Source: Mycobacterium basiliense
Lineage (GTDB): Bacteria; Actinomycetota; Actinomycetes; Mycobacteriales; Mycobacteriaceae
NCBI RefSeq assembly: GCF_900292015.1
Contig: NZ_LR130759.1
Span: forward strand, 2,914,001-2,978,000
Length of the DNA: 64,000 nucleotides
Direction of reading: 5' to 3'
Each line of letters begins with the position of its first letter. Position 1 is the stretch's first letter. The notes beneath the pieces are model-generated. The model saw only the letters and a program-made list of their open reading frames with translations, searched no databases and was not told the DNA's origin. Made by a program: the position numbers and the translations under genes. This document shows, piece by piece, positions 1 to 64,000 of the stretch.

Positions 1-1088
1 GTACCGCCAAACCCCACATGCGGGTTCGGATTACGCAAGATGTTGAAGGTGAACGGGTCGTCGAACACCTCCTCGTCGAAGTTGGCGGAACGGTAGAACA
101 TCACCACCCGCTGTCCCTTCATGATCTGGACACCCGACAGCTCGTAGTCCTCCAGCGCGGTCCGTTGGAAGGATGTCACCGGGGTGGCCCACCGCACGAT
201 CTCGTCTGCCGCGGTCGCGGGACGGTCCTTCTTGAACAGCTCCCACTGATCGGGATGATCGGTGAACGCCATCATGCCCTGGGTGATCGAGTTCCGAGTG
301 GTCTCATTGCCGGCGACGGCTAACAGAATGACGAAAAAGCCGAACTCGTCTTCGGAGAGCTTGTGTCCGTCGATGTCGGCCTCGACCAGCTTGGTGACAA
401 GGTCCTCACGCGGGTTCTTCACCCGGTCCGCGGCCATCTGCATGCCGTACATAATCAACTCGACAGATGCGGTCATGGCGTCGTTGTTGGCGAACTCGGG
501 ATCCTGGTCGCCCACCATCTCGTTGGACCAATGAAAGAGCTTCTTGCGGTCTTCCTGCGGCACCCCCATCAGCCCTGCGATCGCCTGTAGCGGCAGCTCG
601 CAGGACACTTGTTCGACAAAGTCGCCGGAGCCCTCGGCGGCCGCGGCCTCGACAATGCGCCGGGCGCGCTCGTCGAGGTCGGCCCGCAAGCGCTCGACCG
701 CACGGGGTGTGAAGGCCCGGGAGATGATTTTGCGAAGCCGGGTGTGCTGCGGCGCGTCCATATTGAGTAGGACGAATTTGCCCCGCTCGATCTGCTCGGC
801 GACTGTACCGTCCTTGTAGCGCGGCAAAGCGGTCTTTTGCAGGCTGGAGAAGACGTCGCTGCGTAGCGAAATTTCTTTGACGTCTTTGTGCTTTGTCACC
901 ACCCAAAAACCGCCGTCGTCAAACCCGCCGCGGCCCATCGGCTGCTCGTTCCACCAGATCGGTGCGCTGCGCCGCATCTCTGCCAGCTCTTCAACCGGCA
1001 GCCGCTCGGCGTAGATGTCCGGGTCGGTGAAGTCAAAACCGGGAGGCAGATTGGGAACTGGGTTGGTGGTTGGCTCGGCAGCTGGCAT
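1..1088 (-). CDS. CYP125-like cytochrome P450, 3' end cut by window edge
   Basis: About 362 codons are visible. Reading down from the ATG at 1088 gives MPAAEPTTNPVPNLPPGFDF, then motifs that closely follow the mycobacterial steroid C26/C27-hydroxylase CYP125: FTDPDIYAERLP, the I-helix AGNETTRNSITQGMMAF with the oxygen-activating acid/Thr pair, and the ExxR-to-meander region. The frame runs off the window at NPHVGFGGT, just before the haem-binding loop, so the Cys ligand is not visible. CYP125 family members oxidise the sterol side chain with ferredoxin partners. M. tuberculosis keeps cyp125 at Rv3545c, so by location this is probably a paralogue rather than the orthologue. Family call is firm; substrate is inferred. 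Confidence 0.88.
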   Translation of the reverse strand, partial: MPAAEPTTNPVPNLPPGFDFTDPDIYAERLPVEELAEMRRSAPIWWNEQPMGRGGFDDGGFWVVTKHKDVKEISLRSDVFSSLQKTALPRYKDGTVAEQIERGKFVLLNMDAPQHTRLRKIISRAFTPRAVERLRADLDERARRIVEAAAAEGSGDFVEQVSCELPLQAIAGLMGVPQEDRKKLFHWSNEMVGDQDPEFANNDAMTASVELIMYGMQMAADRVKNPREDLVTKLVEADIDGHKLSEDEFGFFVILLAVAGNETTRNSITQGMMAFTDHPDQWELFKKDRPATAADEIVRWATPVTSFQRTALEDYELSGVQIMKGQRVVMFYRSANFDEEVFDDPFTFNILRNPNPHVGFGG

Positions 1089-1510
1089 GTGCCCACTCCT
1101 CGATGCGAATTCCGTTAGTTTCGTCTAGTGCCCATAATCCATTGCTCCACCGCGGTTGGGAAGCATTGAAGCAGGATCTGCAACGAGAAATTGCAACGTG
1201 TTCATTGGTCCCGCGGTTGGAGTGTGTCACCGCTTGGCAGTCCTCCCATGCAACGGATACCCGAACCAACACGAGTCATGCGCATCGTTGGGCAACCGAC
1301 TACCGGATGATCGACCCCGTCGTACTCGGCGGCGACCGGCAGGGTGCGCAACGGCCGTCGGGCGGGCCGTTGTCGTCCGATCTGCAGATAGCACAACAAC
1401 TTGCCGGGGCCCGCATCTCCGGGGCGGGCGGTGGCCGGCCAGCGATCTTGTGGGCCACGCCACAATCGTTATGCTTTGTGAAAGTCGCTGGCGCCTCGGA
1501 GGGGTGGAAC
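1089..1510. other. Intergenic region between P450 and secreted protein
   Basis: This 422-bp gap separates the divergent P450 and Rv1891-like genes. The downstream ORF stays open upstream through much of it, but the strong ribosome site (GGAGGGG at about 1499-1505) and signal peptide place the real start at 1511. I see no KstR box, tRNA or repeat here. It presumably holds both promoters. Confidence 0.5.
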
Positions 1511-1915
1511 ATGATTCGGGAACTGCTCGCCGCCACTGCGATCGGGGGTGCCGCCATCGGTCTTGCACCGGTCGTTGCCGCCGATAATGGCCGCTACGAG
1601 GGCGACGTGCCGGGCATGAACTATGACGCATCACTGGGCGCGCCGTGTGATAACTACGAGCGCTTCATCTTCGGACGTGGCCCCAGCGGCCAGGCCGAGG
1701 CCTGTCATTTCCCGCCGCCCAACCAGTTCCCGGCCGCCACGGTCGGCTATTGGGTGATTTCTTACCCGCTGTACGGCGTGCAGCAGCCGGGTGCTCCATG
1801 CCCGGGTCCGCAGTCCGCCGCACAGTCCCAAGACGGCCTGCCGATGCTGTGCCTGGGGGCCAAGGGTTGGCAAACGGGGTGGTTTACCGGGGCCGGATTC
1901 TTCCCACCCGAGTAG
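1511..1915 (+). CDS. Secreted protein, Rv1891-like
   Basis: This is a 134-residue protein with an N-terminal signal peptide (MIRELLAATAIGGAAIGLAP, then an Ala-rich cleavage zone VVAAD). The mature part is rich in Pro, Gly and aromatic residues and has several Cys (APCDNYERF, EACHFPP, GAPCPGP, MLCLGAKGW), suggesting a disulfide-bonded exported protein. It matches my memory of Rv1891, a conserved protein of unknown function. The start at 1511 has GGAGGGG about 6 bases upstream. It lies 18 bp before the next ORF and is likely co-transcribed with it. No catalytic motif is recognised. Confidence 0.85.
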   Translation: MIRELLAATAIGGAAIGLAPVVAADNGRYEGDVPGMNYDASLGAPCDNYERFIFGRGPSGQAEACHFPPPNQFPAATVGYWVISYPLYGVQQPGAPCPGPQSAAQSQDGLPMLCLGAKGWQTGWFTGAGFFPPE

Positions 1916-1933
1916 TCACGTTGAGCTAGGCCG

Positions 1934-2227
1934 ATGACGACCGATCGTGCGCCAGTACAGTCTCCGATCCCGCGGTGGTTGCGGTTTGTGCTGGCGTCGG
2001 ATCGTGCCGGCTCGGCCTGGTACATAGGCGCCGGTTTCTTCTTTGCACCGGCGCTCGCCCTGCTCTCACCATGGCCGACGATTACCGCAGTGCTGTGGTG
2101 GCTTATCGGGCTCGCGGGATTGTGGCTGGGTCTGCTCGGAATCGCGATGGCCGTCGGGCTGGCGCGGGTATTGCGGTCTGGCGGCGAAATTCCGGAGCAG
2201 TACTGGCGCACGCTGGTCGACTACTGA
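1934..2227 (+). CDS. Small membrane protein, Rv1892-like
   Basis: This 97-residue protein has two hydrophobic segments (roughly residues 28-48, WYIGAGFFFAPALALLSPW, and 52-80, AVLWWLIGLAGLWLGLLGIAMAVGLARVL), joined by a short loop and followed by a polar tail. It resembles the conserved membrane protein Rv1892. It follows the secreted Rv1891-like gene after 18 bp, so the two probably share a transcript. No function is known to me. Confidence 0.8.
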   Translation: MTTDRAPVQSPIPRWLRFVLASDRAGSAWYIGAGFFFAPALALLSPWPTITAVLWWLIGLAGLWLGLLGIAMAVGLARVLRSGGEIPEQYWRTLVDY

Positions 2228-2320
2228 TACGACCGGTCCGCTGGTGACTTCGGCCTGCACATGGTGAATTCGCCAGGTCTACAGTCGTATCAAGCATCCG
2301 ACAACGAATAGGAGCCTTCG

Positions 2321-2539
2321 ATGGCCATCAATCCCAAAGATGCAGTCGACGCGGCCAGGGACATTGCGACCAACGCTGTCGAGAAGGCATCCGACATCGT
2401 CGAAAACGCCAGCGACATCATCCGTGGCGACATCGCCGGCGGTACCAGCGGCATCGTGCAGAGTTCCATCGACATCGCCACCCACGCCGTGGACAGAGTC
2501 AAAGAGGTCTTCACGGGCACCGACGAAGAACTGGACTAG
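2321..2539 (+). CDS. Small helical protein, Rv1893-like
   Basis: This is a 72-residue acidic protein without a signal peptide. It has repeated amphipathic spacing (AVDAARDIATNAVEKASDIVENASDII and IVQSSIDIATHAVDRVKEVF), consistent with two helices in a hairpin or coiled coil. It corresponds to Rv1893. A GGAG ribosome site lies about 9 bases before the ATG. It converges on the flavoprotein gene at 2578, with a GC hairpin between them. Function unknown. Confidence 0.82.
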   Translation: MAINPKDAVDAARDIATNAVEKASDIVENASDIIRGDIAGGTSGIVQSSIDIATHAVDRVKEVFTGTDEELD

Positions 2540-2548
2540 GCCGAGCGA

Positions 2549-2573
2549 GCCCGCGTCCGCGACGTCCGCGGGC
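2549..2573. terminator. GC hairpin between convergent genes
   Basis: Arms GCCCGCG (2549-2555) and CGCGGGC (2567-2573) are perfect 7-bp complements with an 11-nt loop. The hairpin lies in the 38-bp gap between two convergent stop codons. There is no clear U-tract, as is common for mycobacterial terminator candidates. Its position suggests bidirectional use. Confidence 0.4.
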
Positions 2574-2577
2574 GTCG

Positions 2578-3705
2578 TCAGACGGCAGCGGCGTTGAGCT
2601 CGTCCAGCCTGGTGGTTGATTCCAGGTACTCCTGGACCCAGCGCTCGATGACTGCCGCCGTCTTCTCCACCTTGGTGAATTGCCCGACAACCTGCCCGAT
2701 CGGATTGAACGCGACGTCGACCGTCTCGTTCGGGTACTTGTTGGTAGCCCGCACTGCCATCCCGGAGACCATGTACTGCAGCGGCATGCCCAGCGGCTTC
2801 GGGTTGTCGGGCTGCTCCCAAGCCTCCGTCCAGTCGTTGCGCAGCATCCGGGCCGGCTTGCCAGTGAACGAACGGCTCCGGACGGTGTCACGACTGGTCG
2901 CCTTCGCATAGGCCGCTTGTTGGACCGGGGTGTTCTGAGCCTCCTCGACCATCAGCCACTGTGAGCCGGTCCAGGCCCCCTGAGCACCCAGCGCGAGTGC
3001 CGCAGCGATTTGCTGGCCGCTGCCGATGCCACCCGCGGCAAGGACCGGGACCGGTGCCACCTCCTTGACCACCTGCGGCCACAACACGATCGAGCCCACC
3101 TCGCCGCAATGCCCGCCGGCCTCGCCACCTTGGGCGATGATGATGTCGATGCCGGCGTTTGCGTGCTTGCGGGCCTGCGACGGAGAGCCGCATAATGCGG
3201 CCACCTTGCGGCCGGCGTCGTGGATGTGCGTGATCATCTCCGCCGGTGGGGTTCCCAGCGCATTGGCGATCATCGCCACCTTCGGGTGCTTTAGGGCGAC
3301 CTCGACCTGCGGGGTGGCAGTCGCCTCGGTCCACCCCAACAGCTGCAGGCTGTCCTCGTCGGCATCCTCAACCGGGACGCCGTGGTCGGCCAGGATCTTG
3401 CGGGCAAAGTCCAGATGCTCCTTGGGCACCATAGACCGCAAGGTCTTGGCCAGTTCCTCGGCCGATAGGTGTGCGTCCATACCCTCGTATTTGTTCGGGA
3501 TGACGATGTCGACGCCGTAGGGGTGATCGCCGATGTGCTCGTCGATCCAGTTGAGCTCGATTTCCAACTGCTCGGGGGTGAACCCAACCGCACCTAGGAC
3601 ACCGAACCCTCCGGCCTTACTCACCGCCACGACCACATCGCGGCAATGCGTGAAGGCAAAGATCGGAAACTCAATACCAAGCTCGTCGCAAATGGCGGTG
3701 TGCAT
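2578..3705 (-). CDS. Nitronate monooxygenase-like flavoprotein (2-nitropropane dioxygenase family)
   Basis: This 375-residue FMN-dependent TIM-barrel protein corresponds to Rv1894c. It shows the N-terminal barrel strand LGIEFPIFAFTHCRDVVVAVSKAGGFGVLG, the phosphate-binding segments IIAQGGEAGGHCGEVGS (with the catalytic-position His) and PVLAAGGIGSGQQIAAALALGAQG, and the WTGSQWL strand. The family oxidises alkyl nitronates, although many members act on other substrates. A perfect match to the KstR consensus lies 28 bp upstream of the start, so expression is probably derepressed during sterol catabolism. The fold is certain; the substrate is not. Confidence 0.88.
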   Translation of the reverse strand: MHTAICDELGIEFPIFAFTHCRDVVVAVSKAGGFGVLGAVGFTPEQLEIELNWIDEHIGDHPYGVDIVIPNKYEGMDAHLSAEELAKTLRSMVPKEHLDFARKILADHGVPVEDADEDSLQLLGWTEATATPQVEVALKHPKVAMIANALGTPPAEMITHIHDAGRKVAALCGSPSQARKHANAGIDIIIAQGGEAGGHCGEVGSIVLWPQVVKEVAPVPVLAAGGIGSGQQIAAALALGAQGAWTGSQWLMVEEAQNTPVQQAAYAKATSRDTVRSRSFTGKPARMLRNDWTEAWEQPDNPKPLGMPLQYMVSGMAVRATNKYPNETVDVAFNPIGQVVGQFTKVEKTAAVIERWVQEYLESTTRLDELNAAAV

Positions 3706-3732
3706 GCCTGCTCCCCGGGACGCCAGTTAAAA

Positions 3733-3746
3733 TGGAACGTGTTCTA
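3733..3746. promoter_or_regulatory. KstR-type operator
   Basis: The 14-mer TGGAACGTGTTCTA fits the published KstR consensus TnnAACnnGTTnnA at every fixed position. It sits 28 bp upstream of the Rv1894c-like start, where a promoter-proximal repressor site is expected. KstR is the TetR-family repressor of mycobacterial cholesterol catabolism genes. Confidence 0.75.
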
Positions 3747-3845
3747 GTTTAGTACCCGGTGCGGCGGTGCGACCAGGCGCCCAGGCTTTGCCTCGATTTT
3801 GGCGTCCGAACCGGCGCTGAGCATGGGCAACCATAGCCAGATTGG

Positions 3846-4316
3846 CTACGGCATGTCGTGCATGACCCATAGCGCGACGAATGTCAGCATGCACCCGAAG
3901 CAGAGCACATGATCCCGCAGGATGGATCGCGCAAGGCGGGTCTGCACCGCCGGACTATCCAATCGCTTGCCAAGGCGAATCGCGTTGGGCACCGTATGTG
4001 TGAGCGCCAGGGCGATCGGACCCCCAGCCAGCACAACCGACATCGCCAGGAGCCAACTCGGATCCTGCCCCTGAACCGCGCGCAGCCCCCAGGCGCCTAA
4101 TAACATCAGCATCACCACAGCAATCAACTGGCTCATCGGCCGCGACGTGGTGGTCGCGCGGTGGTAGTAGCTTGCGATGGATGCCAACACCGGCTCCGGC
4201 AGGGACGCGCCCGAACGTCGTTGGCGCACTATCTGAGAGTCGAAAATCAGATCCATCCAGAGGACGGCGAGCAGGAAGCCGCTGCAGGCGGTAAGAATCG
4301 TCACTACAACGCTCAC
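3846..4316 (-). CDS. Integral membrane protein of unknown function
   Basis: Read from the GTG at 4316, this is about 156 residues with four hydrophobic segments: VVVTILTACSGFLLAVLWMDLIF; LIAVVMLMLLGAWGLRAV; LLAMSVVLAGGPIALALTHTV; and HVLCFGCMLTFVALWVM. The open frame continues upstream to 4616, but that extension is Arg/Gly-rich and unlike a protein, so I place the start at 4316 (4304 is also possible). It diverges from the Baeyer-Villiger monooxygenase gene. I do not recognise the family, and I recall no gene at this place in H37Rv between Rv1894c and Rv1895. Confidence 0.6.
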   Translation of the reverse strand: MSVVVTILTACSGFLLAVLWMDLIFDSQIVRQRRSGASLPEPVLASIASYYHRATTTSRPMSQLIAVVMLMLLGAWGLRAVQGQDPSWLLAMSVVLAGGPIALALTHTVPNAIRLGKRLDSPAVQTRLARSILRDHVLCFGCMLTFVALWVMHDMP

Positions 4317-4578
4317 CCAATTCCACGTATGCCGGCACCGCCCGGCGCCACCCGCACCTCGACCGGAGCCGGGACATCGTTCGATCTGTTGGCATCCCAG
4401 CTGAAGGCTACGCGGGAGCCAATTGCCGAGCCAGAGCATTGCCCGCCGCCGACAGCCGCGTCGCCGGCGGCCGTAGGTGGCGCGCCCGTACGTTGATCCG
4501 CCAGCGTGACTCGGGCTCCCGCCGGCCGACATGTGCGACCCTTGCCGCGGGCGCCCGCCGACGGTAGCGTGGTGCTGG

Positions 4579-4609
4579 CTAATTACGAAACGGTTAGTAT
4601 CGTAATTAG
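4579..4609. promoter_or_regulatory. Long palindrome upstream of monooxygenase (candidate operator)
   Basis: The perfect 10-bp arms CTAATTACGA (4579-4588) and TCGTAATTAG (4600-4609) are separated by 11 bp. The site ends 23 bp before the monooxygenase ATG and is AT-rich in a GC-rich context. Its size and position suit a dimeric repressor of the TetR or MarR type. No regulator gene is adjacent. The rest of the 4317-4578 gap shows nothing recognisable. Confidence 0.55.
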
Positions 4610-4632
4610 AGTTCACCGAAAGGAACGGCTCG

Positions 4633-6564
4633 ATGCGCAGCCCCTACGCCGGCCTGCCGTTCAGCACGTCCACACCCGATATCGCGGCCGCGCTCGAGGA
4701 CGTCAGCATCCCGACCCTGCTGCTGTCGCTCGTCCACATTACTGGCGATCCCCGCTTCATCCGCGAGTTCAAACAGCTGGGCATCTTCCTCAACGAGGTC
4801 CAGGGCTTCATGTCTGAGGAAGACAAGGCCCGAGCGCGCGCCGCAGCCCTCACCGTGATCACCGAGTATCGAGACCGGGGATGCCCCGAACCCGAACCGC
4901 TGAGGCAAGAACTCATCAGAGAAATGCTGGACTGGGCAGCCTGTGAGCATGTACCCAACGACTACCTACCTTTGGTCTTGGAGGAATTGGACCTCGGCGG
5001 ACTCGACCCCCGGCGCACCGCGCCGGTGCCAACCCGGTATGCGGCCCAGCTCCCCGTCCTGGTCGTCGGCTGCGGAGAATCCGGCATCCTGGCCGGAATC
5101 CGCCTCAAACAAGCCAACATCCCTTTCACCATCGTGGAGAAGAACGCCGGTCCCGGCGGAACATGGTGGGAGAATACCTATCCCGGTGCGCGTGTCGATG
5201 TGGCAAACCACTTCTATTGCTACAGCTTCGAACCCAACAACGACTGGAATCACTTCTTCGCCGAGCAACCCGAGCTGCAGGATTACTTCACTCGGGTGAT
5301 GGCCAAGCACGAGCTGGCCGACCACGTCCGATGGAACACCGAAGTCGTCGCTGCCGAGTGGAACGACGACGACGGCGTATGGAATATCTCACTGCGATCG
5401 GCCGATGGCCAGACGAGCGCCGTGCCGGCGCGCGCCATCATTACCGCGGTCGGCCAGCTAAACCGGCCGAACATCCCCGAGTTCGACGGGGCAGATACGT
5501 TTGCGGGCCCCGCGTTTCACTCCGCGGCGTGGGACCACTCCGTCGAACTCACCGGCAAGCGGGTCGCCCTGATCGGAGCCGGAGCCAGCGGGTTCCAGAT
5601 CGCGCCCGCGATTGCCCAGGATGTCAAGCACCTCACCGTGTTCCAGCGAACCGCGCAGTGGATGTTCCCCAACGCCATGTACCACGAGCGCGTCGGTGAG
5701 GGTGTGCACTGGGCGATGCGCCATCTTCCTTTCTACGGACGGTGGTACCGGTTCCTGGTCATGTGGCCCGGCGCCGACAAGGGTCTCGATGCGGCGCGGA
5801 TTGACCCCAGCTACGCCGATCAGGATCACGCCGTCAGCGACATCAACGCTGCCGCCCGAATGATGTTCGCTCAATGGATCAGCAGCCAGGTCGGCGAAGA
5901 CGACGATCTGTTGGCCAAGGTGATGCCCGACTATCCCGCCACCGGGAAAAGGACGCTGCAAGACAACGGCAGCTGGCTACAAACCCTGCAGCGCGACAAC
6001 GTCGAGCTGGTGCGCACGCCGATCGAGCGGATCGCACCCCACGGTGTGGTCACCTCAGACGGCGCGGCACACGACGTCGATGTCATCGTCTACGCCACCG
6101 GATTTCGACACACACAGGTGTTGTGGCCGTTGAAAGTCGTTGGCCGCAGCGGTGTCGACCTGCATGCGACGTGGGGCACACGTCCTTACGCCCATCTGGG
6201 CATCACGGTCCCGGGTTTTCCCAATTTCTTCCTCATCTACGGTCCCGGTGCTCATCTGGCTCACGGCGGCAGCCTGATCTTCAATTCCGAACTCCAAATG
6301 CGCTACATCAGCCTGTGTTTGGCGCACTTGGCAAGAACTGGCTTGCATTCTCTGGAGCCAACCGTGGGTGCGGCCAGACAGTGGCATCAACGCACTCAAG
6401 CCGAGATCAAGAAGATGGTGTGGTCACACCCTGCGGTCAAACACTCCTACTTCAAAAACGCCGACGGAGAGATTCACACTGTCAGTCCGTGGCGCCTCGA
6501 CCAGTATTGGACCGCGGTGCGCGAACCCGATTGGTCCGAATTCGTCCTTCGGAAAAGGAAGTGA
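4633..6564 (+). CDS. Baeyer-Villiger monooxygenase, 4-hydroxyacetophenone monooxygenase-like
   Basis: This 643-residue flavin- and NADPH-dependent monooxygenase would convert ketones to esters or lactones. It has two Rossmann motifs, VVGCGESG (about residue 142) and LIGAGASG (about residue 315), and the fingerprint FAGPAFHSAAWD (about residue 290), which matches FxGxxxHxxxW[P/D]. The aromatic-rich GGTWWENTYPGARVD segment is typical of class B enzymes. An N-terminal extension of about 130 residues and the total length match the HAPMO subgroup. AAAGGAACGG precedes the ATG. The next gene, an alcohol dehydrogenase, starts 10 bp after the stop, so the pair probably forms an alcohol-ketone-ester pathway. 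A palindrome sits in the promoter region. Natural substrate unknown. Confidence 0.88.
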   Translation: MRSPYAGLPFSTSTPDIAAALEDVSIPTLLLSLVHITGDPRFIREFKQLGIFLNEVQGFMSEEDKARARAAALTVITEYRDRGCPEPEPLRQELIREMLDWAACEHVPNDYLPLVLEELDLGGLDPRRTAPVPTRYAAQLPVLVVGCGESGILAGIRLKQANIPFTIVEKNAGPGGTWWENTYPGARVDVANHFYCYSFEPNNDWNHFFAEQPELQDYFTRVMAKHELADHVRWNTEVVAAEWNDDDGVWNISLRSADGQTSAVPARAIITAVGQLNRPNIPEFDGADTFAGPAFHSAAWDHSVELTGKRVALIGAGASGFQIAPAIAQDVKHLTVFQRTAQWMFPNAMYHERVGEGVHWAMRHLPFYGRWYRFLVMWPGADKGLDAARIDPSYADQDHAVSDINAAARMMFAQWISSQVGEDDDLLAKVMPDYPATGKRTLQDNGSWLQTLQRDNVELVRTPIERIAPHGVVTSDGAAHDVDVIVYATGFRHTQVLWPLKVVGRSGVDLHATWGTRPYAHLGITVPGFPNFFLIYGPGAHLAHGGSLIFNSELQMRYISLCLAHLARTGLHSLEPTVGAARQWHQRTQAEIKKMVWSHPAVKHSYFKNADGEIHTVSPWRLDQYWTAVREPDWSEFVLRKRK

Positions 6565-6574
6565 GCACGCCGAT

Positions 6575-7600
6575 ATGCGCGCGGTAGTCATCAATGGGTC
6601 AGGCCATGTCCGCGTCGACACCCGTCCGGATCCGACGTTACCCGGTCCCGACGGCGTGATCGTCGCCGTGCAGGCCGCCGGCATCTGCGGCTCGGACCTT
6701 CATTTCTACGACGGCGATTATCCGCTCGCCGACCCGGTGGCCCTGGGGCATGAAGCGGTCGGCACGGTCGTCGAGGCTGGGCCCGTGGTACGCACCGTCA
6801 AGGTCGGCGATCGGGTCATGGTGTCCTCAGTCGCCGGATGCGGCGCCTGCCCCGGGTGTGCAACCCGTGATCCGGTCCAGTGTTTCTCCGGTCTGCGGAT
6901 CTTTGGCTCCGGTGCGCTTGGCGGCGCACAGGCCGACCTGCTGGCCGTACCGACCGCCGATTTTCAAGTGCTCAAGATTCCCGACGGCATCACCACCGAG
7001 CAGGCACTGCTGCTCACCGACAATCTGGCCACCGGGTGGGCCGCCGCGCAGCGGGCCGATATTCCATTCGGCGGTTCGGTGGCGGTGATCGGCCTGGGGG
7101 CGGTCGGCCTATGCGCGCTCCGCAGCGCGTTTATGCATGGCGCAGCAACGGTTTTCGCAGTAGATCGCGTCGAGGGTCGCTTACAGCGTGCCGCCGCCTG
7201 GGGTGGCACCCCGATCAGGTGCCCTGCCGCCGAGGCCATCCTCGGCGCCACCGGTGGCCGCGGCACCGACGCGGTGATCGACGCCGTGGCCACGGATGCG
7301 TCGCTGACCGACGCGCTCAATTCGGTGCGGCCCGGCGGCACCGTCTCGGTTGTTGGCGTACATGATCTGCAGCCGTTTCCGCTGCCCGCACTCAGCTGTC
7401 TGATTCGCAGCATCACGCTGCGTATGACCACCGCGCCGGTACAGCGCACCTGGCCCGAATTGATCCCGCTGCTGCGGGCCGGCCGACTCAACGTGGACGG
7501 CATCTTCACCACAACACTGCCGTTGGATCAAGCGGCCAATGGCTATGCGACTGCGGCCTCGCGGTCAGGCGACGATGTGAAGATCTTGCTCACGCCCTAG
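6575..7600 (+). CDS. Zinc-dependent alcohol dehydrogenase (MDR family), Rv1895-like
   Basis: This is a 341-residue medium-chain dehydrogenase. Catalytic zinc ligands are visible in GICGSDLH and GHE, and the four-Cys structural-zinc lobe is [16 protein letters not shown]. The NAD(P) motif is GLGAVG. It corresponds to Rv1895. The ATG at 6575 lies 10 bp after the monooxygenase stop, so the two are likely co-transcribed; the longer open frame upstream overlaps the monooxygenase and is not real. It would oxidise an alcohol to the ketone used by the neighbouring enzyme, or act on that enzyme's product; this is inference from context. Its stop shares the bases CTAG with the stop of the convergent gene. 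Confidence 0.88.
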
Positions 7601-8505
7601 CGGGCGGCCGCTATGTATTCGGAATGCATGAAACTATCGATCCGAATATCTACATCCAGCGGCGTCATTCCATAACCGGCCTGTAAGTCAAGCGTGCTAC
7701 GCACGGGTTCGACGGTCCAGCCGTGGGCCGCCAGCCACGTTGCCGGATCGGTCGTGTCGTCGTAGGTGAGCGTGGAGAAGTTCACGTGACCGGACATGTT
7801 GACCCCTGGGTGGGTCGATTCCAGAGCCTCTAGCTGCGCGTGGTCCAAGCGCGATCCCAAAGCACCCGCGGCAACCCGGCTGCCCGGTGCACACAGCTCG
7901 CTGATGCGGGTGAACAGGGCTTCTTGGGTCTCGCCCGTCAAATACGGCAGCAATCCCTCCAACGACCAGGCGCTGGACCTTTGTGGATCAAACCCGGCGG
8001 CCAGCAAGGCGGCGGGCCAGTCGGCGCGCAAATCGGCTGCCACCTCAACTCGGCGGGCCGTGGGCTGCACGCCCTGCTCGGCCAGTACCCGTGCCTTGAA
8101 TTCCAAGACTTTCGGTAAGTCGATCTCGAAAACCGTCGTTTCAGCTGGCCAGTCGAGCCGGTAAGCGCGAGAGTCCAGGCCGGCGGCGACAATGACGGCT
8201 TGCCGGATTCCAGCGTCGCCGGCCGAACCGAAGAAATCGTCAAAATACCGAGTCTGGACACCGTAGAGCCGCGGGAAAGCGGTCTCGCCCTCGGAGGTTC
8301 CGGGGTTGACGAGCAGGCCGGTTAAATACGGGTCCGCCGAAGCCGAGATGAAATGTTTGGCATACTCGTCGCGAACCAGCGGTTCCGGGCTCGCCGCGTG
8401 CAGCGCTCGCCAGCCCGCCACCAACAGGGCGGTGTAGCCCACGCCGCTGATGATGTCCCACTGATCGTCGTCGGAACGAAGCGACCCATATTCCGGTGTT
8501 GTCAT
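7597..8505 (-). CDS. SAM-dependent methyltransferase, mycobacterial TIGR00027/UPF0677 type (Rv1896c-like)
   Basis: This 302-residue protein belongs to the expanded mycobacterial family of putative O-methyltransferases related to leucine carboxyl methyltransferase. Visible blocks are [28 protein letters not shown] (the SAM-binding motif), [17 protein letters not shown], and EGLLPYL. It corresponds to Rv1896c. The substrate of the family is not established. It lies 16 bp after the dtd stop in the same direction, so an operon is likely, and AGAGGAG precedes the ATG. Confidence 0.86.
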
Positions 8506-8521
8506 CGGTTCTCCTCTGTCC

Positions 8522-8953
8522 TCATAGCTCCAGCATGACGGTCACCGGACCATCGTTGACTAGTTCGACCTGCATGTGCGCCCCGAAAACCCCGGCCTCT
8601 ACCCGGGCACCCAATGCTCGCAACGCCTCGGCGAACTTCCCAACCAATGGCTCGGCCACCGCGGCCGGCGCGGCCGCGTTCCAGGAGGGCCGCCGACCCT
8701 TTGCGGTGTCGGCGTACAGGGTGAACTGGCTAACCACCAAGATCGGCGCGTTGACGTCGGACGCGGATTTCTCGTCGGTGAGAATACGCAAGTTCCAGAG
8801 CTTTTCGGCCAGCCGCTGAGCCTTGCCGACATCGTCGTGGTGGGTGACACCGACGAAGGCGAGCAGGCCCTGCCGATCCGGCCGGACGGCACCGACCACC
8901 CGATTCTCTACCGACACCGAAGCCGATGAAACCCGCTGCACCAGAACCCGCAT
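8522..8953 (-). CDS. dtd: D-aminoacyl-tRNA deacylase
   Basis: This is a 143-residue cytoplasmic editing enzyme that hydrolyses D-aminoacyl-tRNAs. The start [13 protein letters not shown] and the paired motifs SQFTLYAD and [11 protein letters not shown] (the SQFTL and NxGPVT signatures that build the active site across the dimer) are diagnostic. The length equals the family norm. It corresponds to Rv1897c. The start at 8953 fits the family; the longer open frame upstream to 9283 is on the wrong side of the divergent gene's start. Confidence 0.95.
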
Positions 8954-9016
8954 GGCCCTCGATGCTGCCAGGCCAGTCTGGAACGCCACGTCGGTGGTCT
9001 GGGTACGCTCATCGGT

Positions 9017-9334
9017 ATGTCGGTGCTTGTCGCCTTTTCCGTCACGCCCATGGGTGTGGGGGAGGGCGTCGGCGAGATTGTCGCCGACGCGGTTCGGGTT
9101 GTCCGTGAATCCGGGTTGCCCAACAAGACGGATTCGATGTTCACCGTGATCGAGGGCGATACCTGGGACGAAGTCATGGCAGTCGTGCGGCGCGCGGTGC
9201 AAGCCGTGGCTGCGCGTGCACCGCGCGTCAGTACCGTGATCAAGGTCGACTGGCGGCACGGAGCCGCCGATGCGATGACGCAAAAGGTAGAGACCGTCGA
9301 GCGTTACCTGTCCGAGCCGGCAACCGACTGTTAA
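9017..9334 (+). CDS. Thiamine-binding domain protein (MTH1187/YqgV type), Rv1898-like
   Basis: This 105-residue protein has the ferredoxin-like fold of the MTH1187 family: [34 protein letters not shown], then [21 protein letters not shown], then [13 protein letters not shown]. Family structures bind thiamine-like ligands, but the physiological role is unclear. It corresponds to Rv1898. It diverges from dtd and its stop is only 5 bp from the stop of the convergent macro-domain gene. Confidence 0.88.
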
Positions 9335-9339
9335 ATCCG

Positions 9340-9840
9340 TTACCCCTGGACCGCAGCCAGGAACGCTTGCTCGGCGGCCTCGCCGTGGACCGCGAACACC
9401 ACCCGCTCAAGGGAATTCGGCCGATACTGTCGAACGGCGCCGACCATCAGCCGTGCCGCGTGCTGCAGCGGGAAGCCGCCGACGCCGGTGCCGAACGCCA
9501 CCAGGGCCAACGACCGGCAACCGAGTTCATCGGCCTTACGCAAGGTAGCCGCGGTGGCCATCGAGATGATTTCCGCGGAGGTTGGGCCACCGAGCTCCAC
9601 CGTCGCCGCGTGAATCACGTAGCGCGCCGGCATCTCGCCGGCCGTGGTCTCGACCGCTTCGCCGAGCCCGATCGGCGCCTTCTCATTCGATTCGCGCTGT
9701 ACCTCGGGCCCGCCGGCACGAGCGATCGCCGCAGCCACACCACCGGCATGGCGAAGCTGTGTATTGGCAGCGTTGGTGATCGCGTCGAGTTCGAGCTTGG
9801 TCACGTCAGCCTGGCGCACCTCTAAGTCGATCATGCGCAC
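9340..9840 (-). CDS. Macro-domain (ADP-ribose-binding) protein
   Basis: This is a 166-residue stand-alone macro domain: [25 protein letters not shown] (the NAAN and GGV ADP-ribose contacts), [21 protein letters not shown], and [20 protein letters not shown] (the phosphate loop). Such domains bind ADP-ribose and may reverse ADP-ribosylation. It sits where H37Rv has lppD (Rv1899c), which I recall as about twice this length and annotated as a lipoprotein. Here no lipobox or signal peptide is present, so this protein should be cytoplasmic. Either ATG (9840 or 9834) could be used. Confidence 0.88.
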
Positions 9841-9908
9841 ATTCTTTCAGCACCGCTTGGACCGGTTTTGTCAAACCATGGCCCTGGTGGTGGTGCAAGA
9901 TCCGTTGT

Positions 9909-10200
9909 AGAAAAAAATTGGTGAAACACGGCGCCGAAGGGGCTCCGGCGACCAGTGGCGGTAACGGCGGTGACGGTGGCGCTGGCTACAGCTCGATCGG
10001 GCAGCGGTGATCGCGGCAACGGCGGCTCCGGTGGCGACGGCGGCGATGGCGGCAACGCTTTGGTGCCCTTGGCAGCGCCGGCAACGGCGGTAACGTCGCC
10101 GCAGCGACGGGTACTGCCACCGTCGGCCAGGGCGGCGATGGGGATGACCCCGGCCCGGGCGGCACCGACGATTCACCGGGCCAGGACGGACAAGTACTGT
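9909..10200 (+). pseudogene. PE_PGRS C-terminal remnant, frameshifted
   Basis: Gly-Asn-Gly-rich PGRS coding appears in three successive frames: APATSGGNGGDGGAGYSS, then after a stop GSGDRGNGGSGGDGGDGGN, then GSAGNGGNVAAATGTATVGQ continuing to GQDGQVL and a stop near 10200. No PE domain or start is present. Its position next to the macro gene is where H37Rv has lipJ. This is a decayed end of a PE_PGRS gene and is not translated as such. Confidence 0.7.
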
Positions 10201-10431
10201 AGCCAGTCTGCCGGCACGATCCGGCCTAGCCAGGACGAGCCGACCGTGCCGACGCGGCGGCGAACGCGGAGAAGGGCCTCGCCCACGTGTGCGGATCGCC
10301 GGTCTCGTCGCCTAGGCGACGGCCGGGCAGCGACGAGCGACAACTCCACGCTGCGGCAGGGGCTAGGCAGTTCCGATCAGCATGCGCGCCGCATCGCGGT
10401 AACTTGACACGAGCCGAAGGAAGGAAGACTG

Positions 10432-10473
10432 ATGAAGCGTTGCCCAGCTCTGACACCGGGGCGAACCGCATGA
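10432..10473 (+). CDS. 13-residue leader peptide ORF
   Basis: ATG at 10432 encodes MKRCPALTPGRTA and stops at 10471-10473, overlapping the next start in an ATGA junction. A purine run GAAGGAAGGAAG lies just upstream and is the only good ribosome site in the area, so translation of the downstream collagen-like ORF probably depends on re-initiation from this peptide. The single Cys invites comparison with Cys-responsive mycobacterial leader ORFs, but that is speculation. Confidence 0.4.
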   Translation: MKRCPALTPGRTA

Positions 10474-10772
10474 CCGGGGATGCTCCCATCGACGACGCAG
10501 CTGGCGGCCCGGGCGGCGCCGGCGGCGCAGGAGGTCGAGGCGGTGCGGGCGGTCGAGGTGGTGCCGGCGGCCGAGGCGGCGACGGCGGCCGAGGCGGAGC
10601 CGGCGGCCGAGGCGGCGACGGCGGCCCAGGTGGGGCGCCCGGCTTCGGCGGTCAACCGGGACAGGGCGGCGAGGGTGGTGCCGGCGGAGAGCCCGGCCCC
10701 GGAGGAACACCCGGACAACCGGGACAACCGGGACAGCCCGGACAACCGGGCGGTTCAGGCACCGGAGCCTAA
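10470..10772 (+). CDS. Small collagen-like Gly-rich protein
   Basis: This is a 100-residue ORF starting MTGDAPIDDAAGG. It has about six GGRGG(A/D)GG-type units and then collagen-style triplets ending GTPGQPGQPGQPGQPGG. There is no signal peptide or PE/PPE domain. Start coupling to the leader peptide (ATGA overlap) is the main support. The composition could also be a diverged PGRS fragment, but one uninterrupted frame with consistent Gly-X-Y ending is unlike the broken PGRS debris on both sides. Function unknown. Confidence 0.5.
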   Translation: MTGDAPIDDAAGGPGGAGGAGGRGGAGGRGGAGGRGGDGGRGGAGGRGGDGGPGGAPGFGGQPGQGGEGGAGGEPGPGGTPGQPGQPGQPGQPGGSGTGA

Positions 10773-11024
10773 TAGCTCCCGATCGCCGCCAGCTTTCCGA
10801 AAGGTTCTGGCCGCCAACGTTATCGAGCAGATCATGGCGCCGATCGTCACGGATCGCCAGGGCCACCAGCGGTGGCCGATGACGGGCGCGACCGTGGGCG
10901 GCCAGGCCATCTTGTGGTAGCGCCACCGGCGTTGGTAGCCAAATCCCGCGCGGACCGCATCAAGTGCGCTGATTCGAGACGCCTGCGCGACAGCCCCCGG
11001 ACCACCGATGCGTAGGCTCATGCC

Positions 11025-12308
11025 GTGAGCGCACGCGCGGGCATCGTAGTCACCGGAACCGAGGTCTTGAGCGGGCGGGTCCAAGACCGCAACGGTCCGT
11101 GGCTCGCCGACCGGCTGCTTGAGCTGGGCATCGAGCTGGGACACATCACCATTTGCGGAGACCGCCCCGCCGACATCGAGGCGCAACTGCGTTTCCTGGC
11201 GGCCCAGGGTGTGGACCTGATCATCACCAGCGGCGGTCTGGGCCCGACGGCCGATGACATGACCGTCGAGGTGGTGGCCCGATTCTGCGGGCGGGAGCTG
11301 CTGCTGGATGTTGAACTGGAAAACAGAATCGCCAATATCTTGAAGTCCCTGATGGCGCGCAACCCCGGCTTTGATCCGGGCAACTTCGACTCGATACGGG
11401 TCGCCAACCGCAAGCAAGCGATGATTCCCGCCGGTGCGCAGGTGCTCGATCCGGTGGGCACCGCGCCGGGAGTGGTGGTACCGGGAAAGCCGGCGGTGAT
11501 GGTGCTTCCCGGGCCGCCGCGCGAACTTCAGCCCATGTGGCGCAAAGCAATTCAGACACCTGCGGCGCAAGAGGCGATCGCTGGCCGAACGATCTACCAG
11601 CAGCAGACCGTGCGCATGTTCGGGCTGCCCGAGTCCGCGTTGGCCGACACCCTACGCGGTGCCGAAGGCGCCATCGACGGCTTTGACGCCCTGGAGATCA
11701 CCACCTGCCTGCGGCGCGGCGAAATCGAGATGGTCACCCGCTATGAGCCCGACGCCACGGACGTATACGCCCGACTCACGGAGGTACTGCGCGACAGGCA
11801 CGGCGAACAGATTTACTCCGAAGACGGCTCGCAGGTAGACGATCAGGTTGCCGAGTTGCTTACCGGCCGCAGGATAGCGACCGCGGAATCGTGCACCGCG
11901 GGTTTGTTGGCGGCACGGCTCACCGACCGGGCAGGCTCATCGGCCTACGTGATGGGCGGTGTGGTGAGTTATTCCAATGAGGCCAAAGCGGCAGTGCTCG
12001 GCGTCGACCCGGCGCTGATCCAGGCGCACGGGGCGGTCTCCGAACCGGTAGCGAACGCGATGGCCATCGGCGCACTGCAACGCTTCGGCGCCGACACCGC
12101 CGTCGCGATCACCGGGGTCGCCGGCCCCGGCGGGGGAACACCGGAAAAGCCGGTGGGAACGGTCTGCTTTGCGGTGCTGATTGACGATGGCCGCACGGCC
12201 ATTCGCACCCTCCGGCTCCCCGGGAATCGGTCGGATATCCGCGAACGCTCAACGACGGTGGCGATGCACCTGCTGCGCCGTACGTTGAGCAGCGAGCGAC
12301 GCCCGTAG
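11025..12308 (+). CDS. cinA: CinA-like protein (competence/damage-inducible; NMN deamidase-type C-terminus)
   Basis: This is a 427-residue two-domain protein. The N-terminal half is a MoCF-biosynthesis/COG1058 domain ([58 protein letters not shown]). The C-terminal CinA domain ([57 protein letters not shown]) is related to PncC nicotinamide-mononucleotide amidase. In mycobacteria CinA is linked to NAD recycling and tolerance to drugs that form NAD adducts (recalled). It corresponds to Rv1901. The start codon is GTG. Confidence 0.94.
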
Positions 12309-12459
12309 CGGACTCTGGTGACCTAGCCGCCACCGACATTTTCAACGGACGATAGCTCGGGCACAATAATGCAGGGGCAACAAATCGACGCGTACCAGCA
12401 CAATCGATGCCTTTACAAACCCGCACCAAGCACGGTCATTCGACGGCCGAGGAAAATTG

Positions 12460-12659
12460 ACAAAGCGCGGTCACCGGCGGGAACGGTGGTGGTGGCCTCC
12501 CCTTCAACGCAACCGCTGCTGGTGACAGCACCCGGGATCGGCGGAACCGGCACTCACAATGGGACGGGTGTGGCCACCGGCGGCGACGGTGGCGACAGTT
12601 CCCTCGCCAATACCGGCGGCGCCGGGGGTACCGGCGGCAACGACGGAACAATTTGCTGA
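12460..12659 (+). pseudogene. PE_PGRS remnant, frameshifted
   Basis: Two frames each carry PGRS-type coding: SAVTGGNGGGGLPFNATAAGDST, then a shift to GIGGTGTHNGTGVATGGDGGDSSLANTGGAGGTGGNDG ending at the stop at 12659. No PE domain is attached. With the fragment at 9.9-10.2 kb it brackets cinA and suggests a PE_PGRS gene, or several, decayed here. The rest of the 12309-12752 gap shows nothing else. Confidence 0.65.
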
Positions 12660-12752
12660 GCGCTCAACCGGCGAACGCCGATGGCCCTCAACGCGAGCCA
12701 AGCATTACGCAGCAAGGGAATCGTCTCCAACACCGCGGCTGCACATTCGAGA

Positions 12753-14015
12753 TCATCTCACTTTCGTTGGGAGAAAAGCACTTTCGGACGTTCCGAAACG
12801 GACTCCGGTAGCATCCTTGCCCGCCAGCGCCAGCAGCGCGACCACGCTCAATACCGGAACAACGGTGACCGCCAGCGCGAACGGATAGCCGTGCGTCTCA
12901 GCCAGGTACTCCTGAATGGGCAGGTTCATCGCCGCCAGCAGGTTGCCCAACTGATAAGTCACGCCGGGATAGAAGCCCCGAATAATGTCCGGTGACATCT
13001 CGGTCAGATGGGCAGGGATCACCCCCCACGCGCCCTGCACACACAGTTGCATCAGAAACGAACCGACACACAGCATTGCGGCAGTCCGCGAGTAGGCAAA
13101 CAATGGCACGATCGGCAGCCCCAACACGGCGCAAAACGCAATGGTGTAGCGGCGGCTGAAACGCTGGGACAGCGTGCCGAAGATCAGCCCACCGATGATG
13201 GCACCGACGTTGTAGACCACCACGATCCACCTGGCGGTGGTACTGGACAACCCGGCGCCGTGGTCGTTGGTCGCGGTCAAAAAGCTCGGATACACGTCCT
13301 GGGTGCCGTGGCTCATCCAGTTGAAAGCGGTCATCAGCAGCACCAGATAGACGAATCGCCGGATGATCGTCGCACTGCGCAGTACGTCACGGATGCGGGT
13401 CTTGGTGACGCGCATCCGGTCTTGCGCGGATTCCCACACCTCGGATTCCTTCACCCGGTACCGGATGATCAGGCTGATCAGTGCCGGGATGATGGACAGC
13501 CCGAACAACCAGCGCCAGGACAGGCCAAGCCAGTTCATCACCACCAGGCTTGCGACGGTGGCTAGCAGATAGCCGAACGAGTAGCCCTCTTGTAAGAGAC
13601 CCGAGAAGAATCCGCGGCGTCCGACCGGAACCTTCTCCATCGCCAGCGCCGCGCCCAACCCCCATTCGCCGCCCATACCGATGCCATAGAGGAGTCGCAG
13701 GATGACCAATACGGTGAAATTGGGCGCGAACGCACACAAGAAACCGACGACCGAGTACAACACGACGTCGACCATCAGCGGAATCCGTCGGCCGACCCGA
13801 TCGGCCCACATCCCGAAGATCAGGGCGCCCACCGGACGCATGGCCAGCGTGGCCGTGGTCACGAACGCAACTTCGGTCTTACTGTGGTGGAAGGTTTTGG
13901 CGATGTCGGCATAGACCAGCACCACGATGAAGTAGTCGAACGCGTCCATCGTCCAGCCCAAAAACGCCGCGATAAACGAATTCCGCTGGTCAGCGTTGAG
14001 CCAAGGAGTCTTCAC
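12753..14015 (-). CDS. nanT: MFS transporter, NanT/sialate-type annotation (Rv1902c-like)
   Basis: This is a 420-residue major facilitator transporter with about 12 membrane segments. The first reads [26 protein letters not shown], and the loop 2-3 signature [14 protein letters not shown] follows. [27 protein letters not shown] and [17 protein letters not shown] are typical of the sialic-acid/aromatic-acid proton symporter group. GTG at 14015 gives the N-terminus [13 protein letters not shown], which matches my recollection of NanT; the upstream open frame is discarded. The transported substrate in mycobacteria is not established despite the name. Confidence 0.85.
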
Positions 14016-14091
14016 GTGTGCATCGTGGCGCACCGGGTGCGGCGGCACACACCTGGGGTACATGGCGTGCGCGGGAGTAGGTTCGGCCTAC

Positions 14092-14492
14092 ATGCGGATC
14101 ATCGATGCCGATGGACACGTCGCGGACAACCCTACGCTGGCCATCGAAGCCGTTCGGCGCTGGCCAGAACACGTGAAAATCACTGCAGACAGTCGGCCCG
14201 GGCTGACGATCGAAGGACCCGAGAAGCGCGGCGATTGGATCGAGGGCGGCTGGCGCCGCGATACCTGCAGGCCGGAAATATCTGGGTGACCTGTGAGCCC
14301 TACGAGCCGATCCTGCCGGGTGCGATCAACATGCTCGGCGACGACCTCATCATGTTCGCCAGCGACTACCCGCACTGGGACGGCGAGTGGCCGGATAGCA
14401 CCAAGCACTTGCGCACCCGATCTGACATCAGCGACGAATCGCGGGAAAAGATCGGCGGATTGAACGCCCAGCGCTTCTACGCGCTGAATTAA
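14092..14492 (+). pseudogene. Amidohydrolase-2 family gene, internally deleted and frameshifted
   Basis: ATG at 14092 starts MRIIDADGHVADNPTLAIEAV, the D-x-H strand of a TIM-barrel amidohydrolase, and stops at 14289. In another frame the C-terminus follows at once: NIWVTCEPYEPILPGAINMLGDDLIMFASDYPHWDGEWP, then ESREKIGGLNAQRFYALN to 14492. Family members are usually 350-400 residues, so about two thirds of the middle is gone and the ends are out of frame. This is clearly a dead gene of the decarboxylase/amidohydrolase family. Confidence 0.82.
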
Positions 14493-14507
14493 TGGCAAGA
14501 TCTGCGC

Positions 14508-14909
14508 ATGGGACCTTTTTTGGTGCGCGCCGCGTTGACCGGGTTTGCGTTGTGGGTCGTCACTCAGTGCGTTTCAGGCATTCGCTTTGTCGGCGGCGAC
14601 ACCATGTGGCAGAAGATCGGCATCATCTTCGTGGTAGCGGTGATCTTCGGCGTGGTGAATGCGGTCATCAAGCCCATTGTGCAATTTCTGTCGATCCCGC
14701 TGTACATCCTGACGCTCGGCCTGATTCACGTCGTCATCAACGCGTTCATGCTGTGGATCACCGCCCGGATCACCGAGGACACCACCAGATGGGGATTGCA
14801 GATCGACCACTTCTGGTGGACCGCGATCTGGGCCGCAATCTTGTTGTCGATTGTGAGCTGGATTTTGTCGCTGTTGACGCGTGATTTCCGCCGCGTCACC
14901 CGCGCCTAG
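14508..14909 (+). CDS. Membrane protein of the phage-holin-IV/YvlD type (Rv1903-like)
   Basis: This 133-residue protein has four membrane helices: LVRAALTGFALWVVTQCVSGI, IGIIFVVAVIFGVVNAVIKPIVQFL, YILTLGLIHVVINAFMLWITARI, and WWTAIWAAILLSIVSWILSLL. The NAVIKPI and N-A-F-M-L-W-I motifs are standard in this DUF360 family of unknown function. It corresponds to Rv1903. ATG at 14508 follows the decayed amidohydrolase after 15 bp. Confidence 0.87.
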   Translation: MGPFLVRAALTGFALWVVTQCVSGIRFVGGDTMWQKIGIIFVVAVIFGVVNAVIKPIVQFLSIPLYILTLGLIHVVINAFMLWITARITEDTTRWGLQIDHFWWTAIWAAILLSIVSWILSLLTRDFRRVTRA

Positions 14910-15225
14910 GGGTGTCACCAGCGTTTTTACCATTGCGGCCGCGGCCGCCGTGGGACCGGAGCGGTGTCAGCAGTAAAGCCGAACGCCGTGCGCAATTCTG
15001 GCGGTTTTGCTTCCCATCGACGACGACGGACCTGCGGCGGCACGCCCAATACCGGGAAATTTTCGTCGGCGACATCCTAGGTTGTCACGGCTCTTCCACA
15101 TATGCTTACTAGGACCGCTCGCCAACATGCTCGAAGACGGACCCTCGCTGCGGCATGACGACCATGGCTTGCTCACCCTCGGACAAACAGGACGGCATTA
15201 CTTCACAGCACACGAGGACGGGATA
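14910..15225. other. Gap upstream of STAS gene
   Basis: About 316 bp separate the YvlD-like stop and the chosen STAS start. The STAS open frame extends back to 15007, but this upstream part (MLPIDDDGPAAARPIP...) is not domain-like. I looked for a SigF-type GTTT/GGGTA promoter and did not find a convincing one. Confidence 0.4.
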
Positions 15226-15669
15226 GTGCAAAAAACGAACACCGTCGCGATCGGATCAAATCCCGGTCCTTCTAGCACGCGGCTGAATTCGCACCTTAAT
15301 GACCCGCATAACGGTCTACGAGCGGTCACCGAATGCACCGGCTCGGCGGTGGTTGTTCATGTCGGAGGCGACGTTGACGCCGGCAACGAGGTTGCCTGGC
15401 AGCGTCTGGTGAGCCGAAGCGCCGCCATCGCCATCGCGCCAGGTCCGTTCGTGATCGACGTTCGGGACCTCGATTTCATGGGGTCCTGTGCCTATGCCGT
15501 CTTGGCGCAAGAGTCTGTCCGGTGTCGCCGTCGCGGCGTGAACCTGCGGTTGGTTAGCAATCAGCCGATCGTGGCGCGCACCATCGCCGCCTGCGGACTG
15601 CGGCGTCTCCTGCCCATGTATTCGACTGTCGAGGCCGCATTGTCACCGCCCGCTCCCAGCGGCCACTAA
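15226..15669 (+). CDS. STAS-domain anti-anti-sigma factor-like protein (Rv1904-like)
   Basis: From the GTG at 15226 this is 147 residues with a STAS domain: AVVVHVGGDVDAGNEVAWQRLV, then PFVIDVRDLDFMGSCAYAVLAQE (the phospho-acceptor Ser region DxxxxxSxG/A, here FMGSCAY), then RGVNLRLVSNQPIVARTIAACGLRRLLPMYSTVEAAL. Such proteins bind anti-sigma factors and are switched by phosphorylation of the Ser. It corresponds to Rv1904. GAGGACGGGATA precedes the start. The partner anti-sigma factor is not in the window. Confidence 0.85.
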   Translation: MQKTNTVAIGSNPGPSSTRLNSHLNDPHNGLRAVTECTGSAVVVHVGGDVDAGNEVAWQRLVSRSAAIAIAPGPFVIDVRDLDFMGSCAYAVLAQESVRCRRRGVNLRLVSNQPIVARTIAACGLRRLLPMYSTVEAALSPPAPSGH

Positions 15670-15683
15670 GCGAGCTTTCCGGG

Positions 15684-16649
15684 TCAGCGCTCGGCTCCGA
15701 CCAGCCGTGCCACTTCGCGCGCACAGCCCCACGACAACGTCACGCCGTCGCCACCGTGTCCGTAGTTATGAACACATCGGGCCGTCCCTAGATCCTCGAT
15801 CTCTACCCTGACCGACGGCCGATCGGGCCGCAATCCGGTGATCGTCTCGACCACGGCCGCTGCGGCCAACCTCGGCTCAATCCGGTAGCAGCGTTGCAGG
15901 ATGCGATCGGTGACCTCGGGGTCTGGGGTGAGGTCCCAGCGGTCGACGATCTTGATGCCGCCGCAGACCACCCGCTGCGGGTGGGGGAAGTAGCAAATCC
16001 ATTCCGGGTCGTCGGTCAGTTGCACAAATAGTTGTTGTAAACCGGGGTTCGCAAGGACAACGTGCTGGCCGAACAGCGGCCGAAGTGTGTCATCGCCAAC
16101 GAGCTGTCGGGCGCCTAGGCCGGCGCAATTGATCACGACCGGTGCGCAGTCTGCGGCCTCGGCCAACGTTCGCACTGGATGTATTTCGATTTCGCAGCCG
16201 GCCTTGGCCAGCCGCCCTACCAGGTAATCCAGGTAGCGGGGCATGTCGATCATCGGCAAGGTGGAGTGAGAACCAGAGGAAAAACCACCGGGGAGGCTGG
16301 CGGGGTCGGCCGGCCGCAGCTCGGGGATGAGGTCTGAACCCGGTCTTGTTGCGTCGGCGTCCGCGAGTTCTCCGACACTGAGCGCCGGTGACATCCGCAC
16401 ACCAGTTGTCGGCTCCTTGGCGAGTTCACCAAACTCGCGCAGCGAGTGTTGGGCCCACATCAGGGTCTGGGCAACCGGTGCTAATGACCGCGGTCGCCAC
16501 ACCGCTCCGGCCACCGCCGACGTGGATTGCTGAGGCAACCGGTCGGTCCACACGCGCACCGGCCAGCCCGCCTCGGCGAGGCACAGAGCCGACGTTAGCC
16601 CGCTGACGCCAGCGCCAACTACGACGACTTGGCGCACACCATCAGCCAC
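15684..16649 (-). CDS. aao: D-amino acid oxidase
   Basis: This is a 321-residue FAD enzyme of the DAAO/DASPO family. It has the Rossmann motif VVVVGAGVSGLTSALCLAEAG, the segment STSAVAGAVWRP near the flavin, the internal VINCAGLGARQLVGD, and the C-terminal signature VHNYGHGGDGVTLSWGCAREVA. It would deaminate D-amino acids to keto acids with H2O2 formation. It corresponds to Rv1905c. It lies 28 bp downstream of the Rv1906c-like gene, in the same direction. Confidence 0.92.
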   Translation of the reverse strand: MADGVRQVVVVGAGVSGLTSALCLAEAGWPVRVWTDRLPQQSTSAVAGAVWRPRSLAPVAQTLMWAQHSLREFGELAKEPTTGVRMSPALSVGELADADATRPGSDLIPELRPADPASLPGGFSSGSHSTLPMIDMPRYLDYLVGRLAKAGCEIEIHPVRTLAEAADCAPVVINCAGLGARQLVGDDTLRPLFGQHVVLANPGLQQLFVQLTDDPEWICYFPHPQRVVCGGIKIVDRWDLTPDPEVTDRILQRCYRIEPRLAAAAVVETITGLRPDRPSVRVEIEDLGTARCVHNYGHGGDGVTLSWGCAREVARLVGAER

Positions 16650-16677
16650 GGCGGACAGTTACCCCGATCAGCGTCAG

Positions 16678-17151
16678 CTACGACCGCGGTACTTGCTGCC
16701 CATTCGGGGCGAGCAGACCGTTTAGCACTCCGAGATCGACTTGCAGTTGCGCTCCCGCTAGCGGACCTGGCATCTCGCCGGGCGCACTTGCGTCAGGGGT
16801 GAGTTGCCAGGGCTGACAACCATTTGTCCTGAAAGCCTTGTCGCTCGGTTCGATCGTCACTACCTGCGGCTTCTTGGTCATGGCGTTGTCGATGAGGGCG
16901 CCGTCAGGATTGCCCGTTCTCTTCCAATAACACGTGCCGTCGCCCACGGGCCCTGCGGAGCTGTACGTGCCGGGCGCGATGTCAGTGCCTACGGCGTAGG
17001 TTCCGTCGTGGTCGATCGTTGTCTTGGGTGCGGGTGAAGGAGCGGGTTCCGGATCGGCCCCGGCAACCCCCACCGCACCGGACCAAGCCGCCAGCAGCAG
17101 CCCCGCGGCGACGAAGCGCGCCGCGATCGGTCCACTTTCCATCGTGCGCAT
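16678..17151 (-). CDS. Secreted protein, Rv1906c-like
   Basis: This 157-residue protein has a signal peptide (IAARFVAAGLLLAAWSGAVGVAGADPEP) and then a Pro-rich linker. The mature domain contains DGTYAVGTDIAPGTYSSAGPVGDGTCYWKR, a layout seen in small mycobacterial secreted proteins, with a second Cys (TNGCQPW) that could pair with the first. It matches Rv1906c. Two ATGs (17151 and 17142) are possible. Function unknown. Confidence 0.84.
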   Translation of the reverse strand: MRTMESGPIAARFVAAGLLLAAWSGAVGVAGADPEPAPSPAPKTTIDHDGTYAVGTDIAPGTYSSAGPVGDGTCYWKRTGNPDGALIDNAMTKKPQVVTIEPSDKAFRTNGCQPWQLTPDASAPGEMPGPLAGAQLQVDLGVLNGLLAPNGQQVPRS

Positions 17152-17242
17152 AGAGCAGCAGCTTACCGGGGTTAACGCGGTAATTCGACCAGCCAACCCG
17201 GGGCCGCCCAGCGGCGCCGGGCTGCCCACGGGAAAACCGTTG

Positions 17243-17842
17243 CTAGGGCAGCGCCGCGAACCCGGAGCGCACCAACGCAAGGCTAGCCGCCACCAGCTGA
17301 CCGAGGTCATCGGTACAACCATTGCGCCCCCAATTCTCAACCGCCACGACCAGGGCCGCCGCGATGGCGGCGCCCGCGACTTCCGCAACGAGGTCGAGGT
17401 TCGCCACGTCCGGGTGACGGCGTCTGACAAACTCGGTCAGCACCGCGGCGAATGATGACTGCACCACTCGCAGGTGGTTGGCAACGCGGTCCGCGCTGAT
17501 CAACTCGGTCCGGGCGGTTGCGGCCTGGCGCACCACTTCAAGATCGTGGGGGAATGCGGCAACACTAGCCAGGACCGCATCAAAGAGTGACTCAGCTGCC
17601 GGCCGCTGGGCAAGGGCGTCGGCGAACCATTCCAAGTGAGTCTCATAGTCCTGAAACAGCACCGCCTCTTTGGTCGGAAAGTGCCGGAAGAAAGTGCGCT
17701 CGGTAACGCCGGCGTCTCGCGCCAACTCGGTGACGGTAACATTGGTAAATCCCTTGCGTGCGAAGCTTTTCAGCGCAGCCTGACGCAATGCCTCATGGGT
17801 GGATCGTCGACGCAATTCATGACGGTTGATCGGCGCGGTCAT
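17243..17842 (-). CDS. TetR-family transcriptional regulator
   Basis: From ATG 17842 this is 199 residues. The DNA-binding domain reads STHEALRQAALKSFARKGFTNVTVTELARDAGVTERTFFRHFPTKEAVLF, a canonical TetR helix-turn-helix. The C-terminal ligand domain has no recognisable ligand signature. A 14-bp near-palindrome lies 34 bp upstream of its start, and a perfect version lies before the phytoene-dehydrogenase-like gene at 19242, so it probably represses itself and that gene. It lies downstream of the flavoprotein gene in the same direction. I recall no equivalent between Rv1906c and fadB5 in H37Rv. Confidence 0.88.
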   Translation of the reverse strand: MTAPINRHELRRRSTHEALRQAALKSFARKGFTNVTVTELARDAGVTERTFFRHFPTKEAVLFQDYETHLEWFADALAQRPAAESLFDAVLASVAAFPHDLEVVRQAATARTELISADRVANHLRVVQSSFAAVLTEFVRRRHPDVANLDLVAEVAGAAIAAALVVAVENWGRNGCTDDLGQLVAASLALVRSGFAALP

Positions 17843-17875
17843 GGCGCCCCAATGGTATCCCAGCGGGCCAGAATG

Positions 17876-17889
17876 CGTCAGCACTGACA
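17876..17889. promoter_or_regulatory. Candidate TetR operator, copy 1
   Basis: CGTCAGCACTGACA differs at two positions from the perfect palindrome TGTCAGTACTGACA at 19187-19200. It lies 34 bp upstream of the TetR start, in the gap after the flavoprotein gene, where autoregulation would be expected. Confidence 0.6.
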
Positions 17890-17935
17890 GCTGTGCGGTA
17901 GGCGCCGCCGCGGTGTTTGGAGACGACTAGCTGCG

Positions 17936-18895
17936 CTACCGATTCAGGATTCGCGCGGCCTCACCGACCATCTCGTGCACGATCTCCGAGGCAGGGCGCA
18001 CTTGGTGAATGAGTGCTACCGCCTCGCCCACCAACATTGCGGCGATATCGAAGTCCTCGGCTGCGACGGCCTTTTCGAAGAGGTCTATGGCACCCGGCAA
18101 CCCATCCAACAATGCGGCGTCATTGCCGTGCCAGGTGTCCACGAATGCGTTCCGCAACGCACGTTCGTCATATTCGACTGGCCAATCCAGCTGCCGCACA
18201 ACGTCATAGACTCGGGTACGGAGCGTATCGTCGCCGCTCGCCTGAATCGCCCGCTGCTGAGCCAGCGGTGATACCAGCGCCTCCGTACTGGCCCAGAACC
18301 GCGTGCCGACGAGCACGCCGTCAGCACCGAGCGCCACTGCTGCCGCGAGTCCGCGACCATCGGCCACACCGCCGGCAGCCAGCACAAGCGTTTCGGCCGA
18401 TCGCTCGGCGGCGAAGTCCACCAGGTCGGGCACGAAGGTGAAGGTCGAGCGGATGCCCATTCCGTGCCCGCCGGCCTCACCACCCTGCGCCACGAGGATC
18501 TGGGCGCCAACGGCGACGGCTTGACGCGCCTGGTCGAGGGTCTGCACCTGGGCGATCAACGGAATGCCGGCCTGGTGGATGCGACCGGCGAAGGGCCGCA
18601 GATCACCGAAGGACAACATGATCGCCGCCGGTCGCCAGGACAACACCAGCTCGAGCAGCTCGGGGCTGCGGCTGAGGCTCCAGGTGATGAATCCGCAGCC
18701 AACCCGTGCACCGGCAGCAAGGTCGAATTCCCGCCGTAGCCAGTCGGCGTCACCGTAGCCACCACCAATCAGACCGAGTCCACCTGCGCTACTCACCGTC
18801 GCCGCGAGCCGACCACCCGAAATCCCGGCCATCGGCGCAAGCAGGATCGGGTGAGCTATCCCGAAGAATTCGGTGAGACGAGTACTCAACGACAC
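17936..18895 (-). CDS. Nitronate monooxygenase-like flavoprotein, second copy
   Basis: GTG at 18895 with GAGGAG 8 bases upstream gives 319 residues. It has FMN TIM-barrel motifs: FGIAHPILLAPMAGISGGRLAATVSSAGGLGLIGGGY, then ILVAQGGEAGGHGMGIRSTFTF (with the catalytic-type His), then LVLAAGGVADGRGLAAAVALGADGVLVGTRF. The open frame upstream to 19183 is low-complexity and ignored. It is only distantly like the copy at 2.6-3.7 kb. It sits upstream of the tetR gene (93-bp gap) and may be part of the regulon defined by the shared palindrome. Substrate unknown. Confidence 0.87.
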   Translation of the reverse strand: MSLSTRLTEFFGIAHPILLAPMAGISGGRLAATVSSAGGLGLIGGGYGDADWLRREFDLAAGARVGCGFITWSLSRSPELLELVLSWRPAAIMLSFGDLRPFAGRIHQAGIPLIAQVQTLDQARQAVAVGAQILVAQGGEAGGHGMGIRSTFTFVPDLVDFAAERSAETLVLAAGGVADGRGLAAAVALGADGVLVGTRFWASTEALVSPLAQQRAIQASGDDTLRTRVYDVVRQLDWPVEYDERALRNAFVDTWHGNDAALLDGLPGAIDLFEKAVAAEDFDIAAMLVGEAVALIHQVRPASEIVHEMVGEAARILNR

Positions 18896-19186
18896 AGCGA
18901 CTCCTCGACTTTTGCCACCAGAACCTACCGGGCCACCTGGGCATCGCAACCAACGTGGTGTTGGTCCCGCGACGTGCGCCGAAGCGAAGCAGGATCGGAT
19001 CCGTCCACCACCGGCGCGGTAGGCGAGCACCGTGGGCGCTCCGGCACCGAGTCCGCCACCGTCGCCGCGTACAGATCGCAGTTCCAAATCGCTACCGCCA
19101 CAACCACCGGACGGTAGGAGAGTTGCGCTGACCGGCCCGTGCGGACCCGCACCGGCGACATCGGTCAGCAACCGCCCTTCCAATCA

Positions 19187-19200
19187 TGTCAGTACTGACA
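19187..19200. promoter_or_regulatory. Candidate TetR operator, copy 2 (perfect palindrome)
   Basis: TGTCAGTACTGACA is a perfect 14-bp palindrome immediately followed by TAATCT, a plausible -10 element, about 41 bp before the start of the oxidoreductase gene at 19242. Bound protein would block the promoter. Confidence 0.65.
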
Positions 19201-19241
19201 TAATCTTGTCGCGCAGGCAACCCGACGAGGAGGTCTGGGCC

Positions 19242-20864
19242 ATGACGGACTATGACGTGATTGTGGTAGGGGCCGGCCACAACGGCCTGACCGCCGCGGC
19301 GATTTTGCAACGTGCGGGTCTGCGCACGCTGTGTCTCGAGGCCAATACCTATGCGGGAGGCATGGCGGCGACAGTCGAATTGATCGATGGGTTCCGGTTC
19401 GAGATCGCCGGTTCGGTGCAGTTTCCGACGGCCAGCCAGATCACGAAGGAACTAGCGTTGGATACGCTGCCTACCGTCGAACCCGAAGTGATGTCGACCA
19501 ACATCGGTGAATGCGGCGAAGAACCAATGATTTTCTACCGTGATCCACTGCGATTGATGACGCACCTCGGCGAGAAGCATGGAATGGACGCCGTTACCGG
19601 CATGGCCGAGCTGATCAGCTGGAGTCAGGGTCCCGCGAAGGCTCTGGGCCGCTTTGACGTCCGCAAACCGCCCAAGACCCTCGACGAAATGTATGCCAGT
19701 GCCGGCAACGCGGCCGAACGTCGGGCGATTCACGAAATGCTGTTCGGCTCGGCGATGGACGTGATCGACCGCTTCTTGCCGGATAAGAACAAGCACGCGG
19801 TGATGCGGGGGATGCTCGCGTTCCTGGCGGTCAACTCCACTTATCGCGGGCCATACACGCCGGGCAGCGCCGCCTGCTTAGCCTTCGCCCTCGCCGTGCC
19901 CGACGACAGCACCGCGATGATGACCAAACTCAAGGGGGGCATCGGCGCACTCACCGAACACCTGCATGAGCTTTTCGTCTACCACGGTGGGGAGATCCGA
20001 TTCCGCGCCAAGGTTGACCAGATTCTCGTCGGCCGCGGAGCTGTGGCCGGTGTCCGGCTCCGTGATGGTTCCACCATCACGGCACCGATCGTGGTCTCCA
20101 ACCTGGCGCCGGATATCACGCTCACCCAGCTCATAGCCCCCGAATACATTCCGGCAGAATTTATCTCACGTGTATCGGGGCGAGATCATCGCGCCTCCTT
20201 CGTGCAGATCCACTTTGCGCTGGACGGACTGCCCGAATTCGCATCACCCTATGAATTCTTGAACGAAGCCGGCATGCAACAATCGGTCGGCATCTTCGGA
20301 TCGCCCGAGGAGCAGCAATTGCAGTGGGAAACCTGCCGACGTGGGATCGTTCCGAACAACCCGTCGATGGGGATGCAAATCCCTTCCGCGCACGATCCCG
20401 GCATGGCGCCACCGGGCAAGCACGCCGCAAGCGCGTACGCCTACGCGTTTCCGGTCGAGGTCAGCCGAGACCAGCACGGACACCTGAAAAATGTTATGGC
20501 ACAGCGTGTTATCGCCAAGATCGCCCGATTAGCACCCAACTTCAAAGACATCGTGATACGCCACATCACCTTTGCGCCCTACCACATGCAAACCATGTTT
20601 GGGGCACCCGCGGGCGACTTCTGCCACGGGCTGTTGCACCCGGATCTCATGGGACCCAATCGTCCTGGGCCCAAGGGATTTCTCGGCTGTCCGATTCCGA
20701 TTGACGGCTTATACCTTTGCGGCGCCGGATGCCATGGTGGTCCAGGCATCACATTCATTCCCGGCTACAACGCCGCATATCAGGTGCTCGAAGACGGCCA
20801 GCGCCACCACCAGAGTTGCACCCGCGGTGGCCAACGCGACGTGCCACGGCCTACATGCGGTTGA
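19242..20864 (+). CDS. Phytoene dehydrogenase-like FAD oxidoreductase
   Basis: ATG at 19242, preceded by GACGAGGAGG, gives 540 residues. The N-terminus is the FAD motif YDVIVVGAGHNGLTAAAILQRAGLRTLCLEANTYAGGMAAT, as in carotenoid desaturases and retinol saturases. The C-terminus has the flavin-closing GLYLCGAGCHGGPGITFIPGYNAA. In between are KGGIGALTEHLHELFVYHGGEIRFRAKVDQILV and a substrate domain. Such proteins desaturate or saturate polyenes and other lipids. Mycobacteria have several of unknown substrate. It carries the perfect TetR palindrome in its promoter. No carotenoid genes are nearby, so a lipid or terpenoid substrate is inference. Confidence 0.86.
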   Translation: MTDYDVIVVGAGHNGLTAAAILQRAGLRTLCLEANTYAGGMAATVELIDGFRFEIAGSVQFPTASQITKELALDTLPTVEPEVMSTNIGECGEEPMIFYRDPLRLMTHLGEKHGMDAVTGMAELISWSQGPAKALGRFDVRKPPKTLDEMYASAGNAAERRAIHEMLFGSAMDVIDRFLPDKNKHAVMRGMLAFLAVNSTYRGPYTPGSAACLAFALAVPDDSTAMMTKLKGGIGALTEHLHELFVYHGGEIRFRAKVDQILVGRGAVAGVRLRDGSTITAPIVVSNLAPDITLTQLIAPEYIPAEFISRVSGRDHRASFVQIHFALDGLPEFASPYEFLNEAGMQQSVGIFGSPEEQQLQWETCRRGIVPNNPSMGMQIPSAHDPGMAPPGKHAASAYAYAFPVEVSRDQHGHLKNVMAQRVIAKIARLAPNFKDIVIRHITFAPYHMQTMFGAPAGDFCHGLLHPDLMGPNRPGPKGFLGCPIPIDGLYLCGAGCHGGPGITFIPGYNAAYQVLEDGQRHHQSCTRGGQRDVPRPTCG

Positions 20865-20959
20865 TTACATGGGGAAACGTTTCCTCAACTTTGGCCCAGA
20901 AATGAAGTCTTTAGTCACATCAGATTCAGCGCCTTAAACAGCATGCCGTGTGCGCCGTA

Positions 20960-21403
20960 CTACGTGTTCTTAGCGACCTGCAGCACCCGCTTACGCAAGC
21001 CGTCGGTGGCCGTTTGCATGATGCCTTTGGCTCCTCTTTTAACCAAAAATCCCGGGAGTGGCACGAGTGGCTCGACGGTCAGTTCAAAATGGACCCGGGT
21101 GGCATCGCCATGCGGGATCAGCGTGTAGCGGCCCTGTTGCGCGCGTTGCTGTTTCGCGCTAACCAGGGTCCAACTCACGCCGTCGCCGTGGATCGAGTAC
21201 GCCAAGATTTGTTCGTCGCTGACGCCCACGACTTTGACCTGTTGCCGCGACTTACTCGGCCGGCCTTGAGCGTCGCGTTCGAGGACTTCGACCTTTCGAT
21301 GAACCGACGACCACTGCGGTAACGCTTCGAGGTCAAGTAGCACCCCTAGGATTGCGTCCACCGTCGCCTCAATAACGACTTCGCGCGACTCGGTTACGGC
21401 CAT
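20960..21403 (-). CDS. SRPBCC (START-like) ligand-binding protein
   Basis: This 147-residue protein has the layout of the polyketide cyclase/dehydrase SRPBCC group: REVVIEATVDAILGVLLDLEALPQWSSVHRKVEVLERD at the N-terminus, a beta-rich middle, and a long C-terminal helix GAKGIMQTATDGLRKRVLQVAKNT. It is similar in pattern to the Rv0854/Rv0856/Rv0857 set of M. tuberculosis (recalled). It would bind a hydrophobic ligand. It converges with the FAD oxidoreductase and follows fadB5 in the same direction after 37 bp. No catalytic residues can be assigned. Confidence 0.8.
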   Translation of the reverse strand: MAVTESREVVIEATVDAILGVLLDLEALPQWSSVHRKVEVLERDAQGRPSKSRQQVKVVGVSDEQILAYSIHGDGVSWTLVSAKQQRAQQGRYTLIPHGDATRVHFELTVEPLVPLPGFLVKRGAKGIMQTATDGLRKRVLQVAKNT

Positions 21404-21440
21404 GCCGAGAACCCAGCCGATACCAGGCCGGCCGTGCTAC

Positions 21441-22445
21441 TCACGGAACCAGCACAACCTTGCCGAAGTTCTCCCGCGACGCCAGGATCCGGTGGGCTTC
21501 GGGAGCTTCGGCGAATGGGACAGCCGCGTGAACGATCGGTGAGATCGTGCCATCATCGAGAGCCTTGCTCAGCGGCGTGATCCAGGACTCCAGAGTTCCC
21601 CGGTCGTCCCACAATCTCAGCATGTTGAGACCAATGACGGTCTTCGACTCCTCGAGCTGCTTCATCAAGTTGAATCCACGCAACATCGCCAACGCGTGCG
21701 GAGCGACCCTGCGCAACGAGCGCTTCTCCCCTTGCTGCATGTTCGAAATGCCGTACCCCACGAGCCGGCCACCCGGTCTCAGCAGATCGTAGGACCGCCA
21801 CAACGAGGTGCCTCCGAGCGCATCGAGCACAATGTCGTACTGACCCAAACCTTTCCACCAGCCGTCGCGGCGGTAGTCGATGGCGCGGTCCACGCCCAAC
21901 GCGGCGAGTTTCTCGTGTTTGCCGGGGGAGGCGGTGCCGTGCACTTCTGCACCCGCGGCTTTCGCGAATTGAATGGCCGCCGTACCGACTCCGCCGGCCG
22001 CAGCATGCACCAGCACGCGCTCGCCAGGACGCAGCGACCCGTAGCCGTGCAGGCCCGCCCAAGCCGTGGCGTAGTTCACCGGAACGGCAGCGCCCTGTTC
22101 AAAGCTCAGCCCTTCGGGAAGCACCACCGAATCGCCGGCCGCAACGTTGACGACCTCGGCGTAACCACCGAATCGTGTTCCCGCCAGTACCCGTTCGCCA
22201 ATGCGGTTTGCGTCGACGCCGTCTCCGACAGCCTCCACGGTGCCGGCGACTTCGTAGCCAACCACTGCCGGAAGTTTCGGTGCATCCGGATACAAGCCGA
22301 CGCGGGCAAGGTGATCCGCAAAGTTCACCCCAGCCGCGCGAACTGCGATCCGCAGTTGGCCCGGACCGGGTGGCTGCGGGTCAGGTAGCTGCTGTACCTG
22401 AAGGACGGATGGATCACCATGCTTGGTGATGACGACTGCACGCAT
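21441..22445 (-). CDS. fadB5: Quinone oxidoreductase/zeta-crystallin-like MDR protein FadB5
   Basis: This 334-residue zinc-free medium-chain reductase has AAGVNFADHLARVGLYPDAPKLPAVVGYEVAGTVEAVGDGV at the N-terminus, the NADPH motif VLVHAAAGGVGTAAIQFAKAAGAEVHGTAS, and the C-terminal HAAVPFAEAPEAHRILASRENFGKVVLVP. The zinc-binding Cys residues of alcohol dehydrogenases are absent. It matches Rv1912c, named fadB5 though it is not a beta-oxidation FadB. It would reduce alpha,beta-unsaturated carbonyls or quinones. Confidence 0.92.
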   Translation of the reverse strand: MRAVVITKHGDPSVLQVQQLPDPQPPGPGQLRIAVRAAGVNFADHLARVGLYPDAPKLPAVVGYEVAGTVEAVGDGVDANRIGERVLAGTRFGGYAEVVNVAAGDSVVLPEGLSFEQGAAVPVNYATAWAGLHGYGSLRPGERVLVHAAAGGVGTAAIQFAKAAGAEVHGTASPGKHEKLAALGVDRAIDYRRDGWWKGLGQYDIVLDALGGTSLWRSYDLLRPGGRLVGYGISNMQQGEKRSLRRVAPHALAMLRGFNLMKQLEESKTVIGLNMLRLWDDRGTLESWITPLSKALDDGTISPIVHAAVPFAEAPEAHRILASRENFGKVVLVP

Positions 22446-22490
22446 TAATGGCCTTCCTGTTCTGTACGGGTTCGGGGCGTGTTCTCGGAT

Positions 22491-22892
22491 CTACCTACTA
22501 CTGACTCTTGACAGGCGAGGGAGGACGACCTCACGCCAGCCGGGCCCCATCCGATCAAAGGCGTCGGCCATTCGCTTGTCGTTCAGATCAAAGCCGCTGT
22601 GCTCCAAGAACACCCGAGTACCCGTGCCTTCGGCCTCGAGACGCCAGGCGAGCGTCCACGCGGGGGTGAAAGTGTAGACGAACCGGTTTGGCGGATCGAC
22701 CTCGAGCACCTTGCAGGGTTGCTTTCCAAAGCCCGGCATGTCGAGGCTGAATTGGTGGCCAACCACCGGGGCGACCTCGCCCTCGGCCCACCAAAGACGT
22801 ATCAGCTCCGGCTCGGTCAGCAGCCGCCACACTCTCGCCAGCGTCGTGGCCACGAACTGATCCAGATGGATCGTCTCCAGATCGTCGGTCAT
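22491..22892 (-). CDS. AHSA1-type SRPBCC protein
   Basis: This 133-residue protein of the activator-of-Hsp90-ATPase-1-like SRPBCC group reads FVATTLARVWRLLTEPELIRLWWAEGEVAPVVGHQFSLDM, VLEVDPPNRFVYTFTPAW, GTRVFLEHSGFDL and a C-terminal GWREVVLPRL. It starts with ATG 22892 inside the ATGA overlap with the upstream arsR stop, so the two are translationally coupled. This ArsR-AHSA1 pairing is common in actinobacteria. The ligand is unknown. Confidence 0.88.
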   Translation of the reverse strand: MTDDLETIHLDQFVATTLARVWRLLTEPELIRLWWAEGEVAPVVGHQFSLDMPGFGKQPCKVLEVDPPNRFVYTFTPAWTLAWRLEAEGTGTRVFLEHSGFDLNDKRMADAFDRMGPGWREVVLPRLSRVSSR

Positions 22893-23215
22893 TCCAGCTC
22901 CTCTGCTGCGTCGGCCAGTGCGGCAAGCCGCGCACACCAGAACTTTTCGAACGGATGCAGCCACTCACCCAGCTCGGCCAGCGGTTCGGCGGTCAACCGG
23001 TAAATACGCCGGCGACCTTGCGGCTCATCGGCCACCAGCCCCGCGTCCCGCAGCACCTTGAGGTGCTCGGCGACGGCGGGTCGACTGAGTTCGAACCGGT
23101 CACTCAGCTCTCCGGCCGACAGCGGTTTCCGGGTAAGGATCTCAAGCAGTTTGCGCCGCACCGGGTTTGCCAACGCAACGAAGATGCGGTCGCAAAGCCG
23201 ATCGGACGTGCTCAC
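22889..23215 (-). CDS. ArsR-family transcriptional repressor
   Basis: This is about 108 residues from GTG 23215 (a TTG at 23224 would add three). The winged helix is clear: VALANPVRRKLLEILTRKPLSAGELSDRFELSRPAVAEHLKVLRDAGLVADEPQGRRRIYRL. No metal-binding Cys motif (such as CxCxC) is present in the recognition helix, so it is probably one of the non-metal ArsR regulators paired with an AHSA1 protein. The promoter region just upstream carries a symmetrical site. It diverges from the metallo-beta-lactamase-fold gene. Confidence 0.88.
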   Translation of the reverse strand: MSTSDRLCDRIFVALANPVRRKLLEILTRKPLSAGELSDRFELSRPAVAEHLKVLRDAGLVADEPQGRRRIYRLTAEPLAELGEWLHPFEKFWCARLAALADAAEELE

Positions 23216-23227
23216 CTCGGGCAATAT

Positions 23228-23265
23228 ATGTCGGAAGTTCCCGACATGTCAACCATTTCCGACAT
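23228..23265. promoter_or_regulatory. Candidate ArsR operator cluster
   Basis: ATGTCGG (23228-23234) and CCGACAT (23241-23247) form a 7-bp inverted repeat with a 6-bp spacer, and a further CCGACAT lies at 23259-23265. The site is 13 bp upstream of the arsR start within the divergent promoter region, as expected for autoregulation and possible control of the gene at 23341. Confidence 0.6.
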
Positions 23266-23340
23266 GTGTGGGGCGTGCGCGGCGGGCAGCGACGATCTGG
23301 TCGCTGTAGGCAGGGCCATTCGCTCGCCGATCGGACTACC

Positions 23341-24072
23341 GTGCTTGCTGTGCACTACGAGTGGGAGCGGTTGACTGCGACCGTGCATCGCTGCCGGCTG
23401 CCTTTTTGCGATGTCACCATTGGCCTGGTGGTAGGCCGCGGTAAGGCGCTGCTCGTCGATACCGGCACCACACTCATCGAGGCGGCCGCAATCGACGCCG
23501 ATGCCCGGCGGATAGCCGGGTGCCGAGTAACTCATGTCGTGTTGACGCACAAGCACTTCGACCACGTCCTTGGTTCCTCGGCATTCGGCGAAGCGGAGCT
23601 AATTTGTGCGCCCGAGGTCGTCCAACACCTGTCGTTCGGCACTGACCAGATTCGCGATCACGCGATCGGTTACGGCGCAGAGGCCCGCGAGGTCGACCGC
23701 GCAATCGCGGCATTGAAGCCACCCGGACGCGGAAGCTACGAAACCGTAGTCGATCTTGGCGACCGCACCGTGCGGATCACCCACCCCGGCCGCGGCCACA
23801 CCAATTCCGATCTCGTCGTCGTGGCGCCGGATGTGGCCAAGGAAAACGTGCCGGTGGTGGTATTCACGGGCGATCTGGTAGAGGAGTCCGCCGACCCCTA
23901 CATCGACGCCGATTCCGATGTTTCGGTCTGGCCTGCAACGCTTGATCACCTTCTGGCAATCGGCGGCCCCGATGCCGTCTACGTTCCCGGCCACGGACGG
24001 GTCGTCGACGCAGAGTTCATCCGTCGACAGCGAGATTGGTTGACCGAACGGGCCCACCGCCCGTCCCACTGA
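23341..24072 (+). CDS. Metallo-beta-lactamase-fold hydrolase (Rv1913-like)
   Basis: From GTG 23341 this is 243 residues. The zinc motif THKHFDHVLG (HxHxDH) at about residue 71 is followed by the third ligand in PGRGHTNSDLVVV, the bridging Asp in VVFTGDLVEES, and the last His in VYVPGHGRVV. All five ligand blocks are intact, so it should be an active hydrolase. Family members cleave lactams, thioesters, lactones or phosphoesters; the substrate cannot be read from the sequence. It matches Rv1913. The upstream part of the open frame overlaps the ArsR operators and is discarded. Confidence 0.87.
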   Translation: MLAVHYEWERLTATVHRCRLPFCDVTIGLVVGRGKALLVDTGTTLIEAAAIDADARRIAGCRVTHVVLTHKHFDHVLGSSAFGEAELICAPEVVQHLSFGTDQIRDHAIGYGAEAREVDRAIAALKPPGRGSYETVVDLGDRTVRITHPGRGHTNSDLVVVAPDVAKENVPVVVFTGDLVEESADPYIDADSDVSVWPATLDHLLAIGGPDAVYVPGHGRVVDAEFIRRQRDWLTERAHRPSH

Positions 24073-24079
24073 CCTCGGG

Positions 24080-24448
24080 CTAGTCCCCGGTGCACGCGAC
24101 GACCAGAGCATCCGGGTCGGTAACACTGACCCACAAGGTGCTCACTTTCACCGACTTGAACCACACCTTCGCCTTGGCCGGCGGGTCGACCGTCAACGCC
24201 ACCAGGCCCTGACGGGATCCATTGACCAACCAGCGGCCGAACGAATAATGCACGCCCGCCGCATACACCCTGGCATTGGTCTACTCAACATTTTTGATCG
24301 ATGTCAGTGGGATATCGACGGTAACGGCCCAACCCATCTTGACGTGCAGCCTACCTGCGGCCACCCGGACAGCACTATTCTTGGGGCCAAGGCCCATCGG
24401 CACCGCCAGCGGCAAAAACCAACGGTCGAAGCGCAATTCTGTCCGCAC
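24080..24448 (-). pseudogene. Rv1914c-like gene broken by a nonsense codon
   Basis: Reading from GTG 24448 gives VRTELRFDRWFLPLAVPMGL, continuing to DIPLTSIKNVE. Then a TAG at 24283-24281 interrupts the frame. The same frame continues TNARVYAAGVHYSFGRWLVNGSRQGLVALTV to the natural stop at 24080. The two parts together match the length and sequence I recall for Rv1914c. One base change (for example CAG to TAG) explains the break. The second part could be translated from an internal start, but half a domain is unlikely to fold. Confidence 0.75.
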
Positions 24449-24642
24449 GCGCCCACGCTACCCGCTTGGCGTCCCCCGGGAGCGCGATATGCCGGGCACC
24501 TCGTTGGCGGCTTTCACCCGGACACGAGGGCTACTCCGTTGACCTGGGCCCCGGCAGCTCCATCTGCCGGTGATTCACCTGTCCGGACCAGGGCTACACT
24601 CGGTCCGTTAGGTGAACCGGGTGCACAAAGGAGCCAAAGCCC

Positions 24643-26931
24643 ATGGCTATCGCCGAAACGGACACTGAGGTCCGCACACCGTTCGAGCAGGATGTCGCCG
24701 AAACCCAGCGATACTTCGACAGCTCTCGCTTTGCCGGGATCACCCGGCTCTACACCGCTCGACAGGTCGTAGAGCAGCGGGGCACCATCCCCAACGAATA
24801 CACCGTGGCTCGTGACGCAGCGGCGGCGTTCTATCCGCGCCTGCGCGAACTGTTCGCCGAACGTAAGAGCATCACCACCTTCGGCCCCTACTCGCCGGGC
24901 CAGGCCGTGAGTATGAAGCGGATGGGTATCGAGGCGATCTACCTGGGCGGATGGGCGACCTCGGCCAAAGGTTCAACGACCGAGGACCCCGGGCCCGACC
25001 TCGCCAGCTACCCCCTGAGCCAGGTGCCTGACGATGCCGCGGTGCTGGTGCGCGCGCTGCTGACCGCGGACCGAAATCAGGAGTACCTACGCCTGCACAT
25101 GAGTGATCAGCAGCGGGCCGCCGCACCGAGTTACGACTTCCGCCCGTTCATAATCGCCGACGCCGACACCGGTCACGGCGGTGATCCGCACGTGCGCAAC
25201 CTGATCCGGCGCTTCGTTGAAGTCGGTGTACCCGGGTACCACATCGAAGATCAGCGCCCTGGCACCAAGAAGTGCGGCCACCAGGGTGGCAAGGTTTTGG
25301 TGCCATCCGACGAGCAGATCAAGCGACTCAACGCGGCCCGCTTCCAGCTCGATGTCATGCGGGTGCCCGGCATCATCGTCGCCCGCACCGATGCCGAGGC
25401 GGCCAACCTCATCGACAGCCGCGGCGACGAACGAGATCAGCCTTTCCTGCTCGGCGCCACCAAACTGGATATTCCTTCCTACAAGTCCTGCTTCCTGACG
25501 ATGTTGCAGCGCTTCTATGAATTAGGTGTCAAGGAACTCAATGGGCACCTGCTGTACGCGCTCAGCGATGGCGAGCACAACGCCGCCAGCACCTGGCTTG
25601 GGCGCGCCGGCATCATGGGCTTGATCTCCGACGCCGTTAATACCTGGCGGGAGAACGGGATGCAGGGGATAGACGATCTTTTCGACCAAGTCGAATCGCA
25701 GTTCGTGGCCGCCTGGGAGGACGACGCCGGCCTGATGACCTACGGCGAAGCCGTGGCCGAGGTGCTTGCGTTCGATCAAAGCGAAGGCGACCCGGTCGCC
25801 ATGAGCCCCGAGGAGTGGCGGTCGTTCGCCGCCCGAGCATCGCTCTACGACGCCCGGCGAAAGGCAAAGGAACTGGGTGTCGACCCCGGTTGGGACTGCG
25901 AACTGGCGAAAACGCCCGAAGGCTACTACCAGATCCGCGGCGGCATACCGTATGCGATCGCCAAGTCACTGGCGGCGGCTCCTTTTGCCGACATCCTGTG
26001 GATGGAAACAAAGACCGCGGATCTGGCCGATGCCCGGCAGTTCGCCGAAGCGATCCACGCCGAATTCCCGGAGCAGATGCTGGCCTATAACCTGTCGCCA
26101 TCGTTCAACTGGGACACCACCGGTATGACCGACGAGGAAATGAAGCGTTTCCCCGAAGAGCTGGGCAAGATGGGATTCGTCTTCAACTTCATCACCTACG
26201 GCGGGCACCAGATCGATGGTGTCGCCGCCGAGGAGTTTGCCACCGCGCTGCGGCAGGATGGGATGCTGGCGCTGGCTCGTTTACAGCGCAAGATGCGCCT
26301 GGTCGAGTCCCCCTACCGCACGCCGCAGACCTTGGTCGGCGGACCGCGCAGCGACGCCGCGCTGCAGGCCTCCTCCGGTCGGACGGCGACCACCAAGGCG
26401 ATGGGCAAGGGCTCCACTCAGCACCAGCATCTGGTGCAGACCGAGGTGCCCAAAAAGCTACTGGAGGAGTGGCTGGCCCTGTGGACCGACCACTACCAGC
26501 TCGGCGAGAAGCTCCGCGTGCAACTGCGCCCCCGTCGTGCCGGGTCGGATGTGCTGGAGCTGGGCATCTACGGCAACGATGACGAGCAGCTGGCCAACGT
26601 CGTGTTCGATCCCATCAAGGACCGCCACGGCCGCAGCATTCTCACCGTGCGTGATCAGAACACGTTCGCTCAGAAGCTACGCCAGAAGCGGTTGATGACC
26701 TTGATCCACCTCTGGCTGGTCCATCGGTTCAAAGCCGACGCCGTGTACTACGTCACGCCGACCGAAGACAACCAATATCAGACCTCAAAGATGAAATCCC
26801 ACGGGATCTTCTGCGAGGTCAATCAGGACGTCGGCGAGATCATTGTGGCCGAAGTGAACCGTCCCCGGATCGAAGAGTTGCTGACGCCCGATCGGGTGGC
26901 GCTGCGGAAATTGATCACCAAGGGCGAGTAG
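24643..26931 (+). CDS. aceA: Isocitrate lyase 2, intact long form
   Basis: This 762-residue isocitrate lyase cleaves isocitrate to glyoxylate and succinate for the glyoxylate shunt and methylcitrate cycle. The active-site loop [13 protein letters not shown] places the catalytic Cys near residue 211. Metal- and substrate-binding segments [18 protein letters not shown] and [10 protein letters not shown] are intact. The enlarged length with an extra C-terminal region (about residues 590-762) marks the long Icl2 form. In H37Rv this gene is split into aceAa/aceAb (Rv1915/Rv1916) by a frameshift; here the frame is unbroken. GGAGCC precedes the ATG. Confidence 0.96.
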
Positions 26932-27070
26932 CGGCGGCCTCCGGGCCCCCCACAGGTGACGCGGCCGGCATTGACCGCATCACCGCACCCGAAGCGACTC
27001 TTGGCCACCGGCAGTGGCATCGGCGACTGCCGGCCGGGCGGATCGTCGTCGGCAGCGCCGGCGCTGCTGG

Positions 27071-30000
27071 CTACGGCGTCACGCTCTGGAAGAACAAGCC
27101 CGACAGGTTGTTGCCGATGTTGGCCAAGCCCGAGACGACGCTGGTCACCGACAACGGCAAGGTACCGGTGTTGGCGAAGCCCGAAACGCCGCTGCCCAGG
27201 TTCGAGAAGCCCGAAGACAAGCCCCCGTAGTTTTGGTATCCGGAGCCGCCGACCAACGTCGAGACGTTCGTGTTGAACCAACCCGACAGCCCTGATCCAT
27301 TGTTGCCGAACCCGGAATTGCCGCCCCCGCCGGCATTGAAGAAGCCCGACGACGGCGCAGTGCTCGAGTTCAGGAAGCCCGAACCCGCGGGGAGGTTGAA
27401 TTCCCCCACGATGGTGCTGGGCAGATGAATGCTCGGGATGGAGAGCGGGGGAGTAGTGAATCCCGCCAAGCCGATCGGCGGGATGGTGAACTCCGCGCTG
27501 GTGGTCGCCGGGATGTTGATCTGCGGCAGGGTGAATCCGCCAACTGCGATCGGATCGATGGTCAGCGGCGCCGTCGTGATCTGCGGAGTACTGATCTGCG
27601 GCAACGTGAACCCACCCAACGCGATCGGATCGATCGTCAACGGCGCCGTCGTGATCTGCGGAGTACTGATCTGCGGCAACGTGAACCCACCCAACGCGAT
27701 CGGATCGATCGTCAACGGCGCCGTCGTGATCTGCGGAGTACTGATCTGCGGCAACGTGAACCCACCCAACGCGATCGGATCGATCGTCAACGGCGCCGTC
27801 GTGATCTGCGGAGTACTGATCTGCGGCAACGTGAACCCACCCAACGCGATCGGATCGATCGTCAACGGCGCCGTCGTGATCTGCGGAGTACTGATCTGCG
27901 GCAACGTGAACCCACCCAACGCGATCGGATCGATCGTCAATACCGGAGTCGCGAACTGGGGTGTGGTGATCCCAGGCAGGCTAAAGCCAGTGAGACCAAT
28001 CGGGTTGATGGTCAACGCCGGAGTCGCGAACTGGGGTGTGGTGAGCCCGGGCAGGGTAAAGCCAGCAAGATGTATCGGAGCCACATTGAGGCCCGGGATG
28101 GTGAAGTTGGGCAGGCTGAACCCAGAGATCGAGATCGGACTGATGGTGAACCCGCTAAGACCGATGGGTCCCAGCGTCAGCGTTGCGGTCTCGAGATAGG
28201 CGCCCGGCATCCCGTAAAAATCACCGATCGCAGGATATTGGCCCGAAACACCGGTTTGCAGCGCGATGATGTTGTTGGGCAGGAATGCTTTAAAGTCTAG
28301 ATGGAATCCGGGTATGGTCAACGTGGGCCCGGTTATGTTGGGCGTAGTTATCGTTGGTGTGGTAAACGATCCGGTGGTTATGTTGTTCACAAATATTGAC
28401 GGAGTCGTGATCCCGGGTAGGTCAAAAGCCCCAACGGTGGTGCCGGCGGGTATCGTGATCGGCGGAATCGTCAGCGAGGGAATGCTCAACGCCGGAAGGC
28501 TAAATGCCCCAACGGTGGTGCCGGCGGGTATCGTGATCGGCGGAATCGTCAGCGAGGGAATGCTCAACGCCGGCAAATTAAACGCACCCACCGTAATATT
28601 CGCCGGCGTCGTCGCCGCCGGAATCGTCAACGACGGCAACGTCAACGCCGGCAAATTAAACGCACCCACCGTAATATTCGCCGGCGTCGTCGCCGCCGGA
28701 ATCGTCAACGACGGCAACGTCAACGCCGGCAGATCAAACGCACCCACCGTAATATTCGCCGGCGTCGTCGCCGCCGGAATCGTCAACGACGGCAACGTCA
28801 ACGCCGGCAGATCAAACGCACCCACCGTAATATTCGCCGGCGTCGTCGCCGCCGGAATCGTCAACGACGGCAACGTCAACGCCGGCAGATCAAACGCACC
28901 CACCGTAATATTCGCCGGCGTCGTCGCCGCCGGAATCGTCAACGACGGCAACGTCAACGCCGGCAGATCAAACGCACCCACCGTAATATTCGCCGGCGTC
29001 GTCGCCGCCGGAATCGTCAACGACGGCAACGTCAACGCCGGCAGATCAAACGCACCCACCGTAATATTCGCCGGCGTCGTTATCGCCGGTAGCGACAGCG
29101 CAGGTAGCGTGATCGCGGGCAGGCTGAAGCCGGGCACAGCGATTCCGGGAACTTCAAGAGGCGGCAGGGTCAAGTCCGGTGACCCGATGACGAAGTGCAG
29201 GCTACCCTGGCCGATCCCCCGGAAAAAGACGCCATTGTTCAAGTCTCCAGTGTTGAACACGCCATTATTCATGTCACCTATGTTAAAGGCTCCGGTGTTG
29301 AGGTTACCGGCATTAAACCAGCCGGTATTTACGGCCCCCATGTTGAACGCACCCGTGTTAGATGATCCCGGGTTGAAGCTGCCCATGTTGTAGTTGCCGA
29401 TATTGACGCCACCAGTATTTGCATCCCCGACATTGAGAACACCAGTATTGAAGGCACCGGCGTTGGACAACCCCGTACTACCAACACCCGAGTTAAATAT
29501 GCCCGTGCTGAAATTACCAGAGTTTCCGACACCGAAGGTCCCGTTGCCCGAGTTGAAGAAGCCGATATTTCCATTTCCTGAATTGAAGAGTCCGACGTTG
29601 CCGCCACCAGAATTCAATCCCCCGATGCCGAACTGATTATCTCCACTGAGCCCAATGCCGACATTGTTATTACCATTATTGCCGAACCCAAGGTTTCCGA
29701 TACCGGTGTTTCCAATTCCGGTATTGCCGGAACCAAGATTTCCCAATCCAATATTGCTGCTGCCCAAATTCGCGGACCCAATATTAAAGCTACCGAAGTT
29801 CCCTGACCCAAGATTATTACTACCAAGATTGCCGTTGCCGAAGTTGCCAAACCCATTGTTCGCGTTGCCGACGTTGCCCCCGCCAATGTTCGCCAGGCCA
29901 ACGTTGAGCGTTGTGACCCGGGCCGGAACGATCGGAGTGGCCGCGGCCCCTGGCGCGCCACCGACCAGTGCGCCGGACAACCGGGTCTGCAAATCGGTGA

Positions 30001-30511
30001 GACTTTGCAGTGGAATCAGCGCCCCGGCGATCGCCGACGCCCCGGCATGGTAGGCGGACATCACGGATACATCGAGAGCCCAGATCTCCTCATACGCCGC
30101 CTCTACGGCTGCGATCGCTGGTGCGTTTTGCCCGAAAAGGTTGGATATCACCAGTGATATCAAGTCAGAACGGTTGGCGGCCACCAGAGCCGGCGGCACG
30201 ATTGCGGCCCGAACCGCCTCGAACTCGGCCGCCATGGCTGTCGCCTGCGTCGCCGCCAACGTTGCGTGGCCGGCCGCCGCAGCGAGCCACCCTGCATAGG
30301 GCGCTGCGGCCGACGCCATCGCCGCAGATGCCGCCCCTTGCCATGCCGCGCCCAGCAAACCGGACGTAATGGATCCGAAAGATGCAGCCGCGGTAGATAA
30401 TTCGTCAGCCAAACCGCCCCAGGCGGCGGCGGCCGTCAGCATCGGCTCCGAGCCGGCGCCGGAGAGGATGAGCGCCGAGTTGACCTCCGGCGGAAACATG
30501 GAAAAGTTCAT
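27071..30511 (-). CDS. PPE-family protein of the MPTR class, PPE34-like
   Basis: From ATG 30511 ([23 protein letters not shown]) this is 1146 residues. The PPE domain covers about residues 1-180. Then come roughly 200 residues of NxGxGNxG pentapeptide repeats ([18 protein letters not shown] and similar). Next is a Pro/Ile/Leu-rich region with two tandem arrays: 26-residue units containing [11 protein letters not shown] and 25-residue units containing [14 protein letters not shown]. The end returns to NxGxG repeats. PPE proteins are exported by ESX-5 and act at the cell surface. By position after aceA it matches PPE34 (Rv1917c), recalled as 1459 residues with its own VNTR. A neighbouring PPE35 is absent. 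Confidence 0.93.
27546..27940. repeat. 75-bp coding tandem array in the PPE gene
   Basis: Five full 75-bp units begin at 27546, 27621, 27696, 27771 and 27846, followed by a 20-bp partial unit. The inner copies look identical; the first has a few changes. On the coding strand each unit encodes 25 residues ([20 protein letters not shown] and flanks), so unit gain or loss keeps the frame. It is a probable VNTR. Confidence 0.9.
28416..29085. repeat. 78-bp coding tandem array in the PPE gene
   Basis: Six near-identical 78-bp units start at 28572, 28650, 28728, 28806, 28884 and 28962, followed by a partial seventh at 29040. Two diverged 78-bp units (28416, 28494) precede them on the plus strand. 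Each encodes 26 residues containing [11 protein letters not shown] and [13 protein letters not shown]. The 'aaatta/agatca' variants distinguish two sub-types, which points to recent stepwise duplication. Confidence 0.9.
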
Positions 30512-31591
30512 CGTTTCAACCTTTCGCTGGCGCTTCACGCCAGGGTCAACGGCAATCGGCCTGAGTGCCAGTCAGTTATCAATAGCTGACCTCGTAGCGG
30601 ACAAACTACGCGGCAATCTGTGCAACACTTTGCCAGATTTATTGAACCGAGATCTAACTGTTATCTGATCGTGATACTTGTCGGCACAATTGCCAAGTTT
30701 CTTTACACGAGGCGCTCTAAACAAATATTCAGCGCCCGCTGTCAACCCGATCGAGACGGTCGATAGCTCTGAAGTTGCCCGAGGCCAAAGGAATTGGTGT
30801 CAGTAGCGGGCCCGCGAAACTGTAGTATTGGGGGAATATTTCGCCAGGCTAGGAAAAGAGATGTGCCCCCTCGCGCCTGGCTAACTCCGACGTCCAACCG
30901 CGCAAGCTATTGAGTTAAGGGTGCAATTCCGCGCGCAGCGGCCACAACGAATAGTGCAGCGGCCGCCGAACCTGCCATTCCGCAAACCGGGATCCGGCCG
31001 GCGGTTATTCGAGTTTGGCGGATCCCGGCCCGAAACTTGTCGATACGACGCGTCGACGGCGATCGCGAAGTTCGTCGCCGGCGTGCGATGCGATGGTCGA
31101 CACGTGCCACTACGGCACGCAGATTCCGTTCCCGTCGCCCGGTGAGCGGGCACGGCATCGATTGGTCGGGGACGAGTCACACGACGTGCGAGGAGATTCC
31201 ACTGTCTCGCAGGCTTTTCGCCGATCAACCGGACATGCGATACCCCTCCACGGCGACGGGTAGAGGGCAGCGACACGCACGCACGAACACCCAGCCTGCA
31301 TAACGACCGCGGGCACCGAATACACACCACCACGTCGTGGTCCCGTCGAGAGAGCTCCATGCGGGTGCCCACACAAGCGCGACAGTACAAAGCCATCTTC
31401 GCCTGGTGTTGGTAGTAGCCGAAGGACCTGTCGCGCCTTGGTCGAGATACCGGCGGCAAGCGAAGGCCAGCAAATCCGCACGTCCTGTCCGAACCGGCCA
31501 CCACACCAGTGTTTGCCCGCGCGACCGTGCGGGTATCCGGCGCACGCATGCAACGACTACCACGCATGCAACGACTACCCGGGAGAATTCG
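30512..31591. other. Long intergenic region upstream of the PPE gene
   Basis: About 1.08 kb has no convincing gene. The first 350 bp is AT-richer and probably holds the PPE promoter and leader. ORFs in 30.9-31.6 kb on both strands overlap each other, are Arg-rich and show no family motif, so I leave them out. H37Rv has PPE35 in the same interval; no PPE remnant is visible here. Confidence 0.5.
31543..31578. repeat. Tandem 18-bp repeat before the lipoprotein start
   Basis: CACGCATGCAACGACTAC occurs twice in direct tandem (31543-31560 and 31561-31578), ending 13 bp before the lipoprotein ATG at 31592. It lies in the 5' untranslated region or promoter and could alter spacing or regulation. Confidence 0.6.
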
Positions 31592-31987
31592 ATGAGAGCT
31601 GAAGCTAGGACGGCGGCGGCACTATTCGGCGGTGCGGCCATGCTTGTGTTGGCCGTCGGCTGCGGCGGTGGCGGCAATAAGGGTCCGAGCAGCACCACCA
31701 CGCCTTCCACCACGACCACCACCACGACTTCCAGCACGGCCCCGTCGGAAACCTCACCCGCACCGGGTAATCCCTCCGGCACCGGCGGCCCGGGTGGCGG
31801 CGGCGTCCCCGGCGGCCCCACCGGCAGCGGCGGCCCGGGCGGTGGAGGCGGCAGCATTCCCGGTGGCCCCACCGGCGGTGGTGGACCAGGCGGTGGCGGC
31901 GGCACCATCCCCGGCGTGGGCGGCGGCGGCGGGGGACCCGGCGGCGGCGGCGGATGCATCGGCAACGTCTGTGGCGGCTACCCGTGA
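31592..31987 (+). CDS. Low-complexity lipoprotein
   Basis: This 131-residue ORF begins MRAEARTAAALFGGAAMLVLAVGCGGGG, a signal peptide with a lipobox (LAVGC, Cys at about 24). The mature part is a Thr/Ser run (TTTPSTTTTTTTSSTAP), typical of a glycosylated stalk, followed by Gly-Pro-rich repeats PGGPTGGGGPGGGGG. The extreme C-terminus is distinct (GGGCIGNVCGGYP, two Cys). It is probably anchored in the membrane and wall-exposed. No homologue recognised. Confidence 0.72.
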   Translation: MRAEARTAAALFGGAAMLVLAVGCGGGGNKGPSSTTTPSTTTTTTTSSTAPSETSPAPGNPSGTGGPGGGGVPGGPTGSGGPGGGGGSIPGGPTGGGGPGGGGGTIPGVGGGGGGPGGGGGCIGNVCGGYP

Positions 31988-32135
31988 TCGCACCCACCGA
32001 GCTTTGCGGCTGATGTGGGACTGGGACCATGCGCTGGCCCCACATCCGACTCCTTCGTAGCGGCGTAGCGGCGTAGGTCGGGACGGCCGGTCGGGGTTAA
32101 GGTTCGGTCAAAGCCGATCGCAAGGGAGCCCCAGC

Positions 32136-33299
32136 ATGGCCAAGCTCAGGTTCGGATATTTCATCGCCCCCTTCCACCGCGCCGGTACCAATCCGACCCT
32201 TGCCCTCCAACGCGACCTAGAGTTCGTCGAACATCTCGATGCGCTCGGTTTCGACGAAGCGTGGATTGGCGAGCATCACTCGGCCGGCAGCGAAATCATC
32301 AGCTCACCAGAGATATTCATTGCCGCCGCCGCAGAACGAACCAAGCGGATCCGGCTTGGCACCGGGGTCATCTCGCTGGCTTACCACAACCCGCTGTGGG
32401 TCGCTGACCGGCTGATGCTCTTGGATCACCTCACCCGCGGTCGAGTGATCGGTGGGGTAGGACCGGGGTCGCTACCGACCGACTCCTCGATGATCGGACT
32501 TACGCCCACCGACACTCGCGAGCTTCTGGAAACGAACCTTGACATTGTCGTGCGCCTGCTGGCCGGTCAGACCGTGACCGCCAAAACCGCCACCCACCAG
32601 CTGTTCGACGCCAAGCTACAACTGGCCCCGTACTCGGAGGCGGGGATTCCGTTGGCGGTCGCCGCGGTGGCCTCGCCAACCGGTGCGCGGCTAGCCGGCA
32701 AGCACGGCATCGGCCTCCTATCCATCGGCGCGACACTGACGATCGAAGGCTTCGATGCGCTTGCCTATCACTGGGGCATCGTCGAGGAGCGCGCCGCCGC
32801 TTTCGGTGTCCAGGTCGACCGCAAGGACTGGACCCTAGTCGCGCCATTCCACATCGCCGAGACCGACGAGCAGGCCCGGGCGGATGTCAAGTTCGGCATT
32901 GAGCACTGGTTCCGTTATTTCCAGAAGGTCGCCGCCTTCCCACAGATGACCATGCCGGGAGAACAACTCGACGAGATGATCGACATCATCAACGAGAACG
33001 GCACTGGCGTGATCGGTACCCCGGAGCGGGCCCGGGCCCAGGCGCAACGAGTGTGGGATCAATCCGGTGGCTTCGGCTGCATGCTGCAAATGGGTCATGA
33101 GTGGGCCAATCCCGCCGCCACCAAACGGTCCGCCGAACTATTCGCCGCCGAAGTCATGCCACATTTTCAAGGGCACACGCAACCCACCATCGATGCCGCC
33201 GCGCGTGCCGGCGAAGTCCGGGACGGCCTGGCGCAAACTCAGCTACAGGCCATCGAGCACATGACCAAGAAGTATCAGGACGAGCTCGGCTCGAAATAG
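32136..33299 (+). CDS. Luciferase-like flavin monooxygenase (LLM class)
   Basis: This is a 387-residue bacterial-luciferase-family protein. Motifs are FGYFIAPFHRAGTNPTLALQRDLEFVEHLDALGFDEAWIGEHHSAGSEI, then IRLGTGVISLAYHNPLWVADRLMLLDHLTRGRVIGGVGPGSLPTD, typical of FMN-dependent alkanal monooxygenase-like enzymes. It is preceded by AAGGGAG. Such enzymes use reduced FMN or F420. The EHH motif and the lack of an F420-specific signature favour FMN. Substrate unknown; I recall no equivalent at this place in H37Rv. Confidence 0.87.
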   Translation: MAKLRFGYFIAPFHRAGTNPTLALQRDLEFVEHLDALGFDEAWIGEHHSAGSEIISSPEIFIAAAAERTKRIRLGTGVISLAYHNPLWVADRLMLLDHLTRGRVIGGVGPGSLPTDSSMIGLTPTDTRELLETNLDIVVRLLAGQTVTAKTATHQLFDAKLQLAPYSEAGIPLAVAAVASPTGARLAGKHGIGLLSIGATLTIEGFDALAYHWGIVEERAAAFGVQVDRKDWTLVAPFHIAETDEQARADVKFGIEHWFRYFQKVAAFPQMTMPGEQLDEMIDIINENGTGVIGTPERARAQAQRVWDQSGGFGCMLQMGHEWANPAATKRSAELFAAEVMPHFQGHTQPTIDAAARAGEVRDGLAQTQLQAIEHMTKKYQDELGSK

Positions 33300-33336
33300 T
33301 GACAGCGCACTAATGCCGCTGCACCAGAGTCGAAAA

Positions 33337-33804
33337 CTAGCGCGGAACACCGGACTCGCGTTCGGCCGCCTTGACCAGTCTACCCGCGAAATACTTGACC
33401 GCCCCTCCCAACGCCGCCCGCATCACCGGACCTGTCCCTCGAACGCCTTCGGTAAACGAGCCGCTCCAACGTATGTCGGTACCACCGGTGGCGTTCGGGG
33501 TCAAAACCACCTCGCCGACGTAGTCCTTTGCCGGAGTGGAGGGGCCAACCAGCTTGTAGACGTGGCGGCGATCCTGCTCATACTCGACGGTTTCTTCTTG
33601 AACGAGCATGGGCCACATTCCGACCTTGCGGATCGCCCCGACGCCGCCCGGTGCCGGATCACCTTGCCGCGCCCAACTCGACTGCATGACGATCGGCTTG
33701 GCCCAGTGCGCCCAGTTGGCCCCGTCTGTCGCGAGCCGGAACAACGTCGCGGCCGGCGCGCTACTGGTTTTGGTGACTTCGAAGAAATACTTTCGACCCG
33801 ACAT
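33337..33804 (-). CDS. SRPBCC family protein, Rv1919c-like
   Basis: From ATG 33804 this is 155 residues. The fold blocks are KYFFEVTKTSSAPAATLFRLATDGANWAHWAKPIV, VQEETVEYEQDRRHVYKLVG, EVVLTPNATGGTDIRWSGSF and a C-terminal helix GAVKYFAGRLVKAAERE. It matches Rv1919c (154 residues as recalled), a polyketide cyclase/dehydrase-type lipid-binding protein of unknown role. The extra N-terminal 19 residues of the open frame are not needed. It diverges from the acyltransferase-like gene after 138 bp. Confidence 0.85.
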   Translation of the reverse strand: MSGRKYFFEVTKTSSAPAATLFRLATDGANWAHWAKPIVMQSSWARQGDPAPGGVGAIRKVGMWPMLVQEETVEYEQDRRHVYKLVGPSTPAKDYVGEVVLTPNATGGTDIRWSGSFTEGVRGTGPVMRAALGGAVKYFAGRLVKAAERESGVPR

Positions 33805-33942
33805 GCCGACTCCCACTATCACGATTCTCCGAAACGCTGCTGCCGCGTACCCTACCGCCACGTCGCAGGCCGATCGGTCTGGGCTCCTGGCGGCCGGCCG
33901 AAATCAGTCCCCCGGGTCACCCCGCCGGGGCATACTCACGAT

Positions 33943-34764
33943 GTGGCCGGCGACACCATTTCAGTTCCTCCCGCCCCCTCCAAAGCCGACGTTGATACGG
34001 CGCTGAGGATCATGGCGCCGTTGCGAAAACTGATCAAACCCAAGGTTTATGGCATCGACAACGTGCCGGCCGAGCGCGCATTGCTGGTCGGCAACCACAA
34101 CACGCTCGGCATGGTCGACGCGCCGTTGATCGCCGCCGAACTTTGGGAGCGAGGCAAAATGGTGCGCTCCCTTGGCGACCATGCGCACTTCAAGGTTCCA
34201 GGCTGGCGCGAGGCACTGATGCGATTCGGCGTCGTCGAAGGCACCAGAGAGATCACCTCGGAATTGATGCGGCGTGGGGAACTGGTGATGGTGTTCCCGG
34301 GCGGCGGCCGGGAGGTCAACAAGCGCAAGAATGAACGCTACAAACTGGTATGGAAGAACCGACTTGGGTTTGCGCGCATGGCAATTCAACATGGGTATTT
34401 GATCGTGCCGTTCGCTTCGGTCGGCGCCGAGCACGGCATCGATATCGTGCTCGACACCGATTCGCCGTTGCTGGCACCGACCCAGTTCCTCACCGAGAAA
34501 CTGCTGGGGACCGCCGATGGGCCGCCGCTGGTCCGTGGTGTCGGCCTAACTCCGGTGCCGCGCCCAGAACGGCAGTATTACTGGTTCGGTGAGCCCATCG
34601 ACACCACGGAATTCCGCGGACAAGAAGCCGACGACAGCGCCGCTCGCAAGGTGCGCGAGCGCACCGCGTCGGCGATAGAGCAAGGGATTGAATTGATGCT
34701 TGCCGAGCGCGAAGCCGACCCGAATCGCTCGGTGATCCGGCGCCTCTTGCGTTCGGATGACTGA
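33943..34764 (+). CDS. Lysophospholipid acyltransferase-like protein, Rv1920-like
   Basis: GTG at 33943 gives 273 residues. The PlsC-type motif I appears as LLVGNHNTLGMVDAPL, a variant in which NHxxxxxD is kept as NHNTLGMVD (His and Asp 7 residues apart). Motif III is VFPGGGREV, close to the phosphate-binding FPEGxR motif. It would transfer an acyl chain to a glycerol or lysophospholipid head group at the membrane. It matches Rv1920. The altered motif III (GGG in place of EG) is typical of the mycobacterial DAGAT-like subgroup. Confidence 0.83.
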   Translation: MAGDTISVPPAPSKADVDTALRIMAPLRKLIKPKVYGIDNVPAERALLVGNHNTLGMVDAPLIAAELWERGKMVRSLGDHAHFKVPGWREALMRFGVVEGTREITSELMRRGELVMVFPGGGREVNKRKNERYKLVWKNRLGFARMAIQHGYLIVPFASVGAEHGIDIVLDTDSPLLAPTQFLTEKLLGTADGPPLVRGVGLTPVPRPERQYYWFGEPIDTTEFRGQEADDSAARKVRERTASAIEQGIELMLAEREADPNRSVIRRLLRSDD

Positions 34765-34872
34765 CGAATCACGTTGAGCGATCCGATGGGCGCCGCGCTC
34801 AAACGCAGCGCAGCCGGTGGCGCTGCTGCTTGGGCACCGGACCGGCCGCATGTCCAGCCGCCGAGGCACGCT

Positions 34873-35103
34873 TTAAGCTGCACGGCGGCCCTCGAGCTGT
34901 TGACCGAGGATTGGGTGGATCGACACGCGGTCTCGCGCGGGCCGAATATGCCCGGCCAGCAGCGTGAACGGCGTAGTCTTGCCCGCACCGTTCGCCGCCA
35001 CCAGCCCGGCTCGGCCGGTTGGTCGACGAACGACGTGTTCGCGACAACGGGTGCCAGCCGGCCCGGACGCCGGACTCGGGCCAGCAATGGATGCGTCGCA
35101 CAT
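34873..35103 (-). pseudogene. ABC-transporter ATPase fragment
   Basis: A short minus-strand frame contains GRAGLVAANGAGKTTPFTLLAGHIRPARDRVSIHP, which is a Walker A region (GxNGAGKTT) with the usual downstream helix and turn of an ABC or ABC-F ATPase. There is no signature motif or Walker B, and both flanks are out of frame. It occupies the place where H37Rv has lppF (Rv1921c). The rest of 34765-35171 holds no gene I can support. Confidence 0.5.
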
Positions 35104-35171
35104 GAGTGAACCGTTGAATAGCGAGAGCGATAAGCCGATGGTGGTCTTGCACGACGAGAGTTCGCCCTGAG

Positions 35172-36335
35172 ATGTCGATGTCTCGTACGACTACTGGTGC
35201 CGCCGATTCTTGGGCGAAGGTCACCCCGTGGCCCGCAGCCAGGCGGGGGAAGTGGGCGCCACTGCTCGCCGTCGCGGTATTGCTCGGCGCCTGTGCCAGC
35301 CAACACGCTGCGATCACCCCCTCGACCACCACGCGCAGCCCCGCAATCAAAGCGCGTAGCCAGCAGGTGTTGGACGGCGTCATCGGTGCCGATGAGCCCG
35401 GTTGCTCTGCTGCGGTGGGCATTGAGGGGGAAGTGGCATGGACGGGGGTTCGCGGTATCGCGGACCTGGCGACCGGCACGAAGATCACCGCGGACACCGT
35501 GTTCGATATCGGCTCGGTGTCCAAGCAGTTCACCGCCACCGCGATCCTGTTACTGGACAACGCGGGACGGCTGGCCCTCGACGATCCGCTTGCCCAATAC
35601 CTTCCCGACCTTCCGGACTGGGCCCTCACCGTCACACTCGCGGAGATGATGCACCACACCAGCGGCATCCCGGACTACATCGGCCTGCTTGCGACTCAGG
35701 GGTACCAACCGAGCGACCGCACCACCGAGGCGCAAGCCCTGGCGGCGCTGGCAGCAACGCCGGAACTGGACTTCAAACCCGGCACGCAATACGAATATTC
35801 CAATTCCAACTACCTGCTGCTCGGCGAGACCGTCCGACGAGTGTCCGGCAAACCGCTACCCGAGTTTCTGAGCTCGGAGATCTTCCAGCCGCTGGGCTTG
35901 GCCATGGTCATGGATCCGGTCGCCGTGATCCCCAACAAGGCGGTGTCCTATGACGTCGGCGACGGCGGTAACCCGGTGCAGTTTAGGGTGATCGACTCGC
36001 CGTGGGAACAGGTCGGCGACGGTGCCATCCAGACCACACCCAGCCAACTCGTGCGATGGGCCGACAACTACCGAACGGGCAAGGTCGGTGGTCAAAGGCT
36101 GCTTGACGAGCAACTGGCCGGGGCGGTGCCAACCGAGCACGGCGGAGGGGACCGCTATGGCGCCGGGATCTTCTCGCGTGCCGACGGCACGCTGGACCAC
36201 AGTGGTAGCTGGGCCGGATTCGTCACCGAATTGCGCATCAGCAGTGACCGACGTACCTCGGTGGCCATCAGCTGCAACACCGAAAAGCAGGATCCGGAGA
36301 ATATGGCTGACGCACTGGGGCGCCTGTGGATGTAG
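35172..36335 (+). CDS. Serine hydrolase/beta-lactamase-like lipoprotein, Rv1922-like
   Basis: This is a 387-residue protein with an N-terminal lipoprotein signal (WAPLLAVAVLLGACASQ, Cys at residue 41). The class C beta-lactamase/DD-peptidase fold follows: SxxK as FDIGSVSKQFTATAILLLD, then YEYSNSNYLLLGE (YxN), then LDHSGSWAGF (the H/KxG-type third motif). The catalytic set looks complete. It would act outside the membrane on peptides, esters or lipids. It matches Rv1922. lipD, of the same fold, follows in the same direction. Confidence 0.9.
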   Translation: MSMSRTTTGAADSWAKVTPWPAARRGKWAPLLAVAVLLGACASQHAAITPSTTTRSPAIKARSQQVLDGVIGADEPGCSAAVGIEGEVAWTGVRGIADLATGTKITADTVFDIGSVSKQFTATAILLLDNAGRLALDDPLAQYLPDLPDWALTVTLAEMMHHTSGIPDYIGLLATQGYQPSDRTTEAQALAALAATPELDFKPGTQYEYSNSNYLLLGETVRRVSGKPLPEFLSSEIFQPLGLAMVMDPVAVIPNKAVSYDVGDGGNPVQFRVIDSPWEQVGDGAIQTTPSQLVRWADNYRTGKVGGQRLLDEQLAGAVPTEHGGGDRYGAGIFSRADGTLDHSGSWAGFVTELRISSDRRTSVAISCNTEKQDPENMADALGRLWM

Positions 36336-36452
36336 TGGCAACCAGCGGATCCGCCCTCACAGCGGCATCCGCGCTTGTGTGGGGACCGGCGTGGCGCCAC
36401 CAAAACGTCATACCCTGCACCGGCGTTTTCGCGAGCTGCCATCATTCACGGT

Positions 36453-37736
36453 ATGGCGCAACCATCTGTTCTCACTTCCGATGACGGCCTACCATCCGGC
36501 GTTCAGGGTGCCTGCGACTCCCGCTTCTCGACCGTCATTCGGGCGTTCGCCGGTTTGTACCCCGGACGAAAATTCGGTGGTGGGGCGCTTTCGGTCTATA
36601 TCGACGGACGACAGGTCGTCGACGTATGGACCGGGTGGTCTGATCGACGCGGCGAAGTGCCGTGGACGGCGGACACCGGCGCCATGGTGTTCTCGGCAAC
36701 CAAAGGACTGGCGGCGACGGTGATTCACCGGCTGGTTGACCGCGGGCTGCTGGCCTACGAGGCCCCGGTCGCCGACTTCTGGCCGGAGTTTGGGGCCAAT
36801 GGCAAGTCCGAGATCACGGTCAGCGACCTGTTGCGGCATCGATCCGGACTGTCGCACCTCAAAGGCGTCGGCAAGAAGGACATTCTGGATCACCTGCTGA
36901 TGGAGGAGAAGCTGGCCGCAGCGCCGCTGGACCGCACACACGGAAAGATGGCCTATCACGCGGTGACCTATGGGTGGCTGCTGTCCGGGCTCGCGCGGGC
37001 CGTGACCGGCAAAGGCATGCGGACGCTGTTCCGCGAAGAACTGGCGCGCCCGCTCGATACCGATGGACTCCACCTCGGCCGGCCCCCGGCCGATGCGCCA
37101 ACCAAGGCCGCGCAGACGCTGCTACCCCAGGCCAAGGTGCCCACGCCGCTGCTCGACTTCATCGCACCGAAACTTGCGGGGTTGTCATTCTCTGGGCTGC
37201 TTGGCGCGGTGTATTTCCCCGGCATCCTGTCGATGTTGCAGGACGATATGCCGTTCCTGGACGGGGAGATTCCGGCCGCCAACGGCGTCGTAACCGCACG
37301 CGCCCTCGCCAGAACCTATGCGGCGCTGGCCAACGACGGCGTCATCGATGGGACACGGCTGCTGTCGCCCGAGGCGGTCAGCGGTTTGACCGGGAGTTCG
37401 GAGCTTTGGCCCGATCTGAACCTCGGCCTGCCGTTGACCTATCACCGGGGCTATCAATCCTCGCCGGTCCCGGGCCTTTTGGACGGTTACGGCCACATCG
37501 GCCTCGGTGGAACCATCGGCTGGGCCGATCCGGAAACCGGCAGCGCGTTCGGCTACGTCCACAATCGTCTGCTTACGCTGTTGCTCTTCGACGTCGGCTC
37601 ATTCGCGGGGCTGGCCCCGCTGCTGAGCAACGCTGTCCTGGCCGCTCGCAACGATGACCCGCTCGAGGTGCCGCAGTTCGGCGCACCCTACTACGCGCCT
37701 GGTCAGCGGCCAGCGGCAGCCGCCAAGGCAACCTGA
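36453..37736 (+). CDS. lipD: Esterase/lipase LipD (beta-lactamase fold)
   Basis: ATG at 36453 gives 427 residues. It has the SxxK motif MVFSATKGLAATVIHRLVDRGLLAYEAPVADFWPEFG, LLRHRSGLSHL, the Tyr motif HAVTYGWLLSGLARAVTGKGM, and the C-terminal GHIGLGGTIGWADPETGSAFGYVHN. These are hallmarks of the family VIII esterases (EstB-like). It matches LipD (Rv1923), reported as an active lipase. No signal peptide is seen. It lies 117 bp downstream of the Rv1922-like gene. Confidence 0.9.
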   Translation: MAQPSVLTSDDGLPSGVQGACDSRFSTVIRAFAGLYPGRKFGGGALSVYIDGRQVVDVWTGWSDRRGEVPWTADTGAMVFSATKGLAATVIHRLVDRGLLAYEAPVADFWPEFGANGKSEITVSDLLRHRSGLSHLKGVGKKDILDHLLMEEKLAAAPLDRTHGKMAYHAVTYGWLLSGLARAVTGKGMRTLFREELARPLDTDGLHLGRPPADAPTKAAQTLLPQAKVPTPLLDFIAPKLAGLSFSGLLGAVYFPGILSMLQDDMPFLDGEIPAANGVVTARALARTYAALANDGVIDGTRLLSPEAVSGLTGSSELWPDLNLGLPLTYHRGYQSSPVPGLLDGYGHIGLGGTIGWADPETGSAFGYVHNRLLTLLLFDVGSFAGLAPLLSNAVLAARNDDPLEVPQFGAPYYAPGQRPAAAAKAT

Positions 37737-38235
37737 AATCCTGCGATTGTGGCTCCGATCTGTCGGGGATCCGGCGGGCCGGGAACCACACCGAGGGTGC
37801 TCATCTGCGGCGCCTTGCTCGCCCAGTCCGGCAGGATCATCTAGGAAAACCGCTGGCATGCAATGGAATCGGGGTCAATACGGCGGGCGCTGACCCGCAG
37901 CGCTTTGACCTCGACCGGGCCCGCGGTGGTCAGCGCCTCACCGGGCTGGTGCTAGCCATTGCGCATCACCAATCGGACCATGCTCGTCGAGCTAATCAGC
38001 GAACTGATCATTGCGCACATTTGAGTCACCAAATGCGGCTATTTGTCGGCGACCGCGCGATCAGCATGCTACGGATCTACGGATGGGGAAAACGTCGCCG
38101 CCAACCTTCGCTGCCACGCCAAACAACCAGATCACGCACCTCACGCTGGTACTGACCTCATAAATGCGATAATTCACCTTTGGGTGAGTAAACGAGTACT
38201 GGTGCCATAGAACTACCGTTGCTAACATCGTCCGC
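37737..38235. other. Intergenic region before the methyltransferase
   Basis: About 500 bp with no gene I can support. From roughly 37930 the base composition becomes AT-richer, and this continues through the methyltransferase, so the left edge of the foreign-looking segment probably lies here. No insertion sequence end or tRNA was seen. Confidence 0.45.
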
Positions 38236-39366
38236 ATGAGTCCACATCCAGACGCAGGTAGCAAAACAGGGGTAAAAGACCAAGATTCACTAGAGCTCGA
38301 TGCGATTGACCATGCCGCGGCTATACATCCAAAAATGCCGCCATTCGACTTTAGGTTTCTTCAGAGCCATAATCGCAGACGTGCACGTATGCTTTTTTCA
38401 CTGGCTGAAACATATGCGCGCCTATTGAGACGCCCACTGGATGAGTCTTCCTATAAACCCGGCGGGAAATCGTACGAGTTTATTATAGATCCCCTTAAGG
38501 AAGTCGCACAGATACGGGATTACACAGAGGGTGTATACCTTCGCGACACCGATACACATGACAACGCCCAAGCGGCCCAGATCAATTTGCTGATACAAGC
38601 TACGGGCGCTCGCAAGGGCGACCGCCTGCTGGATGTCGGATGCGGTAGTGGCTCCTTAATTGAGCGGTGTCGCGAGCTGGGCATTGACGCTAGTGGCGTA
38701 ACCGTCTCTCGTTCCCAGGCTATTGAGTGTCAAAAGCGTGGCTTGGACGTACGGCTCGCAAGTTTCGACGAAATCATGAATATATTTCAGCCGAATGAGT
38801 TTCGGGCGGTTGTCATGAATGGCAGTACTGAACATTTCGCTACGGCTCGTGATGCCTTGTTTGGTTACGAACACGATATATGGAGAAGAATGTTTTCATC
38901 CTGCGCAGCCGTATTACAGGAAGAGGGTCGCTTAATGATCACTGCTCTTCACTGCCGGAACCGTCAGGATGCACGCCAAGTAATGAAACATCCCATAGAT
39001 TTGGGATGGCAAAGCGAAGAATTTCACTGGAGTATACTCAATAGATTCTATTCTGGCTGGTACCCGACAGGTGACGATTATGTGCTTGCCGCGCAAGAGT
39101 CTAACTTCGGCCTTATCCGTGAGTGGGATATGACTTCACACTACGCGCGAACATCCGTTGACTGGGCGCAGCAGCTTTCTGCGGCTTGGCGAGAACACCG
39201 TAAGGAGATGAGCGCAATCTACATGAATTTGCTGAACCGGGACCCGCGATATTTCGTTATTACGATGTTCTACACGTTCTACGGCACCTGGATGTGGCAA
39301 ATGCTAGGTGGCGGCGAAAGTGGGGCGATCCACAAGTGGCAACTCTATAACCTGACTAGCCCATAG
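38236..39366 (+). CDS. CFAS-like SAM-dependent methyltransferase, AT-richer than its surroundings
   Basis: This is a 376-residue class I methyltransferase. SAM motif I is RLLDVGCGSGSLIERCRELG (about residue 132), followed by ASGVTVSRSQAIECQKRGLDV and the post-motif block AVVMNGSTEHFATARDALFGYEHDIWRRMFSSCAAVLQEEGRLMI. EHF after motif II recalls the cyclopropane/mycolic acid synthases. The N-terminal 100 residues and C-terminal FYTFYGTWMWQMLGGGESG are unlike PcaA/CmaA proteins. Codon use is clearly AT-richer (many ATA, TTA, AAT). It is an orphan between lipD and a broken creatininase gene. Acceptor unknown. Confidence 0.78.
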   Translation: MSPHPDAGSKTGVKDQDSLELDAIDHAAAIHPKMPPFDFRFLQSHNRRRARMLFSLAETYARLLRRPLDESSYKPGGKSYEFIIDPLKEVAQIRDYTEGVYLRDTDTHDNAQAAQINLLIQATGARKGDRLLDVGCGSGSLIERCRELGIDASGVTVSRSQAIECQKRGLDVRLASFDEIMNIFQPNEFRAVVMNGSTEHFATARDALFGYEHDIWRRMFSSCAAVLQEEGRLMITALHCRNRQDARQVMKHPIDLGWQSEEFHWSILNRFYSGWYPTGDDYVLAAQESNFGLIREWDMTSHYARTSVDWAQQLSAAWREHRKEMSAIYMNLLNRDPRYFVITMFYTFYGTWMWQMLGGGESGAIHKWQLYNLTSP

Positions 39367-39422
39367 CCGTAGGCCGTCCGGACGGAAGATCGACTTGCTG
39401 GCAGTACAGCAAGTTCGCCAGG

Positions 39423-39924
39423 TCAGAGGTGGCCGCTGGCGGACTTAGGTGGCCCGGTGTCGCGGAGCGGCGGATGGGCGGCGGCGTTGTCATCGTGGCC
39501 GCTGATGTGGGCACTTGCGGCGATGCGAACCTCGGCCCAGTCTTCGCTGCTGGGATATAGCCGACTTTGGTCGGGGTCCGCGGGTGGTTGCCTTGTTGTA
39601 TTACGTCGATCGGTACGGCGCTGCCGCCGTGGCCGTTGACGACGATCAACGCGGTGATGTTTTGGCGGGCAACTGATCCGATGATATCGACGACGACGGC
39701 GAGCGTGGTTGCGCTGATGCTCACGGTGCGGGCATAGACGGCGTGCTCGTGGGACAGCCGAATGCGATGGCCGGTAGCTGAAACACGTCGTGCTGCTGAC
39801 TGATTGATGACGCGATGGCACAGGCGATCAGGGTGGCGGTGCCCGACGGCAGGTAAAAGCTGGTGACTCCTGGGTGGCGTTCGTTATGCGTCCGACGAGT
39901 TGTTGCCGGATCAAGCTTTTTCAC
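39423..39924 (-). pseudogene. Creatininase/MftE-family gene, multiply frameshifted
   Basis: On the minus strand the frame at 39924-39721 gives GVTSFYLPSGTATLIACAIASSI and VFQLPAIAFGC. The adjacent frame then continues with SHEHAVYARTVSISATTLAVVVDIIGSVARQNITALIVVNGHGGS. The SHEH block and NGHGG metal-site motif are typical of the creatininase family. A third frame then reads AEVRIAASAHISGHDD. The N-terminal EQHGPHLPL metal motif is missing. At least two frameshifts plus a deletion mean it cannot be active. Confidence 0.7.
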
Positions 39925-40228
39925 GTCGTCGGCGTTCCCTGGCGATTGTGCCTGCCTTGGCGAGATGAAGTCTGGCTCGCGGAGATCTGATTATGGCTCA
40001 CCTTCGTGGTGTTCGCGGGGGGCGCAGGCCCCCACCGAAGCCATCAATGGTCGACCCGAAGCCCACGCCGCAACAACCCCGACGGGTTGGGCCACCACGG
40101 TCAGGCGCTGATCCGGGCCGAGCACACATAGCGACGTACCCGGTTATCGAGATTGACATGGCGGGCTTGGGAACAACCGGTTGGCGCGGCGCCCACAGCG
40201 CAGCAACCTTGACACCGCGTGTCTGATG
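39925..40228. other. Short gap after the broken creatininase gene
   Basis: About 300 bp of ordinary GC content with no supported gene, RNA or repeat. Overlapping short ORFs here show no motif. Confidence 0.4.
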
Positions 40229-40609
40229 CTAGAACTCGTAGATGATGAACCAGACCAGAACAGCGGCTGCCAGCAGCAGTCCGGTCAGGACCGCTGCCCG
40301 GGCCGGCCTCGACCGCCGGTGGAACCAGTCACGCAACTGCGAAAATCGCCAGTCAGTCCACGCGTAGGCTTGAGCGGCCCAATCGGCCTCCACGGCGAGA
40401 AGGCGAAATGCAACCAGCAGCGCCGGGATGCCCAACTCGGGAAGCAGCACGATCAGCGGGGTGGACGCGATCAACAACGCTGCGCCGGTGACGGCGAGAA
40501 ATGCGCGCACCGCCATGGGCCTGCCTCGGCCGCGCTCGCGGTACGTGAGCACTCTGCTAAGAGCAGCGTCACGAGTTGTGGCCGGGGCGGAGTGGGCGGC
40601 TGATTCCAC
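40229..40609 (-). CDS. Membrane protein, Rv1924c-like
   Basis: This 126-residue protein has a basic N-terminal region and three hydrophobic stretches: AVRAFLAVTGAALLIASTPLIVLLPELGIPALLVAFRLLAVE (two helices) and a C-terminal AAVLTGLLLAAAVLVWFIIYEF. It matches Rv1924c in length and place. It diverges from fadD31. Function unknown; the TGRP/PGPGW-type small membrane protein layout is a possible relative. Confidence 0.82.
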   Translation of the reverse strand: MESAAHSAPATTRDAALSRVLTYRERGRGRPMAVRAFLAVTGAALLIASTPLIVLLPELGIPALLVAFRLLAVEADWAAQAYAWTDWRFSQLRDWFHRRSRPARAAVLTGLLLAAAVLVWFIIYEF

Positions 40610-40774
40610 GAATGCTCCTGAGTCACGCCGATCGCCGGGGGATACCCAGGCGGATTCCGCTCGGACTCTAGTGGACAGTTGCCGATTTGTGGATCCGACG
40701 ACCCATCCAAACCGGTGGCCGATGCCACACGGTGGCTGCCCGATCGGAGAGGTGCCGGTGCATAGACTGCCGTT

Positions 40775-42649
40775 ATGAGTGACGGCTCCCCACGGACCTC
40801 CGCGGCTCCCAAAGGCCTGCTGAAGATCGAGGATTGCTTGGCGGCCGACGGCAGTATCGAGCTACCGGCCGGCACCACGCTGATCTCTCTCATCGAGCGC
40901 AATATCGCAAACGTCGGTGATGCGGTGGCGTATCGCTACCTGGACCACACCCGCTCGGCTGAAGGACAGGCCGTCGAGGTGACCTGGACTCAGCTCGGTG
41001 TCCGGTTGCAGGCGATCGGCGCCCACGTGCAGCGGTTCGCAACCGAAGGTGAACGCGTCGCAATTCTGGCACCACAGGGCATCGACTACGTCGCCGGGTT
41101 CTACGCAGCCATCAAAGCGGGCACGACGGCGGTACCCCTGTTCGCCCCCGAATTGCCCGGTCACGCTGAACGCCTCGATACCGCGCTTCGCGATTCGGAG
41201 CCCACGCTCCTGCTCACCACGGCCACGGCGAAAGATGCTGTCGAGGACTTCCTGGCGCATCTGCCCAGCGTGCCAACGCCGCGGGTCCTCGTCATCGACC
41301 AAATACCCGACACAGCGGGGGAGGAGTTCGCCCCGGTCGAACTGGATATCGACGCGGTTTCGCACCTGCAGTACACCTCAGGCTCCACCCGACCGCCGGT
41401 TGGCATCGAGATCACCCACCGCGCGGTCGGTACCAACCTGGTGCAGATGATTCTGTCCATCGACCTACTGGACCGGAACACCCACGGAGTTAGCTGGCTA
41501 CCGCTTTACCACGACATGGGTCTGTCCATGATCGGGTTTCCGGCGGTCTACGGCGGGCACTCCACCCTCATGTCGCCGACTGCCTTTGTCCGTCGCCCGC
41601 AGCGCTGGATTCATGCGTTGGCGGCAGGTTCACGGACCGGCCGCGTCGTCACCGCAGCGCCAAACTTCGCCTACGAGTGGACCGCACAGCGTGGACTGCC
41701 CGCGTCAGGCGACGACATCGACCTTAGCAACGTTGTGCTGATCATCGGTTCCGAACCGGTCAGCATCGACGCGGTCACGACGTTCAACAAGGCGTTCGCG
41801 CCCTACGGATTACCGCGCACTGCCTTCAAACCCGCCTACGGCATCGCCGAAGCGACGCTGCTGGTGGCGACGATCGACCACACCGCCGAGACGACGGTTA
41901 CCTATTTCGACCGGGAACAATTGGGTGCCGGTCACGCGGTACGCGTCGCGGCGGACGCACCCGGCGCCGTCGCGCAGGTATCGTGCGGACACGTCGCCCG
42001 CAGCCTGTGGGCCGTGATCGTCGACCCGGAAACCGGCACCGAATTGCCGGACGGTGAAGTGGGCGAAATCTGGTTACAGGGCAACAATATCGGGCGCGGC
42101 TATTGGGGACGGCCCGAAGAAACCCGCCGGACGTTCGGCGCCAAGCTGCAGCCGCCACGCAGTGCGGGCAGCCGCGCCGAGGGTTCCGATACCGCGGGTG
42201 CCTGGCTGCGGACCGGAGATCTGGGCGTCTACCTCGACGGCGAGCTCTACGTCACCGGGCGGATAGCGGATCTGATCAGGATCGCCGGAAAAGACCACTA
42301 CCCGCAGGATATCGAGGCCACCGTCGCGGAGTCATCGCCACTGGTCCGGCGTGGCTATGTAACGGCTTTCGCGGCGCCGGCCAACGCGCAGTCGGGATCG
42401 GACCAGGCAGATCCTGCGGGCACCAGCCCGAAGCTGGTCGTCGTCGCCGAACGTGCGGCGGGCACCAGCCGCGCCGACCCACAGCCTGGAATCGAGGCCA
42501 TCCGCGCCGCGGTGGCAGAACGCCATGGGTTGCCGGTCGCCGACGTACGTTTCCTACCGGCCGGCGCGATTCCACGCACGACCAGTGGCAAGCTGGCTCG
42601 ACGGGCTTGTCGGGACCAGTATCTCCGCGGCGTCCTGGGAGTGCACTAG
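40775..42649 (+). CDS. fadD31: Fatty acyl-AMP ligase FadD31
   Basis: This is a 624-residue adenylate-forming enzyme. It shows the P-loop-like YTSGSTRPPVGIEITH, SWLPLYHDMGLSMIGFPAVYGG, the A5-type FKPAYGIAEATLLVA, LRTGDLGVYLDGELYVTGRIADLIRIAGKDHYPQDIEATV, and the C-terminal Lys in TTSGKLARRACRDQYL. The YGIAEATLLV and PLYHDMGL blocks and extra loops are typical of FAAL-type FadD enzymes that make acyl-adenylates for PKS/NRPS systems rather than acyl-CoA. It matches Rv1925 (FadD31). It is conserved where the NRPS is absent, so a functional link to the cluster is only possible, not shown. Confidence 0.92.
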   Translation: MSDGSPRTSAAPKGLLKIEDCLAADGSIELPAGTTLISLIERNIANVGDAVAYRYLDHTRSAEGQAVEVTWTQLGVRLQAIGAHVQRFATEGERVAILAPQGIDYVAGFYAAIKAGTTAVPLFAPELPGHAERLDTALRDSEPTLLLTTATAKDAVEDFLAHLPSVPTPRVLVIDQIPDTAGEEFAPVELDIDAVSHLQYTSGSTRPPVGIEITHRAVGTNLVQMILSIDLLDRNTHGVSWLPLYHDMGLSMIGFPAVYGGHSTLMSPTAFVRRPQRWIHALAAGSRTGRVVTAAPNFAYEWTAQRGLPASGDDIDLSNVVLIIGSEPVSIDAVTTFNKAFAPYGLPRTAFKPAYGIAEATLLVATIDHTAETTVTYFDREQLGAGHAVRVAADAPGAVAQVSCGHVARSLWAVIVDPETGTELPDGEVGEIWLQGNNIGRGYWGRPEETRRTFGAKLQPPRSAGSRAEGSDTAGAWLRTGDLGVYLDGELYVTGRIADLIRIAGKDHYPQDIEATVAESSPLVRRGYVTAFAAPANAQSGSDQADPAGTSPKLVVVAERAAGTSRADPQPGIEAIRAAVAERHGLPVADVRFLPAGAIPRTTSGKLARRACRDQYLRGVLGVH

Positions 42650-42663
42650 CCCGCTCTGCAGCT

Positions 42664-43275
42664 TCAGGGCTCGGGGTCTTCCGGAACGTCGGTGTAATGC
42701 AGGGTGTATCCGTCAACGGAGAATGTGAAGCCCTTGGCGGTCGTTTCGCTGACACACGACACGCCGACCGACTTCTGAAAGTTGCACCTGAAGCCAGCAG
42801 CATCGAGAACCTGAACGAACGGTAGGGCCTTGGCCGCTCCCGAACCCGGCGAAAATTCTCCTTTCTCCAGGACCGCGAAGTGCGCTTCACCGAGAGTGCC
42901 GACAACGATCGTATTGGGCACGGCCACAGTCCCATCTGCACCGCGGACGGTCTCGGGCGCGCCCGGGATGTTCAAGGTTGACCCACGCGTGGGCTGACAA
43001 CCGGCTTGGGTATGAGGCACGATCGCGCAACGCCATCGACCGCTGGGTGATGCGAAGTAATAGCCGCCGTGGGCGCCGGATTCCACGAAGTAGTCAGCGG
43101 CATTGGCCAGGTGCAAATTGTTGGTCGGGGTGGGAAGCAATGAAGTTGTGGCGGTCACGCCAGTTGGTACCGGGGGCTCGCCGGTGTGCACACCCGGTCC
43201 AGGGCCGCATGCGGCGGTGGTCGCCGTCAACAGGATCGCCGCAGACCATTGCGGCACGGTGCCGTTCAATCTCAT
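42664..43275 (-). CDS. Probable lipoprotein or exported protein
   Basis: This 203-residue protein begins MRLNGTVPQWSAAILLTATTAACGPGPG, a signal peptide with a possible but weak lipobox (TAAC, Cys 23). A Thr/Pro linker follows, then a Cys-containing domain: GGYYFASPSGRWRCAIVPHTQAGCQPTRG and FRCNFQKSVGVSCVSETTAKGFTFSVDGYTLHY. The four Cys are spaced as in two disulfides. It resembles small secreted mycobacterial proteins but I cannot name a family. It lies convergent to fadD31 (14-bp gap) and 277 bp upstream-side of the NRPS stop. Confidence 0.72.
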   Translation of the reverse strand: MRLNGTVPQWSAAILLTATTAACGPGPGVHTGEPPVPTGVTATTSLLPTPTNNLHLANAADYFVESGAHGGYYFASPSGRWRCAIVPHTQAGCQPTRGSTLNIPGAPETVRGADGTVAVPNTIVVGTLGEAHFAVLEKGEFSPGSGAAKALPFVQVLDAAGFRCNFQKSVGVSCVSETTAKGFTFSVDGYTLHYTDVPEDPEP

Positions 43276-43552
43276 AGCACCATGTTTACCGTTGCCGCGA
43301 CCCCTCGCGGCGATGGGTCACCGGCACTTGTCCCGCCGAGTCGCCGCCGGCACAGCATGGTCTATCGCGGTGCAATGCCGGTCGCTTCAGGGAATGATCC
43401 TGGCCCGCATAGTTTTCGACGCCGCACTGGTGAGTAGTGGAGCCAACATCGTCATGGCGGACAGGGACCGTAGCGGGAGCTGGCCCGCGGGCCGCCATTC
43501 CAACACGCAACTCGGCGTCACCGAACCATGCGCGGGGCTGGAGCCTCGCCGG

Positions 43553-46500
43553 TCAGTCTAATGCTGCCCGGATTTGGTCACCGAATGTCTTCAGGGCGGC
43601 GGGGTTGAGCATTTCTTCGTGTGCGCAGTTGACCGGGTATTCGTTGACTTCGCCGGCAACATATTTTCGCCAGCATTGCTGAAGTTCTGCGTCGCTGCTG
43701 GCTGGTCGTGCCGAGAAGACGACCATGCGGCCTGCAAAGATATCGGGTTGATGTTGGGCGTTCAGTTGCACGTTAGTGTTGGCATTGGTAACCATCACCT
43801 GCACCAGTTGGCGTGACGGCAGCGCGGATTCTGCGTCTAATTCTTGCTCTACTAGCGTCTGTGCTTGCGAGTAGGTCAGTGGGCGGCAATATTGTTCGGC
43901 GGCGACGCCGAGGACTTGCAGGATCGCCTCTAAGACGTCGGATTCGGTCACCACAGCGGTAGTGGATGCATCCGGGATAAGGATCGGGTCGAGAGCTATC
44001 AAGCGCGCCACAGTGGCGCCGCGAACTTGCAGCTCAACGGCAAGCTGGTGGGCGGTGACCCCGCCAAAAGACCAACCGAGAAGCTGATAGGGACCTTCGG
44101 GATCGTAGGTTTGAATGGCGTTGGCGTAGATTCTCGCAAGTTCCCGAACCGACTCGGGCTGCGCTTCCTGGCCGTTGTGCATCTGTTGAAGACCGATGAC
44201 GGGGCAATCCAGGTAAGGACCGAGATTTCGGTAGGCCCAACTGATGCCGCCCCCGGGGGGCAGGCAGAAGAGTGGTAGCCCGGAACCAGGTTGGAGCACC
44301 TCAAGGGGCACGATCTCAACGGATCGGTCGGGTGCGTTTAGCTTTTCGGCTAAACCATCGATGGTGGGTGCCTCGAAGAGGACGCGTGCGGCCAAGTCGG
44401 TATCCAGTGTAGCGTTGATCGCCGCGACCACTCGCATCGCCGAGAGCGAATCGCCACCGAGATCGAAAAACGAGTCGTCGACCCCGACCCGGTCCAGGCC
44501 GAGCACCTGGGCAAATATGCCGGCAAGGGTTTCTTCGACCGGACTGACCGGAGCCCGATACCGTTGGGCATCGCCGTACTGAACGGCCGGCAAAGCCCGC
44601 ACATCCAGCTTGCCGTTAACCGTCAACGGCAACTCCGCAATAGCGATCAACGCCGCCGGCACCATGTAGGGGGGCAACTGAGCGGCCAATGCCGCACGCA
44701 ACTCGACCGGGTCGGCCCCACCGGTGAAATAACCCACCAGACGCGGATCGCCCGGATGATCATGGCGGGCCACCACCACGGCCTGGTCCACCCCCGCCAA
44801 CCGGCCCAACGCCGCGCTCACCTCACCCGGCTCAATACGGAACCCACGGACCTTGACCTGGCCATCCGCACGACCCACATACCGCAGCTGGCCATCCGCA
44901 CCCCACCACACCAGATCCCCGGTGCGATACATCCGCGTTCCCGACGCCCCACCGAACGGACACGCCACAAACCGCGACCCGGTCAAACCCGCCCGACGCC
45001 AATACCCAAGGCCAACACCCCCACCCGCCACATACAACTCCCCAACCACACCAACAGGCACCGGCCGCAACCACCCATCCAAGACGAACAGTGCCGCGCC
45101 GGCCACCGGCGAACCGATCGGAGTGATTCCCAACCCCGGCGTCAGCGGTGGGCTCATCGCCGCATAGATCGTGGCTTCGGTGGGGCCGTAGGCGTTGATC
45201 ATCACCCGCCCGGGCGCCCACTGGTCCACCAGCGCCTCCGGGCATACCTCACCACCGACCACCAGCATGACCGACTCCAAGCCCTGCGGGGACACCGCTG
45301 CGGCCGCCGACGGGGTCAGGGTAAAGACCTCGACATGTTCGGCCAGCAGCAGGGCATGCAGCTCGTCCGGGGATTTTGCGGTGTGTTCGGGTACCACGAC
45401 CAGCCGCCCACCCGACAGCAGTGCACCCCAGATCTCCCACACCGAGACATCAAAGGAATACGAATGCCATTGCGTCCACACGCGGCCGGGGGAGAACAGC
45501 ATCGCTGCCGATTCAGCGTCCAAACCGCCCAGCAGTTGGGTGACGTTGTGATGCGTGATGCCTACACCTTTAGGCGTGCCAGTGCTACCCGAGGTGTAGA
45601 TGATGTATGCAAGATCCCCAGCCGCCGGCCCGGGCAGGCCCACACCGGACACGGTGTCGATCCCAGGCTCGTCGATATCGATGACCGTCAGGTCGTAGTC
45701 GTCCAGACGAGCGCGCAGAGCACCGGTCGTGACCGCAGCAATTGGCGCAGAATCGTTGAGCATAAACGCGATCCGGGCATCGGGATGCATCGGATCAATC
45801 GGCAAATAGCCCGCACCGGTTTTCAACACCGCCAGGATCGCAACGATCCCACCATGCGTCCGGGGCAACAGCAGCGCCACCAACTCGCCCGGACCCACCC
45901 CCACCCCGGCCAAAACCCGCGCCAGTTGACTGCTTTCGGCGTCCAACTTCGCGTAGGTCAACGACACCTCACCATCAGTTACCGCGATCGCCTCCGGAGT
46001 GCGCGCCACCTGCGCACCAAACAACACCGGAACCGACCCCCCCACCGAGACCGGCTCCGCTAACACACCCCGATTACCCCAGACATCAAGACACTCGTGC
46101 TCTCTGGAATCAAGCAGATCGATTAATCCCAACCGCCGCCCCGGCTCGGCAGCCATCACCCTCAACAACGCCTGCAACCGGGCGATCAACGAGTCAATGG
46201 CGGTCTTGTCGAATACGGCGGTGTCGTATTCGACTCGAAAACCGAGTTGAGGCCCGGGTAGGACGAACACGGTAAGGGGGTAGTGGGTGGTTTCGAAGCT
46301 AGTGATGTCGGTAATGGCCAGCTGGTCTGGGCACAGGGCAGCCAGATCATTGAAGGGATAGTTCTCGTAGACGAACAGAGCGTCAAAGAGCCGAGAGTGT
46401 CCGCTTGCGCGGTGAATGTCGCCGAGCGGCAGGTAGTGATACTCCAGGGTGTCGGTGTGAAACTGCTGGAGTTGGTCGATCAGTTCTGTGGTGGTGACGG

Positions 46501-49500
46501 CGGCTGTCAGCCGTGCTCGCACCGCCACCGTGTTGATCAACAGACCCACCATCGACTGAGCCCCGGCTAGCTCGGCGGACCGCCCCGACACGGTGGCACC
46601 AAATGCGACGTCCTGATTTCGGGTCAGCCCGGCCAGCAGCTGTGCAAAGGCGGCCTGCACCACGATGTTGAGGGTGCTGTGATGAGAGCGGGCCAAGTCA
46701 TTGAGGGCGCTGGTGGCCGCATTGGACAAGGTCCAAAATTGCACTGCGTGGTCGGCGGAAACGTTTGGATCGAGTGAGCCCACCAGGGTGGGGCTGTGAA
46801 AATCAGTAAACATCTCACGCCAGGCAATCAAGGCTTTGCCGCGGTCTTGATCGGCGAGCCAGGCCAGGTAATTGCGATACGGAACAGGTGGTGGAAGTAT
46901 CCCGTTGCCGTACACGTTGAAGACGTCACCCAAGATGATCGACATCGACCAGCCATCGCAGACCACATGATGATTCGTCCAGATCAACCGGTACTGGTCG
47001 GGTGCAGTCTTGACCAGAGCTGCCCGGACCGGGGAGCTGTTGCTGATATCGCGAAGGGCTTCGCGTTCTGCAGCGCGTATCTCCTCGATGTCGTGCTGGG
47101 CGCCGTGGGTAAGGTCGATAACATCCCAGGGCACTACCGGGTCGTCCATGATGATTTGGACGGGCTCCTCGAAGCCCGCATACGCGATTCGCACCGCGAG
47201 ATTGGGACTGCGCTTGATGACGGTCTGCACCGCTTCATGTAGGCGCAGTTGGTCCAGCTGGCCGGCGAGCCCGATTTCAACCTGGACCACATAGGCCTGA
47301 CCCGCAGTGGAGGCACCGCTGTGAAACAGCAGTCCCTGTTGCAATGGGGTCAACGGCAGCAGGTCTTTGACCTTGTGGCTGCGTTCAAGGTGGTCGATCT
47401 GGCTTTGCGTCAGCGATAATCCCAGCAGGTCCGAGGGCGTCAATCCGCCCCCACCAGCATCCACATAAGCGCTGATTGCGGTTAAGGCTTCAAACCACAA
47501 TCCGGCCAACCTGCCAAGTGCACTACTGTCGAACACCGACGACGCCCAGGTCCATTCCGCATGCAGTTGGGGTCCGGCGTCGGTATCGATAGTGACTGCG
47601 TTCAGTGCCACCGTATGGGTCAACGGCATGTCCGCCAGCACCCGGGCGGTCTCTGCCAACGTAAGACCCGCACCGGTGAGATGCCACCCCCCGGCTCTTG
47701 CAGATCGGCTGAAGCCCTCGAAGCGACCAAGATAGTTGAATGCGATCAGCGGGTCGGCCGCGACGAGGTCAACCTCATGGTTTTGATAGCGCAGCAGACC
47801 ATAGGTCAAGCCCGGAGGAACCGCGCGTAGTTGCTCCTTGAGTTTCTTGACTACCGTCCCCACGATGTCGTGGCCGGCCGACCACTGCGGCCACGCTATC
47901 GGCCCTACCTTCAACGCCACCGGGTATTTCGTGGTGAACCAGCCCACCGCGGCCGACAAATCCAGGCCAGGGGATAGCTCGTCGTGGCGCCCGTGACCCT
48001 CCACGTCCACGCCGATCACCGCACTGGGCTCGGCCAATAACTCCTGCCACGCCACCGCGAAAGCGATCAACAAGATGTCGTGGACGCCGACGTGGAACGC
48101 GGCTGGCACCCGGGTTATCAACGCCTGAGTTGTCGGGGCGTCGAGTACCACCGACAGGTGCCCGGCGCTGGCAGCGCGATCAACCTGCTGATTGGGTGCG
48201 CTGACCACAGCCGGGACCGCCGCGATCTGACGCCAAACCGCTAACTGGGCGGTTACCGCTGGGTCATAGGCATAGTCGACCAACATCGACGCCCACTGCC
48301 TAAACGAGCTACCGGTGGCGGGCAGACTAATCGCGCCGCGGCGCTGGTGCTGGGCCCACGCGGAGTTGAGGTCATCGATCAATACCCGCCACGAGACCCC
48401 ATCCACCGCCAGATGATGGATGGCCAACACCAACTGAGCCGTCGATGAAGCCCACACCGCGCTGACCATCACGCCAGCCGCAGGATCCAACCGAGACAAC
48501 GCCCCAGCCAGTACGTCCCCGGACATGACCGCCACCTGCTGCACCGACTCACGCGCGTCCACGTAACCGGCTGGTCGGGCTTCCAGCGCCCACCCTCCAT
48601 CGCTGTCTCTACCCACCTGCAGCCGCAACATCGCGTGCCGATCCAGCAACGCCTGAACCAACACGACTACATCAGCCTCGTCGACGCCGGCCGGCCCCTG
48701 CACCAACACCGTCTGATGTAATCCCGCCACCAAACCAGCCACGCTGTCGAACCACCGCATGATCGGTGTGAGCACGACCGATCCCACACCGTCGTCATCG
48801 CGACCGCCTAGACCAGCACCGAGATTCTCGACAACGCGGGCCAGCGCAGCTACGTCTTGGTGGCGGAAAATGTCCCGCGTCCTGCACGCCAACCCCGCAG
48901 CACGCGCGCCCGCGACCACTCGCATCGCCGAGAGCGAATCACCACCGAGATCGAAAAACGAGTCGTCGACCCCGACCCGGTCCAGGCCGAGCACCTGGGC
49001 AAATATGCCGGCAAGGGTTTCTTCGACCGGACTGACCGGAGCCCGATACCGTTGGGCATCGCCGTACTGAACGGCCGGCAAAGCCCGCACATCCAGCTTG
49101 CCGTTAACCGTCAACGGCAACTCCGCAATAGCGATCAACGCCGCCGGCACCATGTAGGGGGGCAACTGAGCGGCCAATGCCGCACGCAACTCGACCGGGT
49201 CGGCCCCACCGGTGAAATAACCCACCAGACGCGGATCGCCCGGATGATCATGGCGGGCCACCACCACGGCCTGGTCCACCCCCGCCAACCGGCCCAACGC
49301 CGCGCTCACCTCACCCGGCTCAATACGGAACCCACGGACCTTGACCTGGCCATCCGCACGACCCACATACCGCAGCTGGCCATCCGCACCCCACCACACC
49401 AGATCCCCGGTGCGATACATCCGCGTTCCCGACGCCCCACCGAACGGACACGCCACAAACCGCGACCCGGTCAAACCCGCCCGACGCCAATACCCAAGGC

Positions 49501-51976
49501 CAACACCCCCACCCGCCACATACAACTCCCCAACCACACCAACAGGCACCGGCCGCAACCACCCATCAAGGACAAAAAACCCCAGACTGGACAGTGGGGT
49601 GCCAATCGGACTGACGTCGGCGGCGGTGTCGGACCCAATGATCTCGCGCCACGAAGCGTGCACCGTGGTCTCGGTGGTGCCATACAGATTGAACAGACGA
49701 GGATGCCGCGGATGCTGACTCATCCAGGGCGTCAAGCGGTGCGCCTGCAGTGCCTCACCGGCGAACAGCACCGCATCAAGTTGCAGCCGATGGCTCAACT
49801 CATCAGCAGCCTCCGCCGCGGCCTGTAGCGCGTAGAACGCCGAGGGCGTCTGGCAGAGCACGTTGGCCCGCTCGTCAACCAGCAATCCCAACAGCTCGTC
49901 CGGGGATTTTGCGGTGTGTTCGGGTACCACGACCAGCCGCCCACCCGACAGCAGTGCACCCCAGATCTCCCACACCGAGACATCAAAGGAATACGAATGC
50001 CATTGCGTCCACACGCGGCCGGGGGAGAACAGCATCGCTGCCGATTCAGCGTCCAAACCGCCCAGCAGTTGGGTGACGTTGTGATGCGTGATGCCTACAC
50101 CTTTAGGCGTGCCAGTGCTACCCGAGGTGTAGATGATGTATGCAAGATCCCCAGCCGCCGGCCCGGGCAGGCCCACACCGGACACGGTGTCGATCCCAGG
50201 CTCGTCGATATCGATGACCGTCAGGTCGTAGTCGTCCAGACGAGCGCGCAGAGCACCGGTCGTGACCGCAGCAATTGGCGCAGAATCGTTGAGCATAAAC
50301 GCGATCCGGGCATCGGGATGCATCGGATCAATCGGCAAATAGCCCGCACCGGTTTTCAACACCGCCAGGATCGCAACGATCCCACCATGCGTCCGGGGCA
50401 ACAGCAGCGCCACCAACTCGCCCGGACCCACCCCCACCCCGGCCAAAACCCGCGCCAGTTGACTGCTTTCGGCGTCCAACTTCGCGTAGGTCAACGACAC
50501 CTCACCATCAGTTACCGCGATCGCCTCCGGAGTGCGCGCCACCTGCGCACCAAACAACACCGGAACCGACCCCCCCACCGAGACCGGCTCCGCTAACACA
50601 CCCCGATTACCCCAGACATCAAGACACTCGTGCTCTCTGGAATCAAGCAGATCGATTAATCCCAACCGCCGCCCCGGCTCGGCAGCCATCACCCTCAACA
50701 ACGCCTGCAACCGGGCGGCTAGATGTGAGACGTCGGAATCACCAAACGGCCCACCACTTCCCACGGTATGTAGGAAAAGCCGGCCAGCATCTTTGGTGAA
50801 GACCATGCCGAAGTGCTCGCCCTGGGCAAAACTTAGGATCGTGACTGTGCTGGGAGCGTCGCCGAACGGCGCGAGGGTGACCGACGGCATGAAGTTGACG
50901 CTGACCGTGCCGGCTGAGTTATCGGTACCTTGTCGGGAATTGCTATTTCTCAGCACATGCATGGGGAAGCGTTGATGCCGTATGGCTTGTCTTATCTGTG
51001 ACTCCACATGCTGACAAAAACCGCCAATCTCAGCGTCTGGCACCGCCGTCAACACTAACGGCACAGTGCCGGACAGCATCCCAGGAATCGTCATCAGTTG
51101 TGGGTTTGTCCGCCTGCTGACCGGGAAATCGAGGATCACCTGCGGACCGCCACGTCTCTGATGCACCAACAGCGCACACGCCGCGGTAATCACTGACGAG
51201 CGACGAACACCGACCATCTGGGCAAGCTGCTGGGCACGGTCCACCACCGAACGATCCAGCTCGACCGAAACCGAAGTCGCCGAGGAAGCATGGCAGCCTT
51301 GTGCGCGGGCGAAGCTGTAATCCACTACGCTGTCGAGGTTCTCGTTCCAATAGGTCAGGTCTTCTCGATAGTCATCGGATTGTTCGTACGCCGATTCGCC
51401 GGCAACAAGACTCTCCAACGAGCCGAAAAATGAGGGCGCAACCGGAGTTTCAGTACTCAATGCGGAATACACGGCGGCGATCCGATTGACAAGGAGGGCG
51501 TACCCGAACCCGTCAACGATCACATGGTGGATACACACAAACAGATAGAACTCATCCGAAGTCGTTTGAAAAAGCGCAAACTTGAACAGCGGGCCGGCCC
51601 ACGGCATCGGCGCCCGATGCAGCACCAACCCCCGCCGAGTGGCTTCCCGAACCGGATCCGCGCATCTTCTCAGATCGTGGAATGGAACCTCGAGATCGGG
51701 GTAGTCCACGGCCTGCTGCACAACGTACCCATCAACCTCAATAATTGCGGCTCTTAGAGGTTCAGCTTCAGCAACCACCTGTCGAATTGCCCGACTCAAC
51801 AGGTCAGGGATCACCGATCCGCCGATGACCGCGAACCCGCTATTGTGCCACTCATCCGGTGCTCTGCCGATCTCCTGTGAAAACCAGATATCTAGCTGCC
51901 CCCGCGTCAGCGCAAACCCTCGTTCTGCCGGCCCGAGTGCGCGTCCCGAATTGCTCTGAATTGAACTATGATCCAC
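43553..51976 (-). CDS. Two-module NRPS: C-A-T-E-C-A-T-TE
   Basis: This 2807-residue synthetase starts at GTG 51976. Order by residue: starter condensation domain about 20-440 (HHVIVDGFG); A1 about 465-965 ([29 protein letters not shown]); T1 with phosphopantetheine Ser1014 ([10 protein letters not shown]); epimerase about 1060-1510 ([22 protein letters not shown]); second C about 1530-1965 ([11 protein letters not shown]), expected to accept a D-donor; A2 about 1965-2460; T2 with Ser2510; thioesterase about 2565-2807 (GWSFGG, Ser2636). All core motifs look intact. An N-terminal C domain suggests a pre-loaded acyl starter, and the TE suggests release as acid or ring. By-eye specificity codes are DVWCLALVHK for A1 and DVWTVGAIYK for A2, neither a clear match. 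Large parts of A1-T1 and A2-T2 are near-identical DNA. Confidence 0.95.
44423..45079. repeat. NRPS direct repeat B, copy in module 2
   Basis: These 657 bp (A2 C-terminal part plus most of T2) repeat at 48911-49567 at a constant offset of 4488 bp. By eye I found one difference (44453 against 48941). Confidence 0.9.
45359..46184. repeat. NRPS direct repeat A, copy in module 2
   Basis: These 826 bp (C-A linker and the first half of A2) repeat at 49892-50717 at a constant offset of 4533 bp, with no difference noticed by eye. Between repeats B and A lies the unique 279-bp cassette 45080-45358. Confidence 0.9.
48911..49567. repeat. NRPS direct repeat B, copy in module 1
   Basis: Partner of 44423-45079. 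It covers the A1 C-terminal subdomain and T1. The boundary at 49567 falls exactly where the unique module-1 cassette begins. Confidence 0.9.
49892..50717. repeat. NRPS direct repeat A, copy in module 1
   Basis: Partner of 45359-46184. It covers the linker and first half of A1. The unique module-1 cassette between the repeats is 49568-49891 (324 bp, 45 bp longer than in module 2, so still in frame). Confidence 0.9.
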
Positions 51977-52111
51977 GGTGATCTCGCGGCCGCGTCTACC
52001 GAATGGGCATCCGGGCTGGAATGTCCGCGCAAGGCGTCGGCCAGCCAGGGCAGCTGGATGCAGCTCCAGTTGCGGCGGTTGGACCGTTCGAATCCCTGCT
52101 CACGCCAGCCA

Positions 52112-52336
52112 TCACTCGGACTGATCCGACGCTAGCCTGTCGCGCAAACTCTTCGGTCGGATATCGGGCCAGTTCCGCTCGATGTAGTCCAGACACTCGG
52201 CGCGCGTGCTCTCGGCGTGCACCACCCGCCAACCGGCCGGCACATCGGCGAACACTGGCCACAAACTGTGCTGCTCCTCATCATTGACCAAGACCAGGAA
52301 CGTCCCATCGTCGTCGTCAAACGGATTGGTACTCAC
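52112..52336 (-). CDS. MbtH-like NRPS chaperone
   Basis: This 74-residue protein with a GTG start carries the full MbtH signature: [19 protein letters not shown] (NxExQxSxWP and PxGW), then [19 protein letters not shown]. MbtH proteins bind A domains and are needed for folding or activity. It lies 12 bp after the acyl-CoA dehydrogenase-like gene and 135 bp before the NRPS, all in the same direction, so it is the cognate partner. A trailing C-terminal LASDQSE is normal. Confidence 0.96.
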
Positions 52337-52348
52337 CAGCGCTCCATC

Positions 52349-53536
52349 TCACTCATTTGTCGTCCGTTCTGCGGTCGTCCGGGGTGTTCTTCCGGTGGGT
52401 TTCGATTGCTGCTCGTGGTATCGCTTGACTAGTTCACGTGCGATCACGAGCCGCATCGCCTCGTCGGTACCCCCGGCTACCGAGCCGCACAGAAAATCGA
52501 GGGCACACTGGTAAAGGCGCGCTTCTTCCTGAAGTCCGTAGCTGCCACACAATTTCATCGCTTCAATACATGCGTCCAAGCCCGACTGCATCGCATACAG
52601 CTTGAGCGCGGAGGATTCGAGATCGATATCCTCGCCTCGTAGGTAGCGGTCCAGCGTCGTATGAGCCAATGCGATTGTCATCTGCCTGCTCACCGCCACA
52701 TCGGTAATCCGGCGCTGGATGTGCTGGTGGGTGGCTATTGGCTTGCCACGCACCTGACGACTGATCGCGAAGGCGAGCATCTGGTCGAGTACCTGGTCCA
52801 AGATGCCGATCGTGCCGAATCCGCTGAGCATCCGTTCGGGGCCGATAACGCCACGGAGCATTTCGCGACCACGGCCGGCGCCGATCACATGCGTCTGGGG
52901 GATACACACGTTGTCGAATGTGATCGAGCCGACCGGCGAGGTGCGCATGCCGGCCGGCGCCAGCGGGGGCGAGCAGGTGACGCCGGTCCATGACGGTTCC
53001 ACGAGCACCGCCGACATACCGCCGATAGCGTCGTCAGCGCACCAAACGAGGATCACGTCGGCGATCGGCGCGTTGGTGATATGCCATTTGGCACCGTCGA
53101 GGTGGATACCGCCATGGCCTCGGTGCAGCCGGGTCTCGGGATGAAAGGCATCACTGCCGCCGTGCGGCTCGGTTGTCGCGAACGCCAAGATGGTCTTACC
53201 CGAAACCGCGGGCGTCAAGTAGGCTTCACGCACCTCGGGGTCAGCGTATTGCTCGAGTATCGGAATGGTCAGAATCGCCTGAACCCCCGTCGAAATATTG
53301 AACCCGAGGTGGCAGGACCCGCTCGTCAGGCCGTGTGTTGCCGCGGCGTAGGTCAACACCTGTCGCTTCATCTGTCCGCCGAGCGCAGCACCGAATAGAC
53401 CCGCGTCGGCCACATCGCACCATAGGTCGTACGGGAATTGTCGCTGTGCCCAACGTTCGGCTAGGGCGGCACGATGCCGTACACCGATCGCGTGGTACTG
53501 ATCCCTAATTATCTCGTAGTCGGCCAGCCACTCCAA
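52349..53536 (-). CDS. Acyl-CoA dehydrogenase-like flavoprotein
   Basis: The start is TTG 53536 with GGAGGG 9 bases upstream; an in-frame TGA just before it rules out a longer product. It is 395 residues. Family blocks are FGAALGGQMKRQVLTYAAATHGLTSG, ILAFATTEPHGGSDA (FAD/substrate loop), GAKWHITNAPIADVILVWC, GPERMLSGFGTIG, MKLCGSYGLQEEARLYQCALDFL and SVAGGTDEAMRLVIARELV. The position of the usual catalytic Glu (EGT in MCAD) is G in AGGTDE, so the base must be elsewhere or the activity altered. It heads the dehydrogenase-mbtH-NRPS operon, suggesting desaturation of the acyl or aminoacyl intermediate. Confidence 0.9.
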   Translation of the reverse strand: MEWLADYEIIRDQYHAIGVRHRAALAERWAQRQFPYDLWCDVADAGLFGAALGGQMKRQVLTYAAATHGLTSGSCHLGFNISTGVQAILTIPILEQYADPEVREAYLTPAVSGKTILAFATTEPHGGSDAFHPETRLHRGHGGIHLDGAKWHITNAPIADVILVWCADDAIGGMSAVLVEPSWTGVTCSPPLAPAGMRTSPVGSITFDNVCIPQTHVIGAGRGREMLRGVIGPERMLSGFGTIGILDQVLDQMLAFAISRQVRGKPIATHQHIQRRITDVAVSRQMTIALAHTTLDRYLRGEDIDLESSALKLYAMQSGLDACIEAMKLCGSYGLQEEARLYQCALDFLCGSVAGGTDEAMRLVIARELVKRYHEQQSKPTGRTPRTTAERTTNE

Positions 53537-53973
53537 TTGACATCGCCCTCCTCAGTTTTCGCCCGCGCGTTGGGGGCGCAATGGACAAAGGAGCCACAGG
53601 TCCGGTCGACTGAGCGCTCGAACCAACCGGCGTCGGGGATCGAACCCGCGCGGGCCGCAGCGTCGATCGGGCCATCACGGTCGGTTGGTGAGACGCCCGC
53701 GGTGACCAACGTCTTTGCGACGGCACTGGCCTTGGCCGCGACCGTGAATTCAGGGCACACGGGAGCTCGCATCAAGTACGGCATTGAGGGCTGCATGCCG
53801 ACCGTGACATGTCGCGAGTGCAGAAAAAGAATGGTAGCCAGCACCCCGGAAGGTCCCGGATGCGAACAGTCAGCTACCGCATCGACGAGCCGCACGACAT
53901 ATCCGTCGGCTCTACCCAAGTACGGCGACACCCTCAAATCTTCCTCGCTCAATTCGCGGGCCATCGGCAGCAC
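53509..53973 (-). CDS. Unknown ORF overlapping the dehydrogenase start
   Basis: This 154-codon frame (MLPMARELSEEDLRVSPYL, ending GDVNWSGWPTTR) has GC-rich third positions as expected for real coding in this genome. Its last 28 bases overlap the start of the dehydrogenase gene, a common translational-coupling layout. I recognise no domain. The opposite strand also has a long open frame here, so coding by either strand is not certain. If real, it is the first gene of the NRPS operon. Confidence 0.45.
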   Translation of the reverse strand: MLPMARELSEEDLRVSPYLGRADGYVVRLVDAVADCSHPGPSGVLATILFLHSRHVTVGMQPSMPYLMRAPVCPEFTVAAKASAVAKTLVTAGVSPTDRDGPIDAAARAGSIPDAGWFERSVDRTCGSFVHCAPNARAKTEEGDVNWSGWPTTR

Positions 53974-54803
53974 CTACTATCGCGGCCAGCCGCCGAGGCG
54001 CTAGGTTCGTCGATGACCACAATATCCTTTGGCCCGCAGCTGCGGAACATTTTACTTCAAAATTTCAAAATTAATCGAGATTGGCCCACCGACACATCAT
54101 CCGACTTGGCCCAGTCGAAATTCATATTTAGGTGAATTTCGACTGGGTCAATGGTAGTGCCAGCGATAGCTTCCTGAGCCCTTCCGGTTTTGATGGCTCC
54201 CCTTGTCTGGGATCGATGGCGATCGTTTGAAGGCAACATCACCCTCGGCACCCACCGGATTAGACGTGCCTGCGCTGCCCCAACCGTCCCAGCTTGCTTG
54301 TGCCGCTACTGCCCTTGGCCGCGGGCGGCAATGGCCACAGCGGAACACAACAGCAAATGTCGTCCTGCGCCGAGTTGCCGCTATTACCTCATTAAACTCG
54401 ACTATCGGGCAACTACATCGACATGCTGGCAACGCATCGAGCGATCGCGAATCGAGCGCGCTCTCGCCGCGACCACGCGGCTGAGACAGGACTCGCGGCG
54501 ACGGCCCCCATCCGCGGCTGCGCCCGGCGTTGGTCGACCTCGCCGTTACCTGAGGCAATCTGGCAGTCGGCACGCCGAGCCAACAATTGACCTATGCGCG
54601 GATGTGCCGAGTATTTTCCGGCCAGGCAACCAAGCGTGCTACGTGGGAATTCTTGGTCGGTCAACACAGCCCCTTGTCTCTATATCAGAGGACATGGTTA
54701 AATCAGACGCCGTAACGGAAGTCCGCTAAGCAATCCCCACTCATCGGCGGGATTTTGGACGATCCATGCCGGGATTCGACTAACTTCCCGAGAGGAGCAG
54801 ACA
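53974..54803. other. Gap between the NRPS operon and the diiron oxidase gene
   Basis: About 830 bp between divergent transcription units, with parts AT-richer than the flanks. It contains the long hairpin at 54106-54151. A 26-residue stretch near 54300-54390 (LPLAAGGNGHSGTQQ) looks like a fragment of a PE/PPE-type gene but is too short to call. Otherwise I see nothing; the promoters for both sides should lie here. Confidence 0.45.
54106..54151. repeat. Long inverted repeat (19-bp arms, 8-nt loop)
   Basis: TTGGCCCAGTCGAAATTCA (54106-54124) and TGAATTTCGACTGGGTCAA (54133-54151) pair along all 19 positions with one G-U type pair, around the loop TATTTAGG. There is no U-tract. It could be a transcription-blocking hairpin, a regulator site, or the fused ends of a small mobile element. 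Confidence 0.8.
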
Positions 54804-55460
54804 ATGGGCAGGTTCGATCGACTGCTTGAAGCAACCACTGAGGCGTACAACGACAGAATTAACAATCATCCGGGATTGCCTCTAGTGCTAGAGGGTCGAA
54901 TGAAACGCGAACATTACATTCGTTATCTTCGAGAAATATATCATGTCGTTTGCCACACGACTCGAATTTATTCACTTGCAGGCGCCCGGCTGGGAAACGA
55001 AGACCGGGAACTCAGGGACTGGTTTTTTGAAGAATCGCACGAAGAGAACAACCACGATCTGATGTGCATCAGTGATTTGCGGGCCTACGGTGAGGATCCC
55101 GAGCGCGTACTAGCGGAGCCTCCGATGGCTGGGGCGTGGGGGATCATCGCGCAGGGCTACTATTTGGCCACGTACGGCAACCCCACGGGGATACTCGGTG
55201 TCGCCAGCGTCACTGAGGCTGTGGGCGCGACCCTCACCGGAACCGTGGCGCAGGCGCTGGCCGAACAATACGGGTACAAGCCCGAACAGACCACCTTCCT
55301 CAGGGCTCACTCGGGATTCGATGTCAAACACATCGAGGACGTGAAGAACGCGGTGAATACCCTTGTCCGCGATTCTGACTTCGACGCAATCATTCAAGGT
55401 CGCCGGATGACTATCCATTTTTACTCACAAATGTTCGACGACATCCTGGCCGCGTGTTAG
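54804..55460 (+). CDS. Heme-oxygenase-like diiron oxidase (HDO)
   Basis: This is a 218-residue all-helical protein. Ligand spacing fits the HDO superfamily (Chlamydia CADD, UndA, BesC, SznF): E44 and H51 in REIYHVVCHT, E138 in ASVTEAV, and H169/D173/H176 in AHSGFDVKHIED. This reproduces the CADD pattern E-x6-H, E, H-x3-D-x2-H exactly. Family members use O2 and two irons for C-C cleavage, N-oxidation or related reactions on amino or fatty acids. The first half is AT-richer than neighbouring genes. AGAGGAG precedes the ATG. It diverges from the NRPS operon and probably makes a precursor or tailors the product. Confidence 0.85.
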   Translation: MGRFDRLLEATTEAYNDRINNHPGLPLVLEGRMKREHYIRYLREIYHVVCHTTRIYSLAGARLGNEDRELRDWFFEESHEENNHDLMCISDLRAYGEDPERVLAEPPMAGAWGIIAQGYYLATYGNPTGILGVASVTEAVGATLTGTVAQALAEQYGYKPEQTTFLRAHSGFDVKHIEDVKNAVNTLVRDSDFDAIIQGRRMTIHFYSQMFDDILAAC

Positions 55461-55710
55461 CCGGCCCGCCCTGTCTGATTGACTGAGGCGATTATCTGAT
55501 GTCTGGGCGCGGGGCTTCGGCCTGAATTGGCACGTCTCTGCGAGGCTTTCCCCCCGCCCGCAACGAACTCACCCGAACCGAGTTCGCCTCATCGTGGACC
55601 ACCGCCCACCACGCTCAGGCGGCAGTGCGGCGGCACCACCAAACCGCTCCGCCGCACGCCGGTTCGGGCCGCGGCGGATGGCACGCAATCCGTCGCTGCG
55701 CTATCCCGAT

Positions 55711-56190
55711 CTAGGGTACCCAGATCATGAGGTCTTCCATGCCGTTGTTCATGGCAACGATGGTCGGCGCCGGACCGGTGACATCGAAGTAGATCTTGCC
55801 GCTGGCTTGCGCACCCTGGGGGATGGTGGCGCCGCTAATCGTGTTCGGACCTGCCACTTGCCACAACACCCGGTAGTTGATGCCGTCGCTGGTGCGCGCG
55901 TTGAATTGCGAGACGGCCGGTGTGACGGTGCCCTGGATCGCATTGACGGTCGCGGTGGCTTCCCACAGCTGACCGGCCACCGGATAGCCGGGGACAGCGT
56001 CGGTGCTGGATTTGAGATCGCTGACCTTCCAGCCCAGAACGACTTGGCCAACGCTGTCGGTCATAGTCAACTCGCTACCAAATTTGCCGGTGACCGGATA
56101 GGCGCCAAACGCGATCGACGCACTGATGGTCGCGATCGTCGCCAGTGCCACAACTGTTACAGCTGTCTTTATGATCGTGGTGAGCTTCAT
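55711..56190 (-). CDS. mpt63: Immunogenic secreted protein MPT63
   Basis: The start is ATG 56190 with TGGAGG just upstream. The protein is 159 residues: signal peptide MKLTTIIKTAVTVVALATIA... cleaved near FGA-YPVTG, then the MPT63 beta-sandwich (GSELTMTDSVGQVVLGWKVSDLKSS, PGYPVAGQLWEATATVNAI, NYRVLWQVAGPNTISGATIPQG, IVAMNNGMEDLMIW). It is highly similar to my recollection of Rv1926c. It is the right-hand synteny anchor: in H37Rv fadD31 and mpt63 are adjacent, so everything between 42.65 and 55.7 kb is extra here. Confidence 0.96.
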   Translation of the reverse strand: MKLTTIIKTAVTVVALATIATISASIAFGAYPVTGKFGSELTMTDSVGQVVLGWKVSDLKSSTDAVPGYPVAGQLWEATATVNAIQGTVTPAVSQFNARTSDGINYRVLWQVAGPNTISGATIPQGAQASGKIYFDVTGPAPTIVAMNNGMEDLMIWVP

Positions 56191-56668
56191 TGGTCCTCCA
56201 CTAATCGTTCGAATCTGCCTACGCGATAACTCTAAGCTGCAAACGGCCCGGTTGCGGCCAGAAATTTCTTGCGCAGCGCTGCATTGACCCGGTGATCTAA
56301 CCCCTTTGGTTCGGGCCAGTTCCGGTGCGAGTGCGATGCCCGAAGTCGGGCGCGGCGGACGCGATTTTTGGCATGGCGAACGCATATGCCCCAGGGGGCG
56401 GTCCACAAGTTGGCGAGGACGAACGCGGCCAGACACGGGCAAAGGGCCGATCGGAACCGGTGCCCTTTGATGCTGCCACGGAAGCCTCGCAAGCCACGGT
56501 GAGACCGCCCCTCAACAACTCTCATATCCACTGGCTCGGAAGCTGGGACCTCGTCGCCAACGCCCGGTTCATGGGGTAGGAAGGACCGAAGGGCTCGAAC
56601 CCGGGCGGATGGCCGTCGAACGACCCTGACAGACAACAGTTCACCACACAGCCATGCAGGAGGCACGT
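56191..56668. other. Gap between mpt63 and the sulfatase
   Basis: About 480 bp with two divergent promoters. Short ORFs on both strands (for example 56325-56579) lack motifs. A TTCGA-containing stretch near 56595 resembles a tRNA T-loop on the minus strand but no tRNA folds around it. Nothing else seen. Confidence 0.4.
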
Positions 56669-58996
56669 ATGGTCGATTTGCCGCGCGAGGACCAGCCATT
56701 CACCGGGGTCATCAACCCGGCAGTGGCCGATTCCATCCCGGTCAAACCGTCCATCACCTATCCGCCCGCGGGCGCCCCGAATGTCGTCCTCGTACTGCTT
56801 GACGATGTCGGATTCGGTGCCCCGTCGACGTTTGGGGGACCGATCCCAACGCCGGCGCTGGACCGAGTTGCCCGTACCGGCCTGCGCTACAACCAGTTCC
56901 ACACCACGGCACTGTGTTCACCGACACGGGCCGCGCTGCTGACCGGACGCAACCACCACAGCGCGCACATGGGCACCATCTGCGAAATCGCGTACGGATT
57001 TCCCGGTTACGACAGCGTGATACCACAAAGCACGGCAACCATCGCCCAGATCTTGCGGATGAACGGTTACAACACCGCACTATTCGGCAAGGCGCACCTC
57101 ACTCCGACCTGGGAGATCGGTCCGGCCGGCCCGTTCGACCGCTGGCCCACCGGGCTCGGATTCGAACGCTTTTACGGTTTCCTGGGCGGCGATACATCCC
57201 AGTATGAACCGGCGCTGTACGACCAGACCACGCCCATCGAACCCTACCTCGGCCGCGACGATTACCATCTCACCGAGGATCTGGCCGACAAAGCGATCGA
57301 CTGGATCCGACGACAGCAGACCTGCGCGCCGGACAAGCCGTTCTTTCTGTACTTCGCCCCCGGGGCAACACACAGCCCTCATCAGGTGTGGCCGGAATGG
57401 TCGGACCGCTTCGCAGGCCGGTTCGACGACGGCTGGGATGCGTTGCGCGAGCGGATATACGCCCGCCAAATCGAAATGGGCATCATTCCGTCCGGCACTC
57501 AACTGACCCCACGACCCGAGCAGATACCGGGGTGGGCCGACTACGACGACCGCTACCGGCCGGTGGCCCGACGCCTGATGGAGGTTTACGCCGGGTTTTT
57601 GGCCCATACCGACGCTCAGATCGACCGGGTCATCGATGCCATCGACGAGTTAGGGCAGTGGGACAACACGCTGTTCATCTACGTGTGCGGAGATAACGGC
57701 GCCTCGGCGGAGGGGACACTACACGGGGCATGGAGCTGTCCGGCGTTTCAAAATGGGCTACCCGAGGATCCCGAGTGGCTGCTAGAACACCTAGCCGATT
57801 TCGGTACCGGACGCTGCGAGAACCACTACAACGTCGGTTGGGCCTGGGCGCTCGACTCACCGTTTCAGTGGATGAAACAGGTGGCATCCCATTTCGGGGG
57901 AACCCGCAACGGTATGGCGATTTCGTGGCCCAGCGGGATCACCGCGGCAGGTGAGCAACGCGGCCAGTTTCACCACGTGATCGACGTCGTTCCCACGATT
58001 CTGGAGGTCACCGGCATCGAGATGCCGATGCACGTCAATGGCGTCGAGCAGAAGGCGATCGAAGGTGTCAGTATGCGCTATTCGTTCGACGATGCCGATG
58101 CTGAAACTCGCCGAACCACACAATACTTCGAGATATTCGGTAATCGCGCCGTCTACCATCGGGGCTGGATCGCATCGTGCTTCCATGGTCGGCTGCCGTG
58201 GATTCGGACGCAGCAGACCGCTCCGTTCGGCGAGGCCGAGCGTTGGGAGCTCTACCATCTGGGCGACGACTTCAGTCAAGGGGTGGATCTGGCCCAGCAA
58301 CACCCGGACAAGCTCGCCGAGCTGCAAGCCGTTTTCGACGCCGAGGCACGCAAATACAACGTCTACCCAATCAGCGACGCGACGCTGGCCCGCGCCCTAC
58401 CCGCCAACCGACCCGATCTGCTGGACGAGCGTACCTCGGTCACCTATTACCCCGGTCAGGTTCGCATTCCCGAAACCTCGACGCTGTCCTACAGCAGTAC
58501 ATCGTTCGAGCTGAAGGCCCACCTGCAGATCCCGCCGGCCGGGGCGCAGGGGGTGGTCATCAGCCTTGGCGGTGCGATGGCCGGATGGAGCCTGTACCTG
58601 CGTGCCGGCATCCCGCACTTTGCCTATAGCTACCTGGGCCATGAGCTCACCACTGTGTCGGCGCGCGAGCCGCTGCCGGAAGGGCCAGTTGCCCTTGGCC
58701 TTTCGTTCGACTATGACGGCGGGGGGCTCGGTAAGGGCGCATCGGTGTCGCTGCTCGTCGACGACGCCGAGGTGGCCAGTGGACGCCTCGAGCGGACGGT
58801 CCCGTTCCGATTCTCGCTAAGTGGCGAAACCTTGGATGTCGGAACCGATACCGGTTCGCCGGTCGCACCGTACGGGCACGATTTCCGGTTCACCGGCCGG
58901 ATCGAGCGGATCGACGCCACCGTTCGCCCGCAGCCCACCGACTTGGCCGCCGCGATCGCCGATGCCGAGCTGCGTGCGGCCCTGGGCTCCCAGTAG
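56669..58996 (+). CDS. Type I sulfatase (arylsulfatase)
   Basis: This is a 775-residue protein from the ATG at 56669, chosen because AGGAGG lies 6-8 bases upstream; a second ATG 15 bases earlier would itself contain that ribosome site. The formylglycine motif CSPTRAALLTGR sits near residue 88. Metal residues appear in VVLVLLDDVGFG, and the GKAHLTP and HSPHQVWPEW blocks are present. Ions and sulfate contacts look complete. It resembles the long AtsD/AtsB-type mycobacterial arylsulfatases with a C-terminal beta domain (about residues 600-775). No signal peptide is seen. Substrate unknown; activation needs the formylglycine-generating enzyme, not in the window. Confidence 0.92.
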   Translation: MVDLPREDQPFTGVINPAVADSIPVKPSITYPPAGAPNVVLVLLDDVGFGAPSTFGGPIPTPALDRVARTGLRYNQFHTTALCSPTRAALLTGRNHHSAHMGTICEIAYGFPGYDSVIPQSTATIAQILRMNGYNTALFGKAHLTPTWEIGPAGPFDRWPTGLGFERFYGFLGGDTSQYEPALYDQTTPIEPYLGRDDYHLTEDLADKAIDWIRRQQTCAPDKPFFLYFAPGATHSPHQVWPEWSDRFAGRFDDGWDALRERIYARQIEMGIIPSGTQLTPRPEQIPGWADYDDRYRPVARRLMEVYAGFLAHTDAQIDRVIDAIDELGQWDNTLFIYVCGDNGASAEGTLHGAWSCPAFQNGLPEDPEWLLEHLADFGTGRCENHYNVGWAWALDSPFQWMKQVASHFGGTRNGMAISWPSGITAAGEQRGQFHHVIDVVPTILEVTGIEMPMHVNGVEQKAIEGVSMRYSFDDADAETRRTTQYFEIFGNRAVYHRGWIASCFHGRLPWIRTQQTAPFGEAERWELYHLGDDFSQGVDLAQQHPDKLAELQAVFDAEARKYNVYPISDATLARALPANRPDLLDERTSVTYYPGQVRIPETSTLSYSSTSFELKAHLQIPPAGAQGVVISLGGAMAGWSLYLRAGIPHFAYSYLGHELTTVSAREPLPEGPVALGLSFDYDGGGLGKGASVSLLVDDAEVASGRLERTVPFRFSLSGETLDVGTDTGSPVAPYGHDFRFTGRIERIDATVRPQPTDLAAAIADAELRAALGSQ

Positions 58997-59084
58997 GGAA
59001 GTCGCTTGATCAGCGTGAACATCGGCAGTAAAACACAACGGCAAGCGCGGCGGCATCGGTAGCCCGGGTCGATATCCTCAGCCG

Positions 59085-59765
59085 ATGTTTACGATGTGGA
59101 GCGGTCTGCTGCCACTGATTTTTGGCAGCGCGCTGGAACCGATTGAGATGGCGATAACGATCATGCTGCTGGGCACGCCGTCGCACCTTCGGGCGGCCAG
59201 CGCGTGGATCGCTGGGCATGGTGTCACCCGTTTGCTGCAGGGCTTGATCTTCGGCACCATCTTGCATTGGGGAGCCCGCCGCACCACTGCGAATCACCCG
59301 CAGCATTGGATCGTATCGACCGTACTTCTGGTGGTGGCCCTGATCTTTCTGATCACCGCGGCGCGAGAGTTGTTGAGTGCCGACGACCCCGAGGCGCCAC
59401 CGCCGAAATGGATGGAAATCCTGACGTCGGCAACACCAACCAAGGCCTTCCTCATCGGCGCGGGTCTCATGACGGTGTCGGTGAAGTCATGGGTTTTCAC
59501 GCTGGCTGCCATCGGCGTGATCGGCAACGCCGGTGCGGGGCGAGCGGTCAACATGTTGGCTTACGTCGCCTTCGTGGCACTCGCCACGAGTGGGAACCTG
59601 ATCATCGTCGGTCTCGCTGCGCTCTTTCCCGAGCGGTCGCGGTCCCTGTTGGACCGAATCCTGGGTTGGCTACAGGACAATAACCGGCCAATCATGATCG
59701 TCGTGGGCCTGGTGTTCGGAATCTGGTTCGGCTTCAAGGCCCTGCACGGCCTCGGCATGCTGTAG
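59085..59765 (+). CDS. GAP/Sap-family membrane protein
   Basis: This 226-residue protein has about six membrane helices: WSGLLPLIFGSALEPIEMAITIMLLG, LLQGLIFGTILHWG, WIVSTVLLVVALIFLITAARELL, AFLIGAGLMTVSVKSWVFTLAAIGVI, MLAYVAFVALATSGNLIIVGLAALF and PIMIVVGLVFGIWFGFKAL. The layout and the ALEPIEM and VSVKSW motifs fit the mycobacterial GAP family (GPL-addressing protein; Sap for sulfolipid-1), which helps move glycolipids to the surface. It may export a lipid, possibly one processed by the upstream sulfatase (88-bp gap); this is inference. Confidence 0.8.
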   Translation: MFTMWSGLLPLIFGSALEPIEMAITIMLLGTPSHLRAASAWIAGHGVTRLLQGLIFGTILHWGARRTTANHPQHWIVSTVLLVVALIFLITAARELLSADDPEAPPPKWMEILTSATPTKAFLIGAGLMTVSVKSWVFTLAAIGVIGNAGAGRAVNMLAYVAFVALATSGNLIIVGLAALFPERSRSLLDRILGWLQDNNRPIMIVVGLVFGIWFGFKALHGLGML

Positions 59766-60019
59766 ACCAGCACCGCCGGCGGCCACGATCAGCGAGCGGC
59801 CAGCGGTCCCCAAGACACCTCGAGTCGGTGCGCACCGTGCCGTCGAGACGCGCGCCGTCCACCCCGTAGTCCGAGTATCAGTACGAGCCAGCTGAGCCAG
59901 CACGCCGCCCTTTCCGCTGTCTCCGCTCCTTGTGAGCCGCCATAATCGCTCCGACCTGGAACCGATCGCTGATTACCAAATACATTGCCGTGCAATATAA
60001 TCAACCCATCGATCGACCT

Positions 60020-60976
60020 TCACTGAAGGTGCCAGAACCGGATTGTTACCAGGTAAAACACGCCTACCCACGCCGCGTTCACGAGCAACACCAACGCGAT
60101 GCCTCGGACATTGGTGCCCGGCTGTGCCGCGTCGGGCTTAGGTTTGAGCCACCAACCCAAGATCGGGTTGCCGTAGTAGGGCATGGTCACATAACTCATC
60201 GCGAAGCTCGACAACAGGTTTCCGACCAGCATCGCCGCCCAAAGTGGCATATGGAATGGCGTGATGAGCAGGGTCAGCAACATCACGGTGGGATAGAGCC
60301 CCATCCACACCGCGACCGCGGTCTTGAAATCCGATGGCGGCGCCGCGCTCTGCTCGCCGAACACAAACCAGTTGCCGAAGGAATGATCGATCTTGCGCAT
60401 CTTGAAGTCGCGGAAATGGGGATGACGAAGAAACTGCTTGCGCGCATCGGAGGTTAGCCAGGCGTCCAGGCTTTCGGCGTTGGCGAATCGATAGCAAATC
60501 GTCCATTCGTCCTGAAGCCCGCGAACCGGGCGAAACACCTCGGCGCCGCGGAAGCCCGGGAATTTGCTTTCAGCCGCCGTAATTTCCCGCTGCCACGCCT
60601 GGAACTCCTCCGCCTTCTCCTCAGGAACGCGGTGCGTCACAACGACCGTGACCAATGCGTCGTTGGCTTTGGTACTGCGCGCCACCACCTGCCGTGTGCC
60701 CGGTCCGGCGAACATCTCGGCCGCCTCGTTGAGCAGCGCCTGACGGGTCTCACTGTTGATCCAGTTCTGCGCGTTCGCCACCGAATCGAAACGGTAGACA
60801 CCCACCCAGTCCTTCTGCCCGCCACTGGGCGCTTGCAGCTCGCAGCCTACGTAGCCCGGGTAGCGCGATGCAGCGGAATGCGCTCTTTTCTGCCACGTCA
60901 AGTAGTCGTCCTCGAACCCGGCCCGCACAGCCTGGCCGATGATCACACTCACCGCGTCATCGCCAGGCCCGAGCAT
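60020..60976 (-). CDS. Double ABM-domain protein with membrane C-terminus
   Basis: From ATG 60976 this is about 318 residues (61036 is an alternative start). Two antibiotic-biosynthesis-monooxygenase-like ferredoxin folds lie in tandem: SVIIGQAVRAGFEDDYLTWQKRAHSAASRYPGYVGCEL and VTVVVTHRVPEEKAEEFQAWQREITAAESKFPGFRGAEVF, each ending in a YRF strand and a helix. A third part has three membrane helices (VAVWMGLYPTVMLLTLLITPF, LWAAMLVGNLLSSFAMSYVTMPYY, GIALVLLVNAAWVGVFYLVTIRF). Single ABM domains usually work as dimers; here one chain supplies both, tethered to a membrane. Function unknown. Confidence 0.83.
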   Translation of the reverse strand: MLGPGDDAVSVIIGQAVRAGFEDDYLTWQKRAHSAASRYPGYVGCELQAPSGGQKDWVGVYRFDSVANAQNWINSETRQALLNEAAEMFAGPGTRQVVARSTKANDALVTVVVTHRVPEEKAEEFQAWQREITAAESKFPGFRGAEVFRPVRGLQDEWTICYRFANAESLDAWLTSDARKQFLRHPHFRDFKMRKIDHSFGNWFVFGEQSAAPPSDFKTAVAVWMGLYPTVMLLTLLITPFHMPLWAAMLVGNLLSSFAMSYVTMPYYGNPILGWWLKPKPDAAQPGTNVRGIALVLLVNAAWVGVFYLVTIRFWHLQ

Positions 60977-61370
60977 GTCGGGCGGGCGCTCTGACCCGCG
61001 TTCGTCCTCGCCGCCGGCGGCGGCCGCACACACCATCAGTAGAGGTATCGATTCCGGCAATGACTGGACACATCGCAACGAGTTTCCGCCGGGCGTGGCC
61101 TGGCGATATGCACTCGAGGAGCGCCCCGCCAAGCACTGAGAACCGGTTCTGTGGCTGGTTTGCACGCCATAACCATGAACTCGTCAGCCGTCATCGCTTG
61201 TTCCCGTCACAATGTCGGTTCAGCACCGCGAAGTTGGACCAACAATAACGTGCCAGGTCGCAGGAAGGCTGAAAAAGACAGCGAACGCAAGCGGCCAAAG
61301 TCTGGCGATATGTTGGCCTGGGCCCCAGGCTGTGCACACCGGGCGGGCCGCTGAGCGCTTCAGCTCGGTG

Positions 61371-62741
61371 ATGTCAGAATGGCTCATGCCCATTCTGGTC
61401 ATCGATGGCGCCGCGGTCGCAACCGTCGATGCCGCGGCCGCTGAGTTCTCACCCGGGCACGTCGTGGTCGAAGACGATCTGATCGTTGCGGTCGGAGATG
61501 GACCGGCACCAGAAGCGCCGGGGGCAACCGTCGTCGACGGCCGCGGCTGCCTGGTGACACCCGGATTGGTCAACACTCACGATCACCTCTACCAGTGGAT
61601 CACCAGGGGCTACGCCCAAGACAACTCGCTGTTTGAGTGGCTGACCGTCTTGTATCCGGTCTGGGGTCAGTTGGATGCGGAGCTGCAATTCGCCGCGGCC
61701 AGCGCGGCGCTGGCCAGGCTGGCGCTCACCGGCTGCACCACGACGACCGATCACCACTACGTCTTTCCCCGCAGCGGCGGTGACCTGCTGGGCGCCGGGA
61801 TCGCTGCGGCGCAACGTATCGGGATCCGATTCCACCCCACCCGGGGGTCGATGGATCTTGGCGTCTCATCAGGCGGGCTGCCGCCCGAGCACACCGTCGA
61901 AGACATCGACACGATACTGACGGCGTGTCAGCAAGCCGTTGACACGCACCATGATCCCGGGTTCGGCTCGATGCTACAAATCGCGCTTGCGCCGTGCTCA
62001 CCGTTCTCGGTTACCGGGGATTTGATGCGTCAGTCGGCGCTGCTGGCACGCGATCTGGGCGTGCGCCTGCACACCCACCTCGCCGAGACGCGCGATGAGG
62101 AAGAGTTCTGCCTCGCACAATTCGGCGCGCGCCCGGTGGACTACGTCGAATCGCTGGGTTGGCTAGGTGAGGACGTGTGGCTGGCGCACTGTGTGCACCT
62201 GTCCGACAGCGACATCAACAGGTTCGCCGCCACCGGAACCGGCGTTGCGCACTGCCCAACCTCCAATGGACGGCTCGGGGCGGGCATCGCTCCTGTCACT
62301 GAGCTGCTGGCCGCGGACGTGGCCGTCGGACTGGGCGTGGACGGCGGCTGCACCGAACACCGGGCAATGGCCAACGAACTGCGCGAAGCCACGCTGGCCG
62401 CGCGCTTCCGGCTGGGGCCCGGGGCGCTCAGCGCCCGCCAGGCATTGCGGATGGCCACCGTCGGCGGCGCCAGATGCCTTGGCCGCGAACGCGAACTCGG
62501 GTCTCTCGAGCCCGGCAAGCTGGCCGATATCGCGCTATGGCAGGTCGATGGGCTCGGCCTCGCCGATGTCGTAGACCCGGTGTGGGCACTGGTCTACGGT
62601 CCATCCGCGCCGCTGCGGTTGCTCCTGGTGAACGGGAAAACCGTGGTCGCCGACGGAGAGTTACGCACCGCCGACACCGCCGCCGTCGCCAGGGAGGCCC
62701 GCACGGCTGCCGCGACGCTGCGCCGCCGCGCCAACGACTGA
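61371..62741 (+). CDS. Amidohydrolase, 8-oxoguanine deaminase / ATZ-TRZ-like
   Basis: ATG at 61371 gives 456 residues. Metal ligands are visible: TPGLVNTHDHLYQW (HxH), LHTHLAETRDEEEFC (His), WLAHCVHLSDSDINRFAATGTGVAHCPTSNGRLGAG (His and the substrate loop), and GLGVDGGCTEHRAMANELR (Asp). The NTHDHLYQW block and the C-terminal GSLEPGKLADIALWQVDG are typical of the 8-oxoguanine/isoguanine deaminase branch of the chlorohydrolase family. It would deaminate a purine or related heterocycle. It diverges from the ABM protein. No purine genes are nearby. Confidence 0.87.
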   Translation: MSEWLMPILVIDGAAVATVDAAAAEFSPGHVVVEDDLIVAVGDGPAPEAPGATVVDGRGCLVTPGLVNTHDHLYQWITRGYAQDNSLFEWLTVLYPVWGQLDAELQFAAASAALARLALTGCTTTTDHHYVFPRSGGDLLGAGIAAAQRIGIRFHPTRGSMDLGVSSGGLPPEHTVEDIDTILTACQQAVDTHHDPGFGSMLQIALAPCSPFSVTGDLMRQSALLARDLGVRLHTHLAETRDEEEFCLAQFGARPVDYVESLGWLGEDVWLAHCVHLSDSDINRFAATGTGVAHCPTSNGRLGAGIAPVTELLAADVAVGLGVDGGCTEHRAMANELREATLAARFRLGPGALSARQALRMATVGGARCLGRERELGSLEPGKLADIALWQVDGLGLADVVDPVWALVYGPSAPLRLLLVNGKTVVADGELRTADTAAVAREARTAAATLRRRAND

Positions 62742-62779
62742 CCGCAACGCTGCGCACCGGCGATCTTGGCTAACGAGTG

Positions 62780-63259
62780 CTAACGCCTGCCCCGGTTACC
62801 GCAACTGGGAGCCGCCGGCTTCGACCGCCACGCGCAGGCATCGATGTCGGTTGAGCTGCCGAAACCGCCACCGGTAAACACGCCGTAGGCGTCACCGTTG
62901 GTACCGGTATAGGTGGCGCCGCCGCCTCCGCCACCGCCGCCTGAACTCTCGGCGGTCACCGACCAGCCGTAGCCCTCGAGCGCCGTTTTGTACGCATCCA
63001 TGACCTCCGTTGGCGCTCCGTTAACTAAGAAATGCAGGTGGGTGCCGTTGTCCACCAAAGTATCCGGACCGTCGGTCCGCTCAGTGTTCGCCGGAGTAGG
63101 TATAAGCGACGGCAGTTGCGCAGCGCTGCCAGCTTGGCTCGGGCGGGAAGTCGCACTCGTCGTCGCTGTACCCGAGCCCGGCGAACTGCTGCAGGCCGAT
63201 GCGACGAGACCGCTGGCCATCGCTGCGGCCGCCAGCGCACAGATGGCTTTACCTGGCAT
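62780..63259 (-). CDS. Lipoprotein with a poly-Gly insert
   Basis: ATG at 63259 with GGGAGGGA upstream gives 159 residues. Signal peptide MPGKAICALAAAAMASGLVASACSSS with lipobox VASAC (Cys 23). A Ser/Thr linker follows, then a conserved small domain DGPDTLVDNGTHLHFLVNGAPTEVMDAYKTALEGYGWSV, a run of Gly, then ATYTGTNGDAYGVFTGGGF and a Cys pair DIDACAWRSKPAAPSCGN. It is probably a mycobacterial surface lipoprotein. The fold resembles small secreted domains of unknown function in this genus. Confidence 0.8.
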   Translation of the reverse strand: MPGKAICALAAAAMASGLVASACSSSPGSGTATTSATSRPSQAGSAAQLPSLIPTPANTERTDGPDTLVDNGTHLHFLVNGAPTEVMDAYKTALEGYGWSVTAESSGGGGGGGGATYTGTNGDAYGVFTGGGFGSSTDIDACAWRSKPAAPSCGNRGRR

Positions 63260-63389
63260 CAGTCCCTCCCTCTCGGTGCGTGCCGCAGCGCGCACCGTAT
63301 CAATCGGAAAACAGGTTTGGTCCTTCGCCACACGCGCTTTCCGGTACACCCGAGATCGGTGCGGCCGCCACCTCCTCGGACACAAAAAC

Positions 63390-63749
63390 CTACTCGGACA
63401 GGAACCGGACGGGCTTCTCGTAGATCAGTAGTGCCACGCAGCCTCCGACGCTGCCGGGTGAGTGCCTGGTACCGGGTGGATTCACGACAAAACTGCCCGC
63501 GGGGTAGGTGCCATGTTCGTCGAATTGCTCACCCTCCAACACGAATATGTGCTCATACCCCACGTGTTCGTGCTCGGCTACGCGGGCTCCCCGTTCATAG
63601 CGCAGCAGCACCGCGGACGGCCCACCATCGCCTTCCTTGTATAGCCAGTGCGCTTCGACGCCGGGCCGAAATGGCTGCCAGTCATCCGCACCGCGCAGTT
63701 CCTTGGCCTGCTCAAGAAGGCTGGCAAAGACAACTCGGTTGCTGGGCAT
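63390..63749 (-). CDS. Cupin (ChrR-like) protein
   Basis: ATG at 63749 gives 119 residues. The metal-binding cupin motifs are HEHVGYEHIFVLEGEQFDEHGTYPAG (HxH...E) and FVVNPPGTRHSPGS (His). It resembles the ChrR-type cupins that bind zinc and often partner anti-sigma systems, but without the N-terminal anti-sigma domain it is stand-alone. The C-terminal GGCVALLIYEKPVRFL closes the barrel. It follows the isochorismatase-like gene in the same direction, so co-transcription is possible. Confidence 0.85.
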   Translation of the reverse strand: MPSNRVVFASLLEQAKELRGADDWQPFRPGVEAHWLYKEGDGGPSAVLLRYERGARVAEHEHVGYEHIFVLEGEQFDEHGTYPAGSFVVNPPGTRHSPGSVGGCVALLIYEKPVRFLSE

Positions 63750-63866
63750 GGGCGGATCCTTATCTCTCCTGCTGACTTTCTCCAGGTGTCCCTCGGCAAG
63801 CGCCGAGGGACCGGTGCACGCAACCGAATTCCGCCATCCGACGGCGTTGGTCATCGGGTTCGTGTC

Positions 63867-64000
63867 TCATATCGACGCCAACGCATCCAAGAGTTTGTCC
63901 GAGGTACAGGTCCACCCGACGATACCGCCCTGCGCGACCAGAGACCGCAGCGTCATTTCTTTGAATTCGGGAAAGTAGCTGTCGGTCGCATCCTCGATCA
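63867..64000 (-). CDS. Isochorismatase-like cysteine hydrolase, C-terminal part only
   Basis: About 44 codons are visible at the window end, reading IEDATDSYFPEFKEMTLRSL then VAQGGIVGWTCTSDKLLDAL and a stop at 63867. The DATDSYFPEFKEMTLR block followed by GGIxGW is the usual C-terminus of biuret-hydrolase/isochorismatase-family hydrolases. The catalytic Cys-Asp-Lys residues lie outside the window. Confidence 0.72.
   Translation of the reverse strand, partial: IEDATDSYFPEFKEMTLRSLVAQGGIVGWTCTSDKLLDALASI

What the first reader, a model, noticed from the sequence alone, without database searches (positions are those of the whole stretch)
43553..55460. Biosynthetic cluster inserted between fadD31 and mpt63, predicted to make an oxidised acyl-dipeptide
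Gene order shows an NRPS (C-A-T-E-C-A-T-TE), its MbtH partner, an acyl-CoA dehydrogenase-like flavoprotein and an unknown ORF in one operon, with a divergent HDO diiron oxidase. fadD31 and mpt63 are adjacent in M. tuberculosis (recalled), so this block is extra. The domain set predicts an acyl starter, an epimerised first residue, a second residue and TE release. The dehydrogenase could desaturate a carrier- or CoA-bound intermediate and the HDO could oxidise an amino or fatty acid. This differs from the Rv0096-Rv0101 isonitrile lipopeptide cluster, which has its own ACP and thioesterase and a reductase release.
Basis: partly seen in the sequence, partly recalled or inferred. Interest (0 to 1): 0.88.

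Follow-up and report, generated by a model that had tools for sequence, protein, structure and literature searches.

The report
Movable mycobacterial lipopeptide gene cluster
A compact block of about five genes in a lung-associated mycobacterium, found again at a different chromosomal place in one other mycobacterium, looks like a working assembly line for a small oxidised, probably fatty-acyl, dipeptide of unknown structure.

Summary
At 43553-55460 lie a 2807-aa NRPS (C-A-T-E-C-A-T-TE, core motifs intact), MbtH, an acyl-CoA-dehydrogenase-like flavoprotein (ACAD), a small fast-evolving ORF and a divergent haem-oxygenase-like diiron oxidase (HDO). The block sits between a lipoprotein gene and mpt63; in the genome whose length matches M. 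spongiae at most 163 bp separate those genes. One other genome (G887, same genus) carries the four enzymes and a loosely similar small ORF at another locus, which is empty in the window genome. The enzymes are under purifying selection (dN/dS 0.08-0.14). This defines the unit and includes the HDO. C1 is closest to lipo-initiating starter C domains; C2 to domains such as SrfA-C and TycB. An N-acyl D-X1-L-X2 product released by TE, with one thioester oxidation (ACAD) and one diiron oxidation (HDO), is the best reading; substrates and order are inferred. The two A-domain flanks are letter-identical DNA within each species but about 25% different between species, whereas the specificity islands are conserved. 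Similar homogenisation occurs in other NRPS stretches of this genome. A new variant of a known kind; product unknown.

The parts
43553..51976 (-). NRPS, 2807 aa, C1-A1-T1-E-C2-A2-T2-TE
   Evidence: Pfam/NCBIfam; intact motifs; ortholog in G887, 81% aa identity, dN/dS 0.14
50642..51919 (-). C1, starter-type condensation domain
   Evidence: Nearest PDB chains 7c1h (RzmA starter C, 1.3e-39) and 4jn3 (CDA-PSI C1, 1.7e-29). In 19 of 19 related loci looked at (L111-L129, best hits in other genomes) the matching C domain begins within 75 codons of an upstream in-frame stop; no internal domain was run as a control for this
49568..49891 (-). A1 specificity island (aa 696-803); code read as DVWCLALVHK (DVWSLALVHK in G887)
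   Evidence: reference positions of the code recalled
45080..45358 (-). A2 specificity island (aa 2207-2299); code DVWTVGAIYK in both species
   Evidence: reference positions recalled
49892..50717 (-). A1 N-terminal homogenised tract, 826 nt identical to 45359-46184
45359..46184 (-). A2 N-terminal homogenised tract, 826 nt, copy of the A1 tract
48942..49567 (-). A1-T1 C-terminal homogenised tract, 626 nt
44454..45079 (-). A2-T2 C-terminal homogenised tract, 626 nt, copy of the A1-T1 tract
47477..48790 (-). epimerisation domain (HHLAVDG, EGHGR intact); boundaries approximate
46091..47365 (-). C2; nearest PDB SrfA-C, McyB, TycB
   Evidence: the query also held the linker and about 80 residues of A2
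43556..44275 (-). C-terminal thioesterase (GWSFGG; His in NC[A/T]HEE)
52112..52336 (-). MbtH-like protein, 74 aa
   Evidence: PF03621 4.1e-31; 85% identity in G887, dN/dS 0.08
52349..53536 (-). ACAD-like flavoprotein, 395 aa, TTG start preceded by GAGGAGGG; putative base E234 in PERM
   Evidence: Pfam; NCBIfam best PigA 158 bits, below its cut-off of 500; E234 aligned with the Glu of IVD/PigA-type chains, Gly at the MCAD position; 86% identity in G887
53509..53973 (-). orfX, 154 aa, no family; overlaps the ACAD start by 28 nt; fast-evolving
   Evidence: no plasmid match
54106..54151 (+). hairpin, 19-nt arms (95% complementary), between orfX and HDO; not found in the matching stretch of G887
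54804..55460 (+). HDO (PF14518), 218 aa; ligand set E81 H84 E138 H169 D173 H176
   Evidence: 88% identity in G887, dN/dS 0.09

Best explanation
This is a compact, transferable NRPS cassette of 11.9 kb (NRPS, MbtH, ACAD, probably orfX, and divergent HDO). It makes an oxidised N-acyl dipeptide. Shown: gene content, intact domains, selection, and that the same unit sits at two unrelated chromosomal sites in two species. Inferred from families: the starter C domain takes an acyl group from acyl-CoA or acyl-ACP (no ACP or ligase gene is in the shared unit) and joins it to residue 1; E turns it to D; C2 joins residue 2; TE releases an acid or a cyclic product. Inferred, less sure: the ACAD puts an alpha,beta double bond into a thioester-bound intermediate (acyl or aminoacyl). 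The HDO uses O2 at a diiron site to desaturate, cleave or oxygenate an amino acid or the released peptide, whose free carboxylate could bind iron as in MboA.
For: Domain and motif set. C1 nearest to the RzmA and CDA starter C domains, C2 to SrfA-C, McyB and TycB. RzmA-Cs takes acyl-CoA in vitro and its cluster has no ACP or ligase gene (PMC7804268, passages). Cassette in G887 at 81-88% aa identity, dN/dS 0.08-0.14. DNA matches between the two regions lie between 43550 and 55455 only, with none beyond either end in the 22 kb and 31 kb compared. Both sites have empty counterparts. All six HDO ligands invariant in 9 of 9 aligned sequences, same order as in MboA (PMC13185094, passages). ACAD base at the IVD/PigA position.
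Against: No product, expression or enzyme data. A-domain codes match no recalled signature well. The acyl group could be as short as acetyl, as in rhizomide. The ACAD profile score is best for PigA (prolyl-PCP dehydrogenase), which would point to an aminoacyl, not an acyl, substrate, though far below the cut-off. The HDO is transcribed apart from the operon, across a gap of 830 bp. The spacing D-x2-H of the last two HDO ligands differs from D-x4-H in MboA.
Confidence: 0.62

Rival explanations
1. The ACAD works on a carrier-bound amino acid (PigA/RedW-like, or AzsF-like in azaserine), so the hallmark is a dehydro- or otherwise oxidised residue; the acyl cap is short or trivial.
For: Best NCBIfam scores are PigA (158) and prolyl-PCP dehydrogenase (131), above the acyl-CoA enzymes (101 and lower). 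The azaserine cluster also holds an NRPS, an ACAD (AzsF) and an iron-containing redox enzyme (AzsE), and AzsT and AzsF convert a carrier-bound substrate there (PMC10445470, passages, abstract and section headings).
Against: All scores are far below the family cut-offs (500 and 650). Among PDB chains generic acyl-CoA and isovaleryl-CoA dehydrogenases score as well as PigA (120, 120, 118 against 117 bits). No stand-alone carrier protein or ligase gene is among the genes of the unit.
Confidence: 0.25
2. The product is a metal-binding small peptide (metallophore) of the same ecological kind as isonitrile lipopeptides.
For: Isonitrile lipopeptides are used by mycobacteria for metal transport (PMC11361433, passages); HDOs take part in chalkophore synthesis (review PMC13108848, passages).
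Against: No transporter, receptor or regulator gene is among the genes of the unit; no Rfam match at gathering threshold in 43200-56200. Metal-regulator binding sites were not searched for.
Confidence: 0.12
3. The HDO is a bystander, and only NRPS-MbtH-ACAD form the pathway.
For: Divergent orientation, 830 bp gap; lowest GC of the genes of the block (0.55).
Against: The HDO accompanies the cassette at two different loci in two species, the shared DNA ends 5 bases before its stop codon's end, and it is under purifying selection. It was found in only 2 of 396 genomes of the genus at E <= 1e-10.
Confidence: 0.06
4. The cluster is decaying and makes nothing.
For: No transcription data are available.
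Against: The four enzyme frames are open in both species, the catalytic motifs checked are intact, dN/dS 0.08-0.14.
Confidence: 0.04

Closest known systems
Starter-C lipopeptide NRPSs (rhizomide RzmA, CDA-PSI)
   Same: N-terminal C domain most similar to RzmA-Cs (7c1h) and CDA-PSI C1 (4jn3/5du9); no ACP or ligase gene in the RzmA cluster either
   Different: Only two modules; ACAD plus HDO partners; C1 donor untested
Azaserine (azs) cluster
   Same: NRPS with ACAD (AzsF) and an iron-containing redox enzyme (AzsE) in one cluster
   Different: azs has 21 genes, with hydrazinoacetate genes, a Cy-A-CP NRPS and a P450; none of these is among the genes of this cassette
Mangotoxin MboA and other HDOs (CADD, 3dde)
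   Same: Same family by profile (3dde 1.6e-58, CADD 5e-10, MboA 4e-7); same ligand order; D85 sits next to H84 as D90 does next to H89 in MboA
   Different: Only 25-29% identity to the seven proteobacterial relatives aligned and remote from MboA and CADD. MboA works with a dedicated partner, MboB; no extra redox-partner gene is among the genes of this unit, though MboB itself was not searched for. The Tyr consumed in CADD (recalled) falls on Leu25
Isonitrile lipopeptide cluster (Rv0096-Rv0101 type)
   Same: Small mycobacterial lipopeptide NRPS
   Different: TE release, no ACP, ligase or extra thioesterase in the unit (gene content of the known cluster recalled and from the finding)
Mycobacterial plasmid NRPSs (M. 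intracellulare, M. avium)
   Same: One collinear match over query residues 23-2522 at 52% identity
   Different: No ACAD match at E <= 1e-40 in any plasmid; no Mycobacterium among the genera shown for 22 of the 23 plasmid records with an HDO match
A-domain recombination and gene conversion in NRPSs
   Same: Exchange of the pocket-bearing part of an A domain while the rest stays, and homogenising conversion, are discussed in PMC9205934 (passages)
   Different: Here the flanks are identical within each of two species and the pocket islands stay apart

Membership tests
Lipo-initiating NRPS | N-terminal C domain related to starter C domains | tested here: met
   C2 run as a control gives other best hits
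Lipo-initiating NRPS | Transfers an acyl group in vitro or in the product | not testable with these tools
   No product known
HDO superfamily | Haem-oxygenase-like fold family by profile | tested here: met
   PF14518 4.9e-23; 3dde
HDO superfamily | 3 His / 3 carboxylate ligand set | tested here: met
   E81 H84 E138 H169 D173 H176 invariant in 9 of 9; order as in MboA, last spacing two residues shorter
HDO superfamily | Confident predicted or solved structure | tested here: inconclusive
   Single-sequence AlphaFold2 model mean pLDDT 37, unusable
CADD-type pABA synthase | Self-sacrificed tyrosine | tested here: not met
   Aligned position is Leu25 (that CADD uses Tyr27 is recalled); TIGR04305 20 bits against cut-off 200
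Prolyl-PCP dehydrogenase (PigA/RedW) | Curated family cut-off | tested here: not met
   158 of 500 and 131 of 650 bits
Acyl-CoA dehydrogenase fold | Three Pfam domains and a Glu at a known base position | tested here: met
   which Glu is the base in the relatives is recalled
Isonitrile lipopeptide cluster | Own ACP, ligase, thioesterase and reductase release | tested here: not met
   Shared unit has none; NRPS ends in TE
Azaserine-type cluster | Hydrazinoacetate genes and Cy-A-CP NRPS | tested here: not met
   Absent from the unit; gene list

The most novel reading that the evidence does not exclude
The HDO acts, MboA-like, on the free carboxylate end of the released N-acyl dipeptide, desaturating residue 2 (to an alkene or, with a cell's redox partner, an alkyne), while the ACAD makes the acyl end alpha,beta-unsaturated. 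The product would be a small mycobacterial lipodipeptide with two reactive groups, made by a cassette that moves as a unit.
Probability: 0.1. Interest if true: 0.82.

Novelty: new variant of a known kind. Interest (0 to 1): 0.5.

Why it matters
It defines, from two independent chromosomal placements, the minimal gene set of a mycobacterial NRPS pathway with two different oxidases for which I found no description, so the product can be looked for with a clear prediction (mass lost on NRPS deletion, shifted by 2 Da or more on ACAD or HDO deletion). It places an HDO remote from all characterised ones beside an NRPS. It also gives a clean case of concerted evolution in which A-domain flanks are kept identical while substrate pockets are kept apart, which bears on how assembly lines change specificity.

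Tried and rejected
HDO as a close relative of a characterised enzyme: rejected; the best solved relative (3dde) is labelled as of unknown function, and CADD and MboA are remote. HDO in related genomes by a genome-contig scan: none. That scan needs exact 8-residue words; G887's HDO carries three of the six used yet did not appear, so its genome is probably not in that collection or was left out. ACAD scan of genome contigs: 2 distant hits, 29% and 25%, not followed. ACAD in 198 genus genomes at E <= 1e-60 and 298 order genomes at E <= 1e-50: own genome only; G887 was in neither sample, since its ACAD would have matched. HDO in 396 genomes of the phylum: 12 with a match at E <= 0.001 including the window's own, the best other one 6e-11, 24%, not followed. 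The plasmid HDO relatives (23 records, at most 30% identity) mostly belong to another operon; 7 loci read.

Lipoprotein P0004 as a synteny anchor: weaker relatives (44-52%) in 7 other genomes lie away from the other window genes, so mpt63 was used instead. fadD31 in relatives: 11 stretches fetched, two of them short, only one with the sulfatase nearby, so these do not serve as empty sites. Terminal repeats: shared words at the two ends no longer than 10 nt (chance not simulated), none of 9 nt or more in G887. GC-biased conversion as the cause of high dS: no consistent GC3 shift of the tracts. Structure search of the HDO: not made, model too poor. Horizontal transfer against vertical descent with relocation: not resolved; cluster dS 0.70-1.02, four housekeeping genes 0.61-0.89. 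The hairpin upstream of HDO is not in the matching stretch of G887 and was dropped as a candidate part of the mechanism.
Full report
What is there. The window is G000:C1:2914001-2978000 of a single 5,607,630-bp contig. That length equals the genome of Mycobacterium basiliense 901379 given in PMC6331445 (passages and section 20). The name is an inference from that match. The block 43553-55460 holds, on the minus strand, orfX (53509-53973), ACAD (52349-53536), MbtH (52112-52336) and the NRPS (43553-51976), and on the plus strand the HDO (54804-55460). The ACAD starts at TTG behind GAGGAGGG and overlaps orfX by 28 nt. The NRPS has three C-type domains, two A, two T and a TE, with HHxxxDG three times, GGDSL twice, EGHGR in the domain read as E, and GWSFGG in the TE.

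Where it sits. fadD31 (40775-42649) is followed by a lipoprotein-like gene (42664-43275), then the block, then mpt63 (55711-56190). mpt63 was sought in 198 genomes of the genus: 116, own included, have a match at E <= 1e-30. I chose 10 of these from other genomes, most of them among the best-scoring, and took 18 kb around each. In 4, fadD31 is within 0.4 kb of mpt63. In 1 (L102) 2.1 kb lies between, which I did not examine further. In 1 (L105, contig length 5,581,157 bp, which equals M. spongiae in PMC11361433, passages) the lipoprotein gene lies between, and at most 163 bp separate it from mpt63. In 4 no fadD31 match appears. None of the 10 stretches shows a match above 90 bits to a gene of the block. 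No shared word longer than 10 nt was found at the two ends of the block.

A second copy elsewhere. The HDO was found in 2 of 396 genomes of the genus at E <= 1e-10: the window's own and G887, 88% identical. An earlier sample of 198 gave the window's own and one 24% match, G059. In G887 (6,453,310 bp, unnamed) the set is present: NRPS 81%, MbtH 85%, ACAD 86%, HDO 88% aa identity over aligned residues; dN/dS 0.14, 0.08, 0.13, 0.09. DNA matches between window 38001-60000 and 31 kb of G887 run from 43550 (three bases outside the NRPS stop) to 55455 (five bases inside the HDO end) and no further; within that span 52029-52107 and 53636-54615 give none. In G887 the block lies between PPE-like genes and an unidentified 318-aa ORF followed by scpA-, rluB-, cmk- and der-like genes (names recalled from their sequences). 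The same region of the window genome has these flanks without the block. So each species has the cassette where the other, or a relative, has an empty site. Its dS (0.70-1.02) is close to that of scpA, rluB, cmk and der (0.61-0.89), so transfer at about the time of species separation and descent with relocation both fit.

orfX. The two species have open frames of 151 and 140 codons in the same place, alignable at 43 of 122 positions (score 74, best of 300 shuffles 10). Codon-position GC is not clearly coding (0.63/0.56/0.70 in the window, 0.70/0.57/0.64 in G887). No Pfam, NCBIfam or plasmid match. It may be a fast-evolving small protein or conserved leader DNA; I leave this open.

NRPS logic. 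C1 is closest among solved structures to the RzmA starter C domain (7c1h, 1.3e-39) and CDA-PSI C1 (1.7e-29), then EntF (1.4e-24). C2, run as a control in a stretch that also held the linker and about 80 residues of A2, is closest to SrfA-C, McyB and TycB. That SrfA-C and TycB follow an upstream E domain is recalled. In 19 of 19 C1 relatives in other genomes that I looked at (L111-L129, from the best hits), the matching domain starts within 75 codons of an in-frame stop, so it is N-terminal there too; no internal domain was run as a control for this. The best C1 match in 198 genus genomes outside the own one is 54% identical. In the RzmA paper the starter C takes acyl-CoA in vitro and the cluster has no ACP or ligase gene; the authors do not exclude acyl-ACP (PMC7804268, passages). 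The A1 code reads DVWCLALVHK (DVWSLALVHK in G887) and A2 DVWTVGAIYK in both. Positions are placed by recalled motifs. A1 has the motif style recalled for Thr/Ser-type pockets and A2 that of aromatic pockets, but neither is a confident call.

ACAD. Three ACAD domains. E234 aligns with the catalytic Glu of isovaleryl-CoA dehydrogenase and PigA-type chains, while the MCAD-type base position is Gly (which Glu is catalytic is recalled). By NCBIfam the best profile is PigA (158 bits, cut-off 500), then prolyl-PCP dehydrogenase (131, cut-off 650). By PDB, generic acyl-CoA enzymes score the same as PigA. So the substrate, acyl or aminoacyl thioester, is open.

HDO. E81, H84, E138, H169, D173 and H176 are invariant in 9 of 9 aligned sequences and follow the order of MboA's E86, H89, E143, H172, D176 and H181, with a spacing two residues shorter at the end (PMC13185094, passages). 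D85 sits where MboA has D90, an extra iron ligand in one chain of its crystal. A profile of the nine finds 3dde (1.6e-58, labelled as of unknown function), CADD (5e-10) and MboA (4e-7). The Tyr consumed in CADD (recalled) is replaced by Leu25. MboA makes an alkyne on a peptide's C-terminal residue and needs MboB for the second step (abstract and passages); I did not search for MboB. In plasmids the nearest relatives (23 records, at most 30% identity) occur in 6 of 7 loci read in an operon thermostable hemolysin - AMP-binding protein - HDO - SDR. In one of these the HDO lies within the gene annotated as AMP-binding protein.

Homogenised A-domain flanks. Within the window's NRPS, 826 nt before and 626 nt after the pocket region are letter-identical between module 1 and module 2. 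In G887 the tracts are 826 and 663 nt, also identical. Between the species the same tracts are only 74-75% identical (dS 1.2-2.2), while the two pocket islands are 85-87% identical (dS 0.36-0.44) and the rest 80-83% (dS 0.53-0.67). GC3 shows no consistent shift of the tracts. In the window genome the next best match to the 826-nt tract is 68%. I read this as repeated conversion between the two modules with the pockets left apart, plus replacement by more divergent sequence in at least one lineage. It is not special to this cluster: of 6 further stretches of the same genome that match the tract, 4 (two of them overlapping parts of one region, so 3 regions) show exact repeats of 100 nt or more, up to 2631 nt, and 2 show none. 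The M. basiliense paper notes repetitive NRPS genes as a mapping problem, so read-level checks are needed.

Known or new. The paper on M. basiliense counts 22 NRPS/PKS-type clusters and lists them in a supplement that I did not open, so the locus is probably listed there as a prediction. Searches for HDO with mycobacteria or NRPS (3 papers, 1 listed; none; 17, 15 listed) and for mycobacterial NRPS surveys (1,896, 20 listed; 40, 15 listed) showed no description of this cluster in the titles and abstract starts listed. That covers only the open-licence library and the listed part. NRPS, ACAD and an iron-containing redox enzyme do occur together in the azaserine cluster (PMC10445470), so the combination is not without precedent. 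The verdict is a new variant of a known kind.

Noticed in passing
G000:C1:3572001-3591000 (L140), 4495001-4508000 (L141), 1184001-1223500 (L142, L143): Other stretches of this genome that match the NRPS A-domain tract carry exact direct repeats up to 2631 nt (L140) and 1804 nt (L141), so intragenic homogenisation is common here; L144 and L145 have none of 100 nt or more.
   Followed up: partly
window 49892-50717 / 45359-46184 and 48942-49567 / 44454-45079: Synonymous divergence from G887 is about 3 to 6 times higher in the homogenised tracts than in the pocket islands beside them.
   Followed up: partly
L017, L019, L020, L021, L022, L023: Recurrent proteobacterial operon: thermostable hemolysin - AMP-binding protein - HDO - SDR, with the HDO lying inside the gene annotated as AMP-binding protein in L021; its function is unknown to me.
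   Followed up: no
window 54106-54151: 19-nt inverted repeat with 8-nt loop between orfX and HDO; no Rfam match at gathering threshold and not in the matching stretch of G887.
   Followed up: partly
window 54560-54803: A short block upstream of HDO (TCAGACGCCGTAACG in the window) is nearly the same in G887 and may be an operator or promoter.
   Followed up: no
L105 12586-13170: The lipoprotein-like gene between fadD31 and mpt63 is shared (66%) with the genome whose length matches M. spongiae; weaker relatives (44-52%) in 7 other genomes lie away from the other window genes.
   Followed up: no
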